From: Candidatus Levilactobacillus faecigallinarum
GTDB taxonomy: Bacteria; Bacillota; Bacilli; Lactobacillales; Lactobacillaceae
Assembly (NCBI GenBank): GCA_019113985.1
Contig: DXGJ01000028.1
Location: 1 to 52,558, forward strand
Direction of reading: 5' to 3'
Length of the DNA: 52,558 nucleotides
Below, piece after piece: positions 1 through 52,558 of the stretch (the first letter of the stretch is position 1; each line of letters begins with the position of its first letter). The notes below the pieces were generated by a model, which did not search any database, was not told the DNA's origin, and saw nothing but the letters and a program-made list of their open reading frames with translations. The translations under genes were made by a program, and so were the position numbers.

Positions 1-1
1 C

Positions 2-280
2 GATACAACCAAGGCCATAGCAGACGTTACCAGCGGTTCCCGGGAGATCGACAAACAATTAAACGACTTTTCCACTCAATTTCTCGTCCAATTCTGTCTA
101 GAATTGATGAGGCAAAGAAACGACGCCATTAAAAACTTAGTATCACCAGATAGCACCTTAGTTTTTATAATCCATTGGAAACTATATCTCACACCATTTA
201 AAGAATCTAAAGCAATTCGCCATAGTACTGTAATCCAGTCATCACAAATTACCCCATATCTTTTTGCTGGTAATTTCTAG
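2..280 (+). CDS. 3' end of an unidentified gene, open at the window edge
   Basis: One frame stays open for 92 codons from the first bases of the window to a TAG at 278-280, without a start codon near the edge, so the gene probably begins upstream. The first half reads like a normal hydrophilic protein (IADVTSGSREIDKQLNDF); the second half is aromatic and less protein-like, so a frameshift or decay is possible. It is AT-richer than the window average and lies just upstream of an integrase, which suggests it is cargo of the same integrated element. I do not recognise the family. An open frame this long is unlikely but not impossible by chance. Confidence 0.4.
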   Translation, partial: DTTKAIADVTSGSREIDKQLNDFSTQFLVQFCLELMRQRNDAIKNLVSPDSTLVFIIHWKLYLTPFKESKAIRHSTVIQSSQITPYLFAGNF

Positions 281-325
281 TTTTACTCTCCTACATACCT
301 ACCACCGCTGGTATGAAAGGATTTC

Positions 326-1489
326 GTGAATACCATGGCAAGCATCAAAAAATACACCAATAAAGATGGCGACACACGTTACATGTATCAAGCCTATCTG
401 GGTATTAATCCCCAAACCGGCAAGCCTAAAAAGACTTCACGTAGCGGCTTCAAGACAAAAAAAGAAGCCACCCTTGCCGCTTCCAGACTGGAACTGGAAG
501 CCAACAACGGTGACTTAAAACAAGCTAACAATATTCTATTTGAAACGGTCTACCATGAATGGTACGAGACTTACACCAATACCGTTCAGGAAAGCACCAC
601 CGTACGAGTTACGGGGATGTTCGATAGTCATATTCTACCAGCATTCGGTAGGAAACGCATTCGAACCATCACACTTAACAACGTTCAAACGGCCGTTAAT
701 GGCTGGTCTAAGGAAGTTAAGCGCAACTATAAGCGTTGGTATTACTACACCCGGCAAGTCTTCCAGTACGCATTAAAGTTGGGGTATATTGATACCGACC
801 CGGCTTCACTAGTGACTGTCCCCAAACCTGACCCAAATTGGCAGCGTGATAAGAATAAGTTTTGGACTAAACAACAAATGACCCACTTTTTCAGTTATAT
901 TGATCCCGTGGAAGAAGCCGAAAAGTACACACTATTCCGTGTGCTAGCCTACACTGGCATCCGCCGTGGCGAGTGCCTAGCCTTGACGTGGCAAGATGTC
1001 AATTTCAGCCAGTCAACCATGACTATCAATAAAACACTCACACAAGGTACTGGCGGCAAACAGATTATCCAGCCTCCTAAGACCAAGGCCGGTAAGCGTA
1101 CCATCCCCGTTGATGCTAAAACGTTAAGCCATCTCAAACACTGGCGACACGCTCAACAACGGTTGTATCTCATGTTAGGCTATAACACCATTCAGCCGGG
1201 GCAGCTGGTCTTTGCTAACCGTCTTAACGGCTACAAGTCCTTAAACACGCCCGGTAAGTGGCTGCATGGCATCATTGATGATAAGCCAAGCGAGTTCCCA
1301 CGAATTACAATTCATAAGTTCCGGCACACCTTCACTTCTCTTATGTTCGAATCCGGAGCATCCCTGAAAGAAGTACAAGGCCTGCTGGGGGATGCTGACG
1401 CGGCTACCGTCATGAATGTGTACACCCATGTAACAGGAGCCAAACGGAAAGAAGCCAGCGACAATTTTGCCCGTTTTATGTCCGAATAG
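326..1489 (+). CDS. int: tyrosine recombinase / phage-type integrase
   Basis: Site-specific tyrosine recombinase that would integrate and excise a prophage or genomic island. The N-terminal ~60 residues form the basic arm-site DNA-binding domain common in lactobacillus phage integrases, followed by a SAM-like core-binding domain (about 65-165) and a catalytic domain. Visible catalytic elements are the first Arg in TGIRRGE (~212), Lys in KTKAGKRTIPV, HKFRH (~329-333) and the Tyr nucleophile in NVYTHV (~366). The usual LGH before the Tyr is LGD, a variant common in this family. Length 387 is normal. GTG at 326 lies 5 nt after GAAAGG; an ATG at 335 giving MASIKKY is the more usual family start, so either is possible. 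A candidate attachment site lies about 95 bp downstream, suggesting that the element extends leftward out of the window. Confidence 0.95.
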   Translation: MNTMASIKKYTNKDGDTRYMYQAYLGINPQTGKPKKTSRSGFKTKKEATLAASRLELEANNGDLKQANNILFETVYHEWYETYTNTVQESTTVRVTGMFDSHILPAFGRKRIRTITLNNVQTAVNGWSKEVKRNYKRWYYYTRQVFQYALKLGYIDTDPASLVTVPKPDPNWQRDKNKFWTKQQMTHFFSYIDPVEEAEKYTLFRVLAYTGIRRGECLALTWQDVNFSQSTMTINKTLTQGTGGKQIIQPPKTKAGKRTIPVDAKTLSHLKHWRHAQQRLYLMLGYNTIQPGQLVFANRLNGYKSLNTPGKWLHGIIDDKPSEFPRITIHKFRHTFTSLMFESGASLKEVQGLLGDADAATVMNVYTHVTGAKRKEASDNFARFMSE

Positions 1490-1581
1490 GGGTAAATGGC
1501 ATTAAATATGGCATTAAGTTAGTTTTCAGGAACGCCAAAACACCTTATAAACACAGCATTTACAAGGTTTTCTAAAATATA

Positions 1582-1604
1582 GGCTTCAAACCCCGCCGGC
1601 TCCA
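1582..1604 (+). other. candidate attachment-site core resembling a tRNA 3' end
   Basis: A TTCAAAC motif like a tRNA T-loop is followed by 12 nt (CCCGCCGGCTCC) and A, the layout of a T-stem 3' strand, acceptor 3' strand and discriminator without an encoded CCA. The bases 5' of it do not complete a T-stem, so no whole tRNA is present. This is what remains at the int-side junction when an element inserts into the 3' end of a tRNA gene. The terminator at 1637-1667 would then be the original tRNA terminator. This is inference; a coincidental GC-rich match is possible. Confidence 0.4.
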
Positions 1605-1636
1605 TATAGACTTCATTCGGGATGAATAATCCCTGG

Positions 1637-1667
1637 AAACGCCGGTAATACGGCGTTTTTATTTTTA
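1637..1667 (+). terminator. Rho-independent terminator
   Basis: A 7-bp stem AACGCCG/CGGCGTT (1638-1644 and 1651-1657) with loop GTAATA is followed by a T-rich run. It lies downstream of the integrase and the putative attachment core on the plus strand. The rest of 1490-1823 holds no convincing gene. Confidence 0.75.
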
Positions 1668-1775
1668 CCCATTTTCCCACAATTAGCAGGCTTTGTGTAA
1701 AAATGATGACCAAAATGGTAACCGGGGAACCTTGACTTCGTCGTGCTTAACGCCCTTGCTTCCCTCCAATCCACT

Positions 1776-1817
1776 AAAGGCCCTGACCGCCTACCGCGCG
1801 TCAGAGCCTTTTTTTAC
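1776..1817 (+). terminator. convergent terminator hairpin
   Basis: A 12-bp stem, AAAGGCCCTGAC at 1776-1787 with GTCAGAGCCTTT at 1800-1811, is followed by seven T on the plus strand. It separates plus-strand transcription from the minus-strand phosphoesterase, and its minus-strand reading could also end that gene. Confidence 0.7.
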
Positions 1818-1823
1818 TTACCC

Positions 1824-2699
1824 TCAATTATGCACCAGGCGCTTTCCGTGTCCCGTAAACCGCAGGGCCCGGCTGACCATGGCCTCGGTCACCCGTTGCT
1901 CGCCATCGTACAGAACGCCGTTGATGGCCTTCTTAGTCTGGACGATTTTCCCGCTACCGTTCAGGGTCAACGCAAAGATGCCACTGTCGAAACGCTTCGA
2001 ACGGCTCCCATCGTTGATCAAGTAGCGTGGCACGTCGTGGGCGTTGGACTGCATCTTGATATACCCGTGGCTATGGACGCCCAGCCGTTGGACCGGCGTG
2101 TGGCCCGTGACGATGATTTTGCCCAGGTCGTTGTGGTGCCACTGCTCGTGCTTGCCCCGGCCCTCAAAGTAATAATCGCCGCGGATATCCAACAGGTCGC
2201 ACTTGCGCTGCCGCCGAAACGGTCGCTGCCAATTCAGACCTGCGTGGACCGCCACGATGCGGTCATTGCTCCAAGTCAGCGGCAAGCTTTCCAAAAATTG
2301 GGTGTAGCGCCGGAGCGGCTTGGCGTTCAAGGCCGCCGCCACCGCTACCAACTTGGTCGCAGTGATGCCCAGCTTATCCGCCAACTGGTGGCCGGCCTTC
2401 TCCCGCCATTCCGCATAGCCGTCACCATCCTGCTTGGCGGTCTCGACCCACAGTTCGTCGTGATTGCCCAACAAGGCCACATCCCCGCAACGCGCGACCC
2501 GGTCCATCAAGATGTCCAGCACCCCCAACGAGTCCAGCACGTTGGTCTCGGTATGGTCGCTAAAGTGCCGCTTGGCCTTGCCGTCAATGTAGTCGCCGAT
2601 AAACACGATTTTATTTTGACAAATCATGGGGTCCGCCAACAGGACTTGCAAGTCGTCCGCCGCCGAATGAATGTCCCCAATAAAGGTAATTTTCGTCAT
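1824..2699 (-). CDS. calcineurin-like metallophosphoesterase (paralogue A)
   Basis: Predicted cytosolic metal-dependent phosphoesterase. The two-metal site motifs are in order: GDIHS near the N-terminus, GDYID, GNHDE, an internal VHAG and a late TGHTPV. The physiological substrate cannot be told from sequence; relatives include protein phosphatases and dinucleotide-polyphosphate hydrolases. The frame is open from a GTG at 2708, but ATG at 2699 follows GAAGTGG at good spacing and gives MTKITFIGDIHS, so it was chosen (291 aa). A close paralogue lies at 6037-6873 on the same strand, sharing long blocks such as RHFSDHTE and VLDILMDRVA. The two flank a MutS2-like gene and a permease, suggesting a local duplication or an old insertion between tandem copies. 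Confidence 0.9.
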   Translation of the reverse strand: MTKITFIGDIHSAADDLQVLLADPMICQNKIVFIGDYIDGKAKRHFSDHTETNVLDSLGVLDILMDRVARCGDVALLGNHDELWVETAKQDGDGYAEWREKAGHQLADKLGITATKLVAVAAALNAKPLRRYTQFLESLPLTWSNDRIVAVHAGLNWQRPFRRQRKCDLLDIRGDYYFEGRGKHEQWHHNDLGKIIVTGHTPVQRLGVHSHGYIKMQSNAHDVPRYLINDGSRSKRFDSGIFALTLNGSGKIVQTKKAINGVLYDGEQRVTEAMVSRALRFTGHGKRLVHN

Positions 2700-2811
2700 A
2701 ATATCCACTTCGTTTCGTTGGTCTATCCCCCATTATACCGGTTAATTATGGTGAAACAATCATTAATTTAAGGTATCCCAAAGATTGCATAGACCGGCTC
2801 AGTCATTTCGC

Positions 2812-2850
2812 CTAAAAAAGGATGGCCACCTCACTGTGACCATCCTGGTT
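2812..2850 (-). terminator. terminator of the MutS2-like gene
   Basis: Read on the minus strand, GGATGGTCAC pairs with GTGGCCATCC, followed by six T. It lies just past the stop codon of the MutS2-like gene at 2856. Confidence 0.8.
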
Positions 2851-2855
2851 ATGAT

Positions 2856-4382
2856 TTATTCCGTTGTTTTTAGTTGGTCCTTCGCTAACGCCAAAATCTC
2901 GGGCTTTAACCCGATGCGCTCAGCCAACCACATGGCTTCACTGGCCCCGACTTGGTTCAACAGGAGCCGGTATTCCGGTTCCAGCGTTTGCCGGTCGAAG
3001 GCCATCGCGCCGGTCATGAAGTGCGGTTCAGCGACCGCGTAGTCCTTGATGCCGGTGTAGTGGGTGGTGACCACCAACTTGGCCCCCTGGTCGATCAGAT
3101 ACTGGATGATGGCGATGCCCAGGGCCGTCCCCTCTTCCGGGTCGGTCCCGCTGCCGATTTCATCTAGCAAAATCAAAGCGTTGGGCCGCAACTCGTTGGT
3201 AATCCCCACCAACGTGGTCATTTCACCCGAGAAGGTACTCAGTTGGGCAGCCATGTTCTGCTGGTCCCCAATGTCGATGGAAACCTGGTCAAAGACCGCC
3301 AGCTCGGTCCCCGGGTCGGCGGGAATCTCCAGGCCCAGCTTGACCATCATTGAGAACAACGCAATGGTCTTCAAGACCACGGTCTTCCCGCCGGAGTTCG
3401 CCCCGGTGATCATCAGACTCTGGTCGGCCGCCAGGTCCACGTTCAACGGCACCGCGTTTTCACCCAACAACGGGTGACGGCCATTGATGATGTGAATCAC
3501 CTGCCGGTCGTTCAACTTAGGCCGAATCGCATCATGCTCCAGGCCGTATTGTCCGCGGGCAAAAATCTGGTCCAGCTCACTCAACAGCTCAATCTGCTTC
3601 TGCAGGTCGCGCCAGTGGTCCTCGACGTCGCCGGTCATGGTCGCCAGAATCTGGTAAACTTCGCCCTCTTCGGCGTCCAGCGTTGCGGCAAGCTCCAGGC
3701 CAGTCTTGGTGACCGTGCTGGGTTCAAAGAAGACCGTCGAGCCGGTCGCGGATTGGCCCATGACCGTCCCCTTAAACTTATGCTTGTAGGTCGCCTTCAG
3801 CTGAACACAGTAGTGTTGGTCGCGCCGAATTAGCTGTTTGCCCTGCAGTTCGTGGTTATGCTTCGAGATGAACTGACCCAGCTGTTGCTGAATCTGGTGG
3901 GACTGTTTGTCCTTATCCTTGCGCAACTTTGCCAGTTCCGGCGTGGCGTCGTCGCGAATCCCGTTTAAATCCAGCACGTCGTCCAGCCGGTCACGTAGCC
4001 CGTTCAACGGGGGCTGCTTCGCCAACAACGCCATCAGCTGGGGAATGTCCTGCTCGTGTTGCCGCAAAACGATGCCCAGCCGGCGCCAGTTGACCAGTGT
4101 ATCCTGAACCGCCTTGAGTTGTTCGACCGTTAACAGGCGCCCCTGGTCCAGCTTGGTACGGATTACCGTAATCTGGTCCAGGTTATAAAAGGTCAGCAAG
4201 ACGTCCTGGGCCAACAGGTCGTGAGCTTCGTGGGTCAGCGCTAACGCGTTCTTGACCCCGGCCAGGTCGTCCTGGACCGGCGTCTGCCGCAGCTGTTCGG
4301 CGGCGTAATCACTGTGGGTCAGGCCGGCGACCGCGTTTAAAATCGTATCGAGTTGTAAAGTTTCTTGAATCGTTTTATCCAT
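2856..4382 (-). CDS. MutS2-like ABC ATPase lacking KOW and Smr domains
   Basis: 508-aa MutS-superfamily protein. The lever/clamp region covers about residues 1-300, with the MutS2-like block ATGSTVFFEP; the ATPase follows with Walker A TGANSGGKT (~325-333), Walker B LILLDEIGSGTDPEEG (~402-417) and THYTGIKDYA. Full MutS2 is near 780 aa and continues into KOW and Smr domains; this protein stops just after the ATPase, so it is a short paralogue type, not the housekeeping mutS2. No frameshift is visible. Bacillus MutS2 is known to split collided ribosomes; a ribosome-linked job here is inference, supported by the attenuator-like leader upstream. Start ATG 4382 has AAGGAG 5 nt upstream; a longer frame to 4403 has no such site. 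Confidence 0.88.
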   Translation of the reverse strand: MDKTIQETLQLDTILNAVAGLTHSDYAAEQLRQTPVQDDLAGVKNALALTHEAHDLLAQDVLLTFYNLDQITVIRTKLDQGRLLTVEQLKAVQDTLVNWRRLGIVLRQHEQDIPQLMALLAKQPPLNGLRDRLDDVLDLNGIRDDATPELAKLRKDKDKQSHQIQQQLGQFISKHNHELQGKQLIRRDQHYCVQLKATYKHKFKGTVMGQSATGSTVFFEPSTVTKTGLELAATLDAEEGEVYQILATMTGDVEDHWRDLQKQIELLSELDQIFARGQYGLEHDAIRPKLNDRQVIHIINGRHPLLGENAVPLNVDLAADQSLMITGANSGGKTVVLKTIALFSMMVKLGLEIPADPGTELAVFDQVSIDIGDQQNMAAQLSTFSGEMTTLVGITNELRPNALILLDEIGSGTDPEEGTALGIAIIQYLIDQGAKLVVTTHYTGIKDYAVAEPHFMTGAMAFDRQTLEPEYRLLLNQVGASEAMWLAERIGLKPEILALAKDQLKTTE

Positions 4383-4455
4383 GTGTTCTCCTTGGTAAGT
4401 CAAGACAATGGAGAACTGGTCCGTCCATTGTCTCGTCCTAATGCTTTCGGGACGG
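4383..4455 (-). promoter_or_regulatory. candidate ermC-type translational attenuator
   Basis: Four segments in the leader RNA can pair in two exclusive ways. Segment 1, CCGUCC inside the leader ORF (4450-4455), complements GGACGG (4421-4426). The arm containing it, GACAAUGGA (4424-4432), alternatively pairs perfectly with UCCAUUGUC (4404-4412). GUUCUCC (4410-4416), which overlaps that arm, complements GGAGAAC (4385-4391), which holds the Shine-Dalgarno AAGGAG; with a one-base bulge, UUG/CAA extends this helix. A ribosome stalled on the leader ORF would mask segment 1, favour the middle helix and free the ribosome binding site. There is no T-run, so translation rather than transcription would be controlled. 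Confidence 0.65.
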
Positions 4456-4479
4456 CGTCAGACAGATTACCGCACTCAT
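4438..4479 (-). CDS. 13-codon leader peptide upstream of the MutS2-like gene
   Basis: ATG at 4479 opens a 13-codon ORF, MSAVICLTPSRKH, ending in TAG at 4438-4440. A near-perfect Shine-Dalgarno GAGGAG (4488-4493) sits 8 nt upstream. A promoter lies just beyond it, so the ORF is the first thing translated on the message. It ends 55 bp before the MutS2-like start codon. Codons 9-10 contain the CCGUCC segment of the candidate attenuator. The size, position and pairing match leader peptides of drug-inducible resistance genes; the inducing signal is unknown. Confidence 0.65.
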   Translation of the reverse strand: MSAVICLTPSRKH

Positions 4480-4513
4480 TAACGTCACTCCTCGTCTAAA
4501 ATCGAATACTCCC

Positions 4514-4542
4514 AGAATAGCATGTTCGGCGGATGGGTTCAA
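4514..4542 (-). promoter_or_regulatory. promoter of the leader ORF and MutS2-like gene
   Basis: TTGAAC (4537-4542) and TATTCT (4514-4519) are separated by exactly 17 nt. Transcription would start near 4507, giving a leader of about 125 nt before the MutS2-like start codon. Confidence 0.6.
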
Positions 4543-4552
4543 ACGCCAGGCA

Positions 4553-4587
4553 CCTAAAAAAGGCCGCCGCGATTACCCGCAACGACC
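4553..4587 (-). terminator. terminator of the amino-acid permease gene
   Basis: On the minus strand GGTCGTTGCG pairs over 10 bp (three G-T wobbles) with CGCGGCGGCC around loop GGTAAT, then six T. It isolates the permease from the downstream leader promoter. Confidence 0.75.
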
Positions 4588-4594
4588 GACTTTT

Positions 4595-5875
4595 TCAATC
4601 TATCGACGACCGGTGCCGGCCCATCAGGAAATAAAACGGCATGGCGATGACCAGGCAACCCAGCCCCATGACCAGCTGGAAGACCGAGGCCTTCGACAAC
4701 AACCACAGGCTGACCACCACCGCCAAGACCGGCAGGACCGGCCCCAGGGGAATCCGAAACTGGTTTGCCGTTTGCGGTTTGCGCCGCCGGAAAATCAGCA
4801 CCGCCAGAATCGTGGGGATGTACTGGGCGAACCGCGAGACCACCGAAATGGCGGCCAACGTCTGGAAAGTCCCCGAGATAGCGAGCGGGTAGGCAATCAG
4901 AAATGACACCAGCATGGCCACCGCGGGCACACCCTGGCGGTTCCGGTAACCGACCACCTTGGGCATCACGCCGTTATCGGCCATCGACGCCCCGATTCGC
5001 GGCAGGTAAAACGACTGGGCCGTTGCGATGCCCAGAATCGACACGATGGTCCCCACCGCAACGATAGCCTTACCGACCGGCCCCAACATCAGCGCCAGGC
5101 CATCCTGGAGCGGCGCACTGCTGGTTGCCAATCGATCACCCAACACGCCAATCGAAACCACCTGAATCGCCATGTAGAGCAACGCGACCACCGCCAGGAC
5201 CACCATGATGGCCAGTGGAATCGTTCGCTGCGGATTTTTAAATTCCTGTGCGGCAATCGCCAGGGCTTCGAACCCGGTGAAGGCGTAGAAAATCAGAATC
5301 GCCGCCGAGCCAAACGCACTCGAAAAGCCGGTGGTGGTCACCACGAACGGCGTGAAGTGGGCCCCGTTCACGAAAAAGGCCCCGACCACCACGAAAATCA
5401 CCAGCGGCACTAATTTCGCAATCGTCACCACGTTATTGACCAGCTTGGTCAGCGTCACACCGGCTATGTTCACCAGTGTCAATGTCCCCAGCAACACCAG
5501 AATCAGCAGGTCCTTCCAGAGCGGCTGCGTCAGGACCGGCCAGATGGCGCCTAGCGCCGTGACGAAGGCGTTGGACATGGTCGCCCAGGCGATGATACTG
5601 ATGGCCCAGACGCTAAAGCCGACCTCATAGCCCACGAAGTCCCCGAAGGCCTCCTTGGCATAGAGGTACGGCCCGCCGTTGTCCTTGAAATAGGTCGCAT
5701 CCTCCGCGTAACACAACGCAATCGACACGATTAGTAGCATGTCAAACACAAAAACCAGCAAACTAGCTGGCCCAATCATCTGTTCCGCCTGACCGGGCAA
5801 CAGGAAAATCCCCGATCCAATAATCGAGTTGATTCCCAGTAAAATCACACTTAGCATCCCAAATTTTGCTTTCAC
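4595..5875 (-). CDS. APC-superfamily amino-acid permease
   Basis: Polytopic membrane transporter of the amino acid-polyamine-organocation superfamily, with about 12 hydrophobic segments. The hallmark GINSIIGSGIFLLPG in the first helix forms the substrate-binding unwound segment. The substrate cannot be assigned. The frame opens at a TTG (5890), but GTG at 5875 follows the GGGGGATGG box and gives MKAKFGMLSVILLG, the usual family start, so it was chosen (about 426 aa). It is monocistronic, with a terminator at each end. Confidence 0.9.
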   Translation of the reverse strand: MKAKFGMLSVILLGINSIIGSGIFLLPGQAEQMIGPASLLVFVFDMLLIVSIALCYAEDATYFKDNGGPYLYAKEAFGDFVGYEVGFSVWAISIIAWATMSNAFVTALGAIWPVLTQPLWKDLLILVLLGTLTLVNIAGVTLTKLVNNVVTIAKLVPLVIFVVVGAFFVNGAHFTPFVVTTTGFSSAFGSAAILIFYAFTGFEALAIAAQEFKNPQRTIPLAIMVVLAVVALLYMAIQVVSIGVLGDRLATSSAPLQDGLALMLGPVGKAIVAVGTIVSILGIATAQSFYLPRIGASMADNGVMPKVVGYRNRQGVPAVAMLVSFLIAYPLAISGTFQTLAAISVVSRFAQYIPTILAVLIFRRRKPQTANQFRIPLGPVLPVLAVVVSLWLLSKASVFQLVMGLGCLVIAMPFYFLMGRHRSSID

Positions 5876-5970
5876 AAAACCATCCCCCAAACCGTTTCTT
5901 TACATATCCGTTAGTTTCCTATTCTACGGCATTTCAGCCACAACGGGGGAAAATAATGTTTACCGACCCT

Positions 5971-6012
5971 AAATAGCCCTCACCGACTGATTGGTGAGGG
6001 CTATTTTTAGTA
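5971..6012. terminator. terminator downstream of phosphoesterase B
   Basis: A 14-bp perfect stem, AAATAGCCCTCACC (5971-5984) with GGTGAGGGCTATTT (5993-6006), has short T-rich flanks on both strands. It ends the minus-strand phosphoesterase gene. Confidence 0.8.
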
Positions 6013-6036
6013 GATTCACTTTTAATTTTCACACCG

Positions 6037-6873
6037 CTAATCCGCCAAATCTGCTTCGGTCAGCGGCTGGTCACCGTCATAAAGTTGGCCCTTCACCGCC
6101 CGTTTCTTTTGGATCACCTGTCCGTCGGCCGCCAGGGTCAGGGCAAAAACGCCACCATCAACGGCGCCGGAACGGCTGCCCGAATCGATCAGGTAACGCG
6201 GCACGTCGTCGTGACTGGCCGTCATCTTGATGTACCCGATCCCGTTGGTTTGTAAAAACTGGACCGGGGTATGGCCGGTGACGATGACCTTGCCCAAGTC
6301 GTTGCGGTGCCAGCCCTCCGCGTGATGGTCGTCGTCCTTGAAGTAGTAGTCGCCCCGAATCCACAAGAGGTCATCGCGTTCCTGTTGTGCCAGCGTGTTA
6401 TGCCAGTTCAGCCCGGCGTGGACCGCCAGAATCGCGTCATTCTCCCAGGTGATGGGTCGCTGGTTCAAGAAATCCGTGTAGGCCCGGAGCGGCGCGGCGT
6501 TCAGAGCATCGGCCACCTGAAAAAGGCCGTCCCCGGTAATCCCCAGTCGCGCCCAGGTGTGCTCCCCACCGTTTAACTTCCAGGTCTCATAGGCATCCCG
6601 GTCACGCCGCGCAGTCGCTATCCAGAAGTCGTCGTGGTTGCCCAGCAAGGCCTGGTCCCCGTGATGGGCGACCCGGTCCATCAGGATGTCCAGCACCGCC
6701 AACGGGTCGACCACCATGGGTTCGGTATGGTCGCTGAAGTGCCGGGTGGTCAACCCATCAATGTAGTCTCCCAGAAAAACGATGTGACTGTCCAAAATTA
6801 CCGGGTCGGTCAACAGGGTCCGCAGATCATCGGCCCCCGAATGAATGTCCCCGACAAAGGTTACCTTTTCCAT
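6037..6873 (-). CDS. calcineurin-like metallophosphoesterase (paralogue B)
   Basis: 278-aa cytosolic phosphoesterase, a clear paralogue of the protein at 1824-2699. It has the same ordered metal-binding motifs: GDIHS, GDYID, GNHDD, VHAGLNWH and TGHTPV. The two proteins align end to end, and differ most in the segment after GNHD, which may shape substrate choice. ATG 6873 was chosen because AGGTGG lies 6 nt upstream and the product starts MEKVTFVGDIHS; the longer frame to 6918 adds a lysine/arginine-rich stretch without a ribosome binding site. The biological substrate is unknown. Confidence 0.9.
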   Translation of the reverse strand: MEKVTFVGDIHSGADDLRTLLTDPVILDSHIVFLGDYIDGLTTRHFSDHTEPMVVDPLAVLDILMDRVAHHGDQALLGNHDDFWIATARRDRDAYETWKLNGGEHTWARLGITGDGLFQVADALNAAPLRAYTDFLNQRPITWENDAILAVHAGLNWHNTLAQQERDDLLWIRGDYYFKDDDHHAEGWHRNDLGKVIVTGHTPVQFLQTNGIGYIKMTASHDDVPRYLIDSGSRSGAVDGGVFALTLAADGQVIQKKRAVKGQLYDGDQPLTEADLAD

Positions 6874-7131
6874 CTCTGCCACCTGCTTTCGCTTGATACC
6901 CCGATTATACCCAGTCACCGCCAGCCAGCAAACCGTTTGGGCTCTGATGGTCCCAACTGGGAAAATTAATAACCAAAATGGTTTATTTTTGGGGAGGTTA
7001 ATTACGCACTGTCATCCGCAAATAAGTCTATACTGATGATAAATTACGTGATAAGCGAGATGAGCCAGATGGTCAAAGCACGTTTAGCAGCAATCATGCC
7101 AAAATTCTAATAAATAAAGGATGCGTGATTG

Positions 7132-7554
7132 ATGATTGCTTATAACTTTCAAAAACCTCAGTTTCTAACCGACGACCAAATTATTGCCCTCTACGCCAGT
7201 GTTGGCTGGACGGCCTATACGCAGCGACCGAAAAACACCCTAGCGGCCCTAGCCAATTCGACCGTGCTCTGGGCAACCACGGCCCAGCAACTCGTGGGCC
7301 TCGCCCGCGGTGTCACCGATGGCCACACGATTCTCTACGTCCAGGATATTCTGGTCGCACCGGACTATCAGCGCCACCAGTTGGGCAGTCAGCTGGTCCA
7401 CCGATTACTCGACCATTACCAAAATGTCGGTCAAACCGTCCTCATCACTGACCCCGATGCGGCCACCGCGGCCTTCTATCGGTCACTAGATTTCCACGAC
7501 GTCACCCCACAAGATTACGGCCGCGCCTTCGTGCTTGACCGCCGGTACCACTAA
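7132..7554 (+). CDS. GNAT-family N-acetyltransferase
   Basis: 140-aa single-domain acetyltransferase that would move acetyl from acetyl-CoA to an unknown amine. The central GNAT elements are visible: LYVQDILVAPDYQRHQLGSQLV (strand 4, then the acetyl-CoA-binding Q-x-x-x-x-G turn) and the C-terminal AAAFYRSLDFHD with its Tyr. ATG 7132 is preceded by AAAGGATG at slightly long spacing; TTG 7129 is an alternative. A TATACT box at 7029-7034 could be its -10 element, giving a ~90-nt leader. A hairpin terminator follows. Confidence 0.85.
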   Translation: MIAYNFQKPQFLTDDQIIALYASVGWTAYTQRPKNTLAALANSTVLWATTAQQLVGLARGVTDGHTILYVQDILVAPDYQRHQLGSQLVHRLLDHYQNVGQTVLITDPDAATAAFYRSLDFHDVTPQDYGRAFVLDRRYH

Positions 7555-7562
7555 CCACTTAG

Positions 7563-7602
7563 GAACGCCACAACCCGACCCTCGATGCTGTGGCGTTCTT
7601 TA
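7563..7602 (+). terminator. terminator of the GNAT gene
   Basis: GAACGCCACA pairs with TGTGGCGTTC across a loop of about 15 nt, followed by TTT. It is correctly placed after the plus-strand acetyltransferase. Confidence 0.75.
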
Positions 7603-7611
7603 GGCTGTACA

Positions 7612-7650
7612 CAAAAACGGCGGCCCAGCAAGTTGCCGGGTCACCGCTAC
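7612..7650 (-). terminator. terminator of the SDR gene
   Basis: On the minus strand GGTGACCCGGC pairs with GCTGGGCCGCC (two wobbles, one mismatch), followed by TTTTTG. It lies about 45 bp past the SDR stop codon. Confidence 0.65.
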
Positions 7651-7694
7651 TTAGGGCGTGCCATCAAGTTAGTTTCCTGCTCAATGGCAGGCCA

Positions 7695-8423
7695 TTAAGC
7701 ATCTTGTTTGGTTGCGGCGATGTCCACCTCACGGATGTTCACCGCTTGGGGCATGTCGTACATAAACTTCACGGTCTCGGCGACGTGCTTAGGGTCCAGG
7801 GTAATCCCACCCATAGTTGCCTTCCAAGCCGTGTAGTCCTTCAGCGCAGATTCGCTGGTCACGTGAGTCAGCAAGTTGGTCTCCGCGGCACCGGGCGCAA
7901 CCAGCATAATCCGGACGTTCTTCGGTGCATTTTCTTCCCGCAACGTTTCGGACAAGCCGTGGACGCCGAACTTGGACGCCACGTAGGCCGCATGGTTCAC
8001 GAAGGTCTTCTTCCCGGCGATCGAGGACATGTTCAAAATAGTCCCGTGTTCCCGTTCTCGCATATCGTTTAAGACAATCTGGGTCCCGTTCAACACGCCC
8101 ATCACGTTGGTGTCCAGCATGGTCTGCCACTCCTGGGGGTCCTGATTCTGCACGTTGCCCAGTAACATCACGCCAGCGTTGTTGACCAGCAGGTCGGTCG
8201 GGCCATACTGGGCCTCGGCCTTGCGCACAGCGGTCTCGAACTGGTGATAGTCGGCAACGTCGACCCGGTCGATCAACACGTTGGTCATCCCCGCGGCGAC
8301 CTGCGCCAACTTTTCCATGTTCCGTCCCAGTAACAGCAGTGGGTAGCCATCAGCGTTAAAGAGCTTGGCAATCTGTTCACCAAAGCCGGAGCTAGCCCCC
8401 GTAATCACAACTAATTTTTTCAT
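7695..8423 (-). CDS. short-chain dehydrogenase/reductase
   Basis: 242-aa classical SDR oxidoreductase. It has the NAD(P)-binding TGASSGFG (residues 8-15), structural NNAG (~82-85), catalytic Ser in NMSSIAG and the YxxxK pair in YVASK. Arg in LLGRN after the second strand hints at NADP preference. The substrate is unknown. It is divergent from an HxlR-family regulator at 8552; this arrangement is frequent for reductases induced by reactive electrophiles, so control by that regulator is likely but inferred. Confidence 0.92.
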   Translation of the reverse strand: MKKLVVITGASSGFGEQIAKLFNADGYPLLLLGRNMEKLAQVAAGMTNVLIDRVDVADYHQFETAVRKAEAQYGPTDLLVNNAGVMLLGNVQNQDPQEWQTMLDTNVMGVLNGTQIVLNDMREREHGTILNMSSIAGKKTFVNHAAYVASKFGVHGLSETLREENAPKNVRIMLVAPGAAETNLLTHVTSESALKDYTAWKATMGGITLDPKHVAETVKFMYDMPQAVNIREVDIAATKQDA

Positions 8424-8440
8424 TATTTTTACCTCGTTTT

Positions 8441-8469
8441 TTATAATAGGTCATTCGCGAACTTCTCAA
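8441..8469 (-). promoter_or_regulatory. promoter of the SDR gene
   Basis: TTGAGA (8464-8469) and TTATAA (8441-8446) are spaced by 17 nt in the 128-bp divergent region. A TATAAT at about 8480 on the plus strand could serve the divergent regulator. Confidence 0.5.
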
Positions 8470-8551
8470 CGAATTACAGTATAATAACGGGGTATCCCCG
8501 AAACAAGTACGCACCTTGACGTAACCACGAGGAACATTGGAGGAACGGTAT

Positions 8552-8914
8552 TTGCTCTCAAAAATAAAGACAGCGCCCCACTACCTAAACGAATTCGACG
8601 CGACCATGCAGATGATTCAGGGCAAGTGGAAAATCATGATTATGTACCAGTTGGCCGAATACCACAGCGTGCGCTTCGCCGACATCCAAAAGCACATCCA
8701 AGACGTGTCGCACAAGACCCTGACCACTCAACTCCGTGAACTAGAAAATGACGGGCTGGTCAGCCGCCACGACTTCGGCACTGCCCAACCCCACGTGGAA
8801 TACCAGCTGACGGCGAACGGAGAATCCCTGTTTCCGATTCTCGACGCCATCTGCACTTGGGGCGACACCCACATCGACCCCGCGTTGATTGAACGATCAT
8901 TGTGCGACGAATAG
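8552..8914 (+). CDS. HxlR-family transcriptional regulator
   Basis: 120-aa winged-helix regulator of the HxlR type. The family block is clear: the MIQGKWKIMIMYQLAEYHSVRF region, ADIQKHIQDVSHKTLTTQLRELENDGLVSR (recognition helix) and VEYQLTANGESLFPILDAICTWG. A TTG start at 8552 is preferred because GGAGG (8539-8543) lies 8 nt upstream; the longer TTG frame at 8537 would start inside that site. A single Cys at the far C-terminus (SLCDE) and one in ICTWG could be redox sensors. It probably controls the divergent SDR. Confidence 0.9.
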   Translation: MLSKIKTAPHYLNEFDATMQMIQGKWKIMIMYQLAEYHSVRFADIQKHIQDVSHKTLTTQLRELENDGLVSRHDFGTAQPHVEYQLTANGESLFPILDAICTWGDTHIDPALIERSLCDE

Positions 8915-9031
8915 ACAGTAATAGGGAACCCGTCATTGACGCTGGCTCCTTATTTTTCGGTCAAAATGGTAGCGTCATCATAATCACTAGGCTAAACTAA
9001 ACCTAGCACACACTTCCTAGGAGGACCCCCC

Positions 9032-9853
9032 ATGCAGATCAACTTACTCTTTTCAGTCGACGACAAGTTCGCCCCCCACATGCTGACCACGCTTTACGCG
9101 ATTCGCCAAAACTCACCGGCGACCAACACCTACGACGTTTACGTGATTCAGGATCAGCCCCTGACCGACGCGGCCAGTATCACCGCCACCCTAGCAGAGT
9201 GGCAGATGACTTACCATCCCGTCCTGGCCGACCAGGCGGTTTTCGCCGACGCACCAGTGTCGAACCGCTACCCGCGGTCAATCTACTACCGGCTACTGGC
9301 CAGCGAACTCCTGCCAGACACCCTCGACAAAATTTTATATCTAGACGCTGACATTCTGGTGATCAACGACCTAACGCCGTTGTATCAGCTCGACCTGACC
9401 GGCCAGCTCTATGCCGCGGCCATGCACACCGATTTCCTCAACCTGACCGGAACCCTTAATCAGTTCCGACTGGATACCGCAACGCCGCACTACTTCAACT
9501 CCGGCGTGCTCCTGATCAACTTGGCCCGCGCCCGCGAAATCGTGCATCCCGCCGATATTTTTCAGATTATTCGTGACCACAAGAACGAACTGCTCCTACC
9601 CGACCAGGACGTCTTAAACAAGCTCTACGCCCAGGACACCCGACCGGTCGCCGATGTGGTCTACAATTACGACGTGCGCAAGGACCTGACCTACCAGGCC
9701 ACCAGTCAGGGTAAATGGAGCCTGGATTGGGTGGTTTCCCACACGGTCTTCCTACACTTCTGTGGCACCAAGAAGCCCTGGATGCCCAATGTTACTGATA
9801 AATACGCATTGCTGTACAAGCACTACCAGCACCAATTACAGCGCCAATTCTAA
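9032..9853 (+). CDS. glycosyltransferase family 8 protein
   Basis: 273-aa GT8 glycosyltransferase using a nucleotide-sugar donor, probably adding glucose or galactose to a surface glycan. Visible motifs are the N-terminal NLLFSVDDKF, the metal-binding DxD in ILYLDADILV (~105-113), FNSGVLLINL, PDQDVLN and the late HFCGTKKPW. It is cytosolic, with no membrane segment. Strong Shine-Dalgarno AGGAGG (9019-9024) 7 nt before ATG. It stands alone between terminators; the upstream region holds a TAGGCTAAACT box shared with other genes here. Confidence 0.92.
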   Translation: MQINLLFSVDDKFAPHMLTTLYAIRQNSPATNTYDVYVIQDQPLTDAASITATLAEWQMTYHPVLADQAVFADAPVSNRYPRSIYYRLLASELLPDTLDKILYLDADILVINDLTPLYQLDLTGQLYAAAMHTDFLNLTGTLNQFRLDTATPHYFNSGVLLINLARAREIVHPADIFQIIRDHKNELLLPDQDVLNKLYAQDTRPVADVVYNYDVRKDLTYQATSQGKWSLDWVVSHTVFLHFCGTKKPWMPNVTDKYALLYKHYQHQLQRQF

Positions 9854-9856
9854 TTT

Positions 9857-9898
9857 CCAGTCCCCGCCCGGTCAACGCCGATGTGGGGATTTTTTGCG
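9857..9898 (+). terminator. terminator of the GT8 gene
   Basis: AGTCCCC pairs with GGGGATT around a large loop containing a smaller CGG/CCG hairpin, followed by a T-run. Confidence 0.55.
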
Positions 9899-10016
9899 CG
9901 CTTGATAATCATTCAACAACCGAACCACCCAGCTTATCGACCGTCCAGAAAAGCCACCGTTTAGCGGGATAAGGGTTCAAAATACGTGTCATATTGGTCA
10001 CTAAAACGACTAACTT

Positions 10017-10033
10017 TGTTATGGTCTTGCAAC
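10017..10033 (+). promoter_or_regulatory. possible WalR (YycF) box
   Basis: TGTTAT-N5-TGCAAC matches the known direct-repeat consensus TGTWAH-N5-TGTWAH at 11 of 12 positions. It lies 76 bp upstream of a peptidoglycan hydrolase, the typical target class of WalRK. A second palindrome, TAAGCG/CGCTTA with a two-base centre near 10068-10084, resembles a disrupted cre. No convincing -35/-10 pair was found. Confidence 0.35.
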
Positions 10034-10108
10034 GCCTTCGCAACTTTGTATTCGTACACTGGAATTTGTAAGCGAGCGCTTAACTAAACCATTCTGGAGT
10101 GAGACATC

Positions 10109-11110
10109 ATTAAATCATCAACGAAAAAATTACTGATTAGTACCTTCGGCGCCGCAGCGCTGCTAATGGCTGGCGGACAAACCGCCAACGCCAGCACCGT
10201 GACTGCCCAGAGCGGCGACACAGTCTGGGGCTTCTCCCAGGCCTACCACGTCTCGGTCAAGTCGATCGTTAAGGCCAACAGCCTAGCCGACGCCAACCTG
10301 ATTTATATCAATCAGAAATTGACCATCCCCGACGGCCAAACCACGGCCAAGCGGTCCAGTGGGACTTCCACTGCGGCCACGACACCAACGACGGGACAAT
10401 CGACAACAAAGCAGGCCACTACGGGCGCAACGACCCAAAAGGCCGCAACCACAACGCCTAAGTCCGCATCATCTACCCACCCAGCGACCACGAGCAGCAA
10501 GACGGCTAGCTCAACGATCACCAGCTCCTCGGCTAGTCAGGCCGCAAGTAGTTCCAGCCAGGTGACTGGCAACGCCACCGCTAGTTCTCAGGCCACCAGC
10601 ACCAGCCAGAGCCAAACCACTGGCCAGACCTACGACCACAGCACGGGGACGTCATCGACCCAAACTGGCAACACGACGGCAAACGCGACGAGTACCCCGA
10701 CTGCTAGCGCCTCGTCCGCACAATCCAGTACCACCACGACGTCTAGTTCCAGCACCGCAAACGTCGCCAACGGGGGCGGCGTGGCCGCAGCCCTGAAGAT
10801 TGCCAACAGCAACGTACCCTACGTTTACGGTGGCAGCTCAATGTCTGGCTTCGACTGTTCCGGCCTGGTCCAATACGCCTTTGGTCTGAGCGCCCGGACT
10901 ACCTACCAGCAAACTAAGCTGGGGACCCACCACTACGACGTGGCCAACGCCCCAGCCGGCGCCATCCTCTTCTGGGGCTCCGACAGCGCACCCTACCATG
11001 ACGGGATTTCCCTGGGGAATGGTCAGTACGTTGCCGCCCAGAACGAAGCTGATGGTATTGGTGTCTTCAGCCAGAGCGTTTGGCAACCAAGTTACTACAT
11101 CGTCCTCTAA
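10109..11110 (+). CDS. secreted LysM-NlpC/P60 peptidoglycan endopeptidase, apparent ATT start
   Basis: Cell-wall hydrolase. A signal peptide (KSSTKKLLIS, then a hydrophobic AAALLMAGG stretch, cleavage near ANA-S) precedes one LysM domain (about 29-72, SGDTVWGFSQAY to LTIP), a Ser/Thr/Ala/Gln-rich linker (~75-220) and a C-terminal NlpC/P60 domain with catalytic Cys in FDCSGL (~249) and His in YHDGISLGNG. The signal peptide is encoded only if translation begins at ATT (10109) or ATC (10106): an in-frame TGA sits at 10100, and the first ATG (10166) falls inside the signal peptide. GGAG lies 9 nt before the ATT. A sequencing error cannot be excluded. Confidence 0.85.
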   Translation: MKSSTKKLLISTFGAAALLMAGGQTANASTVTAQSGDTVWGFSQAYHVSVKSIVKANSLADANLIYINQKLTIPDGQTTAKRSSGTSTAATTPTTGQSTTKQATTGATTQKAATTTPKSASSTHPATTSSKTASSTITSSSASQAASSSSQVTGNATASSQATSTSQSQTTGQTYDHSTGTSSTQTGNTTANATSTPTASASSAQSSTTTTSSSSTANVANGGGVAAALKIANSNVPYVYGGSSMSGFDCSGLVQYAFGLSARTTYQQTKLGTHHYDVANAPAGAILFWGSDSAPYHDGISLGNGQYVAAQNEADGIGVFSQSVWQPSYYIVL

Positions 11111-11140
11111 TCACGTTCTGACCCACTATCAGATGCGTGT

Positions 11141-11180
11141 AAAAAAGCGCCGCGGAAGAAAAATTCCGCGGCGCTTTTGC
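11141..11180. terminator. bidirectional terminator
   Basis: A 15-bp perfect stem (11143-11157 with 11164-11178) around loop GAAAAA, with A-run and T-run flanks, serves the convergent NlpC and ABC-permease genes. Confidence 0.9.
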
Positions 11181-11187
11181 GTAACTA

Positions 11188-11958
11188 TTAGTATCGGGCT
11201 TCCACCCAGTGCTTCATCAGGTACACGTTCAGCAGGCTCACCACCACAATGGCTGCAATGATGGTCACGAAATTAAACGCCATGTTGAAGGTCCCAACAT
11301 TACTAATCAGGCGAATCAGCTTACCCGCCAATGCACCGACCCAATTGAGGAAAGCAATCACACCCCACGTCAATAGAACCGCCAGGATGCCTTTCACGAT
11401 GCGTTGCGAGCTGCCGGGGATGAAGGCGCTAATGGCATCCGTGGCGAAATGAATCAACGTGATGAAGACCCAGCTCCAGAGCAGAATCGCTATCGCGTAC
11501 CCACAGATACTCAGTCCGTAGACCTGGAATTGGTGCCAATCCGCGGCGGTCAAGTTTAAGTTCATGTATTGGCGTATCCAGGCACGCACCGCGCTCCCGT
11601 TCATCGCCGAGCCAATGACCAGCAAGACTAGCTGAACCAGACCCATGTAAACCAACGCAACAAAGGACGTTGCCAGGTTTGCTAAGTAAAGCACCCACTC
11701 ACTCACGGGGAGCAGTCGGTAGGTGTCGCTGACCAGTACCCGTTCGCTCTTGAGCGTGACCCGAACAAACGCCGCCAGGCAGAATAGGCCGCCCCAGAGC
11801 ACCACCGGTCCAATCATTTCCAGATTGGTAAACCCATTCTCCCAGATGGCGTAGAGCATGGTTAAAATCACCGCTAACAGGTTAAAGAATAAAAAGGCGT
11901 TGACGGTTCGTAACTTGGGATGAATCGTCGCCCGAAAGGTCTGATTAAAGCTCGTCAT
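11188..11958 (-). CDS. ABC transporter permease subunit
   Basis: 256-aa integral membrane protein with six predicted hydrophobic segments, no signal peptide and no known transport motif. It follows the ATPase gene with a 14-bp overlap: ATG 11958 lies inside the last codons of the ATPase, so the two are translationally coupled. The frame extends upstream to 12117 but that part only shadows the ATPase. The GntR-ATPase-permease order matches YtrA-YtrB type operons, which are induced by cell-wall antibiotics in Bacillus; the substrate is unknown here. Confidence 0.85.
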   Translation of the reverse strand: MTSFNQTFRATIHPKLRTVNAFLFFNLLAVILTMLYAIWENGFTNLEMIGPVVLWGGLFCLAAFVRVTLKSERVLVSDTYRLLPVSEWVLYLANLATSFVALVYMGLVQLVLLVIGSAMNGSAVRAWIRQYMNLNLTAADWHQFQVYGLSICGYAIAILLWSWVFITLIHFATDAISAFIPGSSQRIVKGILAVLLTWGVIAFLNWVGALAGKLIRLISNVGTFNMAFNFVTIIAAIVVVSLLNVYLMKHWVEARY

Positions 11959-12667
11959 TTGGAATACTCCCCTCATAGATACTCTCGTAGAAGGCCTCGA
12001 TACCGATGCCGAATTCGCTGCGAATCTGCTCGCTACTCTTGTGGGTGCAAATCGTCTGGTCCTTGACCACGACCACCTCGTCCAATAGCGGTGCGATTTC
12101 GGTAACGTAGTGGTCACTGATGACCAGCGTCGCGTCGTCGTTCTTCCACTTGATGATACTGCTGATGATGCGCTTGCGGCTCATGCTATCGATGCCGCTA
12201 AACGGCTCGTCCAACAGGTACAGGGCCGCCTCACGCGCCAAACACAGGGCAATCACGAATTTCTCGCGGGTTCCCTTGGATAGGGTCCCCAACTTCTGGT
12301 CATCGTCGATCTGCATGAAGGTAATCAGGTCGAGGTACTTCTTAGCCGAAAAGTCCGGGTAGACCCGGGCGTAAAAGTCGCGAATCTCACTGAGCTTGGC
12401 CGCCGAACGAAACCCCTGGAGGCCTTCACTAAAGCTGACCAGGGTCCGGCGTTGCACGCCCTTAGTCTGCTGGTTGACCGCAATGGTCCCCCGTTCACCC
12501 TTAGCCACGCTGGCAATCAACCGCATCAGAGTGGTCTTCCCAGCACCGTTCTCCCCTAAGAGTCCCACGATTTTTCCCGCAGTAATCTGCAGGTTGACGT
12601 TCTCGAGAATCGTTTTCTGGTTCTTTCGGTAGGTTAGGTTGGTAATCTCTAAGGCGTTGGCTGTCAT
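11945..12667 (-). CDS. ABC transporter ATP-binding protein
   Basis: 240-aa nucleotide-binding subunit: Walker A GENGAGKT (~37-44), signature LSKGTREK (a degenerate LSGGQ), Walker B LYLLDEPFSGID and the switch His in ISDHY. The altered signature is typical of the YtrB/EcsA-like group. It overlaps the GntR gene by 4 bp (ATGA) and the permease gene by 14 bp, so the three form one operon. It would act at the inner face of the membrane with the permease. Confidence 0.93.
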   Translation of the reverse strand: MTANALEITNLTYRKNQKTILENVNLQITAGKIVGLLGENGAGKTTLMRLIASVAKGERGTIAVNQQTKGVQRRTLVSFSEGLQGFRSAAKLSEIRDFYARVYPDFSAKKYLDLITFMQIDDDQKLGTLSKGTREKFVIALCLAREAALYLLDEPFSGIDSMSRKRIISSIIKWKNDDATLVISDHYVTEIAPLLDEVVVVKDQTICTHKSSEQIRSEFGIGIEAFYESIYEGSIPNDEL

Positions 12668-13035
12668 GCTGGTTCCCCCTTGGTTTGGATGTAGCGTTCA
12701 ATCTCCGCGATGATTTCGGCATCGCTTAGGTTCAACGCGTGAAGCTGGGTATAAAATTCCTGGATATAGTCGGTAATCAAGCGCTGCTTCAACGCCGTAA
12801 TCTGGTCCTGGTCCTGGGTCACGAAATTGCCGCGGCCCCGCTTGGATTCTAAGATCTGTTCCGTAATCATCTCACTGAGTGCGCGCTGAACGGTATTCAC
12901 GTTCACCGTCAAATCGACCGCCAATTGACGAACGGCCGGCAGCTTGTCGCCGGGCTTCAGCGTTCCGGCAACGATGCGGTGATACAGGTAGTTCTTGATT
13001 TGATAATAAATGGGGACCTTATCGTCGAATTGCAC
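12664..13035 (-). CDS. GntR-family (YtrA-like) transcriptional regulator
   Basis: 123-aa short GntR regulator: winged helix in residues 1-70 (VPIYYQIKNYLYHRIVAG, PGDKLPAVRQLAVDL, NVNTVQRAL, RGRGNFV) and a short helical dimerisation tail, the YtrA class. GTG 13035 is preferred, as GAGAGG lies 8 nt upstream and the product begins MQFDDKVPIYYQI; GTG 13044 would abut the ribosome binding site. It heads the ABC operon and likely represses it through the AGTGTA-N12-TACACT palindrome just upstream. Confidence 0.92.
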   Translation of the reverse strand: MQFDDKVPIYYQIKNYLYHRIVAGTLKPGDKLPAVRQLAVDLTVNVNTVQRALSEMITEQILESKRGRGNFVTQDQDQITALKQRLITDYIQEFYTQLHALNLSDAEIIAEIERYIQTKGEPA

Positions 13036-13050
13036 GTCCTTCACCTCTCT

Positions 13051-13074
13051 AGTGTATTATGCTTCTATTACACT
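13051..13074 (-). promoter_or_regulatory. operator of the GntR-ABC operon
   Basis: AGTGTA (13051-13056) and TACACT (13069-13074) form a palindrome 16 bp from the GntR start. It sits just downstream of a TTGCAA-16-TATAGT promoter on the minus strand, so binding would block transcription. Half-sites and spacing resemble YtrA-type operators. Confidence 0.6.
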
Positions 13075-13133
13075 ATAACACGAGTTTTCCAAGTTGCAAG
13101 TTATTTTCACCTTGGCGACTAACATGCCGACGC

Positions 13134-13166
13134 AAAAATGGACCCGAGACGTTAGTCCCCAGCCCA
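13134..13166 (-). terminator. terminator of the fumarase gene
   Basis: On the minus strand ATGGGCTGGGGAC pairs with GTCTCGGGTCCAT (wobbles and one mismatch), followed by TTTTTG. Confidence 0.55.
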
Positions 13167-13175
13167 TTTCACAGG

Positions 13176-14564
13176 TTATTTTTGGTCGTCGACCCCGGTC
13201 ATCTTCAAGGGGTCGACCCATTCAGCAAACTGGTCGGCGGTCACTTGCCCCGACTGGAGCGCCGCCTGTTTTAAGGTCAGCCCTTCGCGGTCGGCCAACT
13301 GAGCAATCGCCGCACTCGCATGATAGCCAATGTGTGGCGATAACGCCGTCACAGTCATCAACGACTGGTCGACCAGCTGCTGCATCCGCTCGGCGTCGAC
13401 CGTCATCCCGTGTACCAATTTATCGGCGAAGCCCGTCACGGTCCCGGCCAACAGGTCAGCCGACTCCAGGAAGGTCGCTATCAGCACGGGTTTATAGACG
13501 TTCATCTCGAAATTCCCTTGCGAGGCGGCGACCGTGATAGTCACGTCGTTGCCCATTACCCGCGTCGCCGCCATGGTCAGGGCCTCTGCCTGCGTTGGAT
13601 TGACCTTGCCAGGCATGATCGACGACCCGGGTTCGTTGGCGGGAATCTGTAACTCATGGTAGCCCGCCCGGGGACCACTGGCCAGGAACCGAATATCGTC
13701 GGCAATCTTTAAGAGGTCGCTCGCCAGCGTCTTCAGAGCGCCGTGGACCGCATTCAGTCCAGAATGTGACGCCAACCCGAAGAACTTATTGGTCGCCGCG
13801 GTGAACGGCTGGTGATAGGCCGCGCTTAGCTCAGCGGCGACCGCGGTGGCAAAGCCTGGCGCCGCGTTCAACCCAGTTCCCACGGCCGTCCCACCAATCG
13901 GCAGTTCCAGCAGCGTGTCGTCCAGGGCTTCTAGGTAGGTCAGGTCGTGCTGGAGCGTGCTGACCCAGCCGCTGACCTCCTGGCCAAAGGTCAAGGGCGT
14001 GGCGTCCTGTAAATGGGTCCGGCCAATCTTGACCACCCGCCAGTAGTCGTGTTGCTTCACGGTCAGCTCAGCCACCAGGTGACGAACTGCGGCAATCAGG
14101 GGCTGAACGGCGACCCGGGCGGTCATGGTCATGGCCGTCGGGAAGGTATCGTTGGAACTTTGCCCGTGGTTCACGTCGTCGTTGGGTTGGAGCTCACCGG
14201 TCGGGTCGTGGGTCAGGGCCTGGTGAGCGATGACCTCGTTCACGTTCATGTTGGTCTGGGTCCCGGACCCGGTCTGGTAAACGTGCAACGGAAAGTCCCG
14301 CTGGAGCCGGTCATCTGACAGGGCCAGTAAGTCATCGCTGGCCGCAATAATCAGCTGGGCCTTGGCATCACTAAGTTCCCCCAGGTCGCGGTTCGCCACG
14401 GCCGCCGCCCGTTTAATCTGAATCAGTGCGCGAATCACGGGCAGCGGCATCAGTGGCCCCGTGGTAAAGTTATGCCGGCTCCGTTCAGTCTGCGGCCCCC
14501 ACAGCGCCGTTGCGGGCACCTTGACCGTACCCAATGTATCTGCTTCTTCTCGGTATTCCACCAT
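13176..14564 (-). CDS. fumC: class II fumarate hydratase
   Basis: 462-aa fumarase interconverting fumarate and malate, part of the incomplete TCA branch used by lactobacilli. Family motifs: SGTQTNMNVNEV (~100), NHGQSSNDTFPTA (~136), the lyase signature GSSIMPGKVNPTQ (~310-322) and the HIGY block. Length is normal. ATG 14564 has AAGGGTG 5 nt upstream. It is monocistronic. Fumarase and aspartase-type enzymes share this fold; the TNMN and HIGYH context favours fumarase. Confidence 0.95.
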   Translation of the reverse strand: MVEYREEADTLGTVKVPATALWGPQTERSRHNFTTGPLMPLPVIRALIQIKRAAAVANRDLGELSDAKAQLIIAASDDLLALSDDRLQRDFPLHVYQTGSGTQTNMNVNEVIAHQALTHDPTGELQPNDDVNHGQSSNDTFPTAMTMTARVAVQPLIAAVRHLVAELTVKQHDYWRVVKIGRTHLQDATPLTFGQEVSGWVSTLQHDLTYLEALDDTLLELPIGGTAVGTGLNAAPGFATAVAAELSAAYHQPFTAATNKFFGLASHSGLNAVHGALKTLASDLLKIADDIRFLASGPRAGYHELQIPANEPGSSIMPGKVNPTQAEALTMAATRVMGNDVTITVAASQGNFEMNVYKPVLIATFLESADLLAGTVTGFADKLVHGMTVDAERMQQLVDQSLMTVTALSPHIGYHASAAIAQLADREGLTLKQAALQSGQVTADQFAEWVDPLKMTGVDDQK

Positions 14565-14627
14565 TTGTCACCCTTTCTTCTCATCTTCCTTAGCTACCTT
14601 ACCCGGTTTTTAGGCCCGTCGTCAACT

Positions 14628-14815
14628 GATACGGTGGCCGTTGATGGGCGCTTCACTCCGCCGAGCATTGGTCCCGTAGTGGGCACGACTCCGAAGCTAC
14701 GCGAAACCCCCGCGCATCTCCGGAGCTCGGCCTTATTCTAAGCCGAATAACCCATCGGCTAAGAATAACGACACCACGGGACCAAAGTCGGCTCCGCTAC
14801 GCTGCATCTAGCAGA
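14628..14815 (+). repeat. structured intergenic element, copy 1
   Basis: Multi-helix element related (about 70% by eye) to an inverted copy at 15038-15232. Helices: P1 GCCGA 14660-14664 with TCGGC 14788-14792; P2 TTGGTCCCGT 14668-14677 with ACGGGACCAA 14776-14785; P3 CTCCG 14689-14693 with CGGAG 14721-14725, enclosing a small hairpin; P4 TTATTCT-A-AGCCGA 14733-14746 with TCGGCT-A-AGAATAA 14755-14768; P5 CTGC/GCAG near 14802-14814. P2, P3 and P4 differ from copy 2 by compensatory changes, implying selection on a fold. Function, transcribed strand and family are unknown. Confidence 0.75.
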
Positions 14816-15037
14816 AAACAACTAAAGATAATTTGCTGACTTTCAGCCACTTTAGCGCTCCCTCAACTCATAACACCTATCATCTGATTTCTAGAAACCA
14901 TGCGTTGCAGCGTTTAACTCTTATAAGGTTTGACAACAGCCTTTAGAATAACTAATCCATCGAGGGAAATCGTCAGCGTAGTCAAGACTTCGTAGAAATA
15001 ACACCAGATTAGTCACAATTGACTTCATGACGCCAGT
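14816..15037. other. AT-richer spacer between the two structured elements
   Basis: Within the 716-bp gene-free interval 14565-15280, this middle part has no open frame with a ribosome binding site, no terminator and no promoter I can defend. It is clearly AT-richer than the two elements it separates. Confidence 0.5.
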
Positions 15038-15232
15038 TGCTGATTACGCCAATCATCAGCGCAGTGGAGCCGACTTTGCCGCCGCGGTGTCGTTGGTGTT
15101 AGCCGGTGTTTTGTGCCAGCTTACCCCAAGGGCGAGCTCTGGAGACCCACATGGTTTTCGTGGGGCTTCAGAGTCGTGCCCACCACGGCGGCAACTCTCG
15201 GCGGAACGGAGCGCCCACCAACGACCAACAAA
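15038..15232 (-). repeat. structured intergenic element, copy 2 (inverted)
   Basis: Reverse-oriented diverged copy of the element at 14628-14815. In plus coordinates P1 is 15069-15073 with 15198-15202 (identical to copy 1). P2 is 15076-15085 with 15185-15194 and reads TTGCCGCCGT/GCGGCGGCAA in element orientation, against TTGGTCCCGT/ACGGGACCAA in copy 1. P3 is CTCTG/CAGAG against CTCCG/CGGAG. P4 changes most of its pairs but keeps an A-A mismatch in the same place. It begins right after the terminator of the AP2-domain gene. Confidence 0.75.
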
Positions 15233-15259
15233 AAAAGCCCGACGTTTGCCGGGCCTCCA
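15232..15259 (-). terminator. terminator of the AP2-domain gene
   Basis: On the minus strand GCCCGGC-aaac-GTCGGGC is followed by seven T, 22 bp past the stop codon. Confidence 0.85.
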
Positions 15260-15280
15260 CATTTCTCTATTCTGTTAAAT

Positions 15281-15775
15281 TTATCCTTCGGCGGAAGCCT
15301 TGAGGCTCAGGTCGCTGTCCTTGGCCAGAGTCTGCTCCGCGGCCTTACGCGCTGCTACGGCCTCGTAGAAATCGCTAAATGTTTGGTTAAGCACGTAGCG
15401 ACCGTGGTAAAATAAGCGTGCGGCCCACTTGCCGGAACGTTTGTCGAAACTCACACCGATCACACCGGAGATGTTGCGGGAGCTTAACTTGGTCAGGGCG
15501 GCCACGTTTGAGCCGTTCACTAGTGGTAAGTTTGTCGCATTCCCAATCTGCTTACGCGTCCGGGGATCCTTGGTCAGCCGGGCCTTGCTGATGTCACGCC
15601 GGTAACAGCCACAACTAACGGTGATGCCGTGACGCAACCGATAACTGTCTACCGTGACCAACTGACCACAACTACACTTGCACAGCCAGGTCGCGTTTCC
15701 GTTCTTTGCCGTGCCGTCACGCTTAATAACCGTCAGTCTGCCGAATTGTTGTCCACTTAAGTCTAGGAGTCTCAT
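15281..15775 (-). CDS. zinc-ribbon plus AP2-domain DNA-binding protein
   Basis: 164-aa protein. The N-terminal half (LLDLSGQQFGRLTVIKR, then WLCKCSCGQ and VSCGCYRR) is the Cys-rich module common in phage HNH/AP2 proteins. The C-terminal half (ISGVIGVSFDKRSGKWAARLFYHGRYVLNQTF) is an AP2-type DNA-binding domain. No HNH nuclease core is visible, so it may be a nuclease-less homing-endonuclease relative or a regulator. ATG 15775 follows GGAGG at 8 nt; the frame to 15790 includes that site and is not preferred. It lies next to the structured inverted repeats, and transfer on a mobile element is plausible. Confidence 0.8.
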   Translation of the reverse strand: MRLLDLSGQQFGRLTVIKRDGTAKNGNATWLCKCSCGQLVTVDSYRLRHGITVSCGCYRRDISKARLTKDPRTRKQIGNATNLPLVNGSNVAALTKLSSRNISGVIGVSFDKRSGKWAARLFYHGRYVLNQTFSDFYEAVAARKAAEQTLAKDSDLSLKASAEG

Positions 15776-15976
15776 CAGTAATTCCTCCATTCATTTTATC
15801 CAGAAAGCTTCATTACCGCGGTCTACTCCGATTTGTGACGCGAGCTCCCCTAGAAATAAATCTATAAATATTATTCTACACGCCAAACTAAAAACTAGCT
15901 TAAACTAACCAACCTTTTTTACAATTATTTATACTCCTGGCTTACGTTTAAGCCCTTAAAGAAAGAAGCGCTTTTA

Positions 15977-16348
15977 ATGACAATTTTATTTATCGGGTTA
16001 ACCTGTTTCGTCGCACTGGAACACCTGGGCATCATGGCCCTGGAAATTTGGGGCAAACCCGAACAACAGGCCAAAGCCTTCGGGATGCCCCGGGACTTCG
16101 TTGACCAAAAACCCGCCCAAGCGGCGTTAGCCAACCAAGGCATCTATAACGGAATGCTGGGGATTGTCTTGCTTGGTAACCTCACCTTACTAACGGGAAA
16201 TGCCCAACATATTGCCGTCGCCCTCCTCTTATTGTTCATTGTTGTCGTCGCGCTGTTCGGGAGTTTGACGGTTAAGCGCTCAATTTTTTGGCTCCAAGGA
16301 TGCCCGGCATTAGTAACGTTACTCGTTTTACTAAGCCTGGCGCTTTAA
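15977..16348 (+). CDS. DUF1304 family membrane protein
   Basis: 123-aa inner-membrane protein with four hydrophobic segments. The family pattern is clear: FVALEHLGIMALEIWG, AFGM, ALANQGIYNGMLG. The role is unknown. ATG 15977 has a modest AAAGAAG site 8 nt upstream. The upstream region includes CTAGCTTAAACTAA, similar to boxes before three other genes in the window. No clear terminator follows, but a strong independent promoter starts 27 bp downstream. Confidence 0.9.
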   Translation: MTILFIGLTCFVALEHLGIMALEIWGKPEQQAKAFGMPRDFVDQKPAQAALANQGIYNGMLGIVLLGNLTLLTGNAQHIAVALLLLFIVVVALFGSLTVKRSIFWLQGCPALVTLLVLLSLAL

Positions 16349-16373
16349 CAAATCTTTAAAAATAAGGTTTACA

Positions 16374-16396
16374 GACCCGGCCAGCCACGTTATAAT
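16374..16396 (+). promoter_or_regulatory. strong promoter of an orphan short transcript
   Basis: TTTACA and a perfect TATAAT are separated by 17 nt (GACCCGGCCAGCCACGT). Transcription would start near 16403. Confidence 0.7.
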
Positions 16397-16402
16397 ATAG
16401 TC

Positions 16403-16538
16403 ACATATTCAGGTGAGAGCCTGCCACGGTTTTAGCGATTATTGGAGGAGTTAATTGACATTAAGCCATTATTAACACCATTAAGACCGTACACATACTT
16501 CTATTCTGCTGGTTGCGTTCACGCGTAGCTAGCTTTTT
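16403..16538 (+). ncRNA. orphan ~135-nt transcript with leader-like mini-ORF and terminator
   Basis: From the strong promoter the transcript passes a CAGG/CCTG hairpin and a near-perfect ribosome binding site GGAGGAG (16444-16450). It ends in an intrinsic terminator, GCTGGTTGCG pairing with CGTAGCTAGC, followed by seven T. The next two genes are on the opposite strand, so no gene is served. The layout is that of an attenuator leader or of a small RNA/peptide gene. Confidence 0.55.
16460..16528 (+). CDS. possible 22-residue peptide rich in Tyr/Phe, non-ATG start
   Basis: After the GGAGGAG site the longest frame is ATT AAG CCA..., giving KPLLTPLRPYTYFYSAGC then VHA, with TAG inside the terminator stem. 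The ATT is 9 nt after the GGAG, the same spacing as the ATT start proposed for the LysM-NlpC gene. A TTG at 16455 gives only six codons (MTLSHY). The YTYFY run just before the terminator recalls aromatic amino-acid leader peptides. Translation is uncertain. Confidence 0.3.
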   Translation: MKPLLTPLRPYTYFYSAGCVHA

Positions 16539-16564
16539 TTATGCCCTTTTTTACTGAACAACTA

Positions 16565-16606
16565 AAAAATGCCTCCCCGGAATTTTTCCGACGAGACACC
16601 CCTTCA
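16565..16606 (-). terminator. terminator of the two-gene small-protein unit
   Basis: On the minus strand TGTCTCGTCGGAA pairs with TTCCGGGGAGGCA (wobbles and one mismatch), followed by six T, just past the 38-aa gene. Confidence 0.65.
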
Positions 16607-16610
16607 ACTT

Positions 16611-16727
16611 CTACATATTGCTTGCGGTTCCCCACAATAAAATCATGTGGTAAATCACCACCAGCATGATGGCGATGAACAGCCAGCCACCGACATAATA
16701 AACGTAGTACATTCCTGGATGCTTCAC
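16611..16727 (-). CDS. 38-residue single-span membrane protein
   Basis: A GTG at 16727 preceded by AGGGGGCG at about 8 nt opens a 38-codon ORF ending at TAG 16611-16613. The peptide starts MKHPGMYYVYYVGGWLFIA, then continues as one hydrophobic helix through MLVVIYHMILLW and ends TASNM. It is too short for usual gene callers. It follows a 60-aa gene on the same strand and has its own terminator, so the two are probably one operon. Function is unknown; small single-span proteins often modulate larger membrane complexes. Confidence 0.7.
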   Translation of the reverse strand: MKHPGMYYVYYVGGWLFIAIMLVVIYHMILLWGTASNM

Positions 16728-16803
16728 GTTGTCGCCCCCTTAATGGGACCATAGCATCGATCGACGTTTCCGCATAAAAATTCAGACCATTAAACAGGGT
16801 GAC

Positions 16804-16986
16804 TTAACCAACGGGAATAATCGTCCGTCGCTCTTGAGCCGCATTGACGATGGCTTCCTGCTCCGCTACGGTTGCCGCAAAACGCCGCATTTGTTCCTCG
16901 GCAACTACTTGGGCGCCATGTTTTTGGGCGCGCCACGTGAGCATTTCAAATTCACGTTTTTCATCTGACAGCTTATTTTCTAACAT
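16804..16986 (-). CDS. 60-residue charged hypothetical protein
   Basis: ATG 16986 is preceded by AGGGGGAG at good spacing and gives MLENKLSDEKREFEMLTWRA, a hydrophilic protein rich in Glu, Ala, Gln and Arg with coiled-coil character (VAEEQMRRFAATVAEQEAIV). The frame opens further to 17031 but without a ribosome binding site. A TAGACC-17-TATAAT promoter lies at 17037-17065. It probably forms an operon with the 38-aa membrane protein. I do not recognise the family. Confidence 0.6.
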   Translation of the reverse strand: MLENKLSDEKREFEMLTWRAQKHGAQVVAEEQMRRFAATVAEQEAIVNAAQERRTIIPVG

Positions 16987-17036
16987 ATGGCTCCCCCTAA
17001 ATCCTTGCGCCAGTGTTCTACTGCTTGTCACCCCAC

Positions 17037-17065
17037 ATTATAAGCGCAAACATCAAAGCGGTCTA
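17037..17065 (-). promoter_or_regulatory. promoter of the small-protein unit
   Basis: TAGACC (17060-17065) and a perfect TATAAT (17037-17042) lie 17 nt apart. The remainder of the 385-bp region 16987-17371 holds several small hairpins (ATCCC/GGGAT at about 17152-17170, TGCAA/TTGCA at about 17206-17219) but no gene I can support. Confidence 0.55.
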
Positions 17066-17371
17066 CCCTTTTTTGCAATTTATTACAAAACATTTACAAA
17101 GGGAAAAAGACCGGCCAATTCGGTTTGGTTGCCTGTATAATCCCCAGATTATCCCGCTATTATGGGATTTCCCTGAGAAACCCCAAGAATTGGTATAGGT
17201 ACACGTGCAAGTGGTTGCATGCTAGTCATATCACCCGATAAGCGACTTTTGTGGCACTAAAATCCATAATGGTCCACCACTTTTGAAAACCTTATCATTT
17301 TGGCGCTATATTGATTGAGTTTTAGAACGAAGCGGCGTAGGCTAAACTTAAAGCCTAAAGGAGTTGATCAG

Positions 17372-17824
17372 ATGTCAATCGATCGCGAAAAGTTTCCACC
17401 CCTCTACCGGACCGTCGCCAACAATGACGAGGGTCTGAACAGCCATTCCTACGTGCCCAACGGCCTAGATGCCACCACCAGTGATCCTCTCTCGGACCGT
17501 CCCGGCGCCAACCCCGAACAATTCGTCGGATTGGCCCTAAGTACTTGCCTGAACGCCACGCTCGAGGCCATCGAACAGCGCCGGGACATGCCCCACACCT
17601 CGCAAGTCCACACCATTGTCGAGATGGCACGCGACCGCCGCGGCTTTCAGTTCTACGTGACCGCCCAGATTAAGCTTCCCGGCGTTGATCAGGCGACCGC
17701 TGAAGCCATGGTTGCCTTGGCCGAGAGCCGTTGCCCCGTCGCCAAACTATTGGGCGGCAGCGACAACGTCCGCATTGAACTCGTCGATGAGTTTACCCCC
17801 GTTACCCCGGTGGAAAAACGTTAA
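17372..17824 (+). CDS. OsmC/Ohr-family peroxide-resistance protein
   Basis: 150-aa OsmC-fold thiol peroxidase, probably reducing organic hydroperoxides. The two catalytic cysteines are in LSTCLNATLE (~59) and ESRCPVAKLL (~121). Spacing and the ANPEQFVGLALSTC block fit the YhfA/OsmC-like branch rather than strict Ohr. ATG 17372 follows AAAGGAG at 8 nt; an in-frame start at 17315 lacks a site. The TAGGCT...AGCCTA inverted repeat at about 17338-17357 immediately precedes the ribosome binding site and may be an operator. A MarR-family gene lies 0.3 kb downstream on the other strand. Confidence 0.9.
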   Translation: MSIDREKFPPLYRTVANNDEGLNSHSYVPNGLDATTSDPLSDRPGANPEQFVGLALSTCLNATLEAIEQRRDMPHTSQVHTIVEMARDRRGFQFYVTAQIKLPGVDQATAEAMVALAESRCPVAKLLGGSDNVRIELVDEFTPVTPVEKR

Positions 17825-17828
17825 ATTT

Positions 17829-17884
17829 AAAATGGGCACCACCGTCGGGCTTGCAAAACCGCCCTTAGTGGTGCCCATTTTTCA
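17829..17884. terminator. terminator of the osmC-like gene
   Basis: AAATGGGCACCAC pairs with GTGGTGCCCATTT across a ~24-nt loop that has its own short hairpin. T-run and A-run flanks suggest it also serves the convergent 59-aa gene. Confidence 0.85.
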
Positions 17885-17888
17885 ATTA

Positions 17889-18068
17889 TTAACGCGTGAA
17901 ATGCCGCTTCATTCGTTGCCACAAGGACGACGAACGCTGCTGCTCACCCTCACCATAAACATAGGTTCTTGGTGATTTCCCTGGTCGCTTCTCGGCGCGA
18001 TCATCGTCCATGAAGACAATCTTGCGCCAGCGCCGCGCTTCTTCCTGACTCATGCGCTTCTTGCTCAT
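17889..18068 (-). CDS. 59-residue basic hypothetical protein
   Basis: Small, highly basic protein starting MSKKRMSQEEARRWRKIVF and ending WQRMKRHFTR, with no membrane segment. ATG 18068 is 10 nt after AAAGGAG; a TTG at 18077 would abut the site. It follows the MarR gene by 35 bp on the same strand and is probably co-transcribed with it. The charge suggests nucleic-acid or membrane-surface binding. The family is not recognised. Confidence 0.65.
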   Translation of the reverse strand: MSKKRMSQEEARRWRKIVFMDDDRAEKRPGKSPRTYVYGEGEQQRSSSLWQRMKRHFTR

Positions 18069-18103
18069 TGACTTCAATCTCCTTTTACCCCTAGCTTGTT
18101 GCG

Positions 18104-18547
18104 TTACTTCTTCATGCGGGTAACTTGGCTGAAGTCCCGAATGAACCTGAGAATCTCCCGGGCCCGTTCCTCGCCATACACGTCGACCCAGCCCTGGAAA
18201 CGCCGGGTGATTCGCTGCCGAATCAGACGTTCCGCCTCCACTCCAGCTGGGGTCGCCAACAGATACAGTCGCCGGCGATCGTTTTCATCGGGCGTCTGGC
18301 GCAGATACCCCTGGCGAAGCAGGACTTTAATCTGACGCGAAATGGCACTCCGCGTCACCTGACGTTGGCTGGCAATGTCCATCAACGTCACGTTCTGATG
18401 CCGGGTAATTTCCTGTAGAATCAGATACTGCTCAAAAGACAGATGAAACGCTTTGGCTGGCTCCGATACGAACTCATCGAGATACTTCAACGAGTTCATG
18501 TAAACGTCAATAAAGGCGTCCAACAGCGGTTCTTCTTGTTCAGCCAT
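18104..18547 (-). CDS. MarR-family transcriptional regulator
   Basis: 147-aa winged-helix dimer. The MarR core is clear: LSFEQYLILQEITRHQNVTLMDIASQ, recognition helix QVTRSAISRQIKVLLRQGYL, wing TPDENDRRRLYLLATPAG. ATG 18547 has AGGTGGG 5 nt upstream. It is divergent from licD with 213 bp between them, including a CCCTAA...TTAGGG inverted repeat at about 18666-18684. No cysteines are visible, so a peroxide-sensing OhrR role is unlikely. Confidence 0.92.
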   Translation of the reverse strand: MAEQEEPLLDAFIDVYMNSLKYLDEFVSEPAKAFHLSFEQYLILQEITRHQNVTLMDIASQRQVTRSAISRQIKVLLRQGYLRQTPDENDRRRLYLLATPAGVEAERLIRQRITRRFQGWVDVYGEERAREILRFIRDFSQVTRMKK

Positions 18548-18760
18548 GATTCCCACCTACAATTCTCAAAATACGATTTTTATCTTAGCATTTACGCCCA
18601 TTAAATACCAGTTTTTTCGCGCAATCGCCCCCAAGGCGAACCCCGTCTGTTAAAATTGAAGGGTCCCCTAAACTAAGCTTAGGGTATGACTAGTTAATTA
18701 TGTTTTCGGGTTATCGGTTCTTCCTTCAAACCGTCTTGGGGAATTAGAAAGGATTTTGTT

Positions 18761-19582
18761 ATGACCAGCTTAATCGATCGGATTCACCATGTCGAGTTAG
18801 GAAACTTAGAATGCCTGATTTCGCTTTGTCAGGAACTGAACCTGCCCTACTTTCTACTGGGCGGGTCCCTCCTGGGGGCCATCCGTCATCAGGGCTTCAT
18901 CCCCTGGGACGATGACGTCGACGTGGGCCTGTTACGCGCTGACTATGACCAACTAGTCGCCGCGGCCCCCCAACGTCTGGCAGACAGTCACTACTTCCTG
19001 CAGACGCCCACGAGTGACCCCAATTATGCGCTGAGTTACGCCAAGCTCCTCGACCGCAACACCTACATCGAGGAGAAGAACAACGTCAACAACGCCCGGA
19101 AAGGGGTCTTCATCGACATCTTCCCCTTGGACCGGATTCCGGAAGACACGACCCAGCAACGGGAACAGGTGACCAAGTTCCAGTGGTATAACACCCGCAT
19201 CTTACTACAGTTGCGCTACCACCTGGTCAACACCCCCTTCCAGAAGTTCCAGAGTCCTTTAGGGAGTGAGCAACTGGCCGACATTGCCCAGTTGAAACAA
19301 GCCCGGCACGCCGTCATGACCCAGTACCAGGCGGATGACACCCTGACGAACGTGAAAAATCTTGCATCCCAATATAGCTATAACAAGGAGGTGTTCAGCC
19401 TTAGGCAAGTGACTGAGCTAACAACGGTCCCATTTGAGCGTTTATCCGTTCAAGTACCGACCGACTATGCGACAATTTTAACGGAGATGTATGGGGATTA
19501 CTTAGCACTACCGCCCAAGAGTCAGCGAACCGAGAAACACCTGGAAAAGCTGATTATGGACAACCAAGTCTTCACAGACTAA
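18761..19582 (+). CDS. LicD-family phosphotransferase
   Basis: 273-aa LicD-type enzyme that would transfer phosphocholine or a related phospho-group to a cell-surface glycan or teichoic acid. The signature is complete: FLLGGSLLGAIRHQGFIPWDDDVDVG (about 30-55), then NTYIEE and GVFIDIFPLD. ATG follows AGAAAGGA. It ends only 26 bp before the first polyphosphate gene with no terminator between, so co-transcription is possible. The last ~80 codons are AT-richer than the rest. The acceptor is unknown. Confidence 0.92.
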   Translation: MTSLIDRIHHVELGNLECLISLCQELNLPYFLLGGSLLGAIRHQGFIPWDDDVDVGLLRADYDQLVAAAPQRLADSHYFLQTPTSDPNYALSYAKLLDRNTYIEEKNNVNNARKGVFIDIFPLDRIPEDTTQQREQVTKFQWYNTRILLQLRYHLVNTPFQKFQSPLGSEQLADIAQLKQARHAVMTQYQADDTLTNVKNLASQYSYNKEVFSLRQVTELTTVPFERLSVQVPTDYATILTEMYGDYLALPPKSQRTEKHLEKLIMDNQVFTD

Positions 19583-19608
19583 CACTATTATAGAAAGTAG
19601 ATGAACTT

Positions 19609-21138
19609 ATGGCTGATAATTATTTTGGCGCCATACTGGTTAACGTCACCAGCATGGAACTATCAATCGTTAACCTAAAAACTGGTCAACAGGCCGAGCG
19701 GGTCAAGTCGCCCGTCGCCATCGGGGAAAATATTTACAACCATGAAGATATCGGTCTGCAGACCGTCGCCGACGCTGCCGAGGCGCTCCGGGGCTTCCTA
19801 CAGATCATCAAAGACTACGGCGTCACCAACTACAAGGTCTGGGGGTCCCAAGCCCTTTCAGCCGCACCCAATGCCGATTTCATCGCCGATCAGCTCTACG
19901 TGCGGACCGGCCTGCGGATTCACTGGATTTCCCTGGGGCGGGAATCACTGGTCCGCAATGAGGCCATCGCGCTTCATTTCGCCGACTACCCTAAGCTGGT
20001 CAAGCACCACATGGCCATCATTGGGTTGAATTCCGGGAGTACCACGTTCTCTTTCTTTAACCACCAACAACTCCTAGCTTCCCATAACATGAAGTTGGGA
20101 CCGACCCGAATCAAGGAGGTCCTTCAAAACCTGCGGTCGACCGCGCCGAACCCCATCGCGGTCCTCGACGACTACATCAACAGTAAAGTCGATGATTTCT
20201 ACCGCTTCGTGCCCGACGACCTCCAGGACGTGGACAACCAGGTCATCTTGATCGGTGCCACGCCCCTGAACAACTATTTCATTCCTAAGGACGCAACCAG
20301 CTTCACCCTCTCCTTGAAGAAGTTCCGCGAATTCTCCGACGAAGTCCAAAACGCCTCCGACCAATTCCTGATGGAACGTCTGAACCTGACCGAGGAATCC
20401 ATCGGCCTGGTCTTACCGGAGGTCCTGTTGATTCAAAAGCTCCTGACCGCCGTTCACGCGCAGCAAGTGCACCTGGTCAACCTTAACGTCTCGGACGGTC
20501 TGACCACCGACCGTCGAATCAGCGAAGGCTACATTAAAGAGAACTTCAACGATCAGATCATTGGGGCCGCCCACGCGCTGGCCGACCGTTACCAGGTCGA
20601 ACCCCAGCACATGGCCCTAGTGGAGCACTTCTCGTTACACCTGTTCGACCAGCTGAAGTCCCTGCACCACCTGCAGGCCCGTGACCGCCTCCTGCTCCAG
20701 GTCGCCGCCATCGTCCACGACATCGGGGGGTACATTGACACTCACGAACACTACCTGCACTCCGACTACGTGTTGAAGCAATCGGAACTGCTAGGCCTGT
20801 CCACCGAAGAGATGCAGATTGTCGCTGCCGTCTCGCGGTACCACAGTTCCCGGACGCCGGGGGGCGAACTGGCCCACTTCCGCCAACTCAGTGCCGACAA
20901 ACGTCTGACGGTTGCTAAGCTGGCCGCCATCCTGCGGGTCGCCGACGCCTTGGACGACGCCCATCAGCAGACCATCGAACGGATCTCCGTATCGGTCAAG
21001 ACCACCCAGGTCGTCATCACCGCCTTTAGCGATGATGACTTGGCATTGATTCAGTGGGCCTTCAACTTCAAGGCTGACTTTTTCACGGACGTCTTCGGCT
21101 TACAACCAGTGCTTAAACAGAGGAGGGTGCATAAATGA
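19609..21138 (+). CDS. Ppx/GppA-family phosphatase with HD domain
   Basis: 509-aa member of the exopolyphosphatase/pppGpp phosphohydrolase family: actin-like fold in about residues 1-300 (AILVNVTSMELSIVNLKTG, a degenerate phosphate-binding loop IIGLNSGSTTFSFF), and a C-terminal HD region (VAAIVHDIGGYIDTHEH at ~365-381, then VSRYHSSRTP). The usual GGGSTE is GSTTFS, so activity on polyphosphate may be weak or regulatory. It overlaps ppk by 4 bp and is the first of three polyphosphate genes. A canonical Ppx follows at 23297. Confidence 0.88.
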   Translation: MADNYFGAILVNVTSMELSIVNLKTGQQAERVKSPVAIGENIYNHEDIGLQTVADAAEALRGFLQIIKDYGVTNYKVWGSQALSAAPNADFIADQLYVRTGLRIHWISLGRESLVRNEAIALHFADYPKLVKHHMAIIGLNSGSTTFSFFNHQQLLASHNMKLGPTRIKEVLQNLRSTAPNPIAVLDDYINSKVDDFYRFVPDDLQDVDNQVILIGATPLNNYFIPKDATSFTLSLKKFREFSDEVQNASDQFLMERLNLTEESIGLVLPEVLLIQKLLTAVHAQQVHLVNLNVSDGLTTDRRISEGYIKENFNDQIIGAAHALADRYQVEPQHMALVEHFSLHLFDQLKSLHHLQARDRLLLQVAAIVHDIGGYIDTHEHYLHSDYVLKQSELLGLSTEEMQIVAAVSRYHSSRTPGGELAHFRQLSADKRLTVAKLAAILRVADALDDAHQQTIERISVSVKTTQVVITAFSDDDLALIQWAFNFKADFFTDVFGLQPVLKQRRVHK

Positions 21139-23300
21139 CATCAAAATTTAAAAATCCAGATTATTTTACCAACCGTGAACTTAGTTGGCTCGACTTCAAC
21201 GCCCGGGTACTCGACGAAGCACGGGACAAATCGAATCCCCTGCTTGAACGGGTCCGGTTCCTGGGCATCACTCAGAGCAACGTCGACGAGTTCTTCATGG
21301 TCCGGGTGGCTTCGCTTGCCAAGCTGGCCGCCGTCAACTATCCCAAGCCCGACGCCTCGGGCATGACCGCCGAGGACCAACTCCTCGCGGTCAACGCCAA
21401 GGCCCACGACCAGGTCATCAAGCAATACACCACGCTCACGCGGATGCTCCTGCCCCTCTTGGGCAACCTGAACGTACACCTAAAGGCCATCGATGAGCTG
21501 AGTGAAAAGCAATACCGCTTCATCGAACGCTACTTCAATAATGAAATTTCACCAACTATCACGCCGATGGCCGTCGATAGCTCCCGGCCCTTCCCGTTCA
21601 TCGGAAACAACACGCTGAACATCGCGTTACGGCTGCATAAGAGCGGCGATAAGCACGACAAACGATTCGCCACCGTGCAGGTTCCCGAGATTTTCCCCCG
21701 GACCGTCCGTTTGCCGGATGCGCCCAACGATTTCGTGATGTTGGAAGACATCATCAAGACCTTTATCGGTGACCTGTTCATTGGCTACAAGGTCCAGGAA
21801 ACCGCCAACTATCGGGTCATCCGGGACATGGACCTCGACGTGGCGGAAGAGGATACCTCCGACCTGTTGAAGGAAGTCGAGCACCAATTGAAAAAGCGGG
21901 AGCACGGGGGCGCCGTCCGGCTAGAAGTCGAATCCGGCATTTCCCCGGCCCTGCAAAAGCGCCTAACGACTTCAATCAAGGTGCCAGCCTACGCCGTTTA
22001 CAGCATCGGCGGGCCCATCGACCTAACCTTCCTTAGCAAGTGGACCAAGCAGATCAGCGACCACGACGATGAGAAGTACCCGAGCTTCACCGGTGATCAG
22101 ATTCCGGGCATGCAGCCGGAGGACGACGTATTCGCCACGATTCGCGACCACGACATCATCATGCAACACCCGTACGATTCTTTCGACGCCGTGACTGAGT
22201 TGGTTCGCCAGGCCTCGTTAGACGACGAGGTGTTGGCCATCAAGATGACCCTCTACCGGGTCTCCGCCAACTCCCCAATCATCAAGTCACTCGGGCAAGC
22301 CGCCCAGAACGGCAAGCAGGTCACGGTCCTGGTCGAAGTCAAGGCCCGGTTCGACGAGGAGAACAACGTGCATTGGGCCCAACAACTGGAAAAGATGGGC
22401 TGTCACGTCATCTACGGCCTGATTGGTCTGAAGACCCACTGTAAGCTGACCATGGTGGTTCGGCGCGAACCCGACGGTATCCGGCGCTACATGCACATGG
22501 GGACCGGGAACTATAACGACGTCACCGCCCACTTCTACACCGACATGGGCTTACTGACCACCAACACCGACATGGGCATCGACGCCTCGAACATTTTCAA
22601 CATGTTGTCTGGGTACTCCGAACCACCGTACTTCCACCAGCTCCACATCTCACCGGACGGTATCCGCGACTTCTTGGTCGCTAAGATTGATCAAGAGATT
22701 CTAAACGCCAAGGCCGGGAAGACCGCGTGGATCGACATGAAGATGAACTCGCTCTCTGATTCCGACATGATTGCCAAGCTCTACGAAGCCTCGGCGGCCG
22801 GGGTCAAGGTCCGCTTAGTGGTCCGGGGCATCTGCTGCCTGAACGTCGGCATCCCCGGCGTCAGTGAGAACATCGAGCTCCATTCCATCGTGGGTCGTTA
22901 CCTGGAACACAGCCGAATCTATGCCTTCGCCAACGACGGCGACGCACAGCTTTACCTGTCCAGTGCCGACTTGATGACCCGGAATCTGAATCGACGGGTG
23001 GAACTCCTCTTCCCAATCTTAAACGGAGACTTACGCCAACAGGCCTTTAACATCTTCGCCACGCTCTGGCATGATAATGTCAAAACCCGGGTCTTACAGG
23101 CCGACCGAACCTACACACGGGTCGACCGCCGGGGCTTGGACCTCCTGGACGCGCAAAGCACCTTCATGCACCAAGCCGAACTGGCGAACCAGGCCCAGTC
23201 GAGCCACGACCAGCGACCGACTGGCGCCCCGCACCAGTTCCACCCGATGCTGAGCCCGAAGAACCAGGCGAAATCTACAGATCGGAGCCTTCATAAATGA
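21135..23300 (+). CDS. ppk: polyphosphate kinase 1
   Basis: 721-aa PPK1 that builds polyphosphate from ATP. Opening NRELSWLDFNARVLDEA is the family signature. Catalytic autophosphorylated His lies in LKTHCKL (~435), the second active-site His in RYLEHSRIY (~592), and MTLYRVSANSPI and MHMGTGNYND are conserved. Length is normal. It overlaps both neighbours by ATGA, so synthesis and breakdown enzymes are translationally coupled. The Gln/Ser-rich last 40 residues look like a variable tail. Confidence 0.97.
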   Translation: MTSKFKNPDYFTNRELSWLDFNARVLDEARDKSNPLLERVRFLGITQSNVDEFFMVRVASLAKLAAVNYPKPDASGMTAEDQLLAVNAKAHDQVIKQYTTLTRMLLPLLGNLNVHLKAIDELSEKQYRFIERYFNNEISPTITPMAVDSSRPFPFIGNNTLNIALRLHKSGDKHDKRFATVQVPEIFPRTVRLPDAPNDFVMLEDIIKTFIGDLFIGYKVQETANYRVIRDMDLDVAEEDTSDLLKEVEHQLKKREHGGAVRLEVESGISPALQKRLTTSIKVPAYAVYSIGGPIDLTFLSKWTKQISDHDDEKYPSFTGDQIPGMQPEDDVFATIRDHDIIMQHPYDSFDAVTELVRQASLDDEVLAIKMTLYRVSANSPIIKSLGQAAQNGKQVTVLVEVKARFDEENNVHWAQQLEKMGCHVIYGLIGLKTHCKLTMVVRREPDGIRRYMHMGTGNYNDVTAHFYTDMGLLTTNTDMGIDASNIFNMLSGYSEPPYFHQLHISPDGIRDFLVAKIDQEILNAKAGKTAWIDMKMNSLSDSDMIAKLYEASAAGVKVRLVVRGICCLNVGIPGVSENIELHSIVGRYLEHSRIYAFANDGDAQLYLSSADLMTRNLNRRVELLFPILNGDLRQQAFNIFATLWHDNVKTRVLQADRTYTRVDRRGLDLLDAQSTFMHQAELANQAQSSHDQRPTGAPHQFHPMLSPKNQAKSTDRSLHK

Positions 23301-24244
23301 AAAACCTTGTCGTCATTGATTTAGGATCTAACTCGTGCCGGATGACCATCACCCAGGTCGACGACCATGGCCACTACAAGACCTTGACAGAGCTCAAGCG
23401 CTACGTGCGGCTATCCGAGAACATGGGCCAGGAAAAGGAACTGCAACCGGCCGCCATCGACCGGACCATGGAAGCCTTGACCGAGTTCAAGACCCTCTAC
23501 GACCCTTTAAAGAACAAGCAGATTACGGCGATTGCGACCGCCGCTGTCCGTCAGGCCACCAATCAGAAGGCCTTCTTGAAGCGGGTCAAGGACGAACTTG
23601 ACCTGACCCTGACCGTTATCTCGGGGGCTGCCGAGGCCCGTTACGACTATCTCGGCGTGGTCAACACCCTGCCGATGGTCAACGGCCTGCTGGTCGACAC
23701 GGGCGGTGGTTCGTCGGAACTGATTTTGGTCCAAAACCAGCAGTTGCGCCACGTGGTCTCGATTCCGCTGGGATCCGTTACGTTATCGCAAAATTATCTG
23801 GAGAGCGATAAGGTCCAGGCCGACTCACTGTTCAACGCGATGACCTTTGTCAACAACGTGTTCAACGACATCTGGTGGCTCCGCGAGGCCACTAACCTGC
23901 CGATTATCGGCCTGGGTGGCGCGAACCGAACGTTAGCCAAAATCAACCGACGCAAGAAGAACTTTCTGAACGTGGAAGATGTCCACGGTTATAAGCTCAC
24001 TGCAGCCGATTGTTACGCCACCCTGACCCAACTCCTGGGGTTGGACCTGGAAGGCCGTAAGAAGGTCCCAGGGCTCTCTAAAGAGCGGGCTGACATCATC
24101 GTCGGCGGATTGATCCCGGTCATTCTCCTGATGCGGCTGTTGGATTCGCAACAAATCATCTTCTCCAACGCCGGTCTGCGGGACGGCATCCTCTTCGATT
24201 ACCTGAACCAACAGGAATTCGCGGGGAAAAATCAGGACGCTTAA
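23297..24244 (+). CDS. ppx: exopolyphosphatase
   Basis: 315-aa Ppx/GppA protein of the short type without HD domain. Phosphate-binding loops are intact: VIDLGSNSCRMTI at the N-terminus and LLVDTGGGSSELIL (~134-147). It also has GLGGANRTLAKINR and the late ERADIIVGGLIPV. It should release orthophosphate from polyphosphate ends. Its ATG overlaps the ppk stop. A strong terminator follows, closing the ppx-ppk-ppx operon, which may start as far upstream as licD. Confidence 0.93.
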   Translation: MKNLVVIDLGSNSCRMTITQVDDHGHYKTLTELKRYVRLSENMGQEKELQPAAIDRTMEALTEFKTLYDPLKNKQITAIATAAVRQATNQKAFLKRVKDELDLTLTVISGAAEARYDYLGVVNTLPMVNGLLVDTGGGSSELILVQNQQLRHVVSIPLGSVTLSQNYLESDKVQADSLFNAMTFVNNVFNDIWWLREATNLPIIGLGGANRTLAKINRRKKNFLNVEDVHGYKLTAADCYATLTQLLGLDLEGRKKVPGLSKERADIIVGGLIPVILLMRLLDSQQIIFSNAGLRDGILFDYLNQQEFAGKNQDA

Positions 24245-24255
24245 CTGAAAAATGT

Positions 24256-24302
24256 GCAAACAAAAAGGAACGACCGCAAGTTGGTCGTTCCTTTTTGTTT
24301 AC
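24256..24302. terminator. bidirectional terminator of the polyphosphate operon
   Basis: An 18-bp perfect stem (24258-24275 with 24283-24300) has A-rich and T-rich flanks. It also ends the convergent 102-aa gene. Confidence 0.9.
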
Positions 24303-24307
24303 GGGGT

Positions 24308-24616
24308 TTAACCGATATGGTTTTCGTGCAGAATGGCGTCGACTTCTTTCTGCTGTTCCGCGGGCTTAGCCCATTCTTGGAACTCGGTGAAGTCCTCGGC
24401 GGGCATCTCGTAGTTCTCGTTCACGTAATCCTCGTAGGCCTGAACGTGCGGCGTATGCGCGATGTTCAACTGCAGGATGCGGACCTGCTTGATCAGCTTC
24501 CGCTCAGCGGCCAGCTCGGCTCGGCCGTTTTGAACCATGTTGCTGATCTCCATGTACTTACTCCCGTCTAGTCGGGTAATCTCTTCAATTAGGGTAAACG
24601 TTTCGTGACTCTTCAT
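24308..24616 (-). CDS. 102-residue hypothetical protein
   Basis: Acidic cytosolic protein (MKSHETFTLIEEITRLDG, ISNMVQNGRAELAAERKLI, YEMPAEDFTEFQEWAKP) without signal or membrane segments and without a family I can name. ATG 24616 follows GGGAGGG at 8 nt; the frame to 24649 has no site. A TATAAT at about 24640-24645 gives it a private promoter inside the tail of the upstream small-RNA terminator. Confidence 0.7.
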   Translation of the reverse strand: MKSHETFTLIEEITRLDGSKYMEISNMVQNGRAELAAERKLIKQVRILQLNIAHTPHVQAYEDYVNENYEMPAEDFTEFQEWAKPAEQQKEVDAILHENHIG

Positions 24617-24665
24617 ACAATTCCCTCCCAGTATCTCTGTCCTATTCATTATACAAGGTTTTGAG

Positions 24666-24753
24666 ACAAAAACAAAACCACTACCAGGGAATGGCAGTGG
24701 TCGGCATAAGAGAGAAAGAGAATTGATTAGAAGGTAATTATTAATACCTTACG
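24666..24753 (-). ncRNA. candidate catabolite-controlled small RNA
   Basis: A short unit on the minus strand runs from a perfect promoter to an intrinsic terminator with no ORF bearing a ribosome binding site. It starts near 24753, has a 5' hairpin built on AAGGTATTAATAATTACCTT, then a single-stranded pyrimidine-rich stretch ATTCTCTTTCTCTCTTATG (rc of 24705-24723), then ACCACTGCCA/TGGTAGTGGT followed by TTTTGTTTTTG. The UC-rich stretch is complementary to purine-rich ribosome binding sites. A cre site overlaps the -35 box. Alternatively it is a terminated leader of the 102-aa gene. Confidence 0.6.
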
Positions 24754-24759
24754 AGTACT

Positions 24760-24788
24760 AATATACAGAGTATTGTAAGCGCTGTCAA
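24760..24788 (-). promoter_or_regulatory. promoter with overlapping cre site
   Basis: TTGACA (24783-24788) and TATATT (24760-24765) are 17 nt apart. The plus-strand sequence TTGTAAGCGCTGTCA (24773-24787) fits the cre consensus WTGNAANCGNWNNCW at every position and covers the -35 box, so CcpA should repress. Confidence 0.75.
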
Positions 24789-24913
24789 CACTTTCATGAA
24801 AAAAGATGCACTTTTTTCTGATTTAGCCATAAATTTTCGCTGAAATCGTCCCGTATCGGTGGCTTGCGGGAACCTAACCCCTAAACCATTCGCCGACTAA
24901 ATTTGCCCCACCT

Positions 24914-24960
24914 TTCTACAAAAAAAGAGACCGCCGAGAGCCACTCGCCGGTCTCACCTT
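24914..24960 (-). terminator. terminator of tagH
   Basis: On the minus strand GAGACCG(G)CGAG pairs with CTCGGCGGTCTC, followed by seven T. A second hairpin with CCTTAAG/CTTAAGG arms lies at about 24986-25019, between it and tagH. Nothing else is seen in 24789-25092. Confidence 0.8.
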
Positions 24961-25092
24961 TTAGCCTGTACCAAATGAGAGATACCTTAAGGGAATCCAT
25001 TGGGTGAATCCCGCTTAAGGGGTAAATAAATGGTAAGTCAAAGATACCACTTAAAATGATAGAAATCTATCTATTTTCTCATATTTTTCTAA

Positions 25093-26178
25093 TTATTTGA
25101 CGTTATCGGTCGCGTTGGCATCGTGTAGGACCGTTTCCGGATGGATCAGGTTGCTAGGATGCTGGATGACGTCACTGACCGAATGACCGGAGACGTTGAC
25201 CAGGCAGACCAGGACGAACAACACCCCGACCACCGTGGTCAGGAGCCGGTTGCCGACACTCATCTTTTCGCTGATAACGGACCCGTAAAAGTCCTTCTTT
25301 ACGGCCGCCGCCACGTTCGAGTTATCGGGTTCGGCCTTCTGCCGTTCCTCGGTCACCTGCTTCTGGTAAGCGTCGATGTCGAAGGCCTTCTGGTTCTCCT
25401 TCATCTGCCGTTGGAAGTGCTTCTTTTCCTTCTTGGTCTGGCCCTTGAACCACTTGGTGAAGGCCCGGTAGTTCTTGACCACGGCATCGGTCGTGCCAAT
25501 CTCCTTCAAGGTTCCGTAGTGAATCCAGGCGACCCGGTCACAGAGAATCTCAATCTGCTTCAGAGAGTGACTGACGAACACAATGGTCTTGCCTTCATCC
25601 TTGAATTCGGCAATCTTGTCGACACACTTCTGGTAGAAGGTATCGTCCCCAACGGATAGGGCTTCATCGATAATCAGGATATCGGGGTTCACGTGCACCG
25701 CGATGGAGAAGCCCAACCGTGACTTCATCCCAGAGGAGTAACTCTTGACCGGCTGGTATAAGAAATCGCCAATGTCGGCGAACGACACGATGTCATCCAT
25801 CAAGGCATCGATTTCAGGATTGGTCAACCCTTGCATCAGGGCCTTTAACCGAATATTTTCTAACCCAGTCAGGTTTCCCCGCAGGCCGGCCCCGATGGCG
25901 ATGATCGAGGTATCGCCCCGCACATCCACGACCCCCGTAGTTTGGGGAATGATGCCGGAGATAATGTTCGACAACGTCGACTTCCCGGAACCGTTGACCC
26001 CAATCAGGCCCAGCGTTTCACCCGGCTTGACTTCCAACGAGATGCCCATCAAAGACCAGAAATGGGGCACCTTGGAGTTTCGTAACGAGAAAAATGACCG
26101 GAGTTTTTCGGACTGACTCTTGTAGAGGTCATACTCCTTGGTCACATTTTGAACTTTAATTTTGTAGGCATTATCCAT
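25093..26178 (-). CDS. tagH: teichoic-acid export ABC transporter ATPase (TagH-like)
   Basis: 361-aa ABC ATPase of the polysaccharide/teichoic acid exporter type: Walker A GVNGSGKST (~60-68), signature SYSSGMKSRLGFS, Walker B ILIIDEALSVGD, then a charged linker (KGQTKKEKKHFQRQMKENQK) and one C-terminal membrane helix (TTVVGVLFVLVCLVNVSGH), a layout typical of TagH. ATG 26178 follows AGGAAG. It would pair with a TagG permease to export wall teichoic acid, but no permease gene is adjacent within the window. Promoter: extended -10 TGGTATAAT upstream. Confidence 0.9.
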   Translation of the reverse strand: MDNAYKIKVQNVTKEYDLYKSQSEKLRSFFSLRNSKVPHFWSLMGISLEVKPGETLGLIGVNGSGKSTLSNIISGIIPQTTGVVDVRGDTSIIAIGAGLRGNLTGLENIRLKALMQGLTNPEIDALMDDIVSFADIGDFLYQPVKSYSSGMKSRLGFSIAVHVNPDILIIDEALSVGDDTFYQKCVDKIAEFKDEGKTIVFVSHSLKQIEILCDRVAWIHYGTLKEIGTTDAVVKNYRAFTKWFKGQTKKEKKHFQRQMKENQKAFDIDAYQKQVTEERQKAEPDNSNVAAAVKKDFYGSVISEKMSVGNRLLTTVVGVLFVLVCLVNVSGHSVSDVIQHPSNLIHPETVLHDANATDNVK

Positions 26179-26310
26179 GAATTAAACTTCCTAACGCATT
26201 TTTTAGTAGTTCCCGGTTCCCCGTGATGGAGAACTTAATCTGTCATATTATACCAGAAAAATCCCGGGAACGGAAAACATCCCGGCGGACTTACGGCTTT
26301 CTTTAGGTGA

Positions 26311-26341
26311 CACAAAAATGACGCCGGAGACCCGACGCCAT
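26311..26341 (-). terminator. terminator of the GH73 gene
   Basis: On the minus strand ATGGCGTCGG pairs with CCGGCGTCAT (two wobbles) around GTCT, followed by TTTTTG. Confidence 0.8.
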
Positions 26342-26358
26342 TCTACCTGGTACTTGGT

Positions 26359-27795
26359 TTATTGTAAAGCCTTCGCGTCAACCCAGTAGTTGGTCTTATC
26401 ACCGCTGAACTGAATGCGATACCACGTGGTTTGGTACGTGGGTTTAAACGCTTGTTGGTTAATAGTGACCTTAGTCCCCACCTTAGCCTTGCTAGGCCAC
26501 TTCAACGTCTTTTGGTCGAAGTGCGTCTTCTTGACGTGGTTGTAGGGATGATACTTCGCATACTTCTTACCCAACTTCTTGGTGCCGCTGGCCTTACTGT
26601 AGGTCACGTAGTCAAAGTCGGGACTGACCTTCTGGGTCGCCGCCGCCACCCAGTACTTCTTGTCGCCGACCTTGATGCGGTACCAGGTCGTCGCAATGCC
26701 ATCCTGCGTCTTAGTTGCCTGGTTATCGGCGGTATAGGACTTGGCAGTCAGCTTGCTCACCTCGCCCTGGGCCTTGGCCAGATAGGGCGAATTATAGACG
26801 TGATTGTAGTAGCTTCCGGTCGCCGTGCTACTTAGCTTGACCGTCGCCTTACCACTGGCGTACTTGACTGTCGGCAGGGTCAGTGCCTTGCTGTAGACCC
26901 AGTATTTCTTGGCCGATTTGCTGGTCGAGAAGCGTAACCGGTACCACGTGGTCTTCTTACCCGTATTCGGGTCCTTCTTGACCCCACGCATATCCAGGTA
27001 GACCTGTTGGCCCGTGTAGGCGTTCACCTTGCTCCAGGCCGTCTTAGTGACCTTCTCGCGGGTCCCCTTGATATGGTTGTACAAGCGGTAGCTACTATGC
27101 TTACTACTGAAGCGGGCCGTTTGGTTCCCGGTCGCCCCATGGTAGGTCGCCGTGGCGTACACCACGGGTGCCGGCGTCGGCGTGCTACTGCTCGACGAAC
27201 TGGCACTTGAGGAGCTGCTAGCCGCACTCGCGTTATCCAGCCCGTCCAGACTGTATTGCTCAATAATCGCAATCAGGCTAGACCCGTAGGTTGGGGCCGT
27301 GGCGTAGGTATTGGTCAGCGCATTGGCAGCATCCGAATAGGTCGCCGCATTTTCACGCCAAGTACCACTATAAATGGTGGGGTTGTAACTGGTCCCCCCA
27401 CGCAACAGCTTGGCATTATCGGTCATCGACGCCTTGGCCGTGGGATATTTACGGAAGGCTGCGTTGGTATAATACAGCTCACCATCGGCGTTATACTCGG
27501 CCGTCTTCATGGTTACCGACTGCCCATTATAACTCCCCTTAATCCCGAAATAGTTGTTGGCCTCGGTGGTCAACTGACTGGTCCCCCAAGCACTTTCTAA
27601 AGCCGCCTGAGCCATCATCACGGATGGATAAAGTTTATATTGATTGGCCACCGATTTAACGGGGCTCTTTAATGTCGTAATAAAGGTCTGTGGGTCTTTG
27701 GTTGTCGTCGCCGCATGACTGGTCAACCCGACCGCACTACCAATGCCGGCACCCACTATCAGTACCGTCACTAGCAATCGTTTTGTTCGCAGCAT
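26359..27795 (-). CDS. secreted GH73 glucosaminidase with GW/SH3-type repeats
   Basis: 478-aa peptidoglycan hydrolase. Signal peptide (LRTKRLLVTVLIVGAG, cleavage near SHA-A), then a GH73 domain (about 35-190) with catalytic Glu in AQAALESAWG and the EANNYFGIKG and YTNAAFRKY blocks. A Ser-rich linker (~195-215) is followed by three ~80-residue GW/SH3-like wall-binding modules, each with a YNHV/YNHI turn and a TWYRI...YWV end. ATG 27795; its ribosome binding site AAGGGGG lies in one arm of a 15-bp inverted repeat. It follows nagB by 101 bp with no terminator between. Confidence 0.93.
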   Translation of the reverse strand: MLRTKRLLVTVLIVGAGIGSAVGLTSHAATTTKDPQTFITTLKSPVKSVANQYKLYPSVMMAQAALESAWGTSQLTTEANNYFGIKGSYNGQSVTMKTAEYNADGELYYTNAAFRKYPTAKASMTDNAKLLRGGTSYNPTIYSGTWRENAATYSDAANALTNTYATAPTYGSSLIAIIEQYSLDGLDNASAASSSSSASSSSSSTPTPAPVVYATATYHGATGNQTARFSSKHSSYRLYNHIKGTREKVTKTAWSKVNAYTGQQVYLDMRGVKKDPNTGKKTTWYRLRFSTSKSAKKYWVYSKALTLPTVKYASGKATVKLSSTATGSYYNHVYNSPYLAKAQGEVSKLTAKSYTADNQATKTQDGIATTWYRIKVGDKKYWVAAATQKVSPDFDYVTYSKASGTKKLGKKYAKYHPYNHVKKTHFDQKTLKWPSKAKVGTKVTINQQAFKPTYQTTWYRIQFSGDKTNYWVDAKALQ

Positions 27796-27887
27796 AATCC
27801 CGGTTTCCCCCTTAAAATCGCTTTCAGGTCAAGAATACCATAATTCGGCTTATTGGCGGGAGAAAAGTTCATGGGGAAACCGGGATT
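27796..27887 (-). promoter_or_regulatory. inverted repeat able to hide the GH73 ribosome binding site, with internal promoter
   Basis: AATCCCGGTTTCCCC at 27796-27810 is the exact 15-bp complement of GGGGAAACCGGGATT at 27873-27887. The 3' arm on the minus strand holds the GGGG of the GH73 Shine-Dalgarno and ends next to its ATG. An extended -10 box (TGGTATTCT; 27832-27837) lies in the loop, so the gene's own transcript starts after the 5' arm and stays open. Read-through from nagB would fold the arms together. Confidence 0.65.
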
Positions 27888-27896
27888 TTTTAAGCG

Positions 27897-28625
27897 TTAG
27901 TTAAGTTTACTTGCAGCGGCCTGGTCCAGAATCACCGTCACGTTCGGGTGGCGTTGTAGGTAGCTGGCCGGTACGTCTGGCGTGACGGGGCCTTGCAACA
28001 TGGCAGCCACGGCATTGGCCTTGGCCTCACCGTAAGCGACAATTAAAATCTGCTTGGCCTTCAGAATTGACCCGATTCCCATCGAGTAAGCGTAACGGGG
28101 AACCTCATCGGCGTTGTCGAAGAAGCGTGCGTTAGCTGCAATGGTCGACGCCGTCAAGGCAACCTTATGCGTGGTCGACGCCGGATCGGTCCCGGGTTCG
28201 TTAAACCCAATGTGGCCGTTTTGGCCCAAGCCTAGGAGTTGTAAATCAATCGGATTGGCGTTGATCAGGGCGTCGTAGAGCTTGGTCTCTTCGTCAGCGT
28301 TTAAGTTCATGCCGTCGGGAACGAAGGAATGGGCGAACGGCTTCTGGTCAAAAAGGTGTTCCTGCATGAAATAGTGATAACTTTGAGGGTGGGTTGGTTT
28401 CAAGCCCACGTATTCGTCTAGGTTAATGGATGTCAGATTGCTGAAGTCCAGGTCACTGGCCGTCAGTTCATCATAAATGGTGACGGGCGTACTTCCCGTT
28501 GCCAGACCCAAGACCTGGGCACCCTTGTTCAGCGCGTTTTGGAAAACTTGAAAGCCGGCTAAACCTCCGGCCGTTTGATCACGTACAATTTGGACGTGAA
28601 TGTTCTTCATAACTTCTTGCATCAT
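27897..28625 (-). CDS. nagB: glucosamine-6-phosphate deaminase
   Basis: Converts glucosamine-6-phosphate to fructose-6-phosphate and ammonia, opposite to GlmS encoded 0.45 kb upstream. Motifs: LGLATGSTP (phosphate loop), INLDEYVGL with the catalytic Asp, [14 protein letters not shown] with the catalytic His, and [14 protein letters not shown]. It is the short monomeric type (242 aa). ATG 28625 follows AAGGGGA; ATG 28622 and ATG 28610 (MKNIHVQI, the usual family start but poorer site) are alternatives. No terminator separates it from the downstream GH73 gene. Confidence 0.95.
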
Positions 28626-28640
28626 CAAATCCCCTTCTCA

Positions 28641-28682
28641 ATGGTATAGCCCAATTATAAATGGTCTAGGGCATTTTTGCAA
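28641..28682 (-). promoter_or_regulatory. nagB promoter with two NagR-like boxes
   Basis: TTGCAA (28677-28682) and TATAAT (28654-28659) are 17 nt apart. ATGGTCTAGGGC (28661-28672) lies in the spacer and ATGGTATAGCCC (28641-28652) just downstream. Both resemble half of the known NagR/YvoA operator (TGGTMTAGACCA type), and a similar box lies in the glmS leader. Confidence 0.55.
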
Positions 28683-28753
28683 GAAAATCGCTCAGAATTT
28701 TCAGGAATCCTTGAAAATGCCTTGGCTAATCGCTGGAAACCACCCGATTAGAA

Positions 28754-28790
28754 TAAAAAACGGCTCTTCCAGCATTGGAAGAACCGCCTT
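28754..28790 (-). terminator. terminator of the 40-aa gene
   Basis: On the minus strand CGGTTCTTCC pairs with GGAAGAGCCG (one wobble) around AATGCT, followed by six T. Confidence 0.8.
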
Positions 28791-28792
28791 AA

Positions 28793-28915
28793 TTATTTAC
28801 GTCGATCGCCACGTCGGTTGGCGCTTAACGCGTTCTGTTGTTTCCGGAACTTTTCGAAAGTAGCATCTCGTTGTTTCTGATCCTTGTGGGAAGTTTCCCG
28901 CTTGGTGTACTTCAT
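28793..28915 (-). CDS. 40-residue highly basic small protein
   Basis: ATG 28915 is preceded by GGGAGG at 8 nt and followed by 40 codons to TAA 28793-28795: MKYTKRETSHKDQKQRDATF, then a Lys/Arg/Gln-rich remainder ending ANRRGDRRK. It is too short for common callers but has a textbook ribosome binding site and its own terminator. It lies between glmS and nagB on the same strand. The composition suggests RNA or ribosome binding; no family is recognised. Confidence 0.7.
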   Translation of the reverse strand: MKYTKRETSHKDQKQRDATFEKFRKQQNALSANRRGDRRK

Positions 28916-29027
28916 CTTCGTCGCCTCCCTCTCCAGTAGTGTTATGCAAGTACTATATAACGAAATGTTCGGGAACGCAAGATTTTAGTCTAGTTATGGC
29001 CCCACATTAAGCAAATCGTCGTCCAAA

Positions 29028-29059
29028 AAACGGGTACCGACAATCGCCGGTACCCGTTC
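29028..29059 (-). terminator. terminator of glmS
   Basis: On the minus strand ACGGGTACCG pairs perfectly with CGGTACCCGT (29048-29057 and 29030-29039), followed by a T-run. Confidence 0.9.
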
Positions 29060-29071
29060 GTTATTTAAGCC

Positions 29072-30889
29072 TTATTCAACCGTAACACTCTTGGCTAAGT
29101 TCCGTGGCTTGTCCACGTCTAAGCCCTTGTTCAGGCTGGTGTAGTAAGACAGCAACTGCGCCGGAACCACACTCAGTAATGGCATCAACATCTCGTCAAC
29201 GTCTGGCAGCACCAGCGTATCACCGTCAATGGCCAAGCCTTCACGGACGATGGTCATGGTCTTAGCACCACGCGCCATGGTCTCTTGCAGGTTGCTCCGG
29301 GTCAGCCCGGCCGTCTTGGCCTGGGTAATGAAGCCGATGACCGGTGTGCCCTCCTCAATCAGAGCAATCGTCCCGTGCTTCAGTTCACCAGAGGCAAAAC
29401 CTTCACATTGAATGTAGGAGATTTCCTTCAGCTTCAAAGCGGCTTCCAGCGATACCGCATGATCGATACCCCGACCGATGTAGAAGGCCCGGTTCGAACT
29501 CATCAGGTAGTCGTTGGCCATCTTTTCGATGGTGGCCTTCTCGTCGACAATGGCCTGCATTCCCGTAGCGACCAAGCCTAACTGTTGGCGAACATTGAAG
29601 TTCTGGGCGATGATTTGCCCGTTGACCTCACCTAAGGCCTTGGCCAAGATAGCTTCCAATGCAATCTGGGCGGTGTACGCCTTGGTCGACGCCACGGCAA
29701 TCTCTGGACCGGCATGTAACAACAACGTGTAGGTTGCCTCACGGGACAACGTTGAGTTCTGCACGTTGGTGATGGTCAGGCTCGGGTAGCCCGCATCATT
29801 CACGTTGACCAGCACTTCACGGCTATCGGCCGTTTCCCCGGACTGGGTCAAGAAGATGAAGAACGGCTTCTCGGACAGCATGGGTTGTTCGTAGGCAAAT
29901 TCGGAGGAGACGTGCACTTCCGTAGGGATGTGGGCCAAGCGTTCAAAGAGCCGCTTCCCAATCAGGCCGGCGTGGTAACTAGTCCCGGCACCCACGATGT
30001 AGAGCCGGTCAGCCGCTTGCATGGCCTTGATCAAGTTGTCATCGATTTGGGGCTCGCCGTGTTCGGACAGGTAGGTCTGCGCCAGCTTCCGCATCACGTT
30101 CGGCTGCTCGTCGACTTCCTTCAACATGTAGAATGGGTAGGTCCCCTTGTCGGTCTCATCGGCGTTCATGTCCACGTGGAAGGTCTTACGGTCGACCGCA
30201 TTCCCCTCGGCGTCTTCAATCGCCACCTTGTCAGGCGTAATCGTAACCACTTCACCATCCATCAGTTCCAGGAAGTCGTGGGTCTCACGTAACATCGCCA
30301 TGGCATCGGAACATACCACGTTAAAACCGTCACCGACCCCAACTAACAGTGGGCTCTTGTTCTTGGCAACGAATAACGTGTCGGGTTGGTCGCGGTCCAT
30401 CATCAGGAAGGCGTATGAGGAGCCCTTCAACAGGCCTAACGTCTTCAGAAAGGCGGACTTGGCGTCTAAGTTCTCTTCAACGGCAAACTTGTCGATCAAC
30501 TGCACCACGACTTCGGTATCCGTCTGGCTCTTGAAGGGTACGTCGCTCAAGTATTGCGCCTTAAGTTCCTGGAAGTTGTCGATCACACCGTTGTGCACCA
30601 GGTAAAACCGGTCGTCATTGGAGAAATGTGGGTGCGCGTTGTCGACACTGACGACCCCGTGGGTTGCCCAACGGGTATGGCCAATCCCGGTTGACCCGTG
30701 GACGTCCGGCGTAATCTTCTCCCGTAATTGGGAAATACGACCCTTGGCCTTGACCAAGTAGTCGTTACCCTTCTGATCGTTTACGTAGATACCAGCGGAG
30801 TCATAACCCCGGTATTCCAGTTTTTGGAGACCTTCAACTAAGATTTTAACGGCATTATCGTTGCCCGTAACACCAACAATTCCACACAT
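29072..30889 (-). CDS. glmS: glutamine-fructose-6-phosphate aminotransferase
   Basis: 605-aa enzyme making glucosamine-6-phosphate from glutamine and fructose-6-phosphate, the entry step to UDP-GlcNAc and peptidoglycan. N-terminal class II glutaminase with nucleophile Cys2 (MCGIVGVTG) and RWATHG; two SIS domains follow (YIVGAGTSYHAG, TQSGETADS, AVASTKAYTAQ), ending in the conserved KSVTVE. ATG follows AAAGGAAG. It has a 125-nt leader from a TTGACA-17-TAAAGT promoter; I do not see a glmS ribozyme core, so control is more likely through a NagR-type box in the leader. Confidence 0.98.
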   Translation of the reverse strand: MCGIVGVTGNDNAVKILVEGLQKLEYRGYDSAGIYVNDQKGNDYLVKAKGRISQLREKITPDVHGSTGIGHTRWATHGVVSVDNAHPHFSNDDRFYLVHNGVIDNFQELKAQYLSDVPFKSQTDTEVVVQLIDKFAVEENLDAKSAFLKTLGLLKGSSYAFLMMDRDQPDTLFVAKNKSPLLVGVGDGFNVVCSDAMAMLRETHDFLELMDGEVVTITPDKVAIEDAEGNAVDRKTFHVDMNADETDKGTYPFYMLKEVDEQPNVMRKLAQTYLSEHGEPQIDDNLIKAMQAADRLYIVGAGTSYHAGLIGKRLFERLAHIPTEVHVSSEFAYEQPMLSEKPFFIFLTQSGETADSREVLVNVNDAGYPSLTITNVQNSTLSREATYTLLLHAGPEIAVASTKAYTAQIALEAILAKALGEVNGQIIAQNFNVRQQLGLVATGMQAIVDEKATIEKMANDYLMSSNRAFYIGRGIDHAVSLEAALKLKEISYIQCEGFASGELKHGTIALIEEGTPVIGFITQAKTAGLTRSNLQETMARGAKTMTIVREGLAIDGDTLVLPDVDEMLMPLLSVVPAQLLSYYTSLNKGLDVDKPRNLAKSVTVE

Positions 30890-31049
30890 AATTTGTCTTC
30901 CTTTGCTCGACCAGTTTCAGAAAAGAAAACGGGTCGGATAGTTTTAGTAGGTAATAGAAACAGCTTCCATGAAAATTGGTATAGACTGAAACAATTTGCA
31001 AGCTATTCCTGAATGACTATACTTTACAGCCTTCTGCCAGGGTTGTCAA
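30890..31049 (-). promoter_or_regulatory. glmS promoter and leader with NagR-like box
   Basis: TTGACA (31044-31049) and TAAAGT (31021-31026) are 17 nt apart. ATTGGTATAGACTGAA (30975-30990) lies some 25-40 nt after the start point and resembles a NagR operator. Part of the leader can form a long imperfect hairpin (AGCTT/AAGCT, CAAATTG/CAATTT). Confidence 0.6.
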
Positions 31050-31100
31050 TTGAAAAAGTCTAAAATGGTATATCGTAATTTTAATAATTAGTTAAGGGAC

Positions 31101-31132
31101 GCAAAAAGCCGCTACCACGGGGCAACGGCTTC
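31101..31132 (-). terminator. terminator of the cdaA-cdaR-glmM operon
   Basis: On the minus strand GCCGTTGCC pairs with GGTAGCGGC (two wobbles), followed by TTTTTG, about 45 bp after the glmM stop. Confidence 0.7.
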
Positions 31133-31177
31133 CCACTATAAAATAATTAATAACCAAACATTTTTTAAAAACTGAAA

Positions 31178-32536
31178 TTAATCTTCCACGCCCACTTCGG
31201 CCCGGACCACATCGGCAATGCGTTCAACGTAGGTCGCAACAGCTTCCTTGGTTGGCGCTTCGGCCATCACCCGCAGCAGGGGTTCCGTCCCGGAAGGTCG
31301 AACTAACACGCGGCCGTCACCATTCATTTCCTTCTCAACGGTGGCAATCATGGCTTGGACCTGTGGATTCTCCAAAGCAGCCTGCTTGTCAGCAACCTTC
31401 ACGTTGACCAACTTTTGCGGATAGGTCGTCACGTCAGCGGCTAACTCGGATAACTTCTTCCCGGTGGCCTTCAGAATGTGTAGTAACTGGAGACTGGTCA
31501 ACAGGCCATCCCCGGTCGTGTTGAAGTCTAGGAACACGATGTGCCCAGACTGCTCACCACCCAGGTTGTACCCAGACTTCAGCATCTCTTCGACCACGTA
31601 CCGGTCCCCGACCTTGGTCTTAACGGACTTCATGCCGTTAGCTTCCATGGCCTTGTACATCCCCAGGTTACTCATGACCGTGGTCACGATGGTGTCCTTC
31701 TTCAGCCGCCCGTGTTCGGCCATGTACTTCCCACAGATGTACATAATCTTGTCACCATCGATGATGTTTCCCTGCTCGTCGACCGCGATGCACCGGTCAC
31801 CATCACCGTCAAAGGCCAACCCGATTTGGGCGCCCTGGTCGACCACGAACTTTTGCAGCTGTTCGGGATGCGTCGATCCCACGTGGTCGTTAATGTTGAC
31901 CCCGTTCGGCTTAGTGGACATGGTATCGAATTCAAGATCGAAGTCGGCGTACAGGCGGGATACCAGACTACTGGTCGAGCCGTTCGCGGCATCCACCGCA
32001 ATATGTAAGCCGCTCAGGTCATCGGAAATCGTCTGTTCCAAGAACTGAATGTACTTCTGGCTCCCCTCGGAGTAGTCTTCGACGCTGCCTAAGCCGTCCG
32101 TGGAAGGCCGGGGCAGGTCGTCGGTTGGCGCGTCCAGCAGGGCCTCGATCTCTTCTTCCATCTGATCGGACAACTTGTAGCCGTCGTTCCCGAAATACTT
32201 GATGCCGTTATATTCGGCTGGGTTATGCGAGGCCGTGATCATGACCCCGGCAGCGGCACCCTGCGTCCGCACTAAGTAAGCCACGGCCGGCGTGGTAATG
32301 ACGCCTAACCGTAGAACTTCGATGCCGACCGACAGCAGGCCCGCAACCAAAGCATTTTCCAGTAATTCACCAGAAATTCGGGTATCCCGGGCAACCAGGA
32401 CTTGGGGGTGCTTGTTTTCGCTGTCCGCGTGTTGCGTTAACACGTAACCGCCAAACCGGCCGACTTTAAATGCTAATTCGGGCGTTAACTCTTGGTTCGC
32501 AACGCCCCGTACACCATCAGTTCCAAAGTATTTCAT
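31178..32536 (-). CDS. glmM: phosphoglucosamine mutase
   Basis: 452-aa enzyme interconverting glucosamine-6-phosphate and glucosamine-1-phosphate. N-terminal [11 protein letters not shown], active phosphoserine loop [13 protein letters not shown] (~100), metal loop AFDGDGDRC (~241) and sugar-phosphate loop [15 protein letters not shown] 32536 has GAGGAA 8 nt upstream; the frame to 32551 overlaps that site. It ends the cdaA-cdaR-glmM operon; in Bacillus and Lactococcus GlmM binds and inhibits CdaA, which this order reflects. Confidence 0.98.
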
Positions 32537-32569
32537 GACAAAATTCCTCATTTCTCAGATTTAATTGCG

Positions 32570-33532
32570 CTATTTCGTGCTGGCCTTGACGGTAACCTTA
32601 ATCGTTGCCGGGTCGAAAGCCGTGACGTTATTGTCGCTGGTATCCAGTGTGACCGTCTTGGTGGTCGTGCTCTTGACGTCACTGACGTCCACGTCCACCT
32701 CGGCCTGGTCCAAAGCCTTCAGTTCGGCTGCGCTGCCGAACGCCTTGACCGACGTCACGTCACTGCTTAGTTTATACGTCGTCCCGGACGCGCCGTTCTT
32801 GGCGTTCAACTTGACCTTGACCTTCTTGCTCTGTCCTTGCGAGGTAATCGGCAGGTTCACGGTCGTGGTCGACGGCGTCAGGATGACGTTGACCGTCTTG
32901 CCACTCTTGTCGAGCGCCTCGATGACCGCCTGGCTGTTGACCGTCTTCTTGGTATTCTGCGGTACGGATAACTGGGCGATGACTTGGCTAACCCGCGCAA
33001 TCTCGTTGGCCGCCCCGGTCGCCTTGACCGTGGTGACGTCGGTAGTTGGCGTCTCTGCAGTATAGCCCGCCGCAATGTTCTGCTTATTATACCGAACCTT
33101 CACGGGGAACGATACGGTCCGCCGAGGCTCAATGTCGACCGTGATTTTGGCCGGCGATAGGCTCGACGAAATCTCGTGATTCAGGCCCTCCTGGTGCAGG
33201 GTCACCTGGTGTTTCCCGGTGCCTAGGTCGCTCAAGGACGCGTAGACCTTAAAGTTCTGGGTGTTCGCGGTAGTCGTGACCAGCGCCAACGGTCCCTTCA
33301 AGGTCACTTTGACCTTTTCCGGGTACCCCGTGACGAAGTACTTGTTGCTGTTCACGTTAAGCTGGAGCGGTACCGAAACGGTCACCGTCTTGGTCGCCGT
33401 CAGCGACGTCTTACCCGAATTGGTCTGACTACTGCTGGAGGTCTGCATGCTGTTCACGTAGAAGAACAGCAGAATCGCCAAGATCAGTGCCAAGACCCGG
33501 TAGAGCCAGGTTGCGTAATGTTCATTTCTCAT
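32570..33532 (-). CDS. cdaR: CdaA regulatory protein with YbbR domains
   Basis: 320-aa membrane-anchored protein: one N-terminal helix (LYRVLALILAILLFFYVNS) and an extracytoplasmic part of about three to four YbbR repeats rich in Thr/Val/Ser (VTVSVPLQLN, VSFPVKVRYNKQ, VNLPITSQGQSKKVKVKL). It modulates diadenylate cyclase activity. Its ATG overlaps the cdaA stop (TGATG), so the two are translationally coupled, and 33 bp separate it from glmM. Confidence 0.95.
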   Translation of the reverse strand: MRNEHYATWLYRVLALILAILLFFYVNSMQTSSSSQTNSGKTSLTATKTVTVSVPLQLNVNSNKYFVTGYPEKVKVTLKGPLALVTTTANTQNFKVYASLSDLGTGKHQVTLHQEGLNHEISSSLSPAKITVDIEPRRTVSFPVKVRYNKQNIAAGYTAETPTTDVTTVKATGAANEIARVSQVIAQLSVPQNTKKTVNSQAVIEALDKSGKTVNVILTPSTTTVNLPITSQGQSKKVKVKLNAKNGASGTTYKLSSDVTSVKAFGSAAELKALDQAEVDVDVSDVKSTTTKTVTLDTSDNNVTAFDPATIKVTVKASTK

Positions 33533-34380
33533 CAGCTGCGCCCCCTATGAATGCGTTTGTCGATCCAATCCAACGCAGTCTCGAGAATGTTGTGATTGGT
33601 CGCAGCCTCTTCATTTACCAGTTCGTGCCGGAGGAACTTCATGTAGTCCTCCTGCGTCAACCCCCGGAGCAATTCGTTGTTCTTGGTGATGGAGACTTCC
33701 CCGGTCTCTTCGGAGATGACGATGGTCAACGCATCGGTCACCTCGGAGATGCCCACTGCCGCCCGGTGCCGCGTCCCCAGTTCCTTCGGAATCAGGTTGC
33801 TCTCCGACAACGGCAGATAGGCCGCCGCCACGGCGATTCGGTTGTTGCGGATGATGACCGCGCCGTCGTGCAACGGAGTGTTGGGAATGAAGATGTTAAT
33901 CAGGAGCTCCCCCGTCAACTCAGCGTCCAGATTAATGCCCGTTTCGATGTAGTCCTCCAACCCCGTGTCCTGCTGGATGGTCATTAACGCCCCGATCCGC
34001 CGCTTGGACATGTACTGGATGGCTTTATCCAAACCGGCAATCATCTTATTGGCCGCTTCATTCTCGTGCCGCATCCGCACGAACAACGAGCCCCGTCCTA
34101 GATGTTCCAGGCCACGCCGAATCTCTGGTTGGAAGATGATAATTACTGCGATCACACCCCAATTGATAACTTGGTCCATCAACCAAGCCACCGTGTTCAG
34201 GCCGAAGTAGCTACTAACGACCTTCACCACCAGAATCAAAATAACGCCCCGGAAGAGTTGAATGGCCTTGGTCCCGCGCAACATGACGATCAGCTCGTAG
34301 ATGACGAACCAAACCACCAAAATGTCCAGAACATTGACCAAATTTCCTAATGTTAGGAGATTTCCCCAATTTAGGTTCAT
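33532..34380 (-). CDS. cdaA: diadenylate cyclase
   Basis: 282-aa membrane c-di-AMP synthase. Three N-terminal membrane helices (about 1-80) precede the DAC domain with NTPLHDGAVII (~171) and GTRHRAAVG (~205), both required for catalysis. c-di-AMP controls potassium transport and wall homeostasis. ATG follows GGAGGGG. An extended -10 box TGATATAAT lies about 40 bp upstream. It is the first gene of cdaA-cdaR-glmM. A ClC channel carrying a TrkA-C domain elsewhere in the window could be a c-di-AMP target. Confidence 0.97.
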   Translation of the reverse strand: MNLNWGNLLTLGNLVNVLDILVVWFVIYELIVMLRGTKAIQLFRGVILILVVKVVSSYFGLNTVAWLMDQVINWGVIAVIIIFQPEIRRGLEHLGRGSLFVRMRHENEAANKMIAGLDKAIQYMSKRRIGALMTIQQDTGLEDYIETGINLDAELTGELLINIFIPNTPLHDGAVIIRNNRIAVAAAYLPLSESNLIPKELGTRHRAAVGISEVTDALTIVISEETGEVSITKNNELLRGLTQEDYMKFLRHELVNEEAATNHNILETALDWIDKRIHRGRS

Positions 34381-34502
34381 TTTTTCCCCTCCAAATTGAA
34401 TTCAGATTTCATTATATCACGGCCCCTTAGATTCCGCCTTAATTCCCCCAAAAGCGCTAAAAAAGTCCTTATAGTTGCGCCGAAAATTCAAAATTTATTA
34501 AG

Positions 34503-34600
34503 GTCAGCAGCTGATTAGCAAACCCCAGAACCTTTTCTGGTAAGATAGAAAGGGTCTTTTGCTGACAGCGACAAAATCCGCTGTAAAATAGAGGTAAATA
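34503..34600 (+). promoter_or_regulatory. promoter region of the DUF1361 gene with inverted repeats
   Basis: CTGACA and TAAAAT with a 16-nt spacer form a likely promoter, and the spacer holds ACAGCG-N8-CGCTGT, a possible operator. Just upstream GTCAGCA (from ~34503) pairs with TGCTGAC, enclosing AGCAAA..CCC/GGG..TTTGCT and a CCAGAA/TTCTGG hairpin. Whether the nested helices are read as RNA is unclear. Confidence 0.4.
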
Positions 34601-34623
34601 CTGGAAAAGAAAGGTGAGTGCTT

Positions 34624-35292
34624 ATGAATCGGCGAGCTCGGTGGGGAATACGCGGCTTTTTTATACTTTGGCTGGCATTTCTCTATATACGCATCCATGA
34701 CCCCTTCTCCTTCCTGGTGCTGAACACCTTTCTGGGCTACATCCCCATCGAGCTCAGCTTCCACTTGGGGAGCTACCGGCCCAAGTCAGCCCTGTTGTTC
34801 TGGCCCCTGGTCGTTGTCTGGCTACTCTTCTACCCCAACGCCCCCTATCTACTGACCGACCTGTTCCACCTGTCGCTGCTCCAACCTTACGCCGCTAGTG
34901 GCCTTCTGCGGGTCGCACCGCACATCTGGATCTACTTCACCTACATGATGATCAGTGCGCTCGGGTGTGCTTTTCTGGGCTTCTGGAGCCTGAATTACGT
35001 GAGCCAAAGCATCTCGCAACGTATCGCTAAGGGCAACGGCATCGTCCGGCTCCTGGTAGTCCTGACATTGACCTTCCTGTCGTCAGTCGGCGTGTACATC
35101 GGCCGGTTTCTGCGAATTCACACCATTTACCTCTTCCTGAATCCCGAGCAATTCATTCGACCGATTCTCGATATGTGGACCTACAACTTGTGGATCTTCG
35201 TTCTCCTGATGACGGTCCTCCAGCTCTTCTGCTACTGGATTCTCCACCTCATCATGACGGCCAAGGATTCAGATTTACCTGACAACTCCTAA
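34624..35292 (+). CDS. DUF1361 family membrane protein
   Basis: 222-aa polytopic membrane protein with about six hydrophobic segments. The family hallmark LFYPNAPYLLTDLFHL is present, as are SVGVYIGRFLRI and FRI-like segments. Function is unknown. ATG 34624 follows GAAAGG at 9 nt; a GTG at 34618 is too close to the site. A strong terminator follows. Confidence 0.9.
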   Translation: MNRRARWGIRGFFILWLAFLYIRIHDPFSFLVLNTFLGYIPIELSFHLGSYRPKSALLFWPLVVVWLLFYPNAPYLLTDLFHLSLLQPYAASGLLRVAPHIWIYFTYMMISALGCAFLGFWSLNYVSQSISQRIAKGNGIVRLLVVLTLTFLSSVGVYIGRFLRIHTIYLFLNPEQFIRPILDMWTYNLWIFVLLMTVLQLFCYWILHLIMTAKDSDLPDNS

Positions 35293-35294
35293 AC

Positions 35295-35340
35295 AAAACG
35301 GGCAACGCAACCAAAATTTGGTTACGCTGCCCGTTTTTTC
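35295..35340 (+). terminator. terminator of the DUF1361 gene
   Basis: ACGGGCAACGCAACC pairs with GGTTACGCTGCCCGT (two mismatches), followed by six T. It also separates the convergent antiporter gene. Confidence 0.85.
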
Positions 35341-35350
35341 TATATGCGTT

Positions 35351-37486
35351 TTAATTACTTTCCTCATCATTCAACGACATGACCAACACGTTTTCGGCGT
35401 AGTTTACGTACTGCCGTAAATGCGTCGCCATAGTCCAGGTGATGTTGCCAGCCTCAAGCAGGGTTTGAATCCCCGCCCGCTCGGCACTCAACGCTCGAAT
35501 CCGTAGCTTGCTGAACTGGTGCTGGTACTCGTCCTCGTGGGACGGTTGGGCCGCCGCCTTAGCGCGCTCGATGCGGTTCCGGTAGTTGACAATCAAGTGG
35601 TAGATCGCTTGGTTATCAAACTGGGTCTCGTCGATATCAGTCCGCGCAAGATACTGCGACAGTGACTTAATCGCCGCCTTAGCCGTCTCCCGCTCAATCA
35701 AGTTACTCTCGGCATGTAGCCGGTCGGTGTCCTCGGAATGCAGCCAATAGGCCGCATTTCGACCCAGGTGCTTAAAGAACAGAATCCAGTAACGGACCAC
35801 GCTGGGCCAGGTATGCCCCGACGCCTGCGTTAGCCGACTCTCTAACCGTTCAATCCGCCGTAGAGCCCCCACGTAGCTGGTCTGAGTGATTTTTTCGCCC
35901 TGACGCAACTCCTTGAGCGCTTCTCGTTCACCATCCACGGCTACTTGACGCAGCTGTAACTCATCGTTTAAAACCTTTTGCATGGTGTCATCGGCCCGGT
36001 AGCTCATTTCTAACCGGCGAATCACGAATTGATAATCCAGAATCAGGTCATAGGCCGCCCGCTGGTTATTCGGTCGCCGCAACTCCTCAATCTTCGAGAT
36101 GGCTAAGCGCATGATGTAGGCCCGCGCCTCGTCCTCGCTGATCTGACGCACCTCGTCGGCATCCCGGAAATCGTCGTCCTCGTCGTCCAAGTCCAACTCG
36201 TTGGTGATGTCGTCGCTGGCACTCGCCCGCGTTTGCAGGGGTTGCTTCGACGTCGAAATCAGCGGTAACGTGATGGTCGCGGCCAGGAGGCTAATAATGA
36301 TGACCCCCGACGCTACGAACAACATCAGTGACCGGGTCGGGAACCCGGCGCCACTGGCAATCGTCAGCGGTACCGACAAGACCCCGGCCATGGTCACGGC
36401 TCCCCGCACGCCGGAGAGCCCAGAGAGAATCGCCATCCGGAAACTTGGCTGTTCCGCGTCATGGTTACGGATCCGCTGGAAGATGATGTAGCCGTAGGTC
36501 CAAATCGTCCGCAGGGCCAGGATAATGACCCAGGTTCCCAGGGCAAATAGTAAGGCCTCGCCGGTGTTGAATTGGCCACCCTTGATGACCTGCGTGGTCG
36601 CCACGGGCAACTCGATTCCCAGGATAACGAACACGATACCATTCAAGGAATAGATGATGATGTCCCAGACCTTTTCGGTCACCAGCTTGAGTTCTGGTGA
36701 ATCCTCCACGACCTGGCTTTCCCGGGCATGGTAGAGAACCCCCGCCGTCACGACCGCAATAACCCCGGACGCATGGGTGATTTCTTCAGTAACTAGGTAA
36801 ATCACGAACGGCGTGGCAATCTGCAAGACCGTGTTAAAGACCACATCATCGATCCCCTGACGACGCAGGACGTCCATCAGGAGCTGAATCGCAGTCATCA
36901 TGATCAACCCGGCCAGGAAACCCACGATACTGATATACACGAAGTCACCGACCGCGGTCCCCATGGAGAAGGCCCCGGTAACCGTCGCCGCAATCGCGTA
37001 TTTGAAGGCAATCAGACCACTGGCATCGTTGATCAGACTTTCACCGCTGACCAGGTGCATCAGGTTCTCGGGCAGCTTAGCCTGTTTCGAGATAGACTGC
37101 ACGGCGACCGGGTCGGTCGGTGACAGGATGGCGGCCAACGCAAAGGCCACGGTCAGCGGCATCTTCGGAATCAGCCAGTAGATTAAGTACCCACCTAAGA
37201 TGGTGGTCAAGAAGACTAACCAGATGGCGTTAGCAAAGATTGGTCCCCGGAGACGCCATAATTCGCGTCGTGGAAACCGCCGACCATCGTTATACAGCAA
37301 TGGCGCAATGAACAAAAGCAAAAACCAGTCAGTCTCCAATTGAATCTCAAAGTTCCAAATCAAGGCCACAATTAGACCTAAGGCGATTTGAATCAGACTG
37401 ACGGGTATAAACGTGAGGTAGTGACTGATGATGTTCGACAGGAGGACTAACACAATCAATAGGATCACTGCTTCAACTATGGGCAA
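35351..37486 (-). CDS. CPA1-family Na+/H+ antiporter
   Basis: 711-aa antiporter. About 12 membrane helices occupy residues 1-410 with the CPA1 core motifs ILSPTDPVAVQ (~125) and SGESLINDASGL (~150). A ~300-residue cytosolic, highly charged helical tail follows (an Asp/Glu run LDLDDEDDDFRDADE, then helices), a regulatory region typical of bacterial NhaP/YjcE-like proteins. It starts at TTG 37486, about 8 nt after AGGGGGG. It lies 21 bp downstream of murB and is probably co-transcribed with it. Confidence 0.93.
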   Translation of the reverse strand: MPIVEAVILLIVLVLLSNIISHYLTFIPVSLIQIALGLIVALIWNFEIQLETDWFLLLFIAPLLYNDGRRFPRRELWRLRGPIFANAIWLVFLTTILGGYLIYWLIPKMPLTVAFALAAILSPTDPVAVQSISKQAKLPENLMHLVSGESLINDASGLIAFKYAIAATVTGAFSMGTAVGDFVYISIVGFLAGLIMMTAIQLLMDVLRRQGIDDVVFNTVLQIATPFVIYLVTEEITHASGVIAVVTAGVLYHARESQVVEDSPELKLVTEKVWDIIIYSLNGIVFVILGIELPVATTQVIKGGQFNTGEALLFALGTWVIILALRTIWTYGYIIFQRIRNHDAEQPSFRMAILSGLSGVRGAVTMAGVLSVPLTIASGAGFPTRSLMLFVASGVIIISLLAATITLPLISTSKQPLQTRASASDDITNELDLDDEDDDFRDADEVRQISEDEARAYIMRLAISKIEELRRPNNQRAAYDLILDYQFVIRRLEMSYRADDTMQKVLNDELQLRQVAVDGEREALKELRQGEKITQTSYVGALRRIERLESRLTQASGHTWPSVVRYWILFFKHLGRNAAYWLHSEDTDRLHAESNLIERETAKAAIKSLSQYLARTDIDETQFDNQAIYHLIVNYRNRIERAKAAAQPSHEDEYQHQFSKLRIRALSAERAGIQTLLEAGNITWTMATHLRQYVNYAENVLVMSLNDEESN

Positions 37487-37507
37487 ATAAGGTCCCCCCT
37501 TCGAAGG

Positions 37508-38422
37508 TTATGCCTGTGGTGTCTCGCCAATAATCCGGACTTCCGTCTCCAGCTTCACCTGGTCTTCCTGCCAGATGACTTCCTGAATGTGGTGAATCAA
37601 CTCAAGGTAGTCCGTAGCGGTCGCGTGGTCGATGTTCACGATGAAGCCCGCGTGCTTCGTCGAGACCTGGGCGCCACCCCACTTCAGGCCCTGTAGTCCA
37701 GCTTCTTGAATCAGCTGGCCGGTATAGTGGCCCTCGGGACGCTTAAAGACGCTACCACACGAGGGTAGGTCCAATGGCTGCTTAGCTGCCCGCTTGGCGT
37801 TCAGGTCGTCCATCTGAGCTTGGATGGCGGTCCCATCGCCAGGCGTTAACGCAAAGGTTGCGGATAAAACAATGTCGTGGTAATCCTGCACGGAACTGTG
37901 CCGGTAGCCAAAGTCCAGCTCCTCACGGCTCAACGTGCGAATCTCACCGGCTGGCGTCAGAATCTCGGCGGAAATGGCCGCCTCGCTGATTTCACCGCCG
38001 TAGGCTCCGGCGTTCATGAAGATGGCCCCACCCACACTACCGGGAATCCCGGCGGCGAACTCCAGGCCACTTAAAGCGTGGGCCTGAGCCACCTGGGTCG
38101 TTTTGATCAACGCAGCCCCGGACTCAGCGGTCACGGTGTGGGCCTGGTCGTCGGCGGTAATGGTGTTCATCTTGGTCAGAATCATCACTAGGCCCCGAAT
38201 CCCGCCATCGCGGACAATCAGGTTACTAGCGTTGCCCACCACAGTGACGGGTAAGTCGGCCTGATTGGCGTAGGCCAGGAGTGATTTTGTCTCCTGCACG
38301 TTGGTTGGGAAGGCTAGGTAATCAGCCGGTCCCCCCGTTTTCGTGTGTGTGTAATGTGCCAGCGGTTCGTGACGCAGAATCTCGACCGCCGGAAATACCG
38401 TTGTTATATCTTCCATGAGCAT
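37508..38422 (-). CDS. murB: UDP-N-acetylenolpyruvoylglucosamine reductase
   Basis: 304-aa FAD enzyme completing UDP-MurNAc synthesis. Motifs: [30 protein letters not shown] (FAD-binding), [37 protein letters not shown] and the late KHAGFIVN. This is the short type II form. ATG 38422 has GAAGGGA 6 nt upstream; ATG 38416 is an alternative. It is divergent from exoA with 175 bp between. Confidence 0.97.
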
Positions 38423-38597
38423 TGATTTCCCTTCGTTTCACCAAAATACAGTTCCATAACGTTCGGAACTCACTGTGGTTAACAGTCATATGAATATTTT
38501 AGCATGGATTTCGCTGAAACAACATGTGGAACGTCTCAATTCCTTGGGAAAACGCAATATCTGGTATACTGAAGGTATTCGTTGGAGGTGCAGAAAA

Positions 38598-39365
38598 TTG
38601 AAATTTATTTCTTGGAACGTGAACGGTCTACGGGCCGTCGTCAAAAAGGGCTTCACCGATATTTTTCAGGAACTCGATGCCGACTTCTTTGGGGTGCAGG
38701 AAACGAAGCTCCAGGAGGGCCAAATCGATCTCGACCTGCCAGGCTATTACCAATACTGGAACTACGCGGAACGCAAGGGCTATTCGGGGACCGCGCTGTT
38801 CACCAAGCATCAGCCGTTAAGCGTACACTACGGGATCGACGCGCCAGACTTCGACCACGAGGGGCGGGCCATCACCCTCGAATATCCCGACTTTTATCTG
38901 CTGACCTGCTACACGCCTAACTCGGGGACGAACCTCAAGCGGCTGGACTTTCGGATGGGCTGGGAGGACGCCTTTCTGGCCTACATCAACGGGCTCAACG
39001 CGACCAAACCGGTCATCTTCTGCGGTGACCTCAACGTTGCCCACCAAGAGATCGACCTGAAGAATCCCAAGACCAACCACCACAACGCCGGTTTCAGTGA
39101 CCAGGAACGGGGCAAGTTCACCGACCTCCTGGGTGCCGGTTACCTGGATACCTTCCGGAGCTTCTATCCCGACGTGACGGAACGCTATTCCTGGTGGAGC
39201 TACCGGTTCCACGCCCGCGACAACAACGCCGGCTGGCGCATCGACTACTTCGTCACCAGCCAACGCCTCCAACCCCAACTCGAAGACGCCAAGATTCTAG
39301 ACCAGGTCATGGGCTCCGACCATTGTCCGGTCGAACTTGACGTGAACGGCCTACACGTGGACTAA
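38598..39365 (+). CDS. exoA: exodeoxyribonuclease III / AP endonuclease
   Basis: 255-aa base-excision repair nuclease of the endonuclease/exonuclease/phosphatase fold. Motifs: KFISWNVNGLRA, QETKLQEG with the metal-binding Glu, GDLNVAHQEIDL and the C-terminal GSDHCPVELD. A TTG start at 38598 is chosen: GGAGGTG lies 7 nt upstream and the domain begins at once; the in-frame ATG at 38475 adds 41 codons that lie over the promoter. An extended -10 TGGTATACT lies just upstream. Confidence 0.96.
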   Translation: MKFISWNVNGLRAVVKKGFTDIFQELDADFFGVQETKLQEGQIDLDLPGYYQYWNYAERKGYSGTALFTKHQPLSVHYGIDAPDFDHEGRAITLEYPDFYLLTCYTPNSGTNLKRLDFRMGWEDAFLAYINGLNATKPVIFCGDLNVAHQEIDLKNPKTNHHNAGFSDQERGKFTDLLGAGYLDTFRSFYPDVTERYSWWSYRFHARDNNAGWRIDYFVTSQRLQPQLEDAKILDQVMGSDHCPVELDVNGLHVD

Positions 39366-39402
39366 TCCGCCACATCAACATTAGGTCACCAAAATGGATT
39401 GC

Positions 39403-39431
39403 TTGTCAGTCCCATCGATAATGATTATAAT
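39403..39431 (+). promoter_or_regulatory. promoter of the DnaQ-like gene
   Basis: TTGTCA (39403-39408) and a perfect TATAAT (39426-39431) are 17 nt apart. The start point near 39438 leaves an unusually long ~160-nt leader. Confidence 0.7.
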
Positions 39432-39437
39432 TGGACA

Positions 39438-39598
39438 TCCTTACGTTGACCCTAGTTTAACACCCGTTCCTGGTGAACGGAGAATGCTTGTGGCCCCTTC
39501 GGAGGAAACTGGTGGACTTTGGGCGTCGTGCCCACACCCTAGTTTGAAAAGTCCCAGTTGGTGACCACCACTTAAGATTTTGAAAGGAAGATGTTTTC
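39438..39598 (+). promoter_or_regulatory. structured 5' leader of the DnaQ-like gene
   Basis: The leader holds a perfect hairpin CCGTTC/GAACGG (39464-39480), then a long helix AACTG-gt-GGACTTT (39507-39520) with AAAGTCC-CAGTT (39548-39559) that encloses GGGC-gtcgt-GCCC (39521-39533). CCCTAGTTT occurs twice (39450-39458, 39537-39545), the second inside the long helix. No T-run follows, so any control would act on translation or stability. No known riboswitch class is recognised. Confidence 0.5.
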
Positions 39599-40135
39599 GT
39601 GAATTTTGTTGCTATGGACTTTGAAACGGCGAGCGGCAAACGCTATAGCGCCTGTTCGCTGGCACTGACCATCGTCCGCGATAGTCAGGTCGTTGATGAG
39701 TTCTACTCCTTGATCAAACCCGACACCGACTTTTTCTGGCGCAACGTCCAGATTCACGGAATCCACGAAGCCGACGTCGTCAACGCCCCCACCTTTCCCG
39801 AGGTCTGGGAACACGTCGCCCCACTTTTCCAACGAGACCGGCTAGTCATCGCCCACAATGCACCGTTCGATAACGGTGTCCTGCGGGCAAGCCTGGAACA
39901 CTACCACTTGCCTGCCGCCCGCTACCTGACACTCGACACGGTCAAGACCAGTCGGAAGTTCTTCCCGGAATTCCCCAACCATAAATTGGACACGGTCTGT
40001 GACGAGCTCAATATCGATCTTCACCATCACCACAACGCCTTAGACGATAGCCTGGCCTGCGCTAACATTTTACTGTACGAAGCCAACCACTTCGGCACGC
40101 AGCCGCTCAAGTCATTCATCAAGGTCAACGCTTAA
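39599..40135 (+). CDS. DnaQ-like 3'-5' exonuclease
   Basis: 178-aa DEDDh exonuclease related to the epsilon subunit of DNA polymerase III. Exo I AMDFETASGKRYS, Exo II VIAHNAPFDNGVL, Exo III DTVKTSRKFFP and the late HHHHNALDDSLACA with His and Asp. It is a stand-alone domain, so a repair or RNA/DNA-end trimming role is likely. GTG 39599 is 8 nt after AAGGAAG. It follows a long structured leader and ends before a strong terminator. Confidence 0.92.
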   Translation: MNFVAMDFETASGKRYSACSLALTIVRDSQVVDEFYSLIKPDTDFFWRNVQIHGIHEADVVNAPTFPEVWEHVAPLFQRDRLVIAHNAPFDNGVLRASLEHYHLPAARYLTLDTVKTSRKFFPEFPNHKLDTVCDELNIDLHHHHNALDDSLACANILLYEANHFGTQPLKSFIKVNA

Positions 40136-40143
40136 CGCCAAAA

Positions 40144-40182
40144 ATCCGACAACACGTTTACGTGTGCTGTCGGATCTTTTAA
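40144..40182. terminator. bidirectional terminator
   Basis: ATCCGACA-a-CAC pairs with GTG-tgc-TGTCGGAT, with A-rich and T-rich flanks, between convergent genes. Confidence 0.8.
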
Positions 40183-40190
40183 ACTAATTT

Positions 40191-40706
40191 TTAATCAGCC
40201 GTCAACGGGTAGACCATCTCGACGGCCGTGACGTGTTCACCATCGTCATCCGTAACCGTCTCTGGTGGTGTTGCGGTCCGCACAAAGCCTAGCTTCTGGT
40301 AGAGCTTCATGGCCGCTAGGTTCCGGGTCTGAACGATCAACCCAATGGCCTGGAGCGAACTCGCCGTTTGTGCCCAGTACAGGGCTTCATCGACCAGTGC
40401 CGTGCCAATGCCCTGGTGCCAGTAAGCCTTTTCGACCGCTACGCCCAGCTCACCCACGTTGCCCTGAGGGGTCGGGGCAATCGATAAAACCCCAATCAGC
40501 TGGTCGCCAAGACTTGCCACCAGTAGGAAGTGTGCACTGCTCTGCGCGATTTGAGCCAGCTGTTCGGCTTCCTGGACCACGCTAATGGGGTCGTCGGCAT
40601 CCGCTAGGGTGAAGGTATCACTTTCGCGCTGCAAGCGTTCCAGCAGGGCTAACAGCCCCGCCGCGTCCGCAGCCTCGGGGAGACGAATCTCAACCTGCTC
40701 ACTCAT
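40191..40706 (-). CDS. GNAT-family N-acetyltransferase
   Basis: 171-aa GNAT protein. Motifs: VGELGVAVEKAYWHQGIGTALVDEAL (acetyl-CoA binding, QGIG) and NLAAMKLYQKLGFVRT. The substrate is unknown; it follows tsaE with an 8-bp overlap, so it belongs to the ung-pta-tsaE operon, as in other lactobacilli. It is longer than RimI and is not assigned that name. Confidence 0.9.
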   Translation of the reverse strand: MSEQVEIRLPEAADAAGLLALLERLQRESDTFTLADADDPISVVQEAEQLAQIAQSSAHFLLVASLGDQLIGVLSIAPTPQGNVGELGVAVEKAYWHQGIGTALVDEALYWAQTASSLQAIGLIVQTRNLAAMKLYQKLGFVRTATPPETVTDDDGEHVTAVEMVYPLTAD

Positions 40707-41175
40707 GCTGACCGGCTTCTACTTGGTCGACCAAGTCTTCAAAATGTTGACCATGCGGCTCAAAGGTTAACGTCCGCTGGCTCTCCCCGGCCGCGTCGTT
40801 TCGTTTGAACACAATTCGTAGATAATCTTTCGGTAACTCGTTGGCGATGAACTGCGACCACTCGATGACGTTGACCCCGTCACCGTTAAAGTACTCTTCT
40901 AATCCCAGCTCATCCCCACTACCGTCTTCAAGCCGGTAGACATCCATGTGATAGAGTGGCAACCGCCCTCCCTGATACTCGCGAATGATGGTGAAGGTGG
41001 GACTCTTAACGTTACGCTTAATTCCCAGACCGGCGGCGAGCCCCTTCGTGAACGTCGTCTTACCGGCACCTAAGTCGCCATCGAGTAGAATAACGTCGCG
41101 GGGTTGTAGTCCCGGCGCTAACAGACGACCCAAAGCCATGGTTTCCTCTGGATTCGTGACCGTGATTTCCAACAT
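40699..41175 (-). CDS. tsaE: tRNA threonylcarbamoyladenosine biosynthesis ATPase
   Basis: 158-aa P-loop ATPase required for t6A37 tRNA modification with TsaB and TsaD. Walker A LDGDLGAGKTTFTKG (~32), SPTFTI and LYHMDVYRLE. ATG follows AAAGGGG at good spacing. The C-terminal ~15 residues extend past the usual end. It overlaps the downstream GNAT gene, and about 100 bp separate it from pta. Confidence 0.95.
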   Translation of the reverse strand: MLEITVTNPEETMALGRLLAPGLQPRDVILLDGDLGAGKTTFTKGLAAGLGIKRNVKSPTFTIIREYQGGRLPLYHMDVYRLEDGSGDELGLEEYFNGDGVNVIEWSQFIANELPKDYLRIVFKRNDAAGESQRTLTFEPHGQHFEDLVDQVEAGQHE

Positions 41176-41275
41176 GTTGTTACCCCTTTATCAACCAGAT
41201 TTGTTTCCTTACAAATAATACCCGGATTGCCGACAAAGCGCAATCCGGGTACCTCTGTGAACCGATTTTTTGTTA

Positions 41276-42253
41276 TTAAGCTAATGATTGGGCAGCCGTG
41301 ATGATGGCAACCTTGTAAACGTCCTCTTCGTTGCAACCTCGGGACAAGTCAGAAACGGGCTTGTTCAGACCTTGCAGGATTGGGCCGATGGCTTCAAAGC
41401 CACCAAAGCGTTGCGCAATCTTGTAGCCAATGTTTCCGGATTGTAATTCTGGGAAGACAAAGACGTTGGCGTGACCCGCAACATCCGAACCCGGTGCCTT
41501 TTGCGCAGCTACGGATGGCACGAAGGCGGCGTCAAATTGGAGTTCCCCATCGATTGGTAAGTCCGGTGCGGTCTCCTTGGCAATCTTGGTCGCTTCCTGA
41601 ACCTTGGTGACCATGTCGCCCTTAGCAGACCCCTTAGTCGAGAAGCTCAGCAAAGCAACCTTTGGGTCGATGTCAAAGACCTTCGCGGTGTGGGCACTTT
41701 CAATCCCCACTTCAGCCATGCCAGCCGCATCAAGTTCGATGTTGATGGCACAGTCGGCGAAGACGTAACGTTGATCGCCCTTTTGCATGATGAAGGCGCC
41801 ACTGATCCGGCGAACACCCGGCTTGGTTTTAATAATCTGTAAGGCAGGGCGCACCGTATCACCGGTTGGGTGAATGGCGCCAGAAACCATCCCGTCAGCC
41901 TGGTCCATGTAGACCATCATGGTCCCGATGTAGTTCGGGTCCTTGAGCATTTCTGCGGCTTGCTCGGGGGTGTTCTTGCCCTTCCGCCGCTCAACCAGGG
42001 CATCTAACATGGCCTGGTGTTGGTCGGCAGGAATATTTTCTGGATCCAATAACGTCAACGGTGAGAGGTCGATATTGTTGGCCTTCGCCGTCGCGTCGAT
42101 TTCGCTTTGCTTGCCCAGAACGATGGCCTTAACCAGACCGTCAGCGGCTAACCGACTAGCGGCGCCCAGAACCCGCACGTCTTCCCCTTCAGGAAAGACG
42201 ATGGTTTTGTTTTGACCAGTGATTTTTTGCTTGAGACTATCAAAAAGTTCCAT
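41276..42253 (-). CDS. pta: phosphate acetyltransferase
   Basis: 325-aa enzyme converting acetyl-CoA and phosphate to acetyl phosphate. MELFDSLKQKITGQNKTIVFPEGEDVRVL at the start, MVYMDQADGMVSGAIHPTGDTVRPALQII and ADCAINIELDA are family features. ATG 42253 is 9 nt after GGAGG; the frame to 42334 runs into ung. It lies 31 bp downstream of ung in one operon. Confidence 0.97.
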   Translation of the reverse strand: MELFDSLKQKITGQNKTIVFPEGEDVRVLGAASRLAADGLVKAIVLGKQSEIDATAKANNIDLSPLTLLDPENIPADQHQAMLDALVERRKGKNTPEQAAEMLKDPNYIGTMMVYMDQADGMVSGAIHPTGDTVRPALQIIKTKPGVRRISGAFIMQKGDQRYVFADCAINIELDAAGMAEVGIESAHTAKVFDIDPKVALLSFSTKGSAKGDMVTKVQEATKIAKETAPDLPIDGELQFDAAFVPSVAAQKAPGSDVAGHANVFVFPELQSGNIGYKIAQRFGGFEAIGPILQGLNKPVSDLSRGCNEEDVYKVAIITAAQSLA

Positions 42254-42284
42254 AAATGATGACCTCCATAAAATATCCCTCGAA

Positions 42285-43016
42285 TCAATTCTCTTCTGAT
42301 TGTGCTGGGGTGGTTTGTGGACCCGCATCGTCAACGCTGACGTGTTCCGGCAGTTGCCAATCGATGGGGGTCTCCCCTAATGATGTGAGTGCGATGTTGG
42401 TCTTGGAAAACGGCTTCGAGCCGAAGAAGCCCCGGTGCGCGGACAGCGGACTGGGATGGGCTGACTGCAAGACGATATTCGTCTGGGTATCAATCAGCTT
42501 GATCTTCGAGCGAGCCGCCCGCCCCCATAGGATAAAGACCACGGGTTCGGGCCGCTCGGATAGCTTCGCGATGGCGGCGTCGGTCAAACGCTCCCAGCCC
42601 TTTCCCTGATGAGAAAAGGCGGCGCCATCGCGCACCGTGAGAACCGAGTTGAGCAGTAAAACACCCTGGTCGGCCCACCTCTTTAAGTAGCCGTGTTGCA
42701 CGGGCTGAAAGCCTACGTCGCTCTGCAGTTCCTTATAGATATTCACTAACGACGGCGGTAGCTTAGTCCCCGGTAGGACGGAAAAACTGCACCCATGGGC
42801 CTGACCCGGGTTGTGATACGGGTCTTGTCCCAGAATCACGACCTTGACCTGACTAAACGGCGTCCAATCGAACGCGGTGAAGATATGGTACATGTCCGGG
42901 TCAATCCGGTAGTTCTGGTACTCTTCCACCAAAAACTTGCGCAGCTCCTGATAATAATCCTGTTCAAATTCCGGTTCGAGGACCGGCCACCAATCATTAT
43001 GAATAAACGGTTTCAT
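42285..43016 (-). CDS. ung: uracil-DNA glycosylase
   Basis: 243-aa base-excision repair enzyme. Motifs: [22 protein letters not shown] with catalytic Asp, [15 protein letters not shown] and [15 protein letters not shown] with catalytic His. The last ~20 residues ([18 protein letters not shown]) extend past the usual end. ATG 43016 follows AGGTG at 6-7 nt; a GTG at 43025 would abut the site. It heads the ung-pta-tsaE-GNAT operon. Confidence 0.97.
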
Positions 43017-43171
43017 TCCCAACACCTCAAGCTTTATTCTATCATATTGTTTCTAGAAATGATATTCTCGAATGCCCTTTCTTCCACGGAGAACTGACTT
43101 GAAAATCCGACCGCATTTTCGGCCAAATCGCGCCACATCAACCTCCCCGCAATCACCTCATCAGGAATGAC

Positions 43172-43200
43172 TTGGTAACGTTCCCATCAGGTGCTATAGT
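43172..43200 (+). promoter_or_regulatory. promoter of the LURP-one gene
   Basis: TTGGTA (43172-43177) and TATAGT (43195-43200) are 17 nt apart, leaving an ~80-nt leader with a CGTC/GACG hairpin. Confidence 0.55.
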
Positions 43201-43287
43201 ACTTACAGAGACGCCACGTCATCATGCGACGCGCGGCGGTAAACATGGTAAAATGGAGAAAATATCATCAAGGAGGTGTCCCGGATT

Positions 43288-43848
43288 ATGCGTTCCCTGT
43301 ATCTTAATCAAGCCGCATTATCGACCCGCGCGACTACCGTTATTCGGGACGCGGACAACCAGTCCCGTTACCTATTAGTCGGGAAATGGGGGATGCGCCC
43401 CGACGTGCTAACGGTTTACCTGATTGATGGCACCGTCGAGGCCGAGATTCGCCAGGATTCCCTGGGAATCCTGCCCCGTTTCCACTTGCTGTACCACCGC
43501 CAGACCGTGGGCCGGGTCAATAAGACCTTCGGCGTGATTCGTGAAGTGCTCTTCGTCCGCGGCCTAAATTGGATTATCATGGGCAACCTCAACAGCGGCA
43601 ACTTTCGCATCTACCACGGGCGCGAGTTGATTGGGTCGATTGCCCGGGTCGATGACGCCGGCAGCACCGTTTGCATCAGTGTCGACCAGCCGGCCCACGA
43701 GGCCCTGGTTATCTGCTTGGCCGCCATCCTTGACCGCTGGGCCAAGCGTCAGCAGCGCAGTCTGAATCCTCTAAAAAATCGTCGTTGGAACCCGGGCGCC
43801 ATCTCGTCCGAGGTCGCCCCGTTCATCACACACGAAAAGGAGTCCTAA
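43288..43848 (+). CDS. LURP-one-related / YxjI-like protein
   Basis: 186-aa cytosolic protein of the tubby-like LURP-one/scramblase fold, seen in YLLVGKWGMRPDVLTVYLIDGTVEAEIRQ, LLYHRQTVGRVNK and WIIMGNLNSGNFRIYHG. The function of bacterial members is unknown. ATG 43288 is 11 nt after AGGAGG; a GTG at 43276 would overlap that site. Monocistronic, with a terminator shared with the convergent smpB. Confidence 0.8.
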   Translation: MRSLYLNQAALSTRATTVIRDADNQSRYLLVGKWGMRPDVLTVYLIDGTVEAEIRQDSLGILPRFHLLYHRQTVGRVNKTFGVIREVLFVRGLNWIIMGNLNSGNFRIYHGRELIGSIARVDDAGSTVCISVDQPAHEALVICLAAILDRWAKRQQRSLNPLKNRRWNPGAISSEVAPFITHEKES

Positions 43849-43882
43849 CCGCCACTTTTGGCGATTGGAACTCCTTTTTTGT
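43836..43882. terminator. bidirectional terminator
   Basis: AAAGGAGTCC pairs with GGAACTCCTTT, with an inner CGCCA/TGGCG hairpin and T-runs on both strands. It overlaps the last codons of the LURP-one gene. Confidence 0.8.
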
Positions 43883-43890
43883 CGCTTCTT

Positions 43891-44364
43891 TTAATAATGT
43901 TTCATGACCCGGGCAATCTGCCGGTCCTGTTCACGTCGCTTCAGGGACTCACGCTTATCGTACTCGCGTTTCCCGTGGGCCACGCCCAGTAAGACCTTCG
44001 CAAAGCCGTGCTTCAGGTAGACCTTCAGGGGAATCAGGGTAACCCCTTTATCCTGGGTGGCCAAACCCAACCGGGTAATTTGCTTCTTATGCAGGAGCAG
44101 CTTCCGGTTCCGGAGCGGGTCGTGATTGAATTGATTACCTTGCGCGTACTCACTAATGTGGACGTTCATCAACCACGCCTCACCGTTACGAATCTGGGCG
44201 AACCCATCCTGTAAGGTGATTCGGCGTTCCCGCATCGATTTGATCTCCGTTCCGGTCAGCACCAACCCGGCCTCGACCGTTTCGGTCACGGCATAATCAT
44301 GCCGGGCCTTCCGGTTCTCGGCGAGTTGGTTCTCCGGGGTCTTCTTAGACTTCTTCTTAGCCAA
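43891..44364 (-). CDS. smpB: SsrA-binding protein
   Basis: 157-aa tmRNA partner for ribosome rescue. [40 protein letters not shown], the tmRNA-binding block and the C-terminal [18 protein letters not shown] helix are conserved. It starts at TTG 44364, 7 nt after GAGGTG. It lies 15 bp downstream of rnr; RNase R degrades tmRNA-tagged messages, which explains the pairing. No ssrA gene is seen in the window. Confidence 0.97.
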
Positions 44365-44379
44365 GTGTGTTCACCTCGC

Positions 44380-46812
44380 TTAGTGCCGACCGCCGTTTTG
44401 AGAATTCCGGTGTTGGCCCCCGCCATTCTGGTTGTTGCTGCGATGGTGGTTGCCACCGTTGCCGTTATTCCCGTGACGGTTATTATTGTTTGAATTGTTA
44501 TGGGGATGGTTGCCGCCATTACCATTGCGGTTCCGGTTACCACCATTACCGCCATTGCTGTGATTACCGTTACCGTGTTGGTTGTTCCGGCCACCGCCGA
44601 AACGCCCACGAGAACGGTGTTCGCGCTTCGGTAACAGGTCACTGGTTGGGGCATCCTCAGGGTTCAACAGGTCAAAGTCGATCTCGCTTTGCTCCTTGTC
44701 GACGTGGACCACCTTGACCCGAATCGCTTGACCGATTCGGTAAGTCCGCCGCGTGTTCCGACCCACTAAGGCCAGGAACTTCTCAACGTACTCGTAGTAG
44801 TCATCCTGCATCCGACTAATGTGAATCAACCCTTCAATGGTGTTGGGCAGTTCAACGAACATCCCAAACTTCATGACGGAGCTGACCACCGCGTCGAATT
44901 CTTCCCCAACGTGATCGGCCATGTATTCGGCCATCTTCATGTCGTTGGTGTCCCGTTCAGCATCGATCGACCGCCGTTCCATTTCGGACGTGTGGACCCC
45001 GATCTGTTCCAGAATAGGACCAAACTTCTCCTTAGAAGCCTGGTTGATACCGTGGTCGCCGTAGTAATGAATCATCCGGTGAACCATAGTATCTGGGTAC
45101 CGCCGGATTGGCGACGTGAAGTGGGTGTAGAACTCGGCACCTAACCCGAAGTGTCCCAGGGATTGGTCGCTGTAACGCGCTTGCTTCAAGCTCCGTAACA
45201 TCATGACCGAAACCATGGCCTCTTCCGGCTTACCGGCAACCTGTTTCAGAACCCCCTGCAACATCTTTGGCCGCAAGTGGTTCGGGTCACCCTTCACGTT
45301 GATTCCGAAGGCCGTCAAGAATTCGAAGAAGCTCCGAACCCGGTCGCCATCTGGCGTTTCGTGGACCCGGTACAGGAATGGGACCTTGGCACGGAAGTAG
45401 TGTTCCGCAACGGTCTCGTTCGCAGCCAGCATGAAGGATTCGATCATCCGTTCCGCTAACCCTCGCGTCCGCAACTTAACGTCAACGGCGTGACCCTTGT
45501 CATCCACGATGATTTCAGCTTCGCGGTCATCAAAGTCGATGGCCCCCCGGTTCTTCCGGTGCTTGAGTAAGATGCGGTGTAAGTCGCCCATGGTCTCAAA
45601 CATTGGGACCAGTTCCTTGTAACGGTCCATGGTCACGGGATCATGGGCTTCCAGAATCTGGTTAACGCCGGTGTAGGTCATCCGCGCCTTAGAACGCATC
45701 ACGGATGGGTGGATTCGGTGCTTCACAACGTTCCCATCATGGTCGATTTCCATCTCACAACTCATGCATAACCGAAGCTCACCTTCGTTTAAGGAACAGA
45801 TACCGTTTGACAGACGCCGCGGTAACATGGGAATCACCCGGTCGGTCAAGTAGGTACTGGTCCCCCGCTTGTAGGCTTCCTTGTCGATGATGGAGTCTTC
45901 CTTGACGTAGTGGGACACGTCGGCAATGTGAACCCCTAAATGGTAATTTCCATTCGGCAATTGCCAAGCCGTTACGGCATCATCCAAGTCTTTGGAAGAC
46001 TCGCCATCAATGGTGACCAAGTCTTGGTCGGTGATGTCTTCGCGGCCTTCAGCTTCTTCAGGTAACACGTGATCCGGAATCTCATCGGCCGCCTGTAAGA
46101 CTTCCTCGGGGAATTCGGCTGGGATATTGTGTTGGTAAACGATCTCCAAAATATCGATACCGGGGTCGTCAACGCTCCCGATGACCTGCTTGGCAATCCC
46201 AACCATGGCTTCTGGATGGTCGGCATTGGGGTATTCGGTGATTTCGGCCGTCACAACTTCACCGGGTGTTGGGTGCAGACCCACGTTGGTCACGTAGAAC
46301 TTGTACTTCAACAGCTTCTTGTCGGTCAAGCGAACTTGACCTAAGTAACCGGCATCGTCATCGGTCTGCAGGAACTCACCTACGACTTGTTCGTAGTGGT
46401 GTTCCACGATCTCGGTAACTTTTCCTTCGGGGCCTTTGCCCGTCCGGGGGTCGCCGGCCCGCACGATTTCAATGTTGACCGTGTCGCCGTTTAAGGCACG
46501 CATGGTGTTGTCCGGTGCAATGTAAGCGTCGGGTTCAATCTTGTTTTCATCGTAAGCCACGAAGCCGAAGCCCTTGTCATTGCCATGAAAAATCCCGGTC
46601 AGAATTTTCTGACTAGGGTCTAACTGAAAATGGCCGTGGTCGGTCACTTGAACTAACCCGTCGCGCTCGAGTTGCGCGAGTTCTTGAACGATTAACTTGA
46701 AGGCTGCTGAGCCATGGTAATGGAGGGCATCCGAGATGTCCTCGACTGTGTAGGTTCCGTCCGCATGGGCGCGGAAGAACGCTGTTAAGTCATTTTTTAA
46801 ATTATCTTGCAC
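44380..46812 (-). CDS. rnr: ribonuclease R with long Asn/Gly-rich tail
   Basis: 810-aa processive 3'-5' exoribonuclease. N-terminal winged helix (DLTAFFRAHADGTYTVEDISDAL), cold-shock domains, the RNB catalytic centre (DGESSKDLDDAV, ADVSHYVKEDS, with the Asp cluster) and an S1 domain near 640-720. The last ~85 residues are low complexity: RGRFGGGRNNQHG followed by NGG/HNN repeats, an RGG-like unstructured tail replacing the usual Lys-rich end. Starts at GTG 46812 after GAGG. Operon with est upstream and smpB downstream. Confidence 0.96.
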   Translation of the reverse strand: MQDNLKNDLTAFFRAHADGTYTVEDISDALHYHGSAAFKLIVQELAQLERDGLVQVTDHGHFQLDPSQKILTGIFHGNDKGFGFVAYDENKIEPDAYIAPDNTMRALNGDTVNIEIVRAGDPRTGKGPEGKVTEIVEHHYEQVVGEFLQTDDDAGYLGQVRLTDKKLLKYKFYVTNVGLHPTPGEVVTAEITEYPNADHPEAMVGIAKQVIGSVDDPGIDILEIVYQHNIPAEFPEEVLQAADEIPDHVLPEEAEGREDITDQDLVTIDGESSKDLDDAVTAWQLPNGNYHLGVHIADVSHYVKEDSIIDKEAYKRGTSTYLTDRVIPMLPRRLSNGICSLNEGELRLCMSCEMEIDHDGNVVKHRIHPSVMRSKARMTYTGVNQILEAHDPVTMDRYKELVPMFETMGDLHRILLKHRKNRGAIDFDDREAEIIVDDKGHAVDVKLRTRGLAERMIESFMLAANETVAEHYFRAKVPFLYRVHETPDGDRVRSFFEFLTAFGINVKGDPNHLRPKMLQGVLKQVAGKPEEAMVSVMMLRSLKQARYSDQSLGHFGLGAEFYTHFTSPIRRYPDTMVHRMIHYYGDHGINQASKEKFGPILEQIGVHTSEMERRSIDAERDTNDMKMAEYMADHVGEEFDAVVSSVMKFGMFVELPNTIEGLIHISRMQDDYYEYVEKFLALVGRNTRRTYRIGQAIRVKVVHVDKEQSEIDFDLLNPEDAPTSDLLPKREHRSRGRFGGGRNNQHGNGNHSNGGNGGNRNRNGNGGNHPHNNSNNNNRHGNNGNGGNHHRSNNQNGGGQHRNSQNGGRH

Positions 46813-46825
46813 TATTTATTCCTCA

Positions 46826-47575
46826 TTATTTTTCAAAGATTGGGTGTAAAAACGATAGAATATCCGCTTCCAGGGCGTGATGCGCGCTATTAACGGTCAA
46901 CACGTGCCCCGCATCAGGATATTCGTGAAACGTTGCTTGGTCCTGTGGATAAGCATCCGCTAACCACTGACCGGACCGGGGATCAATCATCTGATCGGCC
47001 GTCCCTTGGGCAATGAACACCGGCTGGTGCACCCGGTCCAGGTGCGTCGCCGTGGTGTCCGCAAACGCCTGAATCGCCGTGAGCTGGGCCCCTAAATGGT
47101 CCTGTAACCAGGTCACCCGAGTTGCCTGGTCCGCACCGACGATACCGGCTTGTTGATACGCCGCCCGCGCCATCTGAATGAAGGCGGTCGGCACGTTGGT
47201 CTGGCCCTTGAAGATGACGGGGGATGCAATGGTCCCCCCGCCAACCAGGTCGGGATCGGCCATCAAGGCGCGGGTCGCGAACAACCCGCCCAATGACAGA
47301 CCGAAGATGGCAATCTGACGGTACCCACGGTCGCGCAACTGTTGAATTGCGGCTTGGGTATCCTGCCACCATTTTTGGGGCGACCCGTCGCGTAGGATGT
47401 CGGCGGGATCTCCCGTGGCGTGCCCCGTGAAGATGGGCGCCAGAACCGTATAGTTTTCGCTTTGTAGCCGTCTGGCCAGTAAGCGCATGTCGTTAGAGCT
47501 ACCCGAATAGGCGTGCAGTAGGATCACTGCGTGCGGACCCTGCTCGAAGAAGAGCGGGGTTGGTTTTCGAATCAT
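46826..47575 (-). CDS. est: alpha/beta-hydrolase, carboxylesterase-type
   Basis: 249-aa serine hydrolase: nucleophile in IFGLSLGG (~94), oxyanion region ILLHAYSGSSND, Asp near GTADQMIDPRSG and His in YPDAGHVLTV. It resembles the carboxylesterase regularly found between secG and rnr in Firmicutes. Its substrate is unknown. 13 bp separate it from rnr; the secG terminator and a 117-bp gap lie upstream. Confidence 0.92.
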   Translation of the reverse strand: MIRKPTPLFFEQGPHAVILLHAYSGSSNDMRLLARRLQSENYTVLAPIFTGHATGDPADILRDGSPQKWWQDTQAAIQQLRDRGYRQIAIFGLSLGGLFATRALMADPDLVGGGTIASPVIFKGQTNVPTAFIQMARAAYQQAGIVGADQATRVTWLQDHLGAQLTAIQAFADTTATHLDRVHQPVFIAQGTADQMIDPRSGQWLADAYPQDQATFHEYPDAGHVLTVNSAHHALEADILSFLHPIFEK

Positions 47576-47649
47576 GTAAAACCACCACTTTCCGCTATCG
47601 AAATAGTCTTGTTAGATTTTTCCGTCAGCTCTTAAAACTGCGAAATTTC

Positions 47650-47690
47650 AATAAAAAGCCTCCTGTATGAAAGGGACAGGAGGCTTAAAT
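47650..47690 (-). terminator. terminator downstream of secG
   Basis: On the minus strand AAGCCTCCTGT pairs perfectly with ACAGGAGGCTT (47676-47686 and 47656-47666), followed by TTTTATT. Confidence 0.85.
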
Positions 47691-47692
47691 CT

Positions 47693-47929
47693 CTAGTGTG
47701 AAGAAAGATATACTAAAGCCAGTGCCAGTGCAAAGAAGAGCGCACCTAAGCCAACCGTGACCTTCTGCATGAATGCTTCAAACCCACGGGGTTTTTGCTT
47801 TGCAAACAGGTCATCCGCACCACCGGATAAAGCCGATAAGGCGTCGTTAGTCTTAGCGGGCTGCATCATAACTGCAATAATAATCAAAACACTGACAATT
47901 AAAATACAGGTCATCAAAAAATTATACAC
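47693..47929 (-). CDS. secG: preprotein translocase subunit SecG
   Basis: 78-aa membrane protein with two hydrophobic helices and the conserved LSGGADDLFAKQKPRGFEAFM loop. It stabilises the SecYEG channel. Starts at GTG 47929, 7 nt after GGAGG. Confidence 0.96.
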   Translation of the reverse strand: MYNFLMTCILIVSVLIIIAVMMQPAKTNDALSALSGGADDLFAKQKPRGFEAFMQKVTVGLGALFFALALALVYLSSH

Positions 47930-48016
47930 AAATTTGCCTCCTACCTATCGAATAGGTCTAACTATACTCCCCTTAATCTATCATAATCGGCCGTTTTTTA
48001 CCAGCCCCCCGCCCGG

Positions 48017-49573
48017 TCAATCCTGAAAATGCGGGGGCAAAGTCGCTAAGCGTTGTAATTCCTGCCGAACATAGGCGCGATTATGCTGATAGGTCAGGAC
48101 GACCAGGGTGTCGCCGGCCCGAAGAAGCGTGTCGCCGTGGGGAATCACCTGGTGCTCTCCCCGCCGAACACTGGTCAACAAGGCATCTTGGGGCCAAACG
48201 ACATCACGGACCTGAACCCCAGCCAAGGCGGAGTCTTCCCCTACCGGATATTCGACCCGGTCGGTCAGGCCACTGGCGTTAGGGTCAGCCGGCGTGACCA
48301 TCTTCTCCAGCAACGCCTCATAGATGGGTGCACCGCCCAGCGAGTCAACCGTGATATAGGCAATAATCGCCACCACGGCCAGCGGTAACAGGTGCTGCAG
48401 GCTACCCACCATTTCCGTGATCAGCAGGATCGCGGTGAACGGCGCCTTGGAGATTCCAGCGAAATAACCGGCCATGGCGTAAATCATGAAGTTAGCGATA
48501 TAGGTGGCCGGTAGCCAGCCCAGTTGATTAAAACTTCGTGCCCCAATTGCTCCCAGGAGCGCCCCCAACGTTAGAATCGGGAGAAAAATCCCACCGGGTA
48601 ACCCCGAGCTGTAGCTAATCATCGAGAAGGCTAGCCGTAAGATGAAATAGCCAATCAGCGGGAGCAGCAACGGTGTCTGTTGTGCAAAGCCCACAATCAT
48701 CCCGTTGCCGCCACCCAGAGCTTCCGGCCAGAGCAGGCCAATGGGAATCACCAGCAGAAACGGGATAACGCCGTTAAACGTCTGTGGTAGCCATTTTAGC
48801 TTGGCGTAAACCGCATCCCCGTGGAGCGTTCCGTACTGATAAACCACGCCCAACAGTCCCAGGCCAACGCCCAGGATAAGCAACAGCCAGTAATACTTCA
48901 ACGGGAGTGTGTGTTGGTACGCAATGTGCAAAACTGGCGTCAGACCGAAGACCTCGCTAGAGATGAAGTCGGCCACCACGGCACTGGTCAACGAGGTCAC
49001 CCAAACCAGTGTGGAAAAGCTGTGGTAGACCTCTTCTAGGATAAACAAGGTCGAGGCAATCGGCGCATTGAACGCCGCCGAGAGACCGGCAGCGGCCCCA
49101 CCAGCGATAAACAGGCGGCGCCGGCGACCGCTAAAGCCCCAGCGGTCCGCCATCCCCTGGGCAACGGTCCCACCCAGTTGAATCGACGGCCCTTCCCGAC
49201 CCAGGAAGAGTCCCGAACCGATGGCTAAGATACCACCGACAAACTTACGCCAAAGAACCGGCCACCATCGGTAATCGAGGTCACCGGCCAATTGGCCTTC
49301 AATTTGAGGAATCCCAGAGCCCTTGCTCATGGGCTCGGTTCGCATCCAGCGGCCAATCATAACGGCCACCAGGACCAACAAGATAGCCCATGGGACTAAC
49401 CAGAGGGGGTGTTCCCCTAGCCACCCATAAGTAATCTGCATTAATACTAAGAGTTTTTCAATCGACAGTCGAAACAGGCTGACCACGATACCAGCACCTA
49501 GTCCCACTAGGCTACCGAACCCAATTGCTCGCAGCCGGGTAAAGTCTCGCTGCGTTTTCTGACCCGTTTCCAT
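48017..49573 (-). CDS. ClC-family chloride channel/antiporter with TrkA-C domain
   Basis: 518-aa protein. The ClC core (about 1-430) shows the selectivity motifs GSGIPQIEG, GREGPSIQLGG and GGIFLPILTLGALLG. The C-terminal ~80 residues (ALAGVQVRDVVWPQDALLTSVRRGEHQVIPHGDTLLRAGDTLVVLT) form a TrkA-C (RCK_C) ligand-binding domain in place of CBS domains. RCK_C domains in other transporters bind c-di-AMP. ATG 49573 follows GGGGGC. Confidence 0.95.
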   Translation of the reverse strand: METGQKTQRDFTRLRAIGFGSLVGLGAGIVVSLFRLSIEKLLVLMQITYGWLGEHPLWLVPWAILLVLVAVMIGRWMRTEPMSKGSGIPQIEGQLAGDLDYRWWPVLWRKFVGGILAIGSGLFLGREGPSIQLGGTVAQGMADRWGFSGRRRRLFIAGGAAAGLSAAFNAPIASTLFILEEVYHSFSTLVWVTSLTSAVVADFISSEVFGLTPVLHIAYQHTLPLKYYWLLLILGVGLGLLGVVYQYGTLHGDAVYAKLKWLPQTFNGVIPFLLVIPIGLLWPEALGGGNGMIVGFAQQTPLLLPLIGYFILRLAFSMISYSSGLPGGIFLPILTLGALLGAIGARSFNQLGWLPATYIANFMIYAMAGYFAGISKAPFTAILLITEMVGSLQHLLPLAVVAIIAYITVDSLGGAPIYEALLEKMVTPADPNASGLTDRVEYPVGEDSALAGVQVRDVVWPQDALLTSVRRGEHQVIPHGDTLLRAGDTLVVLTYQHNRAYVRQELQRLATLPPHFQD

Positions 49574-49631
49574 TCAACGATGCCCCCAGATAATAGTCTA
49601 TGCTCTAGTGTAGCACAGATTATTCCGGCAT

Positions 49632-51065
49632 TTAACGGCGAATTCGACGGGTTAAGGCACTCCCCATCAGGGTTACCAGTAGCACCAAACCACCCCAGTG
49701 AAACGGGTTGGTTACTTCGTTGGTTTGGGGTAACCGGGAGTGGGAAGTATGGGGCAAGCTCGGCCGTGCAGGCATTTCACCCGTAAGGTTCGCCGCGGAT
49801 GTCTTGTCAGGCGTCCGGCGCCGTAATTGGGGACGCTGGGGCTTTCGTGCGGGTTCCTTGGCTGGTACGTTATCCGGAAGCAGCGGCGCCTCCTGATGAG
49901 CCAGTGGGCTGGTATGTGGTAGGCGAACAGGTACATGCGGTACGGTCACTATGGGCTTTTCGGGCTCCGCGGTTACCGGAAGGGGCGCAACTGTACTGTT
50001 TGTCTCTACAAGTGGCCGACTTACCACTGGTGGTTGTTGGGCTACGGGGGCTGGCCGGTGTGAGCTCTCACCTGGTTTAGTCCCTTCCGTCGGTTTCTTA
50101 GTTGGTTGCTGAGGTTGCTTGTTCGACGGCGTACCTTTGTCGAGGGCCCCACCATTCGTAATACTTGGTGCTGGCAGTGGTGTGACTTGTGCTGGTTCTT
50201 CGGGCTTCGGCTTCTCCGGCTGACCAGCGGGTTGTTTCCCGGTAGCCGTAGCTTGCCCATGGGATTCCTTATCCACGGTGCCGGTTTGCTGATTTCCGGT
50301 TGGTTTGGTGCCATCACTCGACGACTGATTGGAATTATCCGGCTTAGCCGTTTCATTTTCGCCAGTGTTCGAATGGTTAGGTTTTACAGTTGCTTCTGGT
50401 TCAACAATTACCGATTGGTCTGGTTCTGGAGTTTGAGTTTCTGATTTCCCTGGCTCCGGATTTTCTGGTTTTGGCTTCTGTGACTGACCAGTCCCCGTAC
50501 CTGGTTGTTTGTTGTCTGGAACTTCAACCATTCCGGGATTTTTAAATTCGTCTCCGGAATTATTTCCAATCACCGGCACTTCTAAGTTCCATTCTTTTTG
50601 TGTCTCTACCCGCAAAACTTGCTCCTTTTTATTTTTCAAGTGATATCCATTCGGTACGTGTAGCGATACTTCGGCTCCTGCCGTTACTTGGAACGATTCA
50701 TTACTAACCGTCTTCTCGTCATTCACATAACGAACGTTAACTGCAAAGCTTGGCATGTGTGTACTGTCATATAACCATGTAACATCGCTTATCTTCTGAC
50801 CTGGAAGTCTTACTATAATCGGTGAAACCTGCATATAATCAAAATTTCTAATTTGCTGAGATTTATGGGTTTCTGATGACCTCATCCGTTTCTGTAGAAC
50901 CGTGTACTCTGTCTCCTGATTAAAACCAACTTTCGCCCTTATTCTGTAGGTCACTGTCACAATGTCATCATCACCCAACGTTCTTGCCATTCCCACTACC
51001 GGTTGCCCTAATGCTAACCCTAGCCAAAATACGCCGAAACTCACCATCATCCGTTGCACTTTCAT
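49632..51065 (-). CDS. cell-wall-anchored surface protein, LPQTN sorting signal
   Basis: 477-aa secreted protein. Signal peptide (MKVQRMMVSFGVFWLGLALG to about residue 28), a ~140-residue N-terminal domain rich in beta-type sequence (VTVTYRIRAKVGFNQ, MQVSPIIVRLPGQK), then a ~250-residue Pro/Glu/Lys/Gln-rich wall-spanning region, and a C-terminal sortase signal: LPQTNEVTN, a hydrophobic helix and RRIRR. Two further LPHTS motifs occur upstream of it. The N-terminal part is AT-richer than the linker and the neighbours. ATG follows GGGAGGG. The ligand is unknown. Confidence 0.9.
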   Translation of the reverse strand: MKVQRMMVSFGVFWLGLALGQPVVGMARTLGDDDIVTVTYRIRAKVGFNQETEYTVLQKRMRSSETHKSQQIRNFDYMQVSPIIVRLPGQKISDVTWLYDSTHMPSFAVNVRYVNDEKTVSNESFQVTAGAEVSLHVPNGYHLKNKKEQVLRVETQKEWNLEVPVIGNNSGDEFKNPGMVEVPDNKQPGTGTGQSQKPKPENPEPGKSETQTPEPDQSVIVEPEATVKPNHSNTGENETAKPDNSNQSSSDGTKPTGNQQTGTVDKESHGQATATGKQPAGQPEKPKPEEPAQVTPLPAPSITNGGALDKGTPSNKQPQQPTKKPTEGTKPGESSHRPAPVAQQPPVVSRPLVETNSTVAPLPVTAEPEKPIVTVPHVPVRLPHTSPLAHQEAPLLPDNVPAKEPARKPQRPQLRRRTPDKTSAANLTGEMPARPSLPHTSHSRLPQTNEVTNPFHWGGLVLLVTLMGSALTRRIRR

Positions 51066-51115
51066 AGTTAATCCCTCCCTTGATGAGACTAACTCCGTAA
51101 AGCGTCCGCAAAAGT

Positions 51116-51153
51116 GGTCAAAAAAATGGCGCCCATCGTTAAATGGGCGCCAT
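51116..51153 (-). terminator. terminator of eno
   Basis: On the minus strand ATGGCGCCCATTT pairs with AATGGGCGCCAT-type complement around AACG, followed by seven T, 22 bp past the enolase stop. Confidence 0.9.
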
Positions 51154-51174
51154 GATTTCGTAATTTAAGTGAAA

Positions 51175-52506
<1,332 letters not shown>

Positions 52507-52558
52507 TTAAAATTGGCTTGTTATTTGTTTCACACTTATTGTAGAAGTTTGTCAATCA

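Follow-up and report, generated by a model that had tools for sequence, protein, structure and literature searches.

An apparent ermC-type translational attenuator before a MutS2-family paralogue of Levilactobacillus and its relatives, a putative stalling-induced ribosome-splitting or rescue factor

In attenuators of the ermC type, translation is controlled by a short leader ORF and by alternative 2:3 and 3:4 helices, with the Shine-Dalgarno (SD) sequence of the gene in segment 4; the leader motif of ermC is of the IFVI type. The general scheme is summarised in the accessible text of PMC6310831. The genes of the ARE-ABCF ATPases, which act on the ribosome (vmlR, cplR, and lsaA), have very short leader ORFs, and their attenuators combine transcription and translation attenuation (PMC9226507 and PMC10201436, in their available parts). 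In Listeria, HflXr is a second copy of a splitting factor under leader-ORF attenuation (rli80), and the other HflX copy plays no part in resistance, according to the portion of PMC6310831 available. Two ATPases are relevant on the protein side: canonical MutS2, which in Bacillus subtilis splits collided ribosomes, and KamC, the reactivase ATPase of lysine 5,6-aminomutase, whose family model is MutS2-like and has 508 positions.

Here we describe a MutS2-like gene in a stretch of 52,558 nt from Candidatus Levilactobacillus faecigallinarum, the whole of which we will term the window. The locus shares with ermC the short leader ORF, the SD in segment 4, the alternative helices, and, by the window scan, a leader-gene interval free of terminator-like sites. 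It differs in that the target is a MutS2-like ATPase, in that the leader begins M-Ser-Val/Ala and has no RLR-type motif, and in that the modelled OFF state needs a ribosome at the end of the leader. The ARE-ABCF leaders are MIN, MK[L/Q], MR[I/M], and MAGN, none of those in the accessible text being M-Ser, and the gene encodes an ABC-F protein. The Listeria system differs in its protein family (HflX), in its 14-codon leader with RLR, and in its use of transcription attenuation (PMC6310831, accessible part). We think it quite probable that the locus represents ermC-type translational attenuation of a MutS2-family paralogue and that the product is a stalling-induced ribosome-splitting or rescue factor. 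The attenuator itself appears to be well supported by computation. The regulation is of a known kind, and the target is new and conserved: no description of a MutS2-type gene under leader control was found in the literature searched, which took in few subscription papers, and a search on MutS2 with uORF gave no match.

The features of the locus, in window positions, are as follows.

4562..4587, minus strand: terminator-like site, 3' of the upstream permease-like gene (terminator scan)
4514..4542, minus strand: extended -10 promoter, TTGAAC-N17-TATTCT with TGn (direct reading)
4488..4493, minus strand: leader SD, GAGGAG (direct reading)
4438..4479, minus strand: leader ORF of 13 codons, MSAVICLTPSRKH and stop (reading and relatives)
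4450..4463, minus strand: segment 1, GUCU..GUCC, within the leader ORF (pairs with segment 2)
4419..4433, minus strand: segment 2, AGACAAUGGACGGAC (reading and pairing counts)
4403..4416, minus strand: segment 3, GUUCUCCAUUGUCU, with the anti-SD in its 5' half (pairing counts)
4385..4391, minus strand: segment 4, GGAGAAC, which carries the SD of the main gene (pairing counts)
4388..4391, minus strand: main SD, GGAG (direct reading)
2856..4382, minus strand: MutS2-like ATPase ORF of 508 aa, with its ATG at 4382 (TIGR01069, PF00488, AlphaFold model, and Foldseek)

A first-pass annotation of this DNA had proposed a good promoter, a 13-codon leader ORF with a ribosome binding site, and pairing segments of which the first lies within the leader and the fourth holds the main SD. 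All of these can be found: the extended -10 promoter at 4542-4514, the leader at 4479-4438 behind GAGGAG, and segments 1 (4463-4450) and 4 (4391-4385), both read directly. TATTCT is preceded by TGC (the TG is counted within the N17 spacer), and a consensus scan asking for 9 of 12 positions did not pick up this promoter. The end of the leader lies 46 nt from the main SD, and its stop lies 55 nt from the main start. From the terminator-like site at 4562..4587, the MutS2-like gene would seem to be transcribed as a separate unit; four such sites were found in the stretch of the window that was scanned, where 2.6 would be expected. Rfam gave no match in the window. A permease-like gene adjoins the MutS2-like gene, and the two are flanked by ORFs with similar phosphoesterase-like starts (1824-2708 and 6037-6918, both on the minus strand), which look like a duplication; Pfam Metallophos is reached by the ORF at 1824-2708 only. 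Close to the contig start is an ORF of 387 aa (326-1489, plus strand), which from its motifs we take to resemble a tyrosine integrase.

The 508-aa protein scores 480 bits against TIGR01069 (mutS2, cut-off 400), over profile positions 2-513 of 790 only, and its sole Pfam match is MutS_V (PF00488). Neither KOW nor SMR domains were found in it by Pfam or by TIGR01069 coverage, and the tails of five longer relatives gave no KOW or SMR matches either. Pfam also found no N-terminal mismatch-recognition or connector domains of MutS. What the family keeps is the core, clamp, and ATPase of canonical MutS2, and the residues of the ATPase motifs, which we take to be Walker A, Walker B, and the signature, are invariant in 39 of 39 proteins. 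The AlphaFold model has a mean pLDDT of 88.3, and its best Foldseek matches are MutS2 structures: 9a5o, 9kce, and 7qv3, the last a collided-disome complex (TMq 0.87 to 7qv3_w). The same genome also encodes a canonical MutS2 (L116, 787 aa), and it has a 911-aa frame of the MutS type. When 60 rows were placed in a tree, a branch with 100/100 support set the 10 canonical MutS2 proteins apart from the family (the join of one long row, L074, to canonical MutS2 is flagged as possibly false). DNA mismatch repair MutS was rejected as an assignment (mutS1, 114.9 against a cut-off of 641.7, and MutS_V only), as was KamC (NCBIfam NF052383, 199.6 against a cut-off of 300). The ABC-F family model did not match the window protein, and a relative (L094) scored 18.3 against a cut-off of 380.

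B. subtilis with a Walker B mutation in MutS2 is sensitive to erythromycin like the deletion, KOW and SMR mutants show only a very modest sensitivity, and SMR and KOW promote the binding of MutS2 to collisions (PMC10897456, in the part available). As it is the ATPase that is critical for surviving erythromycin, a core-only MutS2 could work, and is plausibly functional if it has another way to find ribosomes. As the splitting core of B. subtilis MutS2 is kept and the collision-binding KOW and SMR domains are absent, the product probably acts on stalled ribosomes, and the MutS2 fold together with the leader makes ribosome rescue the function that seems most likely to us. A different role, in which the regulation is as we describe but the target of the protein is DNA (anti-recombination) or a metabolic enzyme that it chaperones in the manner of KamC, is unlikely, if to be taken seriously. 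MutS2 was once thought to suppress homologous recombination (PMC3200294, accessible text), and the KamC model, which also has 508 positions, matches part of the 508-aa protein. However, its score of 199.6 is under the cut-off of 300, and no partner gene is conserved across the families: no neighbour is common to all of them, and the most frequent one is seen at 19 of 80 clustered loci. A role in translation would also be more likely if ribosome arrest controls the gene.

The leader is conserved with the gene. At E <= 1e-100, the MutS2-like gene is present in 29 of 35 Levilactobacillus genomes (the window, seven at 86-88% identity, and 21 at 55-57%); relatives also occur in 76 plasmid records, all at <60% identity. 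Down to about 55% protein identity, the leader was found at 60 of 70 Lactobacillaceae loci (many genomes are counted twice). These 60 reduce to 39 distinct regions, which belong to Levilactobacillus, to Lactiplantibacillus, and to two metagenome genomes that are unplaced. Among the peptides are MSVENCRAMSGTNSCKY, MSAEQLSGNVPSAQVRG, and MSAVNGLTPSQLN. Residue 2 is Ser in 38 of the 39 regions (37 AGT and one TCT) and Arg in the other, and the third residue is either Val (25 regions) or Ala (14). A loosened promoter pattern (TTG or TTTA/G, N15-19, TGnTAnnnT) precedes the leader in all 39 regions, as against 2/39 on the reverse strand and 0.5% in shuffles. By a score of T-richness alone, a T-rich stretch between leader and gene is absent from 33 of these regions and present in six. 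The start element GGAGTGANGTTAATGAGTG, with at most one mismatch tolerated, has a single site in 23 of the 35 genus genomes, each time directly upstream of the MutS2-like gene; it is absent from 12, six of which lack the gene, and the reversed pattern had no match in the genus genomes.

The 10 loci that are leaderless by our rule comprise three of the Furfurilactobacillus type, where a leader (MSVINL) lies farther upstream, and seven from four Levilactobacillus genomes. In these seven (L005/L034, L017/L047, L021/L054, and L027), the extended -10 is kept and the leader ORF is lost. With an assumed transcription start, the cost of opening the SD is 0.1 kcal/mol at L017 and L027, 1.9 at L005, and 4.7 at L021. 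These loci may be constitutive variants, comparable to leader deletions of erm genes.

The leader appears to be far older than the window locus. Relatives outside Levilactobacillus and Lactiplantibacillus have ~35-42% identity, are mostly of 628-655 aa, and carry a leader ~200-560 nt upstream. We scanned 90 family loci, among them some of close species, for SD-preceded ORFs of 5-20 codons, leaving residue 2 free. An ORF of this kind with Ser2 stood before 81 loci, and Ser was residue 2 in 86 of the 159 ORFs that the scan found in all; on the reverse strand, the corresponding figures are 2 of 90 loci and 2 of 14 ORFs. The Ser2 codons across the family are AGT (62), TCG (17), TCT (2), TCC (2), TCA (2), and AGC (1). 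As codons of both the AGY and the TCN type are used and Ser is kept, this argues for selection at the level of the peptide. Two scans that demanded Ser found leaders at 66 and 78 of the 90 loci (82 together), as against 1/90 each on the reverse strand and at most 5 and 8 in block-shuffled sequence; they are no test of Ser2, because Ser was required. Both of them found a leader upstream of none of 10 canonical mutS2 genes. Typical short leaders are VSVAGI, VSAVGSN, MSGVGIN, and MSVVGSK; one locus (L050) has Arg2 (MRVNHC..), and no leader was found at three (L034, L047, and L054). In 295 genomes of the order, an older form of the start element has 26 sites in 25 genomes. All 11 sites that open leaders of 5-7 codons precede this MutS2-like family, two others, which open ORFs of 12 codons (L149) and 21 codons (L155), do not, and the remaining 13 open longer or unreadable frames.

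What could a ribosome on this leader do to the gene? In the window, helix 2:3 (AGACAAUGGA/UCCAUUGUCU, 10 pairs) and helix 3:4 (GUUCUCC/GGAGAAC, 7 pairs) are mutually exclusive because UCC is common to both; the fold with 3:4 hides the main SD, and the fold with 2:3 frees it. Helix 1:2 joins GUCU..GUCC of the leader to GGACGGAC. The minimum-energy fold of the isolated window leader contains 2:3, and its stability is not unusual (z = -1.10). RNAalifold on a MAFFT alignment gave a weak fold that did not recover these helices, for which we blame alignment slips and competing folds, and direct pair counts were used in its place.

In a clade of 27 sequences, 87.0% of the cells of 1:2 + 3:4 are paired (30-46% when slid) and the covariation score of 0.146 is reached by none of 500 shuffles (slid, 0.036-0.077). 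For 2:3, 83.6% of cells are paired (29-59% slid) and the score is 0.153 (4/500 shuffles; up to 0.145 slid). Counts of two-sided changes are weak evidence: 1:2 + 3:4 has seven such pairs (10/500 shuffles; six when slid +1 or +2), and 2:3 has five, below the six obtained when slid -2, +1, or +2. Further pair types in 1:2 + 3:4 are not above shuffles in the 27 sequences (154/500). In the window's own clade of seven sequences, 92.9% (1:2), 97.1% (2:3), and 95.9% (3:4) of cells are paired, with one two-sided pair in 2:3 and none in 1:2 or 3:4. The helices of this clade vary too little for covariation, and 1:2 + 3:4 is above shuffles by no measure. For helix 1:2, pairing in the larger clade stands at 85.8 and 92.5%. 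However, it is the weakest element of the switch. In transcripts ending before segment 3, the expected number of leader-spacer pairs over all regions is 7.4 versus 4.6 in shuffles, a modest excess, and in the window it is 7.8 versus 8.0 in shuffled spacers, which is not above chance. In the four-segment scheme of the first-pass annotation, with 1:2 + 3:4 alternating with 2:3, the pairings 2:3 and 3:4 are supported over the relatives, and 1:2 is the weak point.

For the 39 distinct Lactobacillaceae regions and for dinucleotide-shuffled spacers, we then placed a ribosome on the leader, with its edge set at 16 nt counted from the first nucleotide of the P-site codon, and calculated how much free energy it takes to open the main SD in the RNA downstream of it. 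The mean cost rises from 0.60 kcal/mol with the ribosome at codon 6 to 6.41 at the last sense codon, as against 2.18 and 2.30 kcal/mol with shuffled spacers. The mean difference is 5.80 kcal/mol versus 0.11 +/- 0.22 (the largest of 60 shuffle means is 0.66). The difference is positive in 38 of the 39 regions, the sole exception being L029 (L. suantsaiihabitans), and in 32 of 39 at most one of 60 shuffles does as well; as the sequences are related, these are not 39 independent tests. The switch of the window is modest (3.5 kcal/mol, equalled by 3/60 shuffles), so that for the window taken alone the case rests on anatomy, and it is the relatives that carry the argument. With no ribosome modelled, the main SD is open in several relatives (P up to 0.86). 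The orthologue comparison that had been suggested as a check therefore finds both the leader (60/70 loci) and the pairing segments (switch in 38/39 regions) kept. That a ribosome on the leader controls the SD, as first proposed, agrees with these cost differences; that helix 1:2 imposes the OFF state is doubtful because 1:2 is not above chance in the window and modest overall. The model suggests instead that the OFF state comes chiefly from a ribosome at the end of the leader covering segment 2, and 1:2 may be a co-transcriptional helper.

These results bear on other explanations of the leader. First, constitutive coupling, in which the leader delivers ribosomes by re-initiation, the hairpins tune the efficiency, and nothing is sensed, would suit the short distance from leader stop to main start (only 55 nt) and has been proposed earlier for leader genes (PMC4833913, available text). 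We consider it improbable, because in 38 of the 39 regions the SD is closed when the ribosome stands on the last leader codon, and because re-initiation needs no conservation of Ser2 through two codon families. Second, there is very little probability, in our judgment, that a shortage of Ser, Cys, or Arg is what the leader senses and what the ATPase answers. The leaders contain no run of a single codon. Cys and Arg do occur in many of them, and Ser in nearly all, but four MSAE.. leaders of the Lactiplantibacillus type lack Cys, MSAVNGLTPSQLN and MSVVGIN of Bacillales lack both Cys and Arg, and where the larger clade has Cys and Arg codons, these fall on RNA segment 1. The adjoining permease-like gene of the window might speak for such a role, but in the clustering of 80 loci every neighbour gene is limited to 19 loci or fewer, and none spans all families. 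Finally, a small ORF that is spurious, next to a GC-rich spacer that pairs by chance, would fit the z of -1.10 and the chance-level helix 1:2 of the window, but this is hardly credible given the conservation of the leader and a switch over 39 regions with controls near zero.

Terminator-like hairpins between leader and gene in 23 of 26 older-type loci make transcription attenuation likely there. In the energy model, the terminator forms at every ribosome position at the 23 loci outside the translational clade for which terminator competition was computed, and SD opening in Bacillales and Enterococcaceae shows no consistent ribosome-dependent change. At six loci (L030, L072, L108, L110, L111, and L113), one segment has two possible partners, the end of the leader and a copy that lies directly before the SD. 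Outside the translational clade, such a shared segment 2 was found at <=1/40 shuffles for 14 of 46 loci and not for the other 32. Rfam gave no match at the leaders of 8 related loci.

Some of these loci have further structures. In seven from Peribacillus and Bacillus (L075, L077, L079, L080, L087, L097, and L098), segment 2, CCTACC(TT), can pair with (AA)GGTAGG at about -76 to -69 from the gene start. By eye, this lies in a long GCCCGCAGGAGC..GCGGGC-T6 terminator, which the hairpin scan did not detect, and the pairing is a possible antiterminator. Five loci (L030, L072, L073, L075, and L112) have a large internal hairpin between leader and segment 2 (by eye, UGAAUA..GUUUAUUUGGC-like), which in several Bacilli sits within the leader:segment 2 arch; Rfam gave no match to it in the loci scanned. 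A lysine riboswitch (110.8 bits) is found at L112 (3037-3209, plus strand), upstream of and divergent from the MutS2-like gene.

For the translational clade, we propose that in normal translation the ribosome would traverse the 13-codon leader and end on segment 2. With segment 2 covered, segment 3 would pair with the SD (3:4), and the MutS2-like gene would be silent. Arrest in the first part of the leader would leave segment 2 free, so that 2:3 would form and the SD would be exposed. Because Ser2 is conserved and position 3 is Val or Ala, we suggest that the arrest occurs in the first leader codons and is caused by a peptidyl-transferase-centre inhibitor or an equivalent stress. The product would then act on the stalled ribosomes, by splitting, rescue, or drug protection.

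Which inhibitor might do this? Chloramphenicol arrest is best with a penultimate Ala, less with Ser or Thr, and there is hardly any with Gly in the P or A site, according to the available part of PMC11832420. Leaders with Ser2 and Val or Ala at position 3 would fit arrest at codons 3-5, which is within the modelled range of SD opening. Lincosamide or pleuromutilin arrest near the start codon, as reported for vmlR in the accessible text of PMC9226507, would fit the leader too.

A wider reading, which we hold tentatively and regard as possible rather than probable, is that the MutS2-paralogue family is a Bacilli-wide, inducible second ATPase for ribosome splitting or drug protection. Its expression would be held off by an ancient M-Ser leader, the sensor for early elongation arrest that peptidyl-transferase inhibitors cause. 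A terminator would have been added in Bacillales and Enterococcaceae, and in Levilactobacillus and Lactiplantibacillus the switch would be purely translational and the protein trimmed to its ATPase and clamp core.

Attenuation by a leader peptide marks genes that respond to ribosome arrest (rRNA methylases, ABC-F proteins, and HflXr). A conserved leader that is tied to a family of MutS2 paralogues thus predicts a further factor for ribosome rescue or resistance, whose hosts would be food lactobacilli and many Bacilli. In the quality control of B. subtilis, splitting factors beyond MutS2 are likely (PMC11633108, in the part available), and whether this family is such a splitting factor in its own hosts is directly testable. 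Because it is without KOW and SMR, the family would also show what the ATPase core of MutS2 does alone.
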